Source: Acidobacteriota bacterium (GTDB taxonomy: Bacteria > Acidobacteriota > Terriglobia > Acidiferrales > UBA7541). From it: a DNA stretch of 37,431 nt. The DNA lies in contig QHYJ01000069.1 of NCBI GenBank assembly GCA_003223255.1, positions 1-37,431 on the forward strand, written 5' to 3'. The notes below the pieces were generated by a model. The model did not search any database. It saw nothing but the letters and a program-made list of their open reading frames with translations, and was not told the origin of the DNA. Below, in pieces: positions 1-37,431 of this stretch (positions within the stretch are counted from its first letter, which is position 1; each line of letters starts with the position of its first letter). A program made the position numbers and the translations under genes.

Positions 1-44
1 AGCAAGGAGTCAAGAATGCAGTAATATGCAGGGAAGAATAGGTA

Positions 45-134
<90 letters not shown>

Positions 135-153
135 CGCGATGGAAGCAGCTACC

Positions 154-162
154 AATTTAGCA
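154..162 (-). promoter_or_regulatory. Extended -10 element of the tRNA-Ser promoter
   Basis: On the minus strand the sequence TGC-TAAATT lies about 20 bases before the tRNA 5' end. It has the TGn extension typical of extended -10 promoters. No good -35 box is seen 17 bases upstream. Nearly the same string (TCTGCTAAAyTgsTAG) occurs before the tRNA-Gln gene at about 1836-1851, which supports a shared promoter type. Confidence 0.5.
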
Positions 163-367
163 GAAACCGCCGGTCGGCGCATGTTAGCCGACAGGAGAGC
201 GGCCCCAATCTCTTTTGACGCGAAATTGGCAATCTTCTCCGCATTTTCAAGAAGCAGTTCCCTCGCTCCGCAAAACTGTCCGGAGCGCAAAAGGCGCGCT
301 TCGCTTGAGATGACACCGAAAGGCTTTTTTCGTAAAACTGCCAGGTCAACAAAACCGGGACGTGAAA

Positions 368-1702
368 TTATTTTTCGTTTTTTATGACCGCGCCGCCCTT
401 CATCACAAACTTGGCGCGCTCCAGGGCCTTCACACCTTTCAGCGGGTCGCCCGGCACAGCGATAATGTCTGCCAGTTTTCCGGCTTCCAGAGTGCCAATC
501 CGGTCCAGCATACCGAGCAGTTCCGCGCCATTTCGTGTGGCCGCCTGAATAATCTCCATAGGCGTCATGCCCGCTTCCGCATAGGCCTCAAAAACCAACA
601 GACTGGCCTGCCCGCGATTTTGCTTTGGCATGGTGAGGTACATGTCAGAACCCGAGGCGATGGGAACGCCCATTTTGCGCGCGCGGCGCAGGCGGTCGCG
701 CGACCTCTCAATGAATGGCTGGAATTCTTTCTCCGTCCGGCTCTTTTCTTCAGCGCTGGGTTGCCGCGCTCCAAACGTCATGTCTTCAAACGTCTGCAGC
801 GTCCCGTCGGTGGGAACGAGGAATATGTGCTTCTCGGCCATCATCTTCAAGACGTGGTCGGGAACGATATACGCATGCTCGATGGAATCCGCGCCGGCTT
901 CGGCGGCGATGCGCGTGGCTTTCTCTCCAATGGCGTGTGCGGCGACTTTGACACCAGCGGTGTGCGCTTCGTCGACGATGGCTTTCATTTCGTCGAGAGT
1001 TACATTCGCGGGCGAGCCGTTCACGATGACCTTGATGCAATTGGCGCCATCGTAGAGGGCCTGACGCACGGCCTGGCGCGCGCTTTCCGGCCCGTGAATG
1101 GTCACGTACTCCTGTTCAATAATGGGCTGCGCCTGCGGCGTCAGTGGCCCAAACTGCCCGCCCTGCGCGGCGAGCGCGCGCGTCGCGGCCACGATTCGTG
1201 GTCCTAGTAGCCAGCCGTGATTTATTGCGTCGCGCAGAGCCACGTCGCCGTTCACCCCGGAGTTGCCCAAGTCGCGCACCGTGGTGATCCCGGCTTCTAG
1301 GTCTTCCCTGCCCAATTTAGCACCGAGCAAGGCGCGCTGAGCCGTACTCTGTGTGGCGACGATGCGCAGCATCTCGACATCTTGCAGCGTTAGATTCGTG
1401 CCATCCATTTCCGAAAGCAAATGCGTATGCGCGTCGATGAATCCCGGCAGCAGCGTGGCGTCACCCAGATCGATGACTTTGCTGTCCGGGGAAATCTTCA
1501 GCCCGGGGCCGACGGCAGTGATTTTGTCGTTCTCGACCAGGACCACCGCGTCGTTCACGACGGTCTCGCTCTTTCCGTCGATGAGGCGCGCGGCGCGAAT
1601 GGCAATGGGTCCGCCCTGAGCTGCCGCACTTTGCTTGTGGACGAGCGATGCAAGAACGCAAACCAACGCCGTAGACACACAACACTTCAACACTGTTCGC
1701 AT
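368..1702 (-). CDS. Secreted amidohydrolase (imidazolonepropionase/prolidase-like)
   Basis: A 444-residue metal-dependent hydrolase of the amidohydrolase superfamily, with a TIM barrel and a composite beta-sandwich. Residues 1-29 look like a signal peptide with a cleavable SAAAQ end, so the enzyme probably acts in the periplasm. The metal motif is FIDAHTHL (H92 and H94). A probable carbamylated-lysine strand follows (ANCIKVIVNG), then histidines in VAAHAIG and IEHAYI, and the barrel-closing aspartate in ASGSDMYL. The C-terminal LEAGKLADIIAV is typical of the family. The ATG at 1702 was chosen because AGGAG lies six bases upstream. A longer in-frame reading to 1885 would run through the tRNA-Gln gene and is rejected. 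The substrate cannot be read from sequence; relatives hydrolyse Xaa-Pro dipeptides, imidazolonepropionate or other cyclic amides. Confidence 0.9.
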   Translation of the reverse strand: MRTVLKCCVSTALVCVLASLVHKQSAAAQGGPIAIRAARLIDGKSETVVNDAVVLVENDKITAVGPGLKISPDSKVIDLGDATLLPGFIDAHTHLLSEMDGTNLTLQDVEMLRIVATQSTAQRALLGAKLGREDLEAGITTVRDLGNSGVNGDVALRDAINHGWLLGPRIVAATRALAAQGGQFGPLTPQAQPIIEQEYVTIHGPESARQAVRQALYDGANCIKVIVNGSPANVTLDEMKAIVDEAHTAGVKVAAHAIGEKATRIAAEAGADSIEHAYIVPDHVLKMMAEKHIFLVPTDGTLQTFEDMTFGARQPSAEEKSRTEKEFQPFIERSRDRLRRARKMGVPIASGSDMYLTMPKQNRGQASLLVFEAYAEAGMTPMEIIQAATRNGAELLGMLDRIGTLEAGKLADIIAVPGDPLKGVKALERAKFVMKGGAVIKNEK

Positions 1703-1817
1703 GAAATTCTCCTGTGAAGAGACCCCATGCTGAACGGCCCCGGAAGTTGTGTCAAGCTTCACGAGCTTTTTGCCCGCGGAGCGAGCCGATGACGGGAATC
1801 TGCAGAATGGGAACGCT

Positions 1818-1846
1818 TTGGGAGGCTCAGGCGGCTCTGCTAAACT
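1818..1846 (+). promoter_or_regulatory. Promoter of tRNA-Gln
   Basis: TTGGGA and TAAACT are separated by exactly 17 bases, with TGC directly before the -10 hexamer (extended -10). Transcription would start near 1853, about six bases before the tRNA 5' end at 1859. Confidence 0.6.
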
Positions 1847-1858
1847 GCTAGGAGCAGT

Positions 1859-1933
1859 TCCGGGATCGTCTAATCGGTAGGACATCAGCCTTTGGAGCTG
1901 AGTATCCTGGTTCGAGTCCAGGTCCCGGAACCA
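1859..1933 (+). tRNA. tRNA-Gln (anticodon TTG)
   Basis: Cloverleaf with acceptor TCCGGGA/TCCCGGA, anticodon stem TCAGC/GCTGA, and loop CTTTGGA giving anticodon TTG, which reads CAA. The T arm is CCTGG-TTCGAGT-CCAGG, followed by discriminator A and an encoded CCA at 1931-1933. The gene lies divergently from the amidohydrolase. Confidence 0.96.
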
Positions 1934-1975
1934 GTTCTATTTTCGTGAATTTCAGTGCCCTTCTCTCTTCTCAAC

Positions 1976-3610
1976 TCACATTTCGCGGTAGTTCAGCAAG
2001 AAAACTCCAATCAATGAAATGCAAACCGGCCAGAGTCGGGCCACCCACGCGCGCGCCTGATTCTCTGGGGGAAGACGAAGCTCTAGCCAACGCGCCCACC
2101 CGGCCATCACCGCGAGAATTGCCAGCGGGATATGGCTCAGCTCGGCCAGAACTTCCTCTTTGATGTTGCCGAGACTGTGAGAATGCGTGAGCAGAAGCGC
2201 CCCGGAGACGGCGATCAACATCGGAAAGACTAGCCGAATGCCGGGGGAAGCCGTGCGGCCGGTCTGCACGCGCCATTCGAACACGGCGAGTGCAATGACG
2301 AGCGCGGCAAAGATGCGGTGGAGCACGACTTCCGGATCGGCGAAAGTCACCCAGAAGCCGTTCGGGCCGAGCGGCCAAACTTCCGGGTCACTTCGTAGGA
2401 AAAGAAAAACGGAAAGACCCAGAAAGAGCAGCGGCCAATTGCGTGCCCAGGAAATCTTTCCGGCTTGCGCGAGTAACGCTAGAAGGCCGACCGAGAGAAC
2501 GATCATTCCAGCCCAATGATGGTTGTACTCGGACCAGGCTTTCTCGGCAGGCGTGTTCGGGCGCGTGCCGGATTGGCCGGGGACAAAGGATTCCGTGGAT
2601 AGCGAGCCCACCTCGAAGGCCCTTTTTTGGGCGGCATAAACGTCTTCAGGCAGGTCCCTCATGGCGGGGCTGGAGAAGCGCGGCGCGCGCGGAGTCATGC
2701 GCTCGACAATCTCAGGAGCGGAGACGCGATCCTGAATGAGATCGACCGCCGGAGGAAGCGAAGTCAACGAAGCCGCCGCGAGAATCACGGTGATGCCGAT
2801 GCCGATTTCCGCTTCGCCGAAGCGTTTGAGACTGGCGAGAATGCTGCTGGCTTCGCCGTGGCGCACGAGTTGAAAATTCAGCGCGCCCAAGAACAAGAGG
2901 AGCCCGAAAAGAATTGCTTTCGTGGCCACCATTGCGCCGTAAGAGGTACCGTAAACCGCGCTGACTGAGCCGACGTAGGAGAGGCTTAAGATCAAGCCGG
3001 CGGAAGCCAGAACCGCAACGCTGATCACTGCCAGACGAGAAAATCTGGAGCTGAGCCCTCGCGCGTATTCAGGTGACGACGCGCACCGGATGGCAATCAG
3101 CAAGAACGGCAAGCCGCCAAGCCAGGCGGCTGCAGCAAGCTGATGCAGAGCTGTGAGGAAGACCAGCGGAAGACGATACTCAAGGCGAGCCACGGCATGA
3201 CTGGTTAGAACAAAGGACGCAACGATTACCACTGCTGGAATCAACAGTTCACGATGAGAGCCAGCTCGCCGGGAACCTGACAACGCGATAATCGTAACAG
3301 AGCCGGCGATGCCGAGCTCTCCTGCAAGAACAAAGTTCGCGCCAATGACCTCCCCGAGGCTGATTTGTGCGGACTGCATCAGGATCAGCACGTTGGCGAG
3401 CAGATAAGAAATTTGCATCGCGGCTAACGTCAGCGCGAAGCGGCGAATCCAGCGCCGACACGAGGAACTTACGTCCTCAGAATCCGCGCCGGGAGCGCGA
3501 AGAACGAGGAACAGAAAGATGATTCCGCCAACAGTAAGCGACTGAAACACCAGGCTGGTACCATGCAGGAGAACGGACAGGAAGCCAAAGATTTGCAGTA
3601 GGCGTGCCAC
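1976..3610 (-). CDS. copD: CopD-family copper resistance/transport membrane protein
   Basis: A 544-residue polytopic inner-membrane protein with roughly a dozen hydrophobic segments. The stretch TALHQLAAAAWLGGLPFLL (about residues 153-171) matches the usual CopD-domain signature with a conserved His and Trp-Leu-Gly-Gly. In this family the protein is thought to move copper across, or handle it at, the inner membrane together with periplasmic CopC. The C-terminal half (about 350-540) has further membrane helices with His-rich turns such as LLLTHSHSLG, so the protein may be a fusion with a second membrane domain. The start is GTG at 3610, nine bases after the copC stop at 3620. No good ribosome-binding site is visible, so translational coupling to copC is likely. 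Copper specificity is inferred from the family and the neighbour only. Confidence 0.8.
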   Translation of the reverse strand: MARLLQIFGFLSVLLHGTSLVFQSLTVGGIIFLFLVLRAPGADSEDVSSSCRRWIRRFALTLAAMQISYLLANVLILMQSAQISLGEVIGANFVLAGELGIAGSVTIIALSGSRRAGSHRELLIPAVVIVASFVLTSHAVARLEYRLPLVFLTALHQLAAAAWLGGLPFLLIAIRCASSPEYARGLSSRFSRLAVISVAVLASAGLILSLSYVGSVSAVYGTSYGAMVATKAILFGLLLFLGALNFQLVRHGEASSILASLKRFGEAEIGIGITVILAAASLTSLPPAVDLIQDRVSAPEIVERMTPRAPRFSSPAMRDLPEDVYAAQKRAFEVGSLSTESFVPGQSGTRPNTPAEKAWSEYNHHWAGMIVLSVGLLALLAQAGKISWARNWPLLFLGLSVFLFLRSDPEVWPLGPNGFWVTFADPEVVLHRIFAALVIALAVFEWRVQTGRTASPGIRLVFPMLIAVSGALLLTHSHSLGNIKEEVLAELSHIPLAILAVMAGWARWLELRLPPENQARAWVARLWPVCISLIGVFLLNYREM

Positions 3611-3619
3611 CGGTCGAGA

Positions 3620-3997
3620 TCAGGGCTTAACCACGGTAAAAGGGATTTCGCCGCGCGTGATGTGACCGTCGGAGGCAAGCACTTGCCAGCGCAGGCGGTA
3701 AGCGCCACGACGCAATCCCTTGGCCTGCGCTGAGAGCGTGTTGGGCGGATCTTGCCTGCCGATTTCAAGCGCCTGCGTGGAACCATCAGAGTCGACAAGT
3801 GTAAGGCGCGAACGAGCGGCGTCGATGCGCACGTTGAAACGCAGCTTCAGGGGAATATCAGGGCCATTCACCGAACCTTTGAGCGCCGGAAGTGATTCCA
3901 GAAGAACAGCGTGCGCAACTGCGGAATCAACCGCCACGAACGATACAAAAAAGGCGAGAAACAAAAATGCACTTCGAGTCCATCGACTTGGGGACAT
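3620..3997 (-). CDS. copC: CopC-domain periplasmic copper-binding protein
   Basis: A 125-residue protein with an N-terminal signal peptide (residues 1-28) ending in AVA. Mature CopC-type proteins begin with a histidine that binds Cu(II), and here the processed end would start HAVLLES. The rest is the CopC immunoglobulin-like fold: ESxPALKGSV near the start, LRFNVRID in the middle and LASDGHITRG near the end, where the histidine is a second conserved ligand. The start ATG at 3997 has AAGGA six bases upstream. The gene heads a two-gene unit with copD. The flavoprotein gene upstream is on the same strand, 92 bases away, with no evident functional link. Confidence 0.85.
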   Translation of the reverse strand: MSPSRWTRSAFLFLAFFVSFVAVDSAVAHAVLLESLPALKGSVNGPDIPLKLRFNVRIDAARSRLTLVDSDGSTQALEIGRQDPPNTLSAQAKGLRRGAYRLRWQVLASDGHITRGEIPFTVVKP

Positions 3998-4089
3998 GGG
4001 TTTCCTTTTGTCAACAACAAGAAAGTTAGTTCGATCTCAAGGCTACACGAGCCGGAAAGATTATATCCAAGTTCCGATCGATTATGACG

Positions 4090-6013
4090 TTAACTTCGAG
4101 GGAGTTCGTTGACGGCGCGATAAGCTTGATCGATGGCTTCGTCCGTGTAGGCGTTGGCGCCGGCGTCGGAGTTGGCGATGGTAATCCTACCGAACGGTTT
4201 GCGGCCGATGACCCAAGGCTTTTCCTCTTCTTTCCAGGCGGGGTCAAACAGTGCGTTTGGCGTGAACGCGTAGCCGTGCGCCCAGCGGTTCACGGTGATG
4301 CCTTCGATGTCCTTGGCGGGATCGAAACCTGCACTTCCAAGCATGCGCGCGAGTTGCTCGCGAATCTTTCGTTCGAATTGGGCGAAAGGCGTTTGCAGCA
4401 GTTCGTACCGGCCAGCACGATTTTGGTCGCGCAGCGAAAACCCGGGCTTGCAAGGAGTGCGAAGCAGGAAGAGCACAATGGGCTCTTGCGGATTGCTCGA
4501 GAAGTGGTATTGCCCAAGGCTGACAGGAAAATCCAGTGCGGTGTAGGTGTGATAGCTACCGGGGGCGACGATGTGATGCACGTTTAGTTTCGCAAACGAG
4601 TTCCAGTTGCGCAGCGCTACATGTGTGTAAACCAGCGGCGTCTTCACTAGATACGACAATGCTTCCTTTTGCTTTTGCGGCAACTCGTGACAGATGTACG
4701 GAATCATGACGTTGTAGCACGCCAAAACGCAGTTTTTTCCGATGACTTCGTGGACCTTGCCGCCACGAACGTAGCTGATCCGAACCTCTTGCGCTTTGCC
4801 GGAAGCATTCGAATGATGGATGCGCACTACAGTGCTATTTAGCGGGATTTTCACTGGGGCATTAGATTGGTCCAGCTTGCTGTAATCGGCCTTTGCCGTA
4901 ACCACATCTTCCATCGTCGTGCCGGGCAGCGCCTCTGGAATCAACGAGCGCACAAGCAAACGCGCCACGGAGGCGTTGCCATCCGGAAAATGAAAAATGT
5001 AAGGCTCTTCTTTTTCCGGCGCCGGCAGGCCGAGCCCCTGAAAGCCCGCGTAGGTGAACGACCCGTAATCGTCACCGGCCTCGTAGCAATCCATCGCTGA
5101 AACGGCTTCGATGCCGACGCACCAAAGGTCGTGAGTGAAGGTCTGGAAAAACGGAAGCGCGTCGGGCACCAGCTGGCAGTATTTCGTTAAAAAGTCCGCA
5201 TAACTTGTCTTCTTCAGCTTGGCTGCTTTTTCAGCCACCGACAGGCCGGTCAAGTAGTCTTTTTTCTCCGTATACACCCGCGCAATGTCTTTGCGTACCG
5301 CATCCGAAAGAGGCGCCTTCGCGAGAAACTCCGGCCAAGGCGTGGAATTCATGCCGGTGACTAGGCGGTCTTCCCCGAACGTTTCCTTGTCGAAAAAGGC
5401 GGCTGTGCCCATCTTCGAATACAATTTCTGGTCGTAGGCTTTGTAGAATTTGTCCGTCCGGATACCGATTTCTTCCAGCAGGTTTTTTGCGACTTTGCTG
5501 TATTTTCCGGGGCTTTCGATCGACTGTGTTCCGCCGTAACTTACGAGCAGGCGGCTGCCAGCGCGAAATTCGTTGCGTTTCGCATGGCCGCCAAAGTCGT
5601 CGTGGTTGTCGAGAATCATGATCCGCGCATTCCTTCCAACGTTCTTGCGGAAGAAGTACGCCGCGGCTAGACCGCTGATGCCGCCGCCAACAACAACAAC
5701 AAGGTCATAGCGTTCACCCGTGTCTTCGGCAGTGCCGAAAGAGTTCGGAACCTTTCCGTCACGCAGGCGGTGGGCGTAGGTATACGTTCCTTCATGATTG
5801 CCGCGCATGCCCATGAGCGCGGGAGGGTAATAGTTTGGGTCTTTCTCTGGCGCAACATCGTCGAGGATGCCAGCGGCGAGCAAATCTTCGGGACGTACGG
5901 CAGCGCCAAGAAGTGAGCCGCCGACTCCAATAGCGACACCATTCAAGAAGTCACGGCGCGTAATCTTCGCGGCCCATGCCCAGGTCTTGGTCTTTCTTGA
6001 CCACCTCGCTCAT
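4090..6013 (-). pseudogene. Tat-exported FAD-dependent oxidoreductase (spermidine dehydrogenase-like), frameshifted in its signal
   Basis: The long frame (stop at 4090, open up to about 6009) encodes a flavoprotein. The FAD-binding fold [19 protein letters not shown] lies about 80 residues in, followed by [15 protein letters not shown] and, near the end, a FAD-contact region ([21 protein letters not shown]). This matches the SpdH-like Tat flavoproteins, usually about 620-640 residues. The Tat motif ITRRDFLNG lies directly upstream of 5946 in the same frame but has no start codon of its own. A good start, ATG at 6013, lies one frame away and encodes [16 protein letters not shown], then stops at TGA. 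Removing one base near 5965 joins the two into a normal signal. So the gene is frameshifted by one base, or has a sequence error. An internal TTG at 5946 could still give a product without the twin arginines. The substrate is unproven; polyamines are a family guess. Confidence 0.75.
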
Positions 6014-6170
6014 GTTCGATCTCAAATGCTGACATAAAAGCGGCTGATTATAACCCGCTAAAGATGAACATTGCAGATTTCAGGCAGACTTTTCCTGATT
6101 GCCAAGGAATTTGGCAGAAACACTCAAAAACATTTATATCGGTTCTTCGGAAGCTCTTTGGGAAGCGAGC

Positions 6171-6792
6171 TTACCTGTAACTGGCGACCACTTCGCCATT
6201 TTCGATGCGCAGATCCGCAATCTGCGGAGGAAGCTTCAACTTTTCGCGATTCTCCGGCGATTCCATAATGCGCCGGACCGCCGACTCCAGGGTGGACTGA
6301 GGAATGGGAAGCGAGCCAATTTGCCCACTCATCAGCTCAAAATTCAGATAACCGTTTTGCGCGCCAAGGCGGCCTTCGAGCTGTAGGGTCATGTCCTATT
6401 TGCTCTACTTCCTGCGACGTTGGTCCGGAACCATCGGAAGAGGTTGGCGGGTCGGACGGCGGTGCAGGTTTTGCGCCATCATTGCCGGACAGTTCCAGGT
6501 GCGAGGAGAGATAGGAATTCAATTCGGTTTGATCCAGGCGCAGAGTGGCCGCTTGGCCATGGGCTACGGCGCGTTCCGCGTCTTCAAACTTTTGCTCGGC
6601 ACGAGCGGCGGCCTGAGGGCTGGTTTTTACGGGAGGCGGCGGCGCTTTGTGAAGCACCAGGATCAACGTGAGGATAGCGGCAGCGTAAGTGCTCCAACGC
6701 ACGATACCAAAGATCAGCTTCCACGGGCTGGTGCGTTTCGTATCCGCGTGGCCAAATTCCATTGGATTCGGCGGAGGAGCAAATTGCGCCAT
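6171..6792 (-). pseudogene. Membrane-anchored conserved protein, frameshifted and probably internally deleted
   Basis: The N-terminal part starts at ATG 6792 with a strong AGGAGG site upstream. It has a Pro-rich beginning, one membrane helix (about residues 27-48, WSTYAAAILTLILVLHKA), a charged helix and a Pro/Ser linker ending near EVEQI. The reading then runs out of frame and stops at 6337. The C-terminal part is in the next frame (about 6392 down to 6171), with TLQLEGRLGAQNGYL, LPIPQSTLESAVRRI and LPPQIADLRIENGEVV. This C-terminal pattern resembles a domain I recall from acidobacterial hypothetical proteins, in which a beta-rich stretch precedes LQLEGRL. Here that stretch is absent, so a deletion plus a frame change near 6390-6400 is likely. 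Function unknown. A sequencing error cannot be excluded. Confidence 0.6.
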
Positions 6793-7065
6793 GATTCCCT
6801 CCTGAACCATCATCGCCAAGCTGCATGCAGTCTGCCGGGAAGTTCCACTTACAACGATACACGCTATCTCTCGGAAACCTGCCGGGCAAGCAAACCCTGA
6901 TCGCTAAGAGGCGAATGCGGCACCTTAGCCCGTTCGGCCTAGCCGCTCACGGGCAAAGTGTCGAAACCAATTCCAGCTCCATGCTTGCTGTAACTCACAC
7001 GCTCGGCCAAACTCAGAGAAGCATTTCCGATTAGCGTCGTTTAACTCGCGGCCTAGGAGGCCTGC

Positions 7066-9280
7066 ATGCGTCTTGCTCTATGCGTTTCCCTGTTGTTACT
7101 CCTGCCTTCGCTGCTCCAGGCACAACCGGAGACGGTGGCAGCGACACCTCCCGCTTCGACGCCCGAAAACCCTGTCGCGACCGCGACAAAAATCGCACAA
7201 CAGCAACGGCCCAAGATCGGAGTGGCTCTGGAAGGCGGTGGGGCCATGGGCCTCGCGCACATTGGCGTATTGAAATGGTTTGAGGAACATCACATTCCCG
7301 TCGATTACGTTGCAGGCACCAGTATGGGCGGGCTTGTAGGCGGACTTTATGCGACCGGCATGACACCGGAAGAAATGCAAGAGCTCATCGAAGGGCTCGA
7401 TTGGCGAAAAATCCTCGGCGACCGTACGCCCTATGAGGATCTCTCCTACCGCTGAAAAGAGGATCAGCGCGCTTATCCCAATTCGCTGATTTTTGGATTG
7501 CGTAACGGTTTGTCAGCTCCCGCGGGAATCATACCGGGTCATCAGATCGGGCTGCTTATTGATCGCGTCACGCTCCCGTACTACGGAATTTCTTCGTTCG
7601 ATGACATGCCCATTCCGTTTCGCTGCGTGGCCACCGACCTGGTCAGCAGCCAATCGCACGTCTTCCAAAACGGCTCCTTGGCAGTGGCGCTGCGCTCCAC
7701 AATGTCTATTCCTGGCGCATTTTCGCCCGTGCGCGAAGGAAAGGCCGTTTATGTGGACGGCGGGCTTTTGGACAATCTGCCGACGGACGTCGTCCGGCAG
7801 ATGGGTGCGGAGATGGTCATCGCTGTGCATCTCCAGCCTGCACCCGTCGAAGCCAAGGACATTCAGTCGGTTTTCAGCGTGCTAAATCACTCGGTGAATG
7901 CGATGCTGAGGGAAAACGAGCTCCGCAGCCTAGAGCTCGCGGATTCCATCGTCTCCGTGCCGCTCGGCGAATTCACCAGCGTGGATTACGCAAAAAGCGA
8001 GCCCATCATGCAGCGCGGCTATGAAGCTGCGAAAGCAAAAGCGCCCTTGCTGGAAGCGTTTGCACTGAACGATGCCGACTGGAACACCTATCTCCAACAG
8101 CGAAAGGCGCGGAAGCGCGCGGGGCGCAGGTGCCAGGGGAGATGCTTACGCCTCCCACTATTTTCGGTCTTTCCTGGATAAGCCCCTCAATCTAGACAAG
8201 CTCGACAACCTGTTGACACGCATGACCGGCGTGGGCCGCTACGACTCTGCGGGCTACTGGCTCACCGTGCAAGACGGAAAGCCCGGACTGCTGATAAAGG
8301 TCGTGGAAAAGAACGATGCGCCGCCTATGTTCCAAACGGCGTTTGAAGTGGACGGCTCACAAAGCGGCAACGTGGACTTCACCATGGGCACGCGCTTCAC
8401 GTTTATGGACGCGACCAGCTTCCGCTCCGAGTGGCGCACCGACCTGCTACTGGGAAACAACTATGGCATTCAGACCGAACTGTATCAGCCGGTCTGGAAG
8501 GACAGCCGGTGGTTCTTTGCGCCGCATGCCGATGCCAGCGACACCACCTTTCAGATTTACGCAAAAAATGACCCGCTCGCCGATTACCGCATCTATCGAA
8601 TCAATATCGGCGGCGACATCGGATACAGCTTTGGACGCTTCAGCGAATTGCGCGTTGGCTATCAAGTCGGCTCGCTGAACACCAAGCTTCGGTTGGGGAC
8701 GCCCGAGATTCCCGCGGTCGAAGGGCGCGTGGGGCAAAGCCACCTGCACTACCTGCTGGACTATACCGACGATCCCGTCATTCCCCGGCGCGGCTTCATC
8801 GCGGAAACAAATTTCCGGTGGTTCGACCAGAGCCCCGCCGCTATCAACGGCTTCCCTTCCATGGACCTGAAGCTCGGGTATTTCCAGCCGATTACGCGGC
8901 CCGCTTCAATTTTCATGGAAGGCGAAGGCGGCTCAACGTTTGGCACAAAGAGTACGGGAATCCCGCAATTTTTCTTGGGAGGACCGTTGCGCCTCAGCGC
9001 CTACGGCAATAACGAATTTCAGGGCAACCAGTACTATTTGTTCCGCGCGGGCTTTGTGCACGACCTGCTCACGCTTCCGCCGTTCGCTGGCAAAAAAGTC
9101 TACGCCGTGGGAGCCTATGAAATTGGCAAGATGTATGGCGTGACCGCCGACACCAACTTGCCCAATGACGTGGCTGCGGGATTTTTGGCGGAAACCGCCG
9201 TGGGTCCGTTCTTCATCGGCGGCAGCGTGGGCGACTCCGGCCACCGCAAGTGGTTTTTTCAGTTAGGGCGCGTGTTCTAG
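7066..9280 (+). pseudogene. Patatin-like phospholipase fused to POTRA/outer-membrane barrel, with in-frame TGA and frameshift
   Basis: The gene starts at ATG 7066 with AGGAGG upstream and has a signal peptide (residues 1-20). The patatin domain shows the oxyanion motif EGGGAMG (56-62), the nucleophile elbow GTSMG (Ser86) and a downstream DGG of the Ser-Asp dyad (about 7756). The part from about 8160 to 9280 is a POTRA-like segment (LDKLDNLLTRMTGVGRYDS) and a surface-antigen beta-barrel ending in Phe, as usual for outer-membrane proteins. Two lesions are visible. An in-frame TGA at 7453-7455 is followed in the same frame by clear continuation (KEDQRAYPNS). A frame change near 8100-8160 also seems to have lost the start of the POTRA domain. 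Intact family members are single-chain outer-membrane lipases. As it stands the gene should not give a full product. Confidence 0.8.
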
Positions 9281-9334
9281 CTTAACTCCAGTGCAGCCTC
9301 AGGAATGTCAAGGGCACTCATGCGCTACTAGCTG

Positions 9335-9820
9335 CTAGCTCTGTCGCTTCACTGTTAGTTCCAAAAGTTTCTTTGGTGGCGGCGAGTCGATCGTAATTTC
9401 CGCGAGTTCCGTCCACTCGCCTTTCTCGTTAATCCGCAACACAGAACTGCTTCGGATGGAACCCAGCGCAAAGCCCCACGTAAGGCTCTTGCCGCCCTCC
9501 AAGAGCTTCACCTCTGTTTCAAGAAAACGTCCGTCGTTGAACGCGCGCATGTGATAGGTGCCCGTCTCGTCATCGAAGGAAATGATCCCTAGAGCTTGAA
9601 GCATCGGCCTGTTGTCGTGTTTGGTTCGTCCGACCCCCTCGATTTCCAAAATCAGTCCATCCAGCTTGAATTGCGCTTCCTCCGTTTGGGCCAAAACCAC
9701 CGGCTCCCCGGATCCACGCAGCAGGCGTGCCTCGCCAACCCATCTGCCCACTAAGAAGCCAAGCTTCTTCATCGCCGCTCTTTGTGCGTCTAAGTCCGGC
9801 ATTCGAGGGAGTTGTGCCAT
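9335..9820 (-). CDS. DUF1579/lipocalin-like small cytoplasmic protein
   Basis: A 161-residue protein with no signal peptide. Residues 20-160 form alternating strands typical of a small beta-barrel: FLVGRWVGEARLL, then LDGLILEIEGVG, LQALGIISFDDETGTYHMRAF, and SLTWGFALGSIRSS. The early LVGxWxGE pattern recalls DUF1579 and nitrobindin-like barrels, which bind small hydrophobic ligands or haem in some relatives. No metal or haem ligand can be assigned here. The ATG at 9820 has no obvious Shine-Dalgarno sequence. The gene is convergent with the patatin gene and divergent from dinB, so it probably stands alone. Function unknown. Confidence 0.75.
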   Translation of the reverse strand: MAQLPRMPDLDAQRAAMKKLGFLVGRWVGEARLLRGSGEPVVLAQTEEAQFKLDGLILEIEGVGRTKHDNRPMLQALGIISFDDETGTYHMRAFNDGRFLETEVKLLEGGKSLTWGFALGSIRSSSVLRINEKGEWTELAEITIDSPPPKKLLELTVKRQS

Positions 9821-9970
9821 AGCGGTGACGAATTACATGACAAAGCGAGAAAAGTTTGGGTCGCGCGTCGAATTCAGTGGTTTTGTTTATGTTTCTCCGC
9901 CTCGAATGTTTTCATCGACTGATAATTCTCACCGATAATAAGCTTCTCCTGAGCGCCAGATACAGGAACT

Positions 9971-9988
9971 GAGCCCGTGGAGCCCGTG
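9971..9988 (+). repeat. Tandem 9-bp direct repeat upstream of the dinB promoter
   Basis: GAGCCCGTG occurs twice back to back (9971-9979 and 9980-9988), 18 bases before the -35 box of the dinB promoter. It could be a regulator site or chance. No classical LexA box is recognised in the 9838-10156 leader region. Confidence 0.35.
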
Positions 9989-10006
9989 ATCTACGAGGAG
10001 AAGTCC

Positions 10007-10035
10007 TTGACTTTCGCCTTTTATTCGCCTATAGT
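10007..10035 (+). promoter_or_regulatory. Sigma70-type promoter for dinB-dnaE2
   Basis: TTGACT and TATAGT are separated by exactly 17 bases, the best promoter match in the window. Transcription would start near 10042, leaving a leader of about 115 bases before the dinB ATG at 10157. No coding sequence is seen between 9838 and 10156; the leader holds this promoter and the tandem repeat just upstream. Confidence 0.7.
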
Positions 10036-10156
10036 GCGGACGGTAGAGGAAACGGGAAACGGGTGGCGCGCCGTCTCCATTGCCGCCTAGGCTCTCCCGA
10101 GTCGGCCGCCGCCCGTTAAATCTACCCCAGAACCCGCTTCCCTGCCAGGAGCCGCC

Positions 10157-11602
10157 ATGGACGTCTGTGTCGAAAGCGAAAGCGTAGTCTACACACCCGC
10201 TACCGAAGCCATGCTCGAGGGCATTGCCCTCGCAGAAGAAGCGGAAGAGAGCGATCGCGGTAGCACCGAAAATTCGTGCGCAGGCCACAACCCTGCCGAT
10301 TCTGCCCACGCAAAAACGCCGCAGCCTGAACCAGCCACAGCCAAAAATCCCTGGTCCGCCTGGGCCTGGCTGGGCCTCTGTAAAGCTCCGGCGCGCAAAA
10401 TCCCCAACATCGTCCACGTTGACGTGGATGCGTTCTTCGCTTCCGTCGAGCAGGTGCTGAATCCCCGGCTGCGCGGCAAGCCCGTGCTGGTGGGGCGCGG
10501 CTGCGTGGCTTCGGCCAGCTACGAGGCGAAGGCGCTCGGCGTGAAAACCGCGATGGGCTTCCGCGAAGCGCTGCGCGTTTGCCCCAAAGCTATTGTTGTC
10601 CCCGGGCAATACGAGCACTACGCCGATTTTGCCGAACGCGTGCGCCGCATCCTCGAAACCTACACGCCCGCGGTGGAAACCGCCGCGTTGGACGACTTTT
10701 ACCTCGACTTCGCCGGCACCGAACGCCTGTATCCCGATTATCGAGGGACGCTGGTGCGATTGCAGATGGAAGTTTTCAAGGAAACAGGACTAAGCGTTTC
10801 GCTTGGCGCTGCGCGCACCAAAGTCGTTGCCTCGATCGCCTCGCGGCTCGAGCGTCCACGCGGCTTCCGCATGGTCGCGCCCGGTGATGAAGAAGCTTTC
10901 CTGACGCCGCTGCCGGTCGCGAAACTCCACGGCATCGGCCACGTGCATACGAGCACGCTGGCCGAGCGCGGCATCACCACCATCGGTCAACTGCGCCGCG
11001 TGCCGAAAGCTGCTCTACAGGCGGCCTTCGGCGAAGCCATCGGCCTGCAAATCTGGGAGCGCGCCCGCGGCCTCGACGGCCGCGAGGTGCTGCTGCCTTC
11101 CACACCAAAATCCGTCTCCCGCGAAACCACCATCGAAGGCGGCACCATCGACACGGAGTTTCTTGGCGGGCTGATCGAGTATCTCAGCGAGCGCATCGGC
11201 TCGACCTTGCGCGAATACGGCAAGCAGGCGCGCACCCTGGGCCTGCGCCTCCGTTACGTCGACTATTTTTCGGCGCACCAGGCGGTGCGTCTGATCAAAC
11301 CAACCAATGACGAGCGGGAATTGCTCTCCGCTGCCAAAGAAATGTTCGGCAAACTGTTCACGCGCCGCGTAGCGGTGCGGCTCGCTGGCGTCAGCGTGAC
11401 AAATCTCGAAGCCGACCGCCGCCAAAATGATCTGTTCGATACCCGCGCGAACCGCCGCTGGTATCTGAACCGCGAAATGGACCGCGTGCGCGGCCGCTTT
11501 GGCTGGAACGCCGTCTTTTACGGCAAAGGCCTCGCCCTGCGCGAGCATTACGCCACCAAGCCCAACGGCCTGGTGCTCTCAACGCCATGCTTATCGCGGT
11601 GA
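10157..11602 (+). CDS. dinB: Y-family DNA polymerase (DinB/Pol IV-type) with N-terminal extension
   Basis: A 481-residue translesion polymerase. Residues 84-98 (NIVHVDVDAFFASVE) carry the first catalytic Asp (D89) and the steric gate F94. The second catalytic motif is ALDDFYLD (177-184), where the usual Asp-Glu pair reads Asp-Asp (D179, D180). SYEAK (121-125) replaces the common SYEAR. A helix-hairpin-helix region follows (LHGIGHVHTSTLAERGI), then the little-finger domain, and a likely beta-clamp motif QNDLF at 423-427 with a 54-residue tail. The first 80 residues are acidic and Pro-rich, unlike E. coli Pol IV, which starts at the HVDMD motif. ATG 10157 is supported by CAGGAG seven bases upstream. 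It is followed 114 bases later by dnaE2, so the pair probably acts together in damage-induced mutagenesis. An ImuB role is unlikely because both acidic motifs are kept. Confidence 0.9.
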   Translation: MDVCVESESVVYTPATEAMLEGIALAEEAEESDRGSTENSCAGHNPADSAHAKTPQPEPATAKNPWSAWAWLGLCKAPARKIPNIVHVDVDAFFASVEQVLNPRLRGKPVLVGRGCVASASYEAKALGVKTAMGFREALRVCPKAIVVPGQYEHYADFAERVRRILETYTPAVETAALDDFYLDFAGTERLYPDYRGTLVRLQMEVFKETGLSVSLGAARTKVVASIASRLERPRGFRMVAPGDEEAFLTPLPVAKLHGIGHVHTSTLAERGITTIGQLRRVPKAALQAAFGEAIGLQIWERARGLDGREVLLPSTPKSVSRETTIEGGTIDTEFLGGLIEYLSERIGSTLREYGKQARTLGLRLRYVDYFSAHQAVRLIKPTNDERELLSAAKEMFGKLFTRRVAVRLAGVSVTNLEADRRQNDLFDTRANRRWYLNREMDRVRGRFGWNAVFYGKGLALREHYATKPNGLVLSTPCLSR

Positions 11603-11716
11603 AAGAGAAACCTCGGGTCAAAGACTACAGAATTTTTTAGTTAACGCGGCTGCTGGAATCCCTTTCCCGTCCCCTGCTCCAGTTTCTGCTGCATCCAACG
11701 GGCAACATTCGCACGG

Positions 11717-14700
11717 GTGACAAATCACGTGTTCGTCCATTTGCACTGTTACAGTCACTATTCGTTCCTGCGGGGCGTGGCGTCGCCGGAAGAGATCATC
11801 GCTGCTGCCATCGAGCAGAACATGCCCGCAGTGGCGCTGACTGACACCAACGGTATGTACGCGGCGGTGCCGTTTTACAAGAAAGCGCTGGATAAACATA
11901 TCCAGCCGATTGTCGGGGTGGCCTTGGATGTCGAATTTTGCATTTCGAGTGACGCGTTTCGAAATTCGAAAAACGAAACTCGAAATTCAGTGAGTGTACC
12001 GATCACGCTGCTGGCGATGGACATGGAGGGCTACGGCAATCTCTGCCAACTCGTTACGCTGCGGCATTTGGGCATGACGAAACTAGCCTGCCTGCCCGTC
12101 CCTGCCTGCGCAGGCAGGCGGCAAGCGGGGCCTGGCACGGTGGAACAAAACGATGCTGCCGCCGGAACCGATGGCCGCCCCGTCACCTTGCAGGAATTGG
12201 CCGAGCACAGCCGTGGCGTCATCGCTTTATGCCCGTTGCCTACACAAATGCAGGCCACAGGCACCCGTAAGGGCGCAGCGTGCTGCGCCCCTACAAAGAA
12301 ACCCTCAAACGGAGTTGGAGCAACGGATTGGATCTCGCAATTAAAGGACATCTTCACCGACCGCCTCTACATCGAAGTCCAGCACCTCTCTCCCGGCGAC
12401 GGCCCGACAGTACGCGAAGCCGAGCGCCTTGGCCGCGAACTCGGCATCCCGCTCGTTGCCACAAACAACGTCCACTTCCTCCGGCCGGAGGAACATCTTC
12501 ATCATCGCGCGGTAAACGCCATCCGCACCGGTGGACTATTGACCACCGTCGCCCCGCCGGAAATCACTGCCGACGAAGCCTGGTTCAAATCCGCCGCTGA
12601 AATGCAAAAATGCTTCCCCGATCATCCGGAATGGCTCGCAGCAACGCAAGAAATCGCCGACCGCTGCAACCTGCAACTCGCGCTCGGCAAACTCATTCTT
12701 CCCGAATGCTCGGTTCCCGACGGCGAATCTGCGTTTTCCTATCTGTGGAAGCTCAGCTTTGACGGTGCGCGCAAACGCTACACGCCGCTGCGCCCGGAAG
12801 TGCTCTCGCGCCTCACGCACGAACTTGAAGTCATCGAGCACTGGAAGCTCGCTCCGTATTTTTTGCTGGTTCACGACATCGTGCAGGAAGCTCGCCGCCG
12901 CGGTATTCCCGCGGTCGCGCGCGGCTCCGCCGCCAGTTCCATGGTGACGTATTGTCTCGGCATTTCGCGCGTCTGCCCGCTGCACTGGGGACTCCACTTC
13001 GAGCGCTTCCTGAACGAGCAGCGCGGCGATTGCCCGGACATCGATATCGATATTTGCGGCGCGCGCCGCGATGAACTGCTCGATTACGTTTACGAGCATT
13101 GGGGCGCGGAACATGTCGCCATGATTGGCAGCTTCATTACCATGCATGCTCGCCTGGCCGTGCGCGAAGTCGCAAAGGTTTTTGGCATGCCGCCGGGCGA
13201 AGTGGACCGCTTCACCAAGCGCCTGCCGCATCGCCCGGTGCGCGAAATTTTGCAGGCCATTCGCAATCTGCCGGAGTGCCGCGATCTCCCCGTCGACGAC
13301 GAACCCTGGAAAACCATCCTGCAAGTCGCCCTGCGCCTCGATGCTGCGCCACGCCACATGGGCATTCACCCCTGCGGTACGGTGATTTCCGCGCAGCCGC
13401 TGACGCGCCTGACGCCGCTCGAACGCGCCACCAAAGGCATCGTCGTCACGCAGTATGACATGAACGCCATCGAAGCGCTCGGGCTAATCAAGATGGATCT
13501 GCTGGGCCAGCGCGGCTTCACCACCATGTCGCTCGCGCTCGACAACATCGAGCGCTCTCTTCAATCTGTAGGGGCCCAGCATGCTGGGCCCGCTTTTGCA
13601 GCGTCCAACGTCGCTCCTGACGGCATGACTCCCTGTCCCAAGCCCCGCGAACTCGATTTCGACGCCATCCCCGAAAACGATTCGGCAACCTGCGGCGTCA
13701 TCGCCGCGGGCCGCACCATGGGCGTGTTCCAAATCGAATCGCCCGCCATGCGCGGCATGCTCCGGATGATGAACGCGCGCACGCTCGAAGAAATGGCCAT
13801 CGCGCTGGCAATCATCCGGCCGGGCGCCGCGGAATATGGCTCGAAAGAATTGTTCGTCAAGCGCCTCCGTGGCAAAGAAAAACTCGCCTACCCGCACGAC
13901 TTGCTCAAGCCCATTCTCAGCGACACGCTGGGCGTCTGTATTTATCAGGAGCAGGTCATGCAGATTGCGCAAACGCTCGGCAGCTTGTCGTTAGCCGAAG
14001 CCGATCTGGTGCGGCGGACTTCCGTAAAGTATTCCGGCCAGGCGGATTACGACCGTCTGCGTGAAAAATTTGACAAAGCCGCGCGCATGATGGGCCTCAC
14101 GAAACAGCAGCGCGAAGAATCCTGGCAGATGGTCGAAAAATTCGCTGGCTTCGGTTTCTGCAAAGCCCATGCGGCCACCTACGCCGACGTTGCGTACCGC
14201 ATGGCGTATCTGAAGACGCATCATCCCGCAGACTTTCTTGCCGCCATGTGCAGCGCGGGCGCAGGGTTTTATCACGTATCTGCCTATGTCGAAGAAGCTA
14301 AGCGCTGGGGCATCGTCGTGCGTTTGCCTTCGGTAAATCATTCGCGCATGGAGTACACCGCCGAAACCAGCGACAACCGCAAGCGCGCGCTTCGCGTCGG
14401 CCTGATGCAGATCAAAGGCCTGCGCATCGAGACCATCACTGCCATCGTTCGCGCGCGTGAAGAAGCCGGGCCATTCCGCTCTCTCGAAGATTTTCTGCAC
14501 CGCGTTCCTGTCGAACGCGACGAAATCGAAGCGCTTATTAAATGCGGCGCCTTCGATGAGATAGGCGACAATACAAACAGCGAAGCCGACTGCATGACGC
14601 GCCCCGAGATGCTCTGGCGCTGGAATCTCCTCCAAGCAGCAGGCAAAGGCGCGTACTCGAGCGCTTCCCGATCTTCAGGAATTGTGCTCCTCGAAAAAAC

Positions 14701-15139
14701 GGAAACTCTTTTTGCCGAACCCAGCGCGCCTGATCCCGTTGCCGCGACTCTCGCGGAAATGTCTCTGCCCGAATACACGCTGGAACAAAAACTGCGCTAC
14801 GAACGCGAAATCCTCGAAGTCTGCGTCAGCGGCCACCCGCTCGATTTCCTTCCGCGCAACGGCGAAGCCTGGAGCGACGAACTGGCTGGCCTGGTCGGCA
14901 AGCGCGTCACGCTCTGCGGCTGGGTGATCACCTACCGCCACGTCGGCACGAAAAATTACCGCAACATGATGTTCGTCACGCTCGAAGACCAGCGCGGCGT
15001 CTACGAAGTTGTGCTCTTCCCTGACGCATACGACCGCTACGGAGGTCTGGTTTTTGAGACGCGCACTATGCGCGTCACTGGACGCGTCGAGCCGGACGGC
15101 CAAATCAACGGGGAAAAGCTGGAAGCGTTGCGAAAATAG
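11717..15139 (+). CDS. dnaE2: Error-prone DNA polymerase III alpha subunit (DnaE2-like)
   Basis: A 1140-residue C-family polymerase. The catalytic aspartates are visible: PDIDIDI (D441, D443) and KMDLLG (D594), with the same spacing as in DnaE. The N-terminal PHP domain is altered: LHCYSHYS has Tyr where the second metal His usually lies, and ALTDTNG has Thr where ALTDH is usual, so phosphoesterase activity is probably lost. A helix-hairpin-helix region (about 890-950) and a C-terminal OB-fold (VTLCGWVITYRHVGTKNYRNM onward) complete the DnaE2 layout. Four short repeats are inserted in frame, three of them within the PHP region (see separate entries). The start is taken as GTG 11717; the ribosome site is weak and another GTG lies four codons on. 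It follows dinB by 114 bases and is probably co-transcribed with it. Confidence 0.92.
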   Translation: MTNHVFVHLHCYSHYSFLRGVASPEEIIAAAIEQNMPAVALTDTNGMYAAVPFYKKALDKHIQPIVGVALDVEFCISSDAFRNSKNETRNSVSVPITLLAMDMEGYGNLCQLVTLRHLGMTKLACLPVPACAGRRQAGPGTVEQNDAAAGTDGRPVTLQELAEHSRGVIALCPLPTQMQATGTRKGAACCAPTKKPSNGVGATDWISQLKDIFTDRLYIEVQHLSPGDGPTVREAERLGRELGIPLVATNNVHFLRPEEHLHHRAVNAIRTGGLLTTVAPPEITADEAWFKSAAEMQKCFPDHPEWLAATQEIADRCNLQLALGKLILPECSVPDGESAFSYLWKLSFDGARKRYTPLRPEVLSRLTHELEVIEHWKLAPYFLLVHDIVQEARRRGIPAVARGSAASSMVTYCLGISRVCPLHWGLHFERFLNEQRGDCPDIDIDICGARRDELLDYVYEHWGAEHVAMIGSFITMHARLAVREVAKVFGMPPGEVDRFTKRLPHRPVREILQAIRNLPECRDLPVDDEPWKTILQVALRLDAAPRHMGIHPCGTVISAQPLTRLTPLERATKGIVVTQYDMNAIEALGLIKMDLLGQRGFTTMSLALDNIERSLQSVGAQHAGPAFAASNVAPDGMTPCPKPRELDFDAIPENDSATCGVIAAGRTMGVFQIESPAMRGMLRMMNARTLEEMAIALAIIRPGAAEYGSKELFVKRLRGKEKLAYPHDLLKPILSDTLGVCIYQEQVMQIAQTLGSLSLAEADLVRRTSVKYSGQADYDRLREKFDKAARMMGLTKQQREESWQMVEKFAGFGFCKAHAATYADVAYRMAYLKTHHPADFLAAMCSAGAGFYHVSAYVEEAKRWGIVVRLPSVNHSRMEYTAETSDNRKRALRVGLMQIKGLRIETITAIVRAREEAGPFRSLEDFLHRVPVERDEIEALIKCGAFDEIGDNTNSEADCMTRPEMLWRWNLLQAAGKGAYSSASRSSGIVLLEKTETLFAEPSAPDPVAATLAEMSLPEYTLEQKLRYEREILEVCVSGHPLDFLPRNGEAWSDELAGLVGKRVTLCGWVITYRHVGTKNYRNMMFVTLEDQRGVYEVVLFPDAYDRYGGLVFETRTMRVTGRVEPDGQINGEKLEALRK
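11957..11988 (+). repeat. AT-rich TTCGAA repeat inserted in dnaE2
   Basis: Contains a 7+1+7 palindrome (TTTCGAA-A-TTCGAAA, 11957-11971) and a direct repeat of CGAAATTC at 11960 and 11981. It encodes an uncharged, Asn/Ser-rich stretch of about 20 residues in the PHP domain that looks foreign to the family. The base composition is AT-rich compared with the flanks, and the reading frame is kept. Confidence 0.5.
12101..12118 (+). repeat. 18-bp perfect palindrome in dnaE2
   Basis: CCTGCCTGCGCAGGCAGG equals its own reverse complement. It sits within a CCTGCC-rich stretch (12087-12125) that encodes a Cys/Pro/Ala segment in the PHP domain, with the dnaE2 frame unbroken. It looks like a dispersed short palindromic element, not part of the ancestral protein. 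Confidence 0.6.
12267..12294 (+). repeat. REP-like palindrome in dnaE2, copy 1
   Basis: GGGCGCAGC and GCTGCGCCC face each other across a 2-base GT centre, flanked by GTAA on the left and CTAC on the right. It is read as RKGAACCAPT within DnaE2. The core AGC-GT-GCT matches the palindrome at 13568-13593. Confidence 0.65.
13568..13593 (+). repeat. REP-like palindrome in dnaE2, copy 2
   Basis: GGGCCCAGC and GCTGGGCCC face each other across a 2-base AT centre, preceded by GTAG. It is read as VGAQHAGPA at about residue 618 of DnaE2, a short distance after the third catalytic Asp. Same architecture as the copy at 12267, with partly different stem bases. Confidence 0.65.
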
Positions 15140-15160
15140 TCGGAAATAACGGTGTATTTC

Positions 15161-15472
15161 ATGATTCGCACAAGAGCTCCAACCACGCCGCCACGCGCGG
15201 AGCCCGAAACCGGCCGCCCCGCCGGAACCGGCGAAGAATGGCTGGGGCGAAACCGCAGTTCCAAGCGCCGGCTCTGGGAACGCCTCAACCCGCTCAGCCG
15301 CAGGCAAATCCGCATCATTGCGGAAGCGCTGGCGCTCCAGCAAAGTCACGCCCAGCTCCCGGAGCCTCTGCGCGCCCGCCTGAGCGCCGCTCTCCAGGAA
15401 CTCGACCGCCTGGTCACCCGCATCCGCGCGCTGCTGGTGGAGGTAACGCGCCGGACACCACCGGACTCATAA
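15161..15472 (+). CDS. Small basic helical protein of unknown function
   Basis: About 103 residues, with ATG 15161 (or GTG 15152). The first 30 residues are Pro/Arg/Glu-rich and probably disordered. The rest (about 30-100) is predicted helix rich in Arg and Leu (ERLNPLSRRQIRIIAEALAL; ALQELDRLVTRIRALLVEV), with a heptad-like pattern suggesting a short coiled coil or helical hairpin. There is no signal peptide or membrane segment. It begins only 21 bases after the dnaE2 stop, so it is probably co-transcribed and could be an accessory of the polymerase pair. I recognise no family. Its end overlaps no other convincing gene. Confidence 0.55.
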   Translation: MIRTRAPTTPPRAEPETGRPAGTGEEWLGRNRSSKRRLWERLNPLSRRQIRIIAEALALQQSHAQLPEPLRARLSAALQELDRLVTRIRALLVEVTRRTPPDS

Positions 15473-15510
15473 AAATTGCGAGGTGCCTTTGGCGGCGGGA
15501 TACTTTTTCT

Positions 15511-16569
15511 ATGCGTGTCCCTGCGAAGCGCGGCCCCTTTTTCTCTCTGGCGGCAATTTTGGCGCTCTCAGCGCTGGCTTATTCTGTGCGCGCCGATGAA
15601 ATTCGCCTGAAAGACGGCAAAAAGCTTTACGGCGTGATCGTCGCCTACGAAGAGAACATGTTCAAAGTCAAGACCGACTATGGATATGTGCTCGTGGAGA
15701 AGGACAAGATTGCCTCGATTGTACCGACAACGCCCGCCGCAAAATCCGTGCCGGAATCCGCTGCGAAAAAAGATGCTCCTGCACATTCCCCAAAGCCCGC
15801 CAGTGAAGCACAACCAAAGATGGAACCGGCCGTCGAAACTGCCGCGAATTCTGCCGCCACCGCAGAACCCGCGAACGCGAGCTTAAAGGCTGCCACCCCA
15901 GCGCCTGCTGGAAAAGTTGAGAAAGCATCGCCGAAATCCGCGAGCCCCGCCGCAAAACCCAGCGCACCGGCCAATGCGCCCGCTAAAAACAACACCCCCG
16001 CTCCAGCGAATACTGCCTCCGCCTCGGCAGCAATGACTGCTTCGGCCGCGGCGCCTGCGGCAACCGCTCCCGCTCCGCCCAAAGAGCCCGAAATTCCCGT
16101 GAATCGCGAAGAAATCACCGGCAATCTCTACACAAATTACACGCACGGCTTCCGCATGTATAAGGCGCCCAGCTGGAACCTCATCGAAGAAGCGCGCAAC
16201 GCGTTGCCCAACGCCATCGTCGCCATGGGCACAAGCGACGAATCCACGCTGATGGTGGTCGGTGAGGAGAAAACCAAAGATTCTTTGGATACAGCGGCCG
16301 CCGCCGTCGAAAAACGGTTGCACGACGTCTATGTCAACTATCAGCGCGTCTCACAGAAGAGAACAGTTGTAGGGGGACTGCCCGCGATTGACTATCAATA
16401 CCGCGGCAAGGCCGACGATCATGATTGGTCAGGCAGGCTCGTAGTCATCGCTCGCGGCAAGGATATGCTCACCGTGCTGGCAATGACCTACGCGAACAAC
16501 GACCTGATTCAAATCCAGGAGAACGTTATCGCCCGCTCCATCGCCAGCCTCGACTTCAGCGTCCACTAG
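15511..16569 (+). CDS. Periplasmic protein with SH3/Lsm-like N-domain, Ala-Pro linker and PsbP/DUF1795-like C-domain
   Basis: A 352-residue exported protein. Residues 1-28 are a signal peptide (FFSLAAILALSALAYSVRA). Residues 29-75 form a small beta domain (EIRLKDGKKLYGVIVAYEEN, then YGYVLVEKDKIASIVP) like the Lsm/SH3-like domains that precede long linkers in acidobacterial envelope proteins. Residues about 76-195 are a low-complexity Ala/Pro/Lys/Ser linker. Residues about 196-352 look like a PsbP or DUF1795 fold (YTHGFRMYKAPSWNLIEEA; ALPNAIVAMGTSDESTLMVV; IDYQYRG). ATG 15511 was preferred over in-frame starts further upstream because the signal peptide follows at once. A GC-rich purine stretch lies about 12 bases upstream. 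The function is unknown, possibly envelope binding. Confidence 0.75.
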   Translation: MRVPAKRGPFFSLAAILALSALAYSVRADEIRLKDGKKLYGVIVAYEENMFKVKTDYGYVLVEKDKIASIVPTTPAAKSVPESAAKKDAPAHSPKPASEAQPKMEPAVETAANSAATAEPANASLKAATPAPAGKVEKASPKSASPAAKPSAPANAPAKNNTPAPANTASASAAMTASAAAPAATAPAPPKEPEIPVNREEITGNLYTNYTHGFRMYKAPSWNLIEEARNALPNAIVAMGTSDESTLMVVGEEKTKDSLDTAAAAVEKRLHDVYVNYQRVSQKRTVVGGLPAIDYQYRGKADDHDWSGRLVVIARGKDMLTVLAMTYANNDLIQIQENVIARSIASLDFSVH

Positions 16570-16574
16570 CCACA

Positions 16575-16618
16575 GTCCAAAAACGAGTCTCGTTTGGACG
16601 TCTAAATTGAATTAGACG
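16575..16618. terminator. Tandem hairpins between convergent genes (possible bidirectional terminator)
   Basis: Two adjoining inverted repeats lie between the stop codons at 16569 (plus) and 16651 (minus): GTCCAAA...TTTGGAC (16575-16599) and CGTCTAA...TTAGACG (16599-16618, six-base loop). There is no long T run, so termination is inferred from the position between converging genes. Confidence 0.4.
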
Positions 16619-16650
16619 AGTTCGAGCGCGATGAATTTCTTCCTTTAGGA

Positions 16651-17562
16651 CTAACTTGCCGCCGCCATGCTCGGCTCAGAGGGTTTGCGCATTTCGCGAA
16701 TCATGCCAATCAGCGCTTGCGCGGCGCGCGGCAGGCTGCGATCGCGCCGGTAGATCAGTCCGAGTTCGCGCCAGAGATCCACGCCTTCCACGTTCAACAG
16801 CTTCACTTCCCCGGCCTTCACATAATCCCGCGCAAAGCTCTCGCTAATGAACGAGACCCCGGCGTCGGCCACGACAAATCGCTTGATCATGCCGACGCTC
16901 GGCAACTCCATGGCTACGTGAATCCGCGAGCGGTAGGGACGGAACAATTTGTCGAGCACCTGGCGCGTATAACCCGTGCGCGGAAAGATCAGCGGCTGGC
17001 TCGCTACTTCCTCCAGCGTAATCTTCGAGCGATGCGCCAGCGGGTTCCGCGAGCTGACCATGAAGCGCAAGCGGTCTTTGTAAATGCTGTGCACTTTCAG
17101 GTTGGGAGATTTCACCGGCAGCGTGACAATGCCTACATCGACCGACCCGTCTTCCACGCGCTGTAAAATTTTGTGGCTGAAATTGCGGTAAATGCTGATG
17201 TGCACTTGCGGATAGCGATGCTGGAATTCCGCGAAAATATCCGGCAACAAATACAGGCACGTCGCTTCGTTCGCTCCAAAAACCACCGGGCCTTGCACTA
17301 CGTCCCCTCGGTCGGCAACCAACTGAATCGATTCATCCCGCAGCCGCAACAGCTTTTCTGCGTACTCGAAAAGCGCTTCGCCCGCCGGCGTCAACTCTAC
17401 GGATTTTGCGGAGCGGTCCAGCAGCTTGGCCTTGTAGGCCTGCTCCAATTGGCGAATTTGTGCGCTCACCGCGGACTGGGAGCGGAATACTTTCTGCCCC
17501 GCGCGCGAAAAACTCTTCAGCTTGGCAACGTACACGAACGTGGTAAGTTGGTCGAAGTCCAT
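16651..17562 (-). CDS. LysR-family transcriptional regulator
   Basis: A 303-residue regulator. The N-terminal winged helix-turn-helix covers about residues 3-60, with the usual LysR signature (FVYVAKLKSFSRAGQKVF, then SQSAVSAQIRQLEQAYKAKL and VELTPAGEALFEYAEKLL). From about residue 90 there is a periplasmic-binding-like effector domain (VVFGANEATCLYLLPDIF; VDVGIVTLPVK; VADAGVSFISESFARD). The start ATG at 17562 gives the standard LysR N-terminus; in-frame sequence upstream overlaps the end of gltB. It lies 65 bases behind gltB on the same strand and could be co-transcribed with it. In Bacillus the gltAB regulator GltC is also LysR-type, but there it is divergent, so a link to glutamate synthesis is only a guess. 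Confidence 0.88.
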   Translation of the reverse strand: MDFDQLTTFVYVAKLKSFSRAGQKVFRSQSAVSAQIRQLEQAYKAKLLDRSAKSVELTPAGEALFEYAEKLLRLRDESIQLVADRGDVVQGPVVFGANEATCLYLLPDIFAEFQHRYPQVHISIYRNFSHKILQRVEDGSVDVGIVTLPVKSPNLKVHSIYKDRLRFMVSSRNPLAHRSKITLEEVASQPLIFPRTGYTRQVLDKLFRPYRSRIHVAMELPSVGMIKRFVVADAGVSFISESFARDYVKAGEVKLLNVEGVDLWRELGLIYRRDRSLPRAAQALIGMIREMRKPSEPSMAAAS

Positions 17563-17627
17563 AGTGGGTTTGCCAGATAAGATTATAAGGGAATCTTCTC
17601 TTCCGGCCGTAAGAATTATCCTCTCTT

Positions 17628-20600
17628 TCAGGCTGGTATGGCCGTTTGCGAAATTGGCGCAGCCAGTGGCGGCGCCGGGAAAAATAGCTGGCGCTGCTGA
17701 AACAGGGCGAGAACGGGTTTCCAAGTCGCTTCCACCGAACCCTGAAAATGCCCGGGCTGCACGCGCATCAGCGGCAAGGCCCCGCGGCGGGCCAGCATTC
17801 GCGCTGCCCGCGGACTGCGCGTATGATGAACATGTTCTTCAAGCGCTTGCCGCAGCCACTCCTCTTCTTGCGGTTCGATCTCCACAAGCGACACAAATTC
17901 GTGGTGCAGTACGCCTTCGGCCTCGGCGCGCAAAACGTATGCCAACCCACCGGTCATTCCGGAGCCGAAGTTCAGCCCCAGCGGTCCCAAAATGATTGCG
18001 ATGCCCCCGGTCATGTACTCGCATCCGTGTTGGCCAACACCTTCCACCACCGCGAGGGCACCGCTGTTGCGCACTGCAAACCGCTCACCTGCGCGGCCGG
18101 CAATGAAAAGTTGACCGGAGGTCGCGCCGTAAAGCACCGTGTTTCCCGCAAGAACATCGCCGCGACGCGAAGCCGCCCCCCCCGCAGTGATGGCAATCGT
18201 TCCACCGGACAAGCCTTTTCCCACATAATCGTTGGCTTCTCCGTGAAGCTTGACCGTCACTCCTTCCGCCAGAAATGCCCCGAAACTTTGTCCCGCGCTC
18301 CCACGAAATTCCTGGCTGATCGCTCCATCGCCGACACGGCCGTTCTTCTTTCGTCGCATCAATTCTCCGCTCAGGCCCGCGCCGACACTGCGCTCCGAGT
18401 TTTGAATGGCCCGCGGCACGCTCTGCATGGCAACCGACGCATCGAAATGAACCGCATCTTCCAAAGCGGTCACGTGCAATCCCGGCTCCTGCTGCGGATC
18501 AACGCGATTGGACGGCGAAATCGGCACAATCAGGAACGGATCCATGCCCGACCGGGCTCCGAGCCGGTCGTACCAGCCGGTAAGCTCTCGCAGTGAGCGC
18601 ACGCCCAGTTGCGCCAGCCGGCTGCGCACTTCTTCCGCAAGCGCGCGGAAATACGCGATGACCATCTCTGGCCTGCCTTGGAACCGCGCGCGCAACGTTT
18701 CATCTTGCGTGGCGATCCCCACGGGGCAAGTGTTCAGGTGGCACTGCCGCGCCATCACGCACCCAATCGCCAGCAGCGACGCCGTACCAAAGCCAAATTC
18801 GTCGGCTCCCAGGATCGCCGCAAGCACGATGTCTCGCGCAAATTTTAGGCCTCCGTCCACACGGAGAGAGAGGCGTGAACGGAGGCCCGCGCGAACCAGG
18901 GTGTCATGTGCTTCGCGCAATCCGATTTCCCAAGGAAGCCCCGTGTTCTTGATGGAAGTCAGTGGCGAAGAGCCGGTGCCGCCATTGTGCCCGCTAATGG
19001 TGATGACGTTAGCGCCGGCTTTCGCGACTCCCGCGGCAATGATGCCCACGCCCGCGCCCGAAACGAGTTTCACGCCGATGCGCGCCCGCGGATTCACCGC
19101 GCGCAAATCGTGAATCAATTGCGCCAAGTCTTCGATGCTGTAAATGTCGTGATGCGGCGGCGGCGAAATCAGCGGCGTTCCCGGAGTTGCGTGTCGAATG
19201 CGCGCAATGTACTCGCTGACTTTTATCGCCGGTAACTGTCCGCCCTCGCCGGGCTTCGAGCCCTGCGCCATCTTGATTTCGAGTTCTTCGGCATGCACAA
19301 GGTAGTCGGTCGTAACCCCGAATCGTGCCGAAGCTACTTGCTTGATCTTGTTCGCGGCCGCCGGCTCATAGCGATACGTATTGGGATCTTCCCCGCCTTC
19401 GCCCGTATTGCTGCGCCCGCCCAACTCGTTCATCGCTAGCGCCAGCGTGCGGTGCGCTTCCGGACTCAGCGACCCGAGTGACATCGCTTGCGTGCTGAAG
19501 CGCTTCACGATCGCCTCCACCGGCTCGACTTCTTCCAGCGGGACGGCTGTCTCCGGAACCGTCTCGAGCAAGTCCCGCAGGAAAATCGTGCCCTGCGTTT
19601 CCGCCAGTTCTTCGAAAATAGAATATTGTTTGGCGCTTGGCGCCTTTACAAACGCATGAAGCCTGCGCACCACCTCCGGCGAAGTCGCGTGCAGTTCCGC
19701 GCCTTTCCGGAAGCGGTAAAGTCCCGCGTCGGCCATCTCCTTCCCTTCTGCTGAATACGCCGCTTTGTGCATTTTCAAATAATCGCCAAGGAGGTCGTCC
19801 AACGATTTCTGCCCCGGATAGTCGGACGAGTCTTCGAAGAACTGCTCGCAGAGGTCTTGCGAGAGACCAACGACATCAAACAAATGGCTGTTGCGATAAC
19901 TCGCCAGCGTCGAGACTCCCATGCGCGCCAGCACTTTACGCAGGCCCGCATGGACGGCCATGCGGGCCTTTTCTGCGCCACCCGGCTCAAGGGACTCCAC
20001 AAATTCGTCAGCGAGGTAGGGCCGCACTGCGCTCGCACCGGCTGCTACAAGAAGCGCGACATGATGCGTGTCAAAAACTTGCGCCGATTCCACAATCAGC
20101 GGCACATCCCACAATCCCTCTCGCACCATCGCCTTCCACACCGCCGCCGTCGCCAGCAGCGCCGGTAGCGGCGCGCGATCCGCCGAAATCCCGCGATCCG
20201 AGAGGAGGAGGAGTCCCGGGGGATCGCTGCTGCTCAGTGGAGTAGTGGACAGCTGAGCAAAACTGCAGCGCGCTCCCGGGACTCCCGCCGCGGCAGGGAA
20301 CGTAAAGTCGATGCGTCGCACCGAGCCAGACATTTCGCCTAACTGCGACAATTGCTCGGCCGTCATTAGCGGACTCGGCAGCGTCACTCCGCCCTTCAAA
20401 TGCACATCGAGTGACATAACGTGCGTCTCGCGCAGAGGGTCGATCGGCGGGTTCGTCACTTGCGCAAACCGCTGCTTGCAGTAATCCCACAAAGTTCTAG
20501 GCAAAGTGGAGAGAAACGCCGGCGGCGCGTCGTCCCCCATGCTCCAATCCGCTTCTTTGCCGCGAAGCAATGCCGAAAACAGGATTTTGAATTGATCTTC

Positions 20601-22010
20601 GGTCCATCCCGCCGCGCCGGCGACGCGCTTGGCATCGCCGGCAGCGGTCGGTCGCAAACCAAAAACTTCTGGGAGTCGCTTTTGTGCAACAGCGTTGTGT
20701 GCTTGCTGCGCCGCCATTCTCTTGAGCACGTCGCGCCACCGCAAGAATTGCCCGGAAGCCGGATTGGCCAGGACCATTTCGCCGGGGCCGAGGCGTTGTC
20801 GCTCGGCGATCCGTGATTCTTCCAAGTCGACCAGCCCGGTCTCCGATCCCAGAATCAGCAATCCGTCATGCGTCAGCGTATAGCGCAGCGGTCGCAGGCC
20901 GTTGCGGTCGAGTTTTGCTCCCACCCACTGGCCATCGGAAAAGACCATCGCTGCGGGGCCATCCCACGGCTCCGTGTGCTGCGACAAAGCGCTCAAGGCG
21001 GATCGCACATCGCGCGAAAGCAACGGATCTTTCTCATAAGCCGGGGGCATCATCGCCAGCAGCGCTTCTTCCGACGAAAGTCCATCGAGCAACCGCAGCT
21101 CAAAACCATTGTCAAAACTCGCGGAGTCACTGACGTTATCTTCCAGAATCGAAAACCACGGCCCGACTTTGAGCCGTTCCCGGATTTCCCGTTCTTTGGC
21201 GCGCAACCATCGACGGTTCGACACGATGGTGTTGATCTCGCCGTTGTGCGCGACGTAGCGGAAAGGCTGCGCTAGATGCCAGGAAGGCTGCGTGTTCGTC
21301 GAATAACGTTGATGGAAAACCGCGAAGGTCACGGCAAACGAATGATCGCGCAAATCGTCGTAAAACTGCGGAAACTGCCAGGGGGTAAGGAGACCTTTGT
21401 AAACGATGGTCCGCGACGAGAGCGAACAGAGGTAGCTACGCGGCGGCAGCAACGATTCCGCGCGCTTTCTCAAAAGCATCAAACGCCTCTCGAAGCCCTT
21501 CGCTTCTTTCGAAACATCGGACGCCGCAACGAAGAACTGCCAAATCTCCGGCATGGTTTCGAGCGCTTTACGCCCCAGCGCGTTGAGGTTCACAGGAACG
21601 CGCCGCCAGCCGGCCACTCGCAATCGTTCCGTGTCAGCTGCAATCTCCATGGCCGCGCGAAATTCCGTGGTCGCTGAAGCCGGGAGAAATGCAAATCCCA
21701 CTCCAAAATGTTCCGGCAGTTCGACATGCAGCTCCTGCGCGCGCTCGCGGAAAAACTTCTGCGGCAGCGATGTCAGCAATCCCGCGCCATCGCCGCTCGC
21801 GCCGTCCGCATCCACGCCGCCGCGGTGCGTCAGGCGCTCCAGCGCGGTCAAAGAAATTTGAATGATTTCGTAGCTGGGTGCTCCGCCCAGGCGGGTAACA
21901 AAACCGGTGCCGCAAGCATCGTGGTCAGGGTGGCCCCAATTGGGATGCCGTCCCCGGTCAAGCCCGGAGCGCCTGCCCGCAAAGCCAGTTTGGCTTCGAC
22001 AATTCGACAT
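17628..22010 (-). CDS. gltB: Glutamate synthase, large (alpha) subunit
   Basis: A 1460-residue enzyme, close to the usual 1480-1520. It transfers the amide of glutamine to 2-oxoglutarate to give two glutamates. After a 32-residue propeptide, C33 (HDACGTGF) is the class II amidotransferase nucleophile, and the glutaminase domain runs to about 430. The central domain follows. The FMN/2-oxoglutarate synthase domain (about 800-1180) contains GARIGVKLVSGAGVG, ISGHNGGTG and the 3Fe-4S cysteines in CVMARQCHLNTCPVG. The C-terminal beta-helix has repeated Gly motifs (GEANDYVGKGLSGGTI). No gltD is present in the window, so the small NADPH/NADH subunit must be elsewhere, or ferredoxin is used. It lies 170 bases after tldE and 65 before a LysR gene. 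A 15-bp palindrome abuts the start codon. Confidence 0.96.
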   Translation of the reverse strand: MSNCRSQTGFAGRRSGLDRGRHPNWGHPDHDACGTGFVTRLGGAPSYEIIQISLTALERLTHRGGVDADGASGDGAGLLTSLPQKFFRERAQELHVELPEHFGVGFAFLPASATTEFRAAMEIAADTERLRVAGWRRVPVNLNALGRKALETMPEIWQFFVAASDVSKEAKGFERRLMLLRKRAESLLPPRSYLCSLSSRTIVYKGLLTPWQFPQFYDDLRDHSFAVTFAVFHQRYSTNTQPSWHLAQPFRYVAHNGEINTIVSNRRWLRAKEREIRERLKVGPWFSILEDNVSDSASFDNGFELRLLDGLSSEEALLAMMPPAYEKDPLLSRDVRSALSALSQHTEPWDGPAAMVFSDGQWVGAKLDRNGLRPLRYTLTHDGLLILGSETGLVDLEESRIAERQRLGPGEMVLANPASGQFLRWRDVLKRMAAQQAHNAVAQKRLPEVFGLRPTAAGDAKRVAGAAGWTEDQFKILFSALLRGKEADWSMGDDAPPAFLSTLPRTLWDYCKQRFAQVTNPPIDPLRETHVMSLDVHLKGGVTLPSPLMTAEQLSQLGEMSGSVRRIDFTFPAAAGVPGARCSFAQLSTTPLSSSDPPGLLLLSDRGISADRAPLPALLATAAVWKAMVREGLWDVPLIVESAQVFDTHHVALLVAAGASAVRPYLADEFVESLEPGGAEKARMAVHAGLRKVLARMGVSTLASYRNSHLFDVVGLSQDLCEQFFEDSSDYPGQKSLDDLLGDYLKMHKAAYSAEGKEMADAGLYRFRKGAELHATSPEVVRRLHAFVKAPSAKQYSIFEELAETQGTIFLRDLLETVPETAVPLEEVEPVEAIVKRFSTQAMSLGSLSPEAHRTLALAMNELGGRSNTGEGGEDPNTYRYEPAAANKIKQVASARFGVTTDYLVHAEELEIKMAQGSKPGEGGQLPAIKVSEYIARIRHATPGTPLISPPPHHDIYSIEDLAQLIHDLRAVNPRARIGVKLVSGAGVGIIAAGVAKAGANVITISGHNGGTGSSPLTSIKNTGLPWEIGLREAHDTLVRAGLRSRLSLRVDGGLKFARDIVLAAILGADEFGFGTASLLAIGCVMARQCHLNTCPVGIATQDETLRARFQGRPEMVIAYFRALAEEVRSRLAQLGVRSLRELTGWYDRLGARSGMDPFLIVPISPSNRVDPQQEPGLHVTALEDAVHFDASVAMQSVPRAIQNSERSVGAGLSGELMRRKKNGRVGDGAISQEFRGSAGQSFGAFLAEGVTVKLHGEANDYVGKGLSGGTIAITAGGAASRRGDVLAGNTVLYGATSGQLFIAGRAGERFAVRNSGALAVVEGVGQHGCEYMTGGIAIILGPLGLNFGSGMTGGLAYVLRAEAEGVLHHEFVSLVEIEPQEEEWLRQALEEHVHHTRSPRAARMLARRGALPLMRVQPGHFQGSVEATWKPVLALFQQRQLFFPAPPLAAPISQTAIPA

Positions 22011-22012
22011 AT

Positions 22013-22027
22013 CCGTTTATTAAACGG
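22013..22027 (-). promoter_or_regulatory. 15-bp palindrome abutting the gltB start codon
   Basis: CCGTTTA and TAAACGG flank a single central base, two bases upstream of the gltB ATG on the minus strand. It overlaps the place where a ribosome-binding site would be, and no good Shine-Dalgarno is seen. It may be an operator or an RNA hairpin controlling gltB translation. Function inferred only. Confidence 0.4.
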
Positions 22028-22086
22028 GCAGGACCTTTATGTACAACTCAGAATTTCGATGCACTGCATTGATTTCTTGATAGGAA

Positions 22087-22100
22087 GGGCGGGACCGCCC
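22087..22100. repeat. Short GC palindrome between tldE and gltB
   Basis: GGGCGG and CCGCCC face each other across GA. It lies in the 170-base gap between the tldE stop (22181) and the gltB start (22010). It may be a small dispersed element or a weak hairpin; no T run follows in either direction. Confidence 0.35.
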
Positions 22101-22180
22101 CCACTTGTCATCCGGCCCTCAGGTCGCGGTCTTCCGCGGCCCGCGGCGGAGGGATCTGCTTTTTAATTTCTCAGAACGGG

Positions 22181-23584
22181 TCAAAACTTTGTGACTTCGG
22201 AGAAATGGAAGTCGCGAACTTTCATTGCCGGCACCACCATTTCAAACGACTCTTCTCGCGTGGCGCGAACGGCGGGGCCCATCAGTTCGACGTTATTCAA
22301 CATTTCGATGAGCGACTGATTGAAGCGGAAATTCTTGACGGCACCGGTAACTTTTCCATTTTCAACAAAAAACAGGCCGTCGCGGGTCATCCCGGTCATC
22401 ACTTTTTCGTAGGGATCCACTTCGCGGATGTACCACAGTCGCGTCACCAACAACCCTCGGTCCGTGGAAGCCATCATCTTCTCCACCGAAGAATCCCCGC
22501 CGCCGAATACCAGATTCATCGGCGCTTCCCCGTATTCGTTCGGCAGCGCAAACCCGTGGCCGGTTGGCTTTCTACGCGCGATCTTCGCCGACGCCCGCGA
22601 ATATACGAGGTTCTTGGGGACGCCACGGTCCAAGAGCAAAACTCTCTGCCGCGGCATGCCCTCTCCGTCAAATGGCGCGCCCTTTTGCAGGGGATGAAAC
22701 ACGTCGTCGCTGATGCTGATATTCTTTCCCAAAAGCTGCTTCCCCATGCGGTTATTCAGGCAGGAGCGTTTGTCCCGCACCGCCGTGGCGGCAAAGTCGT
22801 AAAACATAAACCCGACCAGATCGAGCACCGCCGCCGGCTCGAGAATCACTGTGTAACGCCCCGGCGCCAGCTCCGTCGTTTTCACGGCAAGATGTGCTTT
22901 TTCGCTAGCCCTCTCCGCGAGCTTCTGCGGATGCATCTCCCGCACGTCGGCGGAATCCGCTTTGGCCCAGCTTGCCGCCGGATCTTCCTGCATGGTAATC
23001 GAGAATTGCGAATGCGTTTCGCTGTACGGCGCAAACAGCCCGCGCGAATTGCCCACTGCTGTCTGGCTCTGCCCGCTCGAAAAAATTCCCGCCGCCACTT
23101 GTCCTTTCTTAGCGGCGAGATCGCAAGCCAGCCGGACCGCGCACGCCCGCTCTTCGGGAGTGAGCGCAGCCGTTGCCTTGATGAACCGGTTCACCGCCCG
23201 GTACCGCTGCCTCCCCGGCATCGGCAGCAGTCGCGGATCGCGCGGCTCGCTGTGCGCCAAGGAAAGCGACGCTTCGATCGTCGCACGGAGCGAGTCTTCG
23301 TCCAGCCGATTTGTGGTCGCCCGCGCGGTGCGCCCGCCGGTCACCGTGCGAACCGAAACCGTCACCACATGTTCGAAAACGTTTTGGTGAATGCCATTAT
23401 TCGCAAAGCGCGTCAACGCATCGGCCACTTCATCCACGTGGACTTCCGTTTCCACAGCATCCGTGGATTTGGCCAATCGCAAAACGGTTTCGACAATTCC
23501 CCGCAGTTCGCGCGACGGCAGCAGGTCTACGCGCTCTGACTTTCTCCCAACGGCTGGTTTTCTTGGGCCGGCGACCATTGTCAT
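22181..23584 (-). CDS. tldE: TldE/PmbA metalloprotease partner subunit
   Basis: A 467-residue homologue of TldE (PmbA), the non-catalytic partner of the TldD peptidase. The complex processes microcin precursors and antitoxins in enterobacteria. Its native role here is unknown. Motifs include GIHQNVFEHVVTVSVRTV, the long DVFHPLQKGAPFDGEGMP turn and the C-terminal GLLVTRLWYIREVDPYEKVM, all typical of the family. It lacks the HExxxH of TldD. The start is ATG 23584, which overlaps the tldD stop in an ATGA arrangement, so translation is coupled and the two proteins should be made in matched amounts. A longer reading upstream to 23698 lies inside tldD and is rejected. Confidence 0.93.
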   Translation of the reverse strand: MTMVAGPRKPAVGRKSERVDLLPSRELRGIVETVLRLAKSTDAVETEVHVDEVADALTRFANNGIHQNVFEHVVTVSVRTVTGGRTARATTNRLDEDSLRATIEASLSLAHSEPRDPRLLPMPGRQRYRAVNRFIKATAALTPEERACAVRLACDLAAKKGQVAAGIFSSGQSQTAVGNSRGLFAPYSETHSQFSITMQEDPAASWAKADSADVREMHPQKLAERASEKAHLAVKTTELAPGRYTVILEPAAVLDLVGFMFYDFAATAVRDKRSCLNNRMGKQLLGKNISISDDVFHPLQKGAPFDGEGMPRQRVLLLDRGVPKNLVYSRASAKIARRKPTGHGFALPNEYGEAPMNLVFGGGDSSVEKMMASTDRGLLVTRLWYIREVDPYEKVMTGMTRDGLFFVENGKVTGAVKNFRFNQSLIEMLNNVELMGPAVRATREESFEMVVPAMKVRDFHFSEVTKF

Positions 23585-25050
23585 TGTTTGGAAAAAGCCG
23601 TTCCGATCCTCACGTTGCGAAAACGCGCAGGAGCTGCGCCGTGTCCCGTGCCCATGGTTTGCATTGGCTGCCCCTTGCCGCAGTTCGGTGTACCCCACAG
23701 CGTCCAGTGGTCAAACTTGCAGATCGCGTCACACGAATTCCAGAACTCCGTTGTGATTCCGCTGTAGCTCGGATTCTTGATCATCCGCATTTTTTTTCCG
23801 CCCTTGATCTCCCAGCCGATTTCCGTGGAAAACTGGAATTGGTATCTCCGGTCGTCAATGGACCACGACCGGTTCGTATCCATCAAAATTCCATCCGCGG
23901 TATGGGCAATCAGGTCGTCGTAGTCCCACGTCCCCGGTAGCAGGCTCACGTTGGTCATGCGAATAATCGGCAGCCGATTCCAGCTTTCTGTCCGCATCGT
24001 TCCTGACGAGCGTTCGAGTCCGATTAAGTGCGCCGTTTCGCGGTTCGACAAATAGCCACGAAACTTTCCGTCTTTGATAATGTCAGTGCATTGCGCGGGA
24101 ACGCCTTCGTCGTCATAAGCAAACGTGCCCAGCCCGCGCCCGTGATCCAGCCGCGCATCTGCTACGACATTCACAACGCTCGAGGCATATTTCAACTTGT
24201 TCAACTGGTTCAGCGTGAGAAAACTCGTCCCCGCAAAATTCGCTTCTTGCCCTAGAACACGATCGAGCTCGATCGGATGCCCGATCGATTCGTGAATCTG
24301 CAAGCCCAATTGATTTCCGGCAAGGATCAGCGTGCCAAATTTCTCCGGGCATTGTGCCGCCGAGTGCAGCGCCGCTGCTTCTTCCGCGATCACCGGCGCA
24401 TGCTTCATCAAGTCCAGCGATTCCACCAATTCGTAGCCTTCCAGCGCGTGCTGCCCGCCAAAACTATTCGGATACGAACGCTTTTGGATTTCCCCGCCCT
24501 GGAACGACGTCGCGCCAATTCCGCATCCCGAAATCACTTTGCGCTGATGAATTCGCGACCCGATGCTCGACGCAAACCACGAGTCCATCTTGCGAAACTG
24601 CATGTTGGTTTCCGTCAGCGTGACGCCTTTCACCTTGCGCATTTCGCCGTCGGCGGCAAGGAGCAACGCAAGCTGCATCTCCAACGGAATCTCGAAGGGA
24701 TCTTTGCGGAAGGGACTCTGCCAGCTATCTACGTAGGCTTTCTCCCGCGCTAGCACCACGTTGCTGCGTTTCGCCAGCGCCGAAGCTTTCGCGATGGAAA
24801 CCGCCTGCGCCGCGCACGCCGCTACACCTTCGCGCGTCAGCCGGTCGGTGGAAGCAAATCCCCACGCGCCGTTCGCCAGCACGCGAACCCCGATACCAAT
24901 CGATTCGCTTTGCGCCAGCGTCCCCACTTGGCCATTCTTCGTCGTCAGGTCGCGCTGCCGCAAATGCATCGTGCGTACGTCGCCATACGAAGCGCCGCGC
25001 AATTTCGCCGTGTCCAACGCGTTGGTGCACAGATCCCACATGAGCTTCAC
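23581..25050 (-). CDS. tldD: TldD metallopeptidase
   Basis: A 489-residue zinc peptidase of the TldD/PmbA family. The metal motif is HESIGHPIELDR (H253, E254, H258), followed by the conserved long glycine-rich stretch. The C-terminal region (WTLWGTPNCGKGQPMQTMG, then GHGAAPARFRNVRIGTAF) is the usual TldD end. It forms a heterodimer with TldE, whose gene overlaps the stop codon by four bases. The first codon is probably GTG 25050, although an ATG lies at 25041; neither has a clear ribosome site. It is 111 bases after ahcY, with a strong palindrome (25085-25106) in the gap. The substrate in this organism is unknown. Confidence 0.94.
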   Translation of the reverse strand: MKLMWDLCTNALDTAKLRGASYGDVRTMHLRQRDLTTKNGQVGTLAQSESIGIGVRVLANGAWGFASTDRLTREGVAACAAQAVSIAKASALAKRSNVVLAREKAYVDSWQSPFRKDPFEIPLEMQLALLLAADGEMRKVKGVTLTETNMQFRKMDSWFASSIGSRIHQRKVISGCGIGATSFQGGEIQKRSYPNSFGGQHALEGYELVESLDLMKHAPVIAEEAAALHSAAQCPEKFGTLILAGNQLGLQIHESIGHPIELDRVLGQEANFAGTSFLTLNQLNKLKYASSVVNVVADARLDHGRGLGTFAYDDEGVPAQCTDIIKDGKFRGYLSNRETAHLIGLERSSGTMRTESWNRLPIIRMTNVSLLPGTWDYDDLIAHTADGILMDTNRSWSIDDRRYQFQFSTEIGWEIKGGKKMRMIKNPSYSGITTEFWNSCDAICKFDHWTLWGTPNCGKGQPMQTMGTGHGAAPARFRNVRIGTAFSKQ

Positions 25051-25084
25051 TCAAACTGAATCAATTTGCCTTTAGAAAAACTTG

Positions 25085-25106
25085 GGGGCGCAACCCCTTG
25101 CGCCCC
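25085..25106. repeat. Strong palindrome between ahcY and tldD
   Basis: GGGGCGCAA and TTGCGCCCC face each other across a CCCC loop (9-bp arms). No T run follows. It may act as a transcription-attenuating hairpin in the metK-ahcY-tldD-tldE transcript, or be a dispersed REP-like element like those in dnaE2. Confidence 0.5.
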
Positions 25107-25161
25107 TAAGAAGATATCATGTTTGCAAAGCTAAGCTTCGCTGCGAAGGAATTCGCCCGCC

Positions 25162-26460
<1,299 letters not shown>

Positions 26461-26520
26461 TTAAATACACTTACCTCTCTGCTGCCCCGCTGCTCATCCC
26501 TTGTCACTTTGGTTTTTCTT

Positions 26521-26550
26521 ACGGTAAACGGCGAACGGTCAGCGGCGAAC
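26521..26550. repeat. Tandem heptamer repeat between metK and ahcY
   Basis: Four back-to-back 7-base units: ACGGTAA, ACGGCGA, ACGGTCA, GCGGCGA, followed by AC. The consensus is RCGGYVA. The array ends four bases from the metK stop codon (26554). Such heptad arrays occur as dispersed short tandem repeats in some bacteria. No role is evident. Confidence 0.55.
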
Positions 26551-26553
26551 CTC

Positions 26554-27741
26554 TTATCGCCGTGCGGCAACTTCTGCTGCCAGCGCATTCAGCCCTGCGG
26601 CCTTGCGCAGCGCATCCGCGCGGTCCGTACGTTCCCAGGTGAAGCCGGGCCCGCTGCGCCCAAAGTGCCCATACGCCGCCGTGGCCTTGTAAATCGGCCG
26701 CCGCAAGTCCAACGCCGCGATGATGCCTTTCGGCGTCAGCTTGAAGTTTTCCCGGACCAACTCCGTGATCTTCTCTTCCGGAATCGTCGCGGTCCCAAAT
26801 GTTTCGGCCATCACCGATACCGGCTCGGCCACGCCGATGGCGTACGCCAACTGCACTTCCGCTTTGCTAGCCAGCCCCGCCGCCACAATGTTCTTCGCGA
26901 TGTACCGCGCCATGTAACACGCCGAGCGGTCCACCTTCGAGGGATCCTTGCCCGAAAACGCCCCCCCGCCGTGCCGGCTGTACCCGCCGTAGGTGTCCAC
27001 AATAATCTTGCGCCCGGTCAATCCCGCGTCGCCCATGGGCCCGCCAATCACAAAGCGTCCCGTTGGGTTGATGTGATATTTGGTATTCGCATCGAGCATT
27101 CTTGCGGGAATGATCGGCCGGATGACGTGCCCCATCACCGCGGCGTGCAACTCATGGTTCGTCACTTTCTCGCTGTGCTGCGTCGAAACGACCACGCAGT
27201 CCAGGCGCGCCGGGCGGCCGTTGCGGTATTCCACCGTGACTTGTGATTTTCCATCAGGCCGGAGGAAATCAACGATCTTGGCCTTGCGAACTTCCGAGAG
27301 GCGTTGCGTCAAGCGGTGGGCCAGTTGGATGGGCATGGGCATCAATTCTTCGGTTTCATCGCAAGCGAACCCGAACATCAATCCCTGGTCGCCTGCGCCG
27401 CCGGTGTCCACGCCCATGGCGATGTCCGGCGACTGCCGCTTTACCGTGCACATGATGGCGCACGTATCGCAATCGAATCCATACTTGGCGCGGTCGTAGC
27501 CCACGCCGCGAACCGTTTCGCGCACGAGTTCGTCGTAATTCACGTGCGCGGTCGTGGTGATCTCTCCCGCCACCACCGCGAGTCCCGTGGTGACCAGCGT
27601 CTCGCACGCCACGCGCCCGTGCGGGTCCTGCCGCATCACTTCATCGAGCACCGCGTCGGAAATCTGATCCGCGATTTTGTCCGGATGGCCTTCCGTGACT
27701 GACTCCGAGGTAAACAAAAAATTCCGTAAGGCTTCGCTCAA
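26554..27741 (-). CDS. metK: S-adenosylmethionine synthetase
   Basis: A 395-residue enzyme making SAM from methionine and ATP. It has the N-terminal signature [17 protein letters not shown], the central [16 protein letters not shown], and the C-terminal [17 protein letters not shown] with the catalytic Lys and Asp. The length is typical. It starts at TTG 27741 with a good GGAG seven bases upstream. It is the first gene of the metK-ahcY-tldD-tldE-gltB run. The 5' region (27742-27930) shows no recognisable SAM riboswitch. Confidence 0.97.
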
Positions 27742-28262
27742 AACTGTCTCCTTTTCCTTGCTTCTAACTTGTTCTCGTCTCCCGCTGGTTCCAACAAAGA
27801 CAGCTCCGTGGCTGCCTGCGGCGCTAGCAAATGCCCGCCGTCGTCGCGGACATCTGTTGTGATGCTAACAGTCGCCATGACGCGCTCATTGGACCAGCTT
27901 TAGTTTGGAACCGCACGTGTTGATTTGCGGAGCGCCATGCTCCGCGCAGTAAAGTATCGGGACGTACACACTTCGAGTCGAATTGGTCCTGCACTCAACC
28001 CTTCCAAATTATCACTGGCCCGCGCGCCGCGTCAACGCGTTGAATCGGTTGAATCGAAATGCCTTAAACGCTGGTTGAACGGTCATTTTTGCGCCTCGAA
28101 CGGCTTCTTCCCGGAATCGCCCAGCCAGGGATTGGAGAATCCGTTGTTTACGTCCGGCTTCTTCTCTGTGACTCTCGGTGATCTCTCGGTCAAATCTTTT
28201 CCGATTCGTCCTCCCCCCGCCTGCCTTTTCCTATCTCAATCCAAGCACATCGCTCAGAATGA
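27742..28262. other. Gene-poor stretch upstream of metK
   Basis: About 520 bases without a convincing gene. It holds the metK leader, a palindrome at 27927-27945 (GCGGAGC-GCCAT-GCTCCGC), and then low-information sequence up to the remains of a permease gene. A short plus-strand reading frame exists through 27925-28650, but its protein is dominated by Pro/Ser/Phe and is out of frame with the recognisable permease remnant, so it is not called. Confidence 0.6.
27927..27945. repeat. Short palindrome with CATGC centre
   Basis: 7-bp arms GCGGAGC and GCTCCGC surround GCCAT. It resembles, in size and GC-rich stem with an ATGCT centre, the palindromes inserted in dnaE2 at 12267 and 13568. Confidence 0.45.
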
Positions 28263-28852
28263 AATCGTGAACCCACCTACCTCCGAATCCTTCCTGCCGC
28301 AGGAACGTGGCCAGTTGCGCACGACGGCGTCGTTTTCCTTCGCACCTCGGCCGATCCCGGCACGCTGGCCGAAGCCGTCCGCGCCGAAGTCCAGCACGTG
28401 GATTCCACCATTCCAGCTTTTGGCGTTCGGACCATGGACTTCATTCTTTCCGCGTTCCTCGCCGAACGCCGCTTTTCCCTCGAACTCGTCGGCATCTTTG
28501 TTGCCGCGGCTCTTCTCCTTGCTTCGATCGGGATTTACGGCGTCATGGCCTACACGTTCAGCCGGCGAACCAACGAAATCGGCGTTCGCATGGCCATGGG
28601 CGCAAAGGGCACCGACATTTTTAAGATGGCCCTCACGGAAGGGATGGTGACGATTGCCTTTGGCGTTTTCGCCGGCTTGCTTGGCTCGCTGGCCTTGACG
28701 CGCTTTCCGCAATCCATGCTTTTCTCTGTCCAAGCTACAGATCCTGTCACCTTCGGCGCGATCGCCACACTGCTGTTACGATGCTGGCGTGCCTGCTGCC
28801 CGCGCATCGCGCGACGCGCGTGGATCCGTTGATTGCGTTGCGGCACGAGTGA
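28263..28852 (+). pseudogene. MacB-type ABC permease remnant (C-terminal fragment)
   Basis: The frame from about 28323 encodes DGVVFLRTSADPGTLAEAV and IPAFGVRTMDFILSAFLAER. Then follow the FtsX-domain helices ELVGIFVAAALLLASIGIYG, the signature EIGVRMAMGAKGTDIFKMAL and a last transmembrane stretch. This is the C-terminal quarter of the acidobacterial MacB-like permeases, which are about 800 residues long; no N-terminal part is visible upstream, where a stop at 28260 closes the frame. A second lesion lies near 28780: the normal ending MLACLLPAHRATRVDPLIAL is in another frame, up to 28852. The gene is therefore truncated and frameshifted. It probably once exported a peptide or antibiotic. Confidence 0.8.
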
Positions 28853-28923
28853 CAAGGTGTCCTAAAGGCACGCGACGGATTTTTCGCCGTTGACATAGGC
28901 CAAACGCGGAGAAACGAGGCGGA

Positions 28924-29130
28924 ATGAAGCTTGATCATCCCCTTATCCCACTCGGCGGGCGTTTGATGATCACTTACATCTTTGCCACCAGCGGCATCGG
29001 GAAGGTGTTTTCCTGGTCCGGCGACGTGCAATACATGAGCACCAGGCACTTGCCGCTGATTCCCGTGCTTCTTGCCATCGCGATGGTTATTGAGTTGGCC
29101 GGTTCGATCTGCCTCATTACCGATCTCTGA
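28924..29130 (+). pseudogene. DoxX-family membrane protein, truncated
   Basis: 68 residues matching the first half of DoxX proteins (usually 130-150): GGRLMITYIFATSGIGKVFSW, then YMSTRHLPLIPVLLAIAMVIEL. Two membrane helices are present and the last two are missing. The sequence ends LITDL at a TGA, eight bases before the prfB stop codon on the other strand. DoxX proteins are associated with thiosulfate or quinol oxidation and redox stress, but this fragment is unlikely to work. Start ATG 28924 has GAGGCGGA just before it. Confidence 0.6.
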
Positions 29131-29137
29131 ACGCGTG

Positions 29138-30296
29138 CTACTCCGGCTCGCCGTTGTCTTCGGGGTGGACGTCCACCCAGCCTTTGGTTTTCTTGGCCAT
29201 CAGGTAGGAGCGAATGAAGGGATCTAGATCGCCGTCGAGGACGCGGTTGACGTCACCGACTTCAACCTTTGTGCGGTGATCTTTGATCATCTGGTAGGGC
29301 TGCATCACGTAAGAGCGAATCTGGCTGCCAAACGAAATATCCATTTTGGTTTCGTCGAGCTTGTCGGTTTCCGCCTGGCGCTTTTGCAGTTCCATGTCAT
29401 AGAGGCGCGAGCGCAACATCTTCATCGCCAGCTCGCGATTCTTGTGCTGGCTGCGTTCCGCTTGGCACCCGACCACGATGCCGCTGGCGATGTGCGTTAT
29501 GCGCACCGCCGTCTCGACTTTATTGACGTTTTGCCCGCCTTTGCCACCGGAACGGAACGTGTCGACCTTCAAGTCTTCCGGCCGAATGTTGATTTCGATT
29601 TTGTCTTCGATTTCGGGAATCACAAACACGGATGCGAACGACGTATGGCGGCGCGCCGCTTGATCGAAAGGAGAAATCCGCACAAGCCGGTGCACTCCGG
29701 TTTCGCCCGCAAGCAAACCGTAAGCGTTTTCACCGGCGAACTGCACGGTGGCATTTTTGATGCCCGCTTCTTCTCCGGGCATCTCGTCCAGCACGGAAGC
29801 GCTCATTCCTTTGCGTTCCGCCCAGCGCAAATACATGCGCAGCAGCATCGACGCCCAATCCTGTGACTCCGTGCCGCCCGCGCCGGGCTTGATCGTCATG
29901 ATGGCGTTGAGATGATCGCTCTCTCCAGAGAGCAGCGTTTGCGTTTCCAGTTCCGCGACATAAGTTTCTGCCGTGCTCAGCTCTTTTTCGAGGTCCTTCA
30001 GCAGATCGTCGCGTTGCGATGCGTTGGTTTCTTCCCGGGCCAGATGGATGTACGTCTCGAGGTCACCGGTGACGGCGGCGAGCTTTTCGTCGGCGGCAAT
30101 TTGCCCTTCGCCGCGCTTGCGTTCCCGCAGCACTTCCTGCGCGGCTTCCTGATTGCTCCAGAAATTGGGATCGCCGATGCGGGCTTCCAGCGTCTTCAGG
30201 CGTTCGCGATTGCTGGGCGCGTCAAAGGTAGCTCCGCACAAGCGTGATGCGCTGCTTTAGTCCTTCATAGCGATGTTGTAGGTCTTCGAGGATCAT
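29138..30296 (-). CDS. prfB: Peptide chain release factor 2 (programmed +1 frameshift)
   Basis: Class I release factor reading UAA and UGA stops. Translation starts at ATG 30296 (MILEDLQHRYEGLKQR...), runs 24 codons to an in-frame TGA at 30222-30224, and continues in the +1 frame to 29138. The joined product is about 385 residues, somewhat over the usual 365. Key motifs are the UGA-recognition tripeptide SPF (RISPFDQAARRHTSF) and the catalytic GGQ loop (FRSGGKGGQNVNKVET). The second frame alone could also start internally, but the short first frame is preserved and matches RF2 N-termini, supporting genuine recoding. It lies 48 bases after lnt on the same strand, and converges with the DoxX fragment. 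Confidence 0.96.
30221..30236 (-). promoter_or_regulatory. prfB programmed frameshift site
   Basis: On the minus strand: CGGAG-CTAC-CTTTGAC. This has the slippery CTT, the TGA stop followed by C, and an upstream Shine-Dalgarno-like GGAG, as in the E. coli prfB autoregulatory site. RF2 shortage favours the shift and so RF2 production. Confidence 0.93.
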
Positions 30297-30344
30297 TCGT
30301 TTCTTTCCGGGTGATTTCCCTTGTTTCCCGACGTCCTTACTTCT

Positions 30345-31937
30345 TTACTGGCCTGCTTTCCACGACGTCATTAAAAGAATAGCCGAAACTAGGACGCACA
30401 TCCAAGCGAACCAGTTCCCAAACCGCGTGTAAATCGTCTCATCGGTTCGAAAATCATAGGGCAAGTCGGTTTCTGCGCGCACATCGGGCGGAAGTGGCTC
30501 GATGATGCGGCCGTAAGGATCTATGGACACGGTGTAGCCGCTGTTGGTCGACCGCACGATCCAGCGGCGATTCTCGACGGCGCGCACGCGCACCATCTGC
30601 AGATGCTGCTCAGCAGCAGCCGAGCGCCCGAACCAGCCGTCATTCGAAATATTGACCAGCAGGTGTGCGCCATTCGCCGCGAAGCGCCGCACCTCGCCGG
30701 GATAAATCGCCTCGTAGCAGATGAACACGCCAAACGTGTTGCCGTTGAGGAGGCGTCCGACCGCGTATCTGTTTCCTTTGTGAAAGCCTCCCACTTCTTC
30801 CGACACGCTGGTCACTACCTTGTGGATCAAGGGGAACGGTTCATATTCGCCGAAGGGTACGAGATGGACTTTGTCATAGACAAACACGCGCTGTCCCTGC
30901 GCGTCTACAAGGATCGCGCTGTTGTAAGGCACCCGTCGCCCTGGGGGAACTCTGTCTGCGGGATCCACGGGAGTTTTCCATTCGATGGCGCCGGCAAGAA
31001 AAGGATGGCCGAAGCGCGTCGCCAGATTCGACGCCAGTTTTGCGAATTGCGAGTCTTCAAAAGAAAACGGCGCGGGGGCTTCGGGCCAAACCAACAGATC
31101 CGATTTCTCTGCGCTCGGGGCGAGGCTCATTTTCACAATTTCATCGAGCTGACTCGCATTCTGTGCAAACCAGTCCGAAGGATACTCCCGCACCTCCGGG
31201 AAATTGAGCTGCACCGCGCGCGCAAAATGTTGCGCTTCCGCGTGGGGCACGAGTTGCGGTCCCACCCACATCGCTATCAAGAGAGTTGCAGCCGCAACTG
31301 CAGCAACCCCCATGCGCCGCTGCAGCGCCATTTTTTTCGACGCTACCACCCACGCCAACACCGCATTGAATCCCGCAGCGAGAAAAGACAATCCGTAAAT
31401 TCCCGTTACAGTGGCGATTTGCAGCAAGCCGAGATTCGCAGAGGCCGGATATCCCAACAAATTCCAAGGAAAGCTGATTTCCGGCAGATGGGCGCGGATG
31501 AATTCGAATGTGACCCAAGCGAACGGTGCGGCGAGGCACGCCAGCTCGATGCTCCGGCGCGAGATGCGGTGAACCGTCAGGGTGAAACCTCCGATGAGCA
31601 AGCCCCACACCGCGGCGATTAACAGCAAAATGCCCCAGCCGCCCGCCACAGACAAACCTCCGTGGACACTCAATACCGCCGCGATCCACCCCACGGAGGT
31701 CAGCACGAACAACAGTGCGTGCACCAATCCGCACCCAAACGCAACCCGGCTCGTCGCGCCAATCAATGTCAGCAGCAACACACCCACACAAATCCACGAG
31801 TAAATGCTGAGGTACAGCCCGGTAAAAGAAAGGGAAAGCGTAGCGCCGGACATCGCAGCGACTGTCAGACGCAGCCAGTTTGGGATTTTCGCCCCGGTTG
31901 CGGAAGCAACCGGGGTGAGCCCGCCATCAACAGGCAT
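30345..31937 (-). CDS. lnt: Apolipoprotein N-acyltransferase
   Basis: A 530-residue inner-membrane enzyme that adds the third acyl chain to bacterial lipoproteins. The N-terminal half (about 20-225) has several membrane helices, then comes a nitrilase domain with the Glu-Lys-Cys triad: WPEAPAPF (E286), YDKVHLVPFGEYEP (K356) and FICYEAIYP (C408). A final membrane helix ends the protein. ATG 31937 overlaps the stop codon of the upstream SPOR gene (TGATG), so translation is coupled. Residues 4-15 are encoded by a strong palindrome (31892-31915), suggesting that an inserted element extended the N-terminus. The gene sits between the SPOR/slipin/NfeD genes and prfB. Confidence 0.95.
   Translation of the reverse strand: MPVDGGLTPVASATGAKIPNWLRLTVAAMSGATLSLSFTGLYLSIYSWICVGVLLLTLIGATSRVAFGCGLVHALLFVLTSVGWIAAVLSVHGGLSVAGGWGILLLIAAVWGLLIGGFTLTVHRISRRSIELACLAAPFAWVTFEFIRAHLPEISFPWNLLGYPASANLGLLQIATVTGIYGLSFLAAGFNAVLAWVVASKKMALQRRMGVAAVAAATLLIAMWVGPQLVPHAEAQHFARAVQLNFPEVREYPSDWFAQNASQLDEIVKMSLAPSAEKSDLLVWPEAPAPFSFEDSQFAKLASNLATRFGHPFLAGAIEWKTPVDPADRVPPGRRVPYNSAILVDAQGQRVFVYDKVHLVPFGEYEPFPLIHKVVTSVSEEVGGFHKGNRYAVGRLLNGNTFGVFICYEAIYPGEVRRFAANGAHLLVNISNDGWFGRSAAAEQHLQMVRVRAVENRRWIVRSTNSGYTVSIDPYGRIIEPLPPDVRAETDLPYDFRTDETIYTRFGNWFAWMCVLVSAILLMTSWKAGQ
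31892..31915 (-). repeat. Perfect palindrome in the lnt N-terminus
   Basis: CCCCGGTTGC and GCAACCGGGG flank a four-base loop (10-bp arms). It is read in frame as about residues 8-15 of Lnt, before the first membrane helix. Stem sequence differs from the dnaE2 palindromes, so it would be a second family. Confidence 0.65.
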
Positions 31938-32611
31938 CAGTGCTTCACGAAGGCTTTGAAGCCCGCGCCCTCAAGGCCTTTGCGCACAGTGTCGGCAGCC
32001 TTCAGGTCCGCGTAGGGCCCTACTTGTACGCGGTAATACTTGTCGCCGTGCGGCGAAAGCACGTAGGCGGGAAATTTTTTCTTTTGCAATACCCTTGCGA
32101 GGTCGAGGGCGTCGGCTTCTTTGTTCATGGCGGCCACTTGCAAGGAATAACCCGCACTCGGTACGGCAGGTACATTGGGAACTTTTGCATTCTTCGAACT
32201 GCCGCTACTCGCGCTTCGTGGCGGCGGCGATTTGACGAGCACCGGTTGACTCTTCGCTGTCGACGTAGGCTTGGAAGGCGCCGGTTTCAATAGGTCTTCA
32301 TGCTTATTTTTCTCACCTGCGTGGTAAAACTCCCATTCCGAGCTTGCCGGTGCTCCCGTGTCCGCAGGCGTTTCTGCGGGAGCCGTTTTCCCCGGGCCTT
32401 TCGAAACCACTTCCGGCTTTGGAGGATTTCGCAGCTCCGGTTTCCCGCGCAAATCGTCGCCGCTGGCTTGGGCTTCCGACTGATGAAGTCCCATGACGTA
32501 CCCCAGGGTGAAAAACAGCCCTGAAAGCAGGATCACCGCCAGGAACAAGCCAATGACGTGGCGGCCCTCCAGCACGCGCTCCCCGACGCCCCGTTTTCCT
32601 CCATTACTCAT
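31937..32611 (-). CDS. SPOR-domain membrane protein
   Basis: A 224-residue single-span protein. A cytoplasmic N-terminus (1-18) precedes a membrane helix (about 19-42, VIGLFLAVILLSGLFFTLGYVMG). A Pro/Lys/Ser linker follows to about 150. A C-terminal SPOR domain (about 150-224: YSLQVAAMNKEADALDLARVL, AYVLSPHGDKYYRVQVGPYA) completes it. SPOR domains bind denuded peptidoglycan glycans, often at division sites. It starts at ATG 32611, three bases past the slipin stop, and its stop overlaps the lnt ATG, so it is tightly coupled in the operon. Confidence 0.9.
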   Translation of the reverse strand: MSNGGKRGVGERVLEGRHVIGLFLAVILLSGLFFTLGYVMGLHQSEAQASGDDLRGKPELRNPPKPEVVSKGPGKTAPAETPADTGAPASSEWEFYHAGEKNKHEDLLKPAPSKPTSTAKSQPVLVKSPPPRSASSGSSKNAKVPNVPAVPSAGYSLQVAAMNKEADALDLARVLQKKKFPAYVLSPHGDKYYRVQVGPYADLKAADTVRKGLEGAGFKAFVKH

Positions 32612-32614
32612 TTC

Positions 32615-33385
32615 TTATTTTTGGGTTCCTCCCAACGCCTGCACCCATTTGCTAATAATATCGACGGGCAGGGGAAACACAATCGTTGTGTTCTTCTCGA
32701 CACCTATTTCCGTCAGCGTCTGCAGGTAGCGCAATTGAATCGCGGAGGGCTGCGTTGCGAGGATTTTCGCGGCGTCCGCCAGTTTCGCGGAAGCTTCAAA
32801 CTCGCCGTCGGCGTGAATGACCTTGGCGCGGCGCTCGCGCTCGGCTTCCGCCTGCTTGGCGATGGCGCGCTGCATCTGCTCGGGAATGTCGACCTGTTTC
32901 ACTTCCACCTTGGTGACCTTAATGCCCCAGGGCTCGGTGTCTTGGTCCAAAATGACCTGCAGTTTGGCGTTCACTTTTTCGCGCTGCGACAAAATCTCGT
33001 CCAATTCAAATTGCCCGACCACGCTGCGCAACGTGGTCTGCGCGAGTTGCGAGGTCGCGTACTGATAATTCTGCACTTGGGAGAGCGCCAAGTTCGCATC
33101 CACCACACGGAAATAGCACACCGCGTTCACTTTCACCGAAACGTTGTCCCGCGTAATGATGTCCTGCGGCGGAACGTCCAGAGTCTCCAAGCGCAAACTG
33201 ATACGATACAGCGTTTCAATCGGCCACATCACCAGCCGAATGCCCGCTCCTTTGGCTTCGGGCAGCAATCGCCCCAGCCGCAGCACCACTCCCCGCTCCC
33301 ATTCCTTGATGATGTAAATCGAATTCCAGAACCAGATCAGCACGATTCCGACGATGACCGCGATCCCCACGAAGCCGATCTCCAT
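32615..33385 (-). CDS. Slipin (SPFH/stomatin-like protein)
   Basis: 256 residues with an N-terminal membrane anchor (about 4-22), then the SPFH/band-7 domain (about 22-190: IKEWERGVVLRLGRL; VPPQDIITRDNVSVKVNAV; LRSVVGQFELDEILSQREKV). A short coiled coil rich in Ala/Glu/Arg (about 180-215) follows. It organises membrane microdomains as an oligomer. Neighbouring NfeD is its usual partner: NfeD-slipin pairs are common and the ClpP-like part of NfeD cleaves the slipin C-terminus in archaeal models. A very strong AGGAGG precedes ATG 33385. It is in a run TPR-NfeD-slipin-SPOR-Lnt. Confidence 0.93.
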   Translation of the reverse strand: MEIGFVGIAVIVGIVLIWFWNSIYIIKEWERGVVLRLGRLLPEAKGAGIRLVMWPIETLYRISLRLETLDVPPQDIITRDNVSVKVNAVCYFRVVDANLALSQVQNYQYATSQLAQTTLRSVVGQFELDEILSQREKVNAKLQVILDQDTEPWGIKVTKVEVKQVDIPEQMQRAIAKQAEAERERRAKVIHADGEFEASAKLADAAKILATQPSAIQLRYLQTLTEIGVEKNTTIVFPLPVDIISKWVQALGGTQK

Positions 33386-33412
33386 CTTTCTCCTCCTAAG
33401 AACACACTCCTT

Positions 33413-34813
33413 CTACTTCACCGCCGGGCTGGCTACTTGCACCGGCTCGACGTACAGCTTCAATCCTTCGACCTTGGTCACGCGTACAGAACTTCCTTCG
33501 GGCACTGGCTGCGAAGACACGGCGCGCCAAAGCTCGCCGTGCACGCGCACCATTCCTTCTGCGCCCGCTTTCAACTCTGCCGTCACCGTGCCGCTGGATC
33601 CGATCAGCTCTTCCCTTCCCGTCGCCGTTTTCCACTTCCGCGAGCGCAAGACCAGCCGTGTCAGAACAACCGCAAACACAGCGAAGGGCAAGGTTGCTGA
33701 CAAGGCCACACCAAGACTCACTCCGCCTGCCGTCAGCGGTGAGCGAATCAGGAAAAGCGCGCCCAGAAACATGGAAACCACTCCGCCAAACGCCAGCACA
33801 CCGTGGCTCGGCGCTTTCGCTTCCAAAATGAAAAACGCGAGCGCCAGCGCGATCAGGAACAATCCCGCCAGATTCACCGGCAGAAAATGCATGTCGTAGA
33901 GCGCCAAGATCAGACAGATTCCGCCGATCACGCCTGGCGCGATGACTCCAGGATGCGTGAACTCCGTGTACAAGCCGAGCACGCCGAGAATCAGCAGCAC
34001 AAAGAAAATATCCGGCTCGACAATGCGCGACAAAAATTTCTGCCGCGCCGAGAGTTCAAAGGGCGTGCGCACCGGGTTTTTCAGCGCCAGGGTCACTTTG
34101 GTGCCGTCAAATCGTGTGATGGTCCGGCCGTCCAGCTCGTGTATCAGGTCCTCGGTCGAATTCGCGACCAAGTCGATCATCTTGCCGTCCAGCGCTTCCG
34201 TTTCTGTGAAGGCTTTGCCCTCGGTGATGGCTTTTTGCGCTAGTTCCGGGTTGCGTCCGCGCCTTTCGGTGAAACTTCGCAGAAAGGCAGTGGCATCCTG
34301 ATTGATTTTTTTGCGGAATGCTTCGTCGATCTGCATGGGAAACGCGCCACCGATAGCGATGACTGGCGTCGCCGAACCGGTGTGCGTCCCTCTGGCCATC
34401 GCGGCAATGTCCGCTGAAAGGAGAATGTAGAATCCCGCGGAGGCGCCGCGTGCTCCGGTCGGTGAGACGTACACGGCAACGGGCACAGGCGACGCCAAAA
34501 TGTGCTGCACGATGTCTTTCATCGAGTCGCTCAGCCCGCCCGGCGTGTCCATGGTCATCAACACGAGGGACGCGTGCCGCCGCGCCGCATCTTGGAGCCC
34601 TTCGTGGATATACGTTGCCAGGATGGGTTCCACTTCGCCATCGAGTTTCAATTCCAGTACCACAGGACCGCCGGCGGGCTCGTCGGCGCTCGAAGACGGC
34701 ACCAGCAGCACGCTTGCGACGGCAAAGAAGACCCAAGAAAAGGCAGAAACTACACCACCCCAGGTTCGCCCAAAACAAACCGCCTCTCTCCGCGGTCGCA
34801 ACGGCCCTTTCAT
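33413..34813 (-). CDS. nfeD: NfeD-type membrane serine protease (NfeD1b-like)
   Basis: A 466-residue envelope protein. Residues 1-42 look like a signal peptide or anchor. A ClpP-like domain follows (about 50-230), with TMDTPGGLSDSM and the nucleophile elbow ARGASAGF (Ser125), and a Lys pair at K168/K169 as candidate general base. Membrane segments occupy about 275-385, and a C-terminal OB-fold (about 395-460) holds LIGSSGTVTAELKAGAEGMV. Such proteins act with slipins in membrane quality control. ATG 34813 overlaps the TPR gene stop in an ATGA arrangement. Downstream slipin follows by 27 bases. Confidence 0.93.
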   Translation of the reverse strand: MKGPLRPRREAVCFGRTWGGVVSAFSWVFFAVASVLLVPSSSADEPAGGPVVLELKLDGEVEPILATYIHEGLQDAARRHASLVLMTMDTPGGLSDSMKDIVQHILASPVPVAVYVSPTGARGASAGFYILLSADIAAMARGTHTGSATPVIAIGGAFPMQIDEAFRKKINQDATAFLRSFTERRGRNPELAQKAITEGKAFTETEALDGKMIDLVANSTEDLIHELDGRTITRFDGTKVTLALKNPVRTPFELSARQKFLSRIVEPDIFFVLLILGVLGLYTEFTHPGVIAPGVIGGICLILALYDMHFLPVNLAGLFLIALALAFFILEAKAPSHGVLAFGGVVSMFLGALFLIRSPLTAGGVSLGVALSATLPFAVFAVVLTRLVLRSRKWKTATGREELIGSSGTVTAELKAGAEGMVRVHGELWRAVSSQPVPEGSSVRVTKVEGLKLYVEPVQVASPAVK

Positions 34814-36588
34814 GGCCCCTCCCCGCCCGGTTTCTTCTCGGCTGCCTTCGAACTTCGCAAATGCTCGAGCAACTGCTTCGCTTCGGCATAATTGGGCGCC
34901 AATTTCAGGGCTTTCTCGGCTTCGGCGCGCGCCAATTCCGGTTTTTTCTGCTCCAGATAAATTTTGGCCAACATGGTGCGCACTTCCGCGGAGTCCCGCG
35001 TCGCCAGCGAGGCCTGCAATTCCTTCACCGCATCGTCCATCTTGCCCTGACGGCGAGCGATCTCTCCCAAGCCGCGATGCGCTGCGGCATTGGCCGGCTC
35101 GACCGCCAGCACGGCGCGAAATTCCTTTTCGGCCGCGTCCATGTTTCCGGCAGAAAGTTCCTGCCGGCCCTTGCGAATGTGCGCCGCAGGCGTGTCACTT
35201 GCGGCCGCGGTGAAAGAGGCACTCGCGGGAGCTTCAGCCGGTTCCGCACGCAGCCCGCTGATGTCCAACTCCGTCTTGATTCGCGTCAGGCGCGCCAGCG
35301 TTTCCTTATTGTCGTCCAAGTGAATCGCCGGCAATCCGTTCGGTCCGAAAGCTTCTTTCGCCGCTTCGCGCTCCTGGTCGGCTTCCGCATTTTTGTCGGC
35401 TTTTTCCAAGGACAGAATCAGCAGCGCCCGGTCTTCCGCGCTGTCCGGCTCGCGTTCCGCTGCCTCGCGGAAATAGTCCGCCGCGGCTGCGGCATCATCG
35501 CTCTGGAGCGACAAAAGCCCCAGATTAACCGCATAATCGTCCTCTCCTGGAGCCAGTTCCGCCGCGCGCCTCAGGCTTGCTTGTGCCGCCGCCACTTTGC
35601 CTTGCCGTGCCTGCGCGATGGCCAGGTTATTCAGGACTTCAGGCAAATCCGCTCCGGGTCCGCCAGTGCTCTTCAATGTTTCTTGCAAGCTATGAAACTC
35701 TTCCTCGGCGCGGTCCGCCTGATTCGATTGCAACCGGCAAACGCCGCTGAAGAACAGCGCTTCAGCATAACGGTCGTAGGTCTTCGGAACTTTGAAGAAC
35801 CAAGCCAGCGCGGCGTTGTAATCCTTCTTCGCAAAATACGCTTCGCCCAGCGCAAAATTCGCGTCAGCCCAGTCGGGCTCCAGCCGCGCCGCTTCGTGCA
35901 GTTGCCGCAGCTTGGCATCCACGTCGGCGGCCTGCACGCCTCGCGCGTACTGCTCGAACGCATCCAACCGCAGCGGACGCTGCCGCTTGGTGAAATCCGC
36001 TAGATTCAGCGCGTAATGCCCATCCCGCGAAGAAAGCGTCCGCCACAGCAGCCGCGTGTGCAGCTCCATCAAAGATTCCAGCGGGCCGCTTTCCCGCACC
36101 GCGGGTCGCAGCGCCAAAGGATTCATGCTGAGCATGCGTATTTCGATGGTGAGCGCCGTTCCCCTGGCCGCGTATTTTCCATAGATCACATAATCCGCGT
36201 CCAAGTCTTCGGCGACGCGCAGCATCATGGCGCGGCTGAACGTGGAACTGCTGGGCAGACCGTAGCGCTCAAGCTCGGCAGCTCTTCCGGCGTGCGAATA
36301 GGCCTGTTCCCCGGCAGCGGTGAGCCGCTCGATGGTCAACTCTTCCAACCCTTCGCTCAGCCAGTCCAGTTTGGCAGGCGCGCCCGCATTCTCGAAGGGC
36401 AAAACCACGTAGATTTTTTGCGAATTTGCCGATGCCGGGTTCGTGGCCCCGCGTGCTTGTCCGGCAGGCGTGGCTTGCTGCGCCGGTGGCGACGACTGCG
36501 CCGCGCAAACGGCTGTTGCCGTCAGCGAAACGAATAGTATTTTGACCAGGATTTCACGAAAACGCGGCCTGCCAAAAGAGCGCGCCAT
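34810..36588 (-). CDS. Periplasmic TolB/FlgO-like and tetratricopeptide-repeat protein
   Basis: 592 residues. Residues 1-30 look like a signal peptide (FVSLTATAVCAAQ). Residues about 57-165 form a TolB-amino-terminal or FlgO-like alpha/beta domain (YVVLPFENAGAPAKLDWLSEGL; ADYVIYGKYA). From about 215 to the end it is TPR repeats (DANFALGEAYFAKKDYNAALAWF; NLAIAQARQGKVAAAQASL; MLAKIYLEQKKPELARAEAEKAL), with a Pro/Ala gap near 440-465. It is likely a periplasmic scaffold. It is the first gene of the operon and overlaps nfeD by four bases. ATG 36588 has no clear Shine-Dalgarno sequence, and a promoter -10 box lies only nine bases upstream. Confidence 0.85.
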   Translation of the reverse strand: MARSFGRPRFREILVKILFVSLTATAVCAAQSSPPAQQATPAGQARGATNPASANSQKIYVVLPFENAGAPAKLDWLSEGLEELTIERLTAAGEQAYSHAGRAAELERYGLPSSSTFSRAMMLRVAEDLDADYVIYGKYAARGTALTIEIRMLSMNPLALRPAVRESGPLESLMELHTRLLWRTLSSRDGHYALNLADFTKRQRPLRLDAFEQYARGVQAADVDAKLRQLHEAARLEPDWADANFALGEAYFAKKDYNAALAWFFKVPKTYDRYAEALFFSGVCRLQSNQADRAEEEFHSLQETLKSTGGPGADLPEVLNNLAIAQARQGKVAAAQASLRRAAELAPGEDDYAVNLGLLSLQSDDAAAAADYFREAAEREPDSAEDRALLILSLEKADKNAEADQEREAAKEAFGPNGLPAIHLDDNKETLARLTRIKTELDISGLRAEPAEAPASASFTAAASDTPAAHIRKGRQELSAGNMDAAEKEFRAVLAVEPANAAAHRGLGEIARRQGKMDDAVKELQASLATRDSAEVRTMLAKIYLEQKKPELARAEAEKALKLAPNYAEAKQLLEHLRSSKAAEKKPGGEGP

Positions 36589-36597
36589 GTTGCTTGC

Positions 36598-36606
36598 ATT
36601 GTAACA
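36598..36606 (-). promoter_or_regulatory. Extended -10 promoter of the TPR-nfeD-slipin operon
   Basis: On the minus strand TGT-TACAAT ends nine bases before the ATG at 36588. No clear -35 is present. Transcription would begin within a few bases of the start codon, implying a leaderless or near-leaderless message. Confidence 0.45.
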
Positions 36607-36825
36607 GAGCGGCTAAGCGTTTGGTGGTTTGTGGCCCAGAGTCTAAGTCGCCTTTCTAGACAGAAGGAGTCCTGCATTACAAGTTGACCTGCCTGAATCA
36701 TCGAATCATCTGGTCGACGTGGCGGCCTATGCTCCCCCCGAAAGTTAGGCAAATTTTGCCAGCCTCGGAAGAACGCGCCCCAATCCAGTAATGACCGACA
36801 ACTCCTCCCTTGGCCTTGAAGAACC

Positions 36826-37287
36826 TCACGAGTTCCAGACCACTTTGGTGAGCTGCTTCTTGCGCGACTCCCACTCGGAGCCGGTAAGCAGGCGCGGGGC
36901 GATTTCGATCAGGCGCGGAATGAGCTTGAACACACTCGCCGCCGTCCAGGGGTGGCCGTCGCGGGTGCGATATTCGCGAGCGTTGAGCGCATCCGCCATG
37001 CTTCGGAACGAGACGTCCTGGACGACCATTTCGGCAAGGAACTTGAGGGTCTGCGTCTCCAGCGGATCGTCTTCCAAATGGCGGCAGTCGCTGGCGATGC
37101 GCAGGCCAAACGGAATCTCTTCGGTACCAAGCTCCGCCTCAGGTATTTCGGGTGGCTCACCCGAGATCTCGATCTCGCGCTCCCATTCGAGGGCCACAAG
37201 ACGCCAGCCCGCGTCGTGCATCTTGGACAAGTACACGGATGTGGGAGGGATGGTGACGCGCTCCCGAATGCGGTCAATCTTTTTCAT
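36826..37287 (-). CDS. Conserved hypothetical protein with recombinase-like helical segment
   Basis: A 153-residue protein. The N-terminal third (about 1-40) holds MKKIDRIRERVTIPPTSVYL and WRLVALEWEREIEI. The middle is acidic with Pro and Glu. The C-terminal part is helical: FRSMADALNAREYRTRDGHP, then WTAASVFKLIPRLIEIAP. That last pattern resembles the short segment of serine recombinases (LNxxGxxTRxGxxWxxxxV) that contacts DNA, so a helix-turn-helix is possible. No catalytic residues are present. ATG 37287 has GAGAGG seven bases upstream. It stands alone at the window edge, 237 bases from the TPR gene on the same strand. Function unknown. Confidence 0.65.
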   Translation of the reverse strand: MKKIDRIRERVTIPPTSVYLSKMHDAGWRLVALEWEREIEISGEPPEIPEAELGTEEIPFGLRIASDCRHLEDDPLETQTLKFLAEMVVQDVSFRSMADALNAREYRTRDGHPWTAASVFKLIPRLIEIAPRLLTGSEWESRKKQLTKVVWNS

Positions 37288-37431
37288 CCTACGCCTCTCG
37301 AGTTTTTACGCCCCGGACGACACTAACTCCTAGAACGGTGAGCAACTTAGAGACCGCGCCATACACGACATAAGTGAAAGAAACAGAATGGCTTAGAAGA
37401 GCAATGGATGTCCGGTAGAGCGAAACTCTGT

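Follow-up and report, generated by a model that had tools for sequence, protein, structure and literature searches.

The window analysed here, a stretch of 37,431 nucleotides, comes from a 6.66 Mb assembly over 428 contigs (gp2-type Acidobacteria) and contains a dnaE2-like gene (11717–15139, forward strand) directly downstream of a gene for a Y-family (Pol IV-like) polymerase (10157–11602, forward strand). The carrier is a soil bacterium, and the polymerase class is one of DNA repair. The encoded protein of 1140 amino acids has PHP, DNA_pol3_alpha palm, fingers, HHH, and OB domains, and its residues D441, D443, D445, and D594, which include catalytic acids, fall in columns that are invariant in 29 aligned proteins. 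It passes the TIGR00594 polymerase superfamily model and scores under the cut-offs of both the curated error-prone model (PRK05672, 646.9 bits vs. 939) and the replicative model (PRK05673, 822.5 vs. 1002). Because neither curated cut-off is reached, we call the gene “dnaE2-like”, a name chosen in view of the second, replicative-type dnaE in related genomes and the adjoining Y-family polymerase.

Two palindromes with 9-bp stems had originally been predicted inside the open frame at 11717–15139, and both were confirmed. At site 1, the element GTAAGGGCGCAGCGTGCTGCGCCCCTAC (12267–12294) carries the tag GTAA on the forward and GTAG on the reverse strand; its stem arms (12271–12279 and 12282–12290) enclose a GT loop, and it is translated as RKGAACCAPT (R184–T193). 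The site 2 element GTAGGGGCCCAGCATGCTGGGCCCG (13568–13592, forward strand) carries the tag GTAG, has stem arms at 13572–13580 and 13583–13591 around an AT loop, and is translated as VGAQHAGPA (V618–A626). One DNA element is thus read in two different frames, from which it follows that the unit is DNA and not a peptide module; with the tag facing forward, the remaining frame runs into the TAG of the tag. With GTAG or GTAA/GTAG tags, 9-bp stems, and 2-nt loops, both elements have the tag and the shape of GTAG-type repetitive extragenic palindromes (REPs), for which Table 1 of PMC3733652 gives stems of 5–13 bp and loops of 2–20 nt. In a 51-nt context, the predicted RNA folds have energies of −19.3 (site 1) and −21.0 kcal/mol (site 2), with z-scores of −2.6 and −2.2, respectively.

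The gene holds further repeats that the original prediction, right about the two palindromes, had overlooked: an AT-rich CGAAATTCGAAA-type repeat (11957–11988, forward strand), read in frame as FRNSKNETRNS in a third expandable linker, and the palindrome CCTGCCTGCGCAGGCAGG (12101–12118), in frame in a fourth, of which a diverged counterpart occurs at the same place in the sister locus L059. The “similar element” claimed at 27927–27945, upstream of a SAM synthetase gene, did not survive inspection: it is a hairpin with a 7-bp stem and a 5-nt loop (GCGGAGC-GCCAT-GCTCCGC) and was rejected as a dnaE2-type element since it has no GTAG tag.

Set against solved DnaE structures, site 1 maps to a gap between aligned blocks in the PHP region, and site 2 to the stretch after the palm block and before the fingers block, which bears out the predicted placement of the inserts in linkers. 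An AlphaFold2 model of the protein is poor (mean pLDDT 52.7, with 575 of 1140 residues below 50). Values below 50 are found at residues 77–89, 120–152, and 177–201 and at most of 616–640, and also in much of the palm; both sites are low-confidence coil in this weak model, half of whose residues are low-confidence.

A degenerate pattern for the element gave 27 strand matches in the 6.66 Mb of its own genome against 1 for a reversed-pattern control, which amount to 21 distinct places after merging of overlaps, both dnaE2 places included. With one stem type at 21 places, the element is a dispersed family, as expected of a GTAG-type REP, and the predicted further genomic copies do exist; the opposite outcome, no other copies, can be discarded. 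A looser pattern was less clean (17 strand matches vs. 3 in its control). Manual reading placed GTAG at one end only in 15 of the 21 places, a tag that the search pattern itself favors, and in this one-end tagging the places resemble the GTAG-type REPs in the accessible part of PMC3733652. For a REP family, copies are few, although the same source counts families of 20–100 units or even less. Across the genus, the GCAGC core is present in 29 of 36 genomes and the ACGAT core in 30 of 36, with no matches in the controls. Several genomic copies (L003, L004, L007, and L012) share a CTTGGCAAC- or CTCGGCAAG-like sequence a few bases from the untagged end, and the REP element may be longer than the hairpin.

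Pooling three patterns and merging overlaps, with the control of the looser one standing at 3, gave 36 places in the own genome, of which no fewer than five are read in frame within conserved genes, namely dnaE2 (twice), TrpRS, PurL, and PrmC. This number is a floor, since a spanning frame was scanned with Pfam for 18 of the 36 places; the other 18 comprise the two known dnaE2 sites and 16 places without a class. One pooled entry (C165) has no palindrome. A match to GTAGGGGC...GCCCC at L094 (1501–1524), in a frame that encodes the reverse transcriptase and maturase domains of a group II intron, likewise lacks a palindrome and was rejected as a chance match.

The elements in TrpRS and PrmC lie between aligned blocks of solved homologues, and the one in PurL is an insertion relative to solved homologues. 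For a comparison across the genus, 30 loci each were kept for TrpRS and PurL, of which two rows for TrpRS, two for PurL site A, and five for the second PurL loop were unreadable. Among the 28 readable TrpRS rows, the site is an empty 5-residue loop in 21 and holds a REP core in two. At PurL site A, 19 of 28 readable rows have a 15-residue loop, and a REP core is seen in the window genome only. The second PurL loop ranges from 13 to 55 residues and carries a GCAGC or ACGAT core in 7 of 25 readable rows. Insertion had been taken as special to a mutator polymerase, a claim that finds no support when the same element stands in frame in these three enzymes. Other inserts were seen in the same loops: AGLKPGAT at the REP site of TrpRS in L177, and in-frame HSERSEES, SERSEES, or HSERSADS in the second PurL loop of L210, L218, and L225, peptides that resemble the opposite strand of an RSFASLRMT-type repeat known from the dnaE2 genes of L040, L041, L043, and L049.

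The dnaE2 homologues came from 30 contigs, 29 of them assigned to Acidobacteria, Acidobacteriota, Acidiferrum, or Terriglobia (many “gp2”) and one (L044) to Betaproteobacteria; the dnaE2 of the latter is 73% identical to that of the window, and L044 is probably a wrongly assigned bin. Since L054 begins past site 1 and L059 stops before site 2, the comparison at each site covers the window and 29 homologues. By manual count, 15 of 30 sequences have a forward GTAGGGGC-type element at site 1 (decayed in L035, tag altered in L051) and 6 of 30 have one at site 2 (decayed in L032), often with another stem core in the relatives. The site 1 hairpin is missing in L034, L037, L048, and L056 and replaced in L040; in L041, L043, and L049 it is followed or replaced by an RSFASLRMT-type repeat beside an extra, reverse-facing hairpin of another stem, and L052 has a possible diverged hairpin. 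Unrelated repeats fill these linkers in other relatives (RSFASLRMT-type repeats, AAGGAGGTA tandems, and ACAGGCATTCCTGCCTGT and CACGAGTCACCAGTCAC tandems). Conversely, the linker is short and repeat-free in L055 at site 1 and in six homologues (L052, L054, L055, L058, L060, and L061) at site 2. The inserted peptides, presented at the outset as foreign, are not private to the strain, as relatives carry GTAGGGGC-type elements at both sites, and the same residues in homologues, which were to speak against insertion, are found in part, at site 1 in half of the sequences. Because of the short, repeat-free linkers, we read the shared site 1 element as an old shared insertion and not as the absence of one. 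A more distant dnaE2 (L053) has four stem-9 hairpins of other repeat types, including GTAG-tagged CACAGGC stems.

The stem core at site 1 differs even between close relatives. In a FastTree phylogeny of 977 core columns, the window groups with L059 (support 0.79), and the pair is nested with L032 and L033 (support 0.99). The core is ACGAT in these three relatives and GCAGC in the window, and over 12 core bases the window differs from L059 at 9 positions and from L032 and L033 at 10. With third-position differences of only 0.29–0.32 for the same comparisons, the core underwent either a block change or unusually rapid change in the window lineage. Every one of these core differences is a transition, and the same holds for seven of the eight cores compared with the window (9/9, 10/10, 10/10, 9/9, 5/5, 1/1, and 5/5), the exception being L045 with 7/8, against a transition share of 0.47–0.61 at third positions. 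This pattern is compatible with exchange with other copies in the genome and also with compensatory change. On reading of the matches, the site 1 core shows no plain correspondence to whichever core is commoner in its genome: in the genome taken as that of L046 (G005), ACGAT matches outnumber GCAGC matches, yet site 1 of L046 is GCAGC, and replacement by the locally dominant REP type was set aside for this reason.

We consider it likely that the palindromes are GTAG-tagged, non-autonomous repeats of the REP type, inserted in frame in two flexible linkers of the DnaE2-like protein and tolerated there. Copies would land in frame in the flexible linkers of the gene, mobilized by a RAYT-like Y1 transposase that acts in trans or has since been lost; the stem core at a fixed site would be swapped through re-insertion, or through conversion or template switching among REP copies; the inserted peptides would be close to neutral. 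The genomic copies, the two reading frames, the homologues with short linkers, other cores at the same site, the three other enzymes, and a hairpin-poor replicative paralogue were all observed and speak for REP insertion. Plain neutral decay, on the other hand, would predict less persistence of the site 1 palindromes with paired changes than the alignment shows. Of the interpretation first given to the locus, the REP-like nature, the dispersal, the reading in frame, and the linker position stand, and the special tie to a mutator polymerase finds no support.

The published system closest to this one is the GTAG or CGTC REPs inside genes, with DnaE2, uvrA, and others listed as REP-tagged (Di Nocera, De Gregorio, and Rocco 2013, PMC3733652, available to us in part). 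The elements share with the GTAG REPs described there the tag, a stem of 5–13 bp, a short loop, dispersed copies, and in-frame reading in DnaE2 and other genes, the DnaE2 cases of that work being of the GTAG or CGTC type. They differ in their host, which is here an acidobacterium and there, as far as the accessible text goes, belongs to the Proteobacteria, Cyanobacteria, Chloroflexi, or PVC group, and also in their low copy number, the lack of a recognized RAYT in the own genome, and the genus-wide turnover at the same sites. The likeness to Rickettsia palindromic elements originally proposed is right in the general sense that those too, according to the same partial source, are short palindromic repeats in frame in functional genes; they are not the closest parallel, given that GTAG/CGTC REPs in DnaE2 were already published. 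R. conorii ranks top there for intragenic CGTC repeats, which are equated with RPE-4 and RPE-6, whereas the tag here is GTAG, a distinction judged on the tag and not on the RPE sequence. REP-type repeats have been listed for three Acidobacteriota genomes (RepRanger 2025, PMC12306157), and the accessible portion of its main text holds no mention of in-frame intragenic copies that we found. No paper on such REPs or inserted peptides in this genus was recognized among the matches listed from the open-licence literature. The type of event is thus already known, and what appears to be new, at least to us, is the genus-wide picture in which loops are filled repeatedly and cores exchanged at fixed genic sites.

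Among the alternatives, one that we regard as unlikely is that the hairpins are selected in the dnaE2 mRNA as RNA structures (for pausing, stability, or translation control), with the stem maintained by G–U wobble compensation. Both predicted folds are stable, and the excess of transitions in the cores over third positions is what such compensation would leave. In an alignment of the site 1 stem with 11 distinct rows (identical elements merged, four loci in one row and two in another), 89.9% of cells are paired against a shuffled mean of 82.5, 13 cells are changed on both sides against 5.7, and covariation is 0.410 against 0.263 (sd 0.036; at most 0.232 for slid partners), values that none of 500 shuffles attains. 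Two of the five measures, however, show no excess, as 192 of 500 shuffles attain the four pairs changed on both sides and 463 of 500 the nine further pair types; moreover, the element was chosen for being a palindrome, and the sequences in the alignment are related. The same cores form dispersed families in the genomes, so that exchange with these copies explains paired change equally well. The loss, replacement, or alteration of the site 1 hairpin in eight relatives argues against a selected structure, as does Rfam, which gave no match in the window between 9000 and 17000.

A second alternative, which we judge improbable, holds that the inserted peptides alter the polymerase (its fidelity or its binding of clamp or partners) and were selected, for instance for a mutator trait. 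It finds a footing in the statement of PMC3733652, in the part available, that many REP-tagged genes are replication or repair genes, for which a mutator role is speculation in that paper, and in the gathering of repeats by the DnaE2 linkers, from which the replicative paralogue is hardly affected. Perfect hairpins with stems of at least 9 bp number 37 in the 102.5 kb of 31 dnaE2 genes (30 relatives, some partial, plus the window; 20 of the 31 genes) and 4 in the 70.0 kb of replicative dnaE from 20 genus genomes (3 of the 20 genes), an overlapping but not identical genome set; with stem 8, the counts are 80 and 19. Stem-9 hairpins are lacking in 11 of the 31 dnaE2 genes, and replicative dnaE keeps to 1159–1163 residues in 19 of 20 genomes, the twentieth being untrimmed. 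We prefer this motif-free count with the replicative paralogue because motif density (42 in 101 kb of dnaE2, 4 in 187 kb of other genes, and 3 in 38.6 kb of intergenic DNA) is circular, most motifs having been chosen from dnaE2. Within a sample of about 0.43 Mb of the own genome, dnaE2 ranks first of 352 gene calls with 7 stem-8 hairpins against at most 3, and has 4 with stem 9 against at most 2 elsewhere; with stem 10 it has 1, equal to eight other gene calls of which several are N runs. This ranking rests on rough gene calls, N runs inflate other genes in it, and the window was picked for its palindromes; a de novo test of repeat-richness by shared 16-mers in the same sample was dominated by chance matches. 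Tolerance in a less constrained protein explains the hairpin richness of dnaE2 without any targeting. Peptide sequence and frame, furthermore, change from one relative or site to the next, which is at odds with a conserved function, and the inserts are missing from some homologues. That the same elements also hit a tRNA synthetase (TrpRS), a purine enzyme (PurL), and PrmC weakens the idea of a mutator adaptation as well.

It is hardly credible that the palindromes arose by chance or are old features of the coding sequence and not insertions: GC-rich coding DNA does give hairpins (0.069 per kb with stems of at least 9 bp in gene calls, an N-run-inflated figure), but it accounts for neither the dispersed copies and the tag nor the empty sites and the same-site replacement by other repeat families.

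Beyond REP insertion as such, we tentatively suggest, as a reading of rather low probability, that certain enzyme loops in the genus are standing landing pads with a REP hairpin that is renewed: copy exchange or hairpin-preserving transitions would rewrite the stem core while the genic site stays fixed, with palindrome and frame kept. If so, essential enzymes would continually draw loop sequence from selfish repeats, and coding hairpins would owe their perfection to an active process, be it transposase re-targeting, template switching, or RNA selection. The locus turns scattered reports of in-gene repeats into a comparative system within one genus, with tens of genomes, sites known to be empty, repeats of several families, and, for a control, a paralogue that is nearly clean. 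In it one can ask directly by what route selfish DNA turns into protein, whether the loops are targets of insertion or simply tolerate it, and why coding hairpins stay perfect.

As to the mobilizer, REPtrons may be missing according to the available part of PMC3733652, and Y1 nucleases have been surveyed (PMC6006769, likewise available in part). Four Y1_Tnp matches were found in the own genome, among which no RAYT was recognized: two (L029 and L030) are partial, at contig ends, and were read by match only, and two (L028 and L031) were rejected as RAYTs since, on our reading, they look to be of the IS200/IS605 type beside a TnpB-like frame. Across the genus, 29 of 36 genomes have Y1_Tnp matches, and among the proteins scanned from four relatives, those of L134, L137, and L143 pass the RAYT cut-off and that of L131 the IS200 cut-off. 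The GTAGGGGC hairpin is absent from the three RAYT loci and lies nearby in only 2 of the relatives' 29 Y1_Tnp loci (L131 and L145). No mobilizer was established for the GTAGGGGC stem family. At L143, the RAYT gene of a relative (845–2253) is situated amid 13 GTAG hairpins, nearly all of them variants of GTAGCAGCGGCTTTACGCCGCTGC, a repeat other than that of GTAGGGGC.
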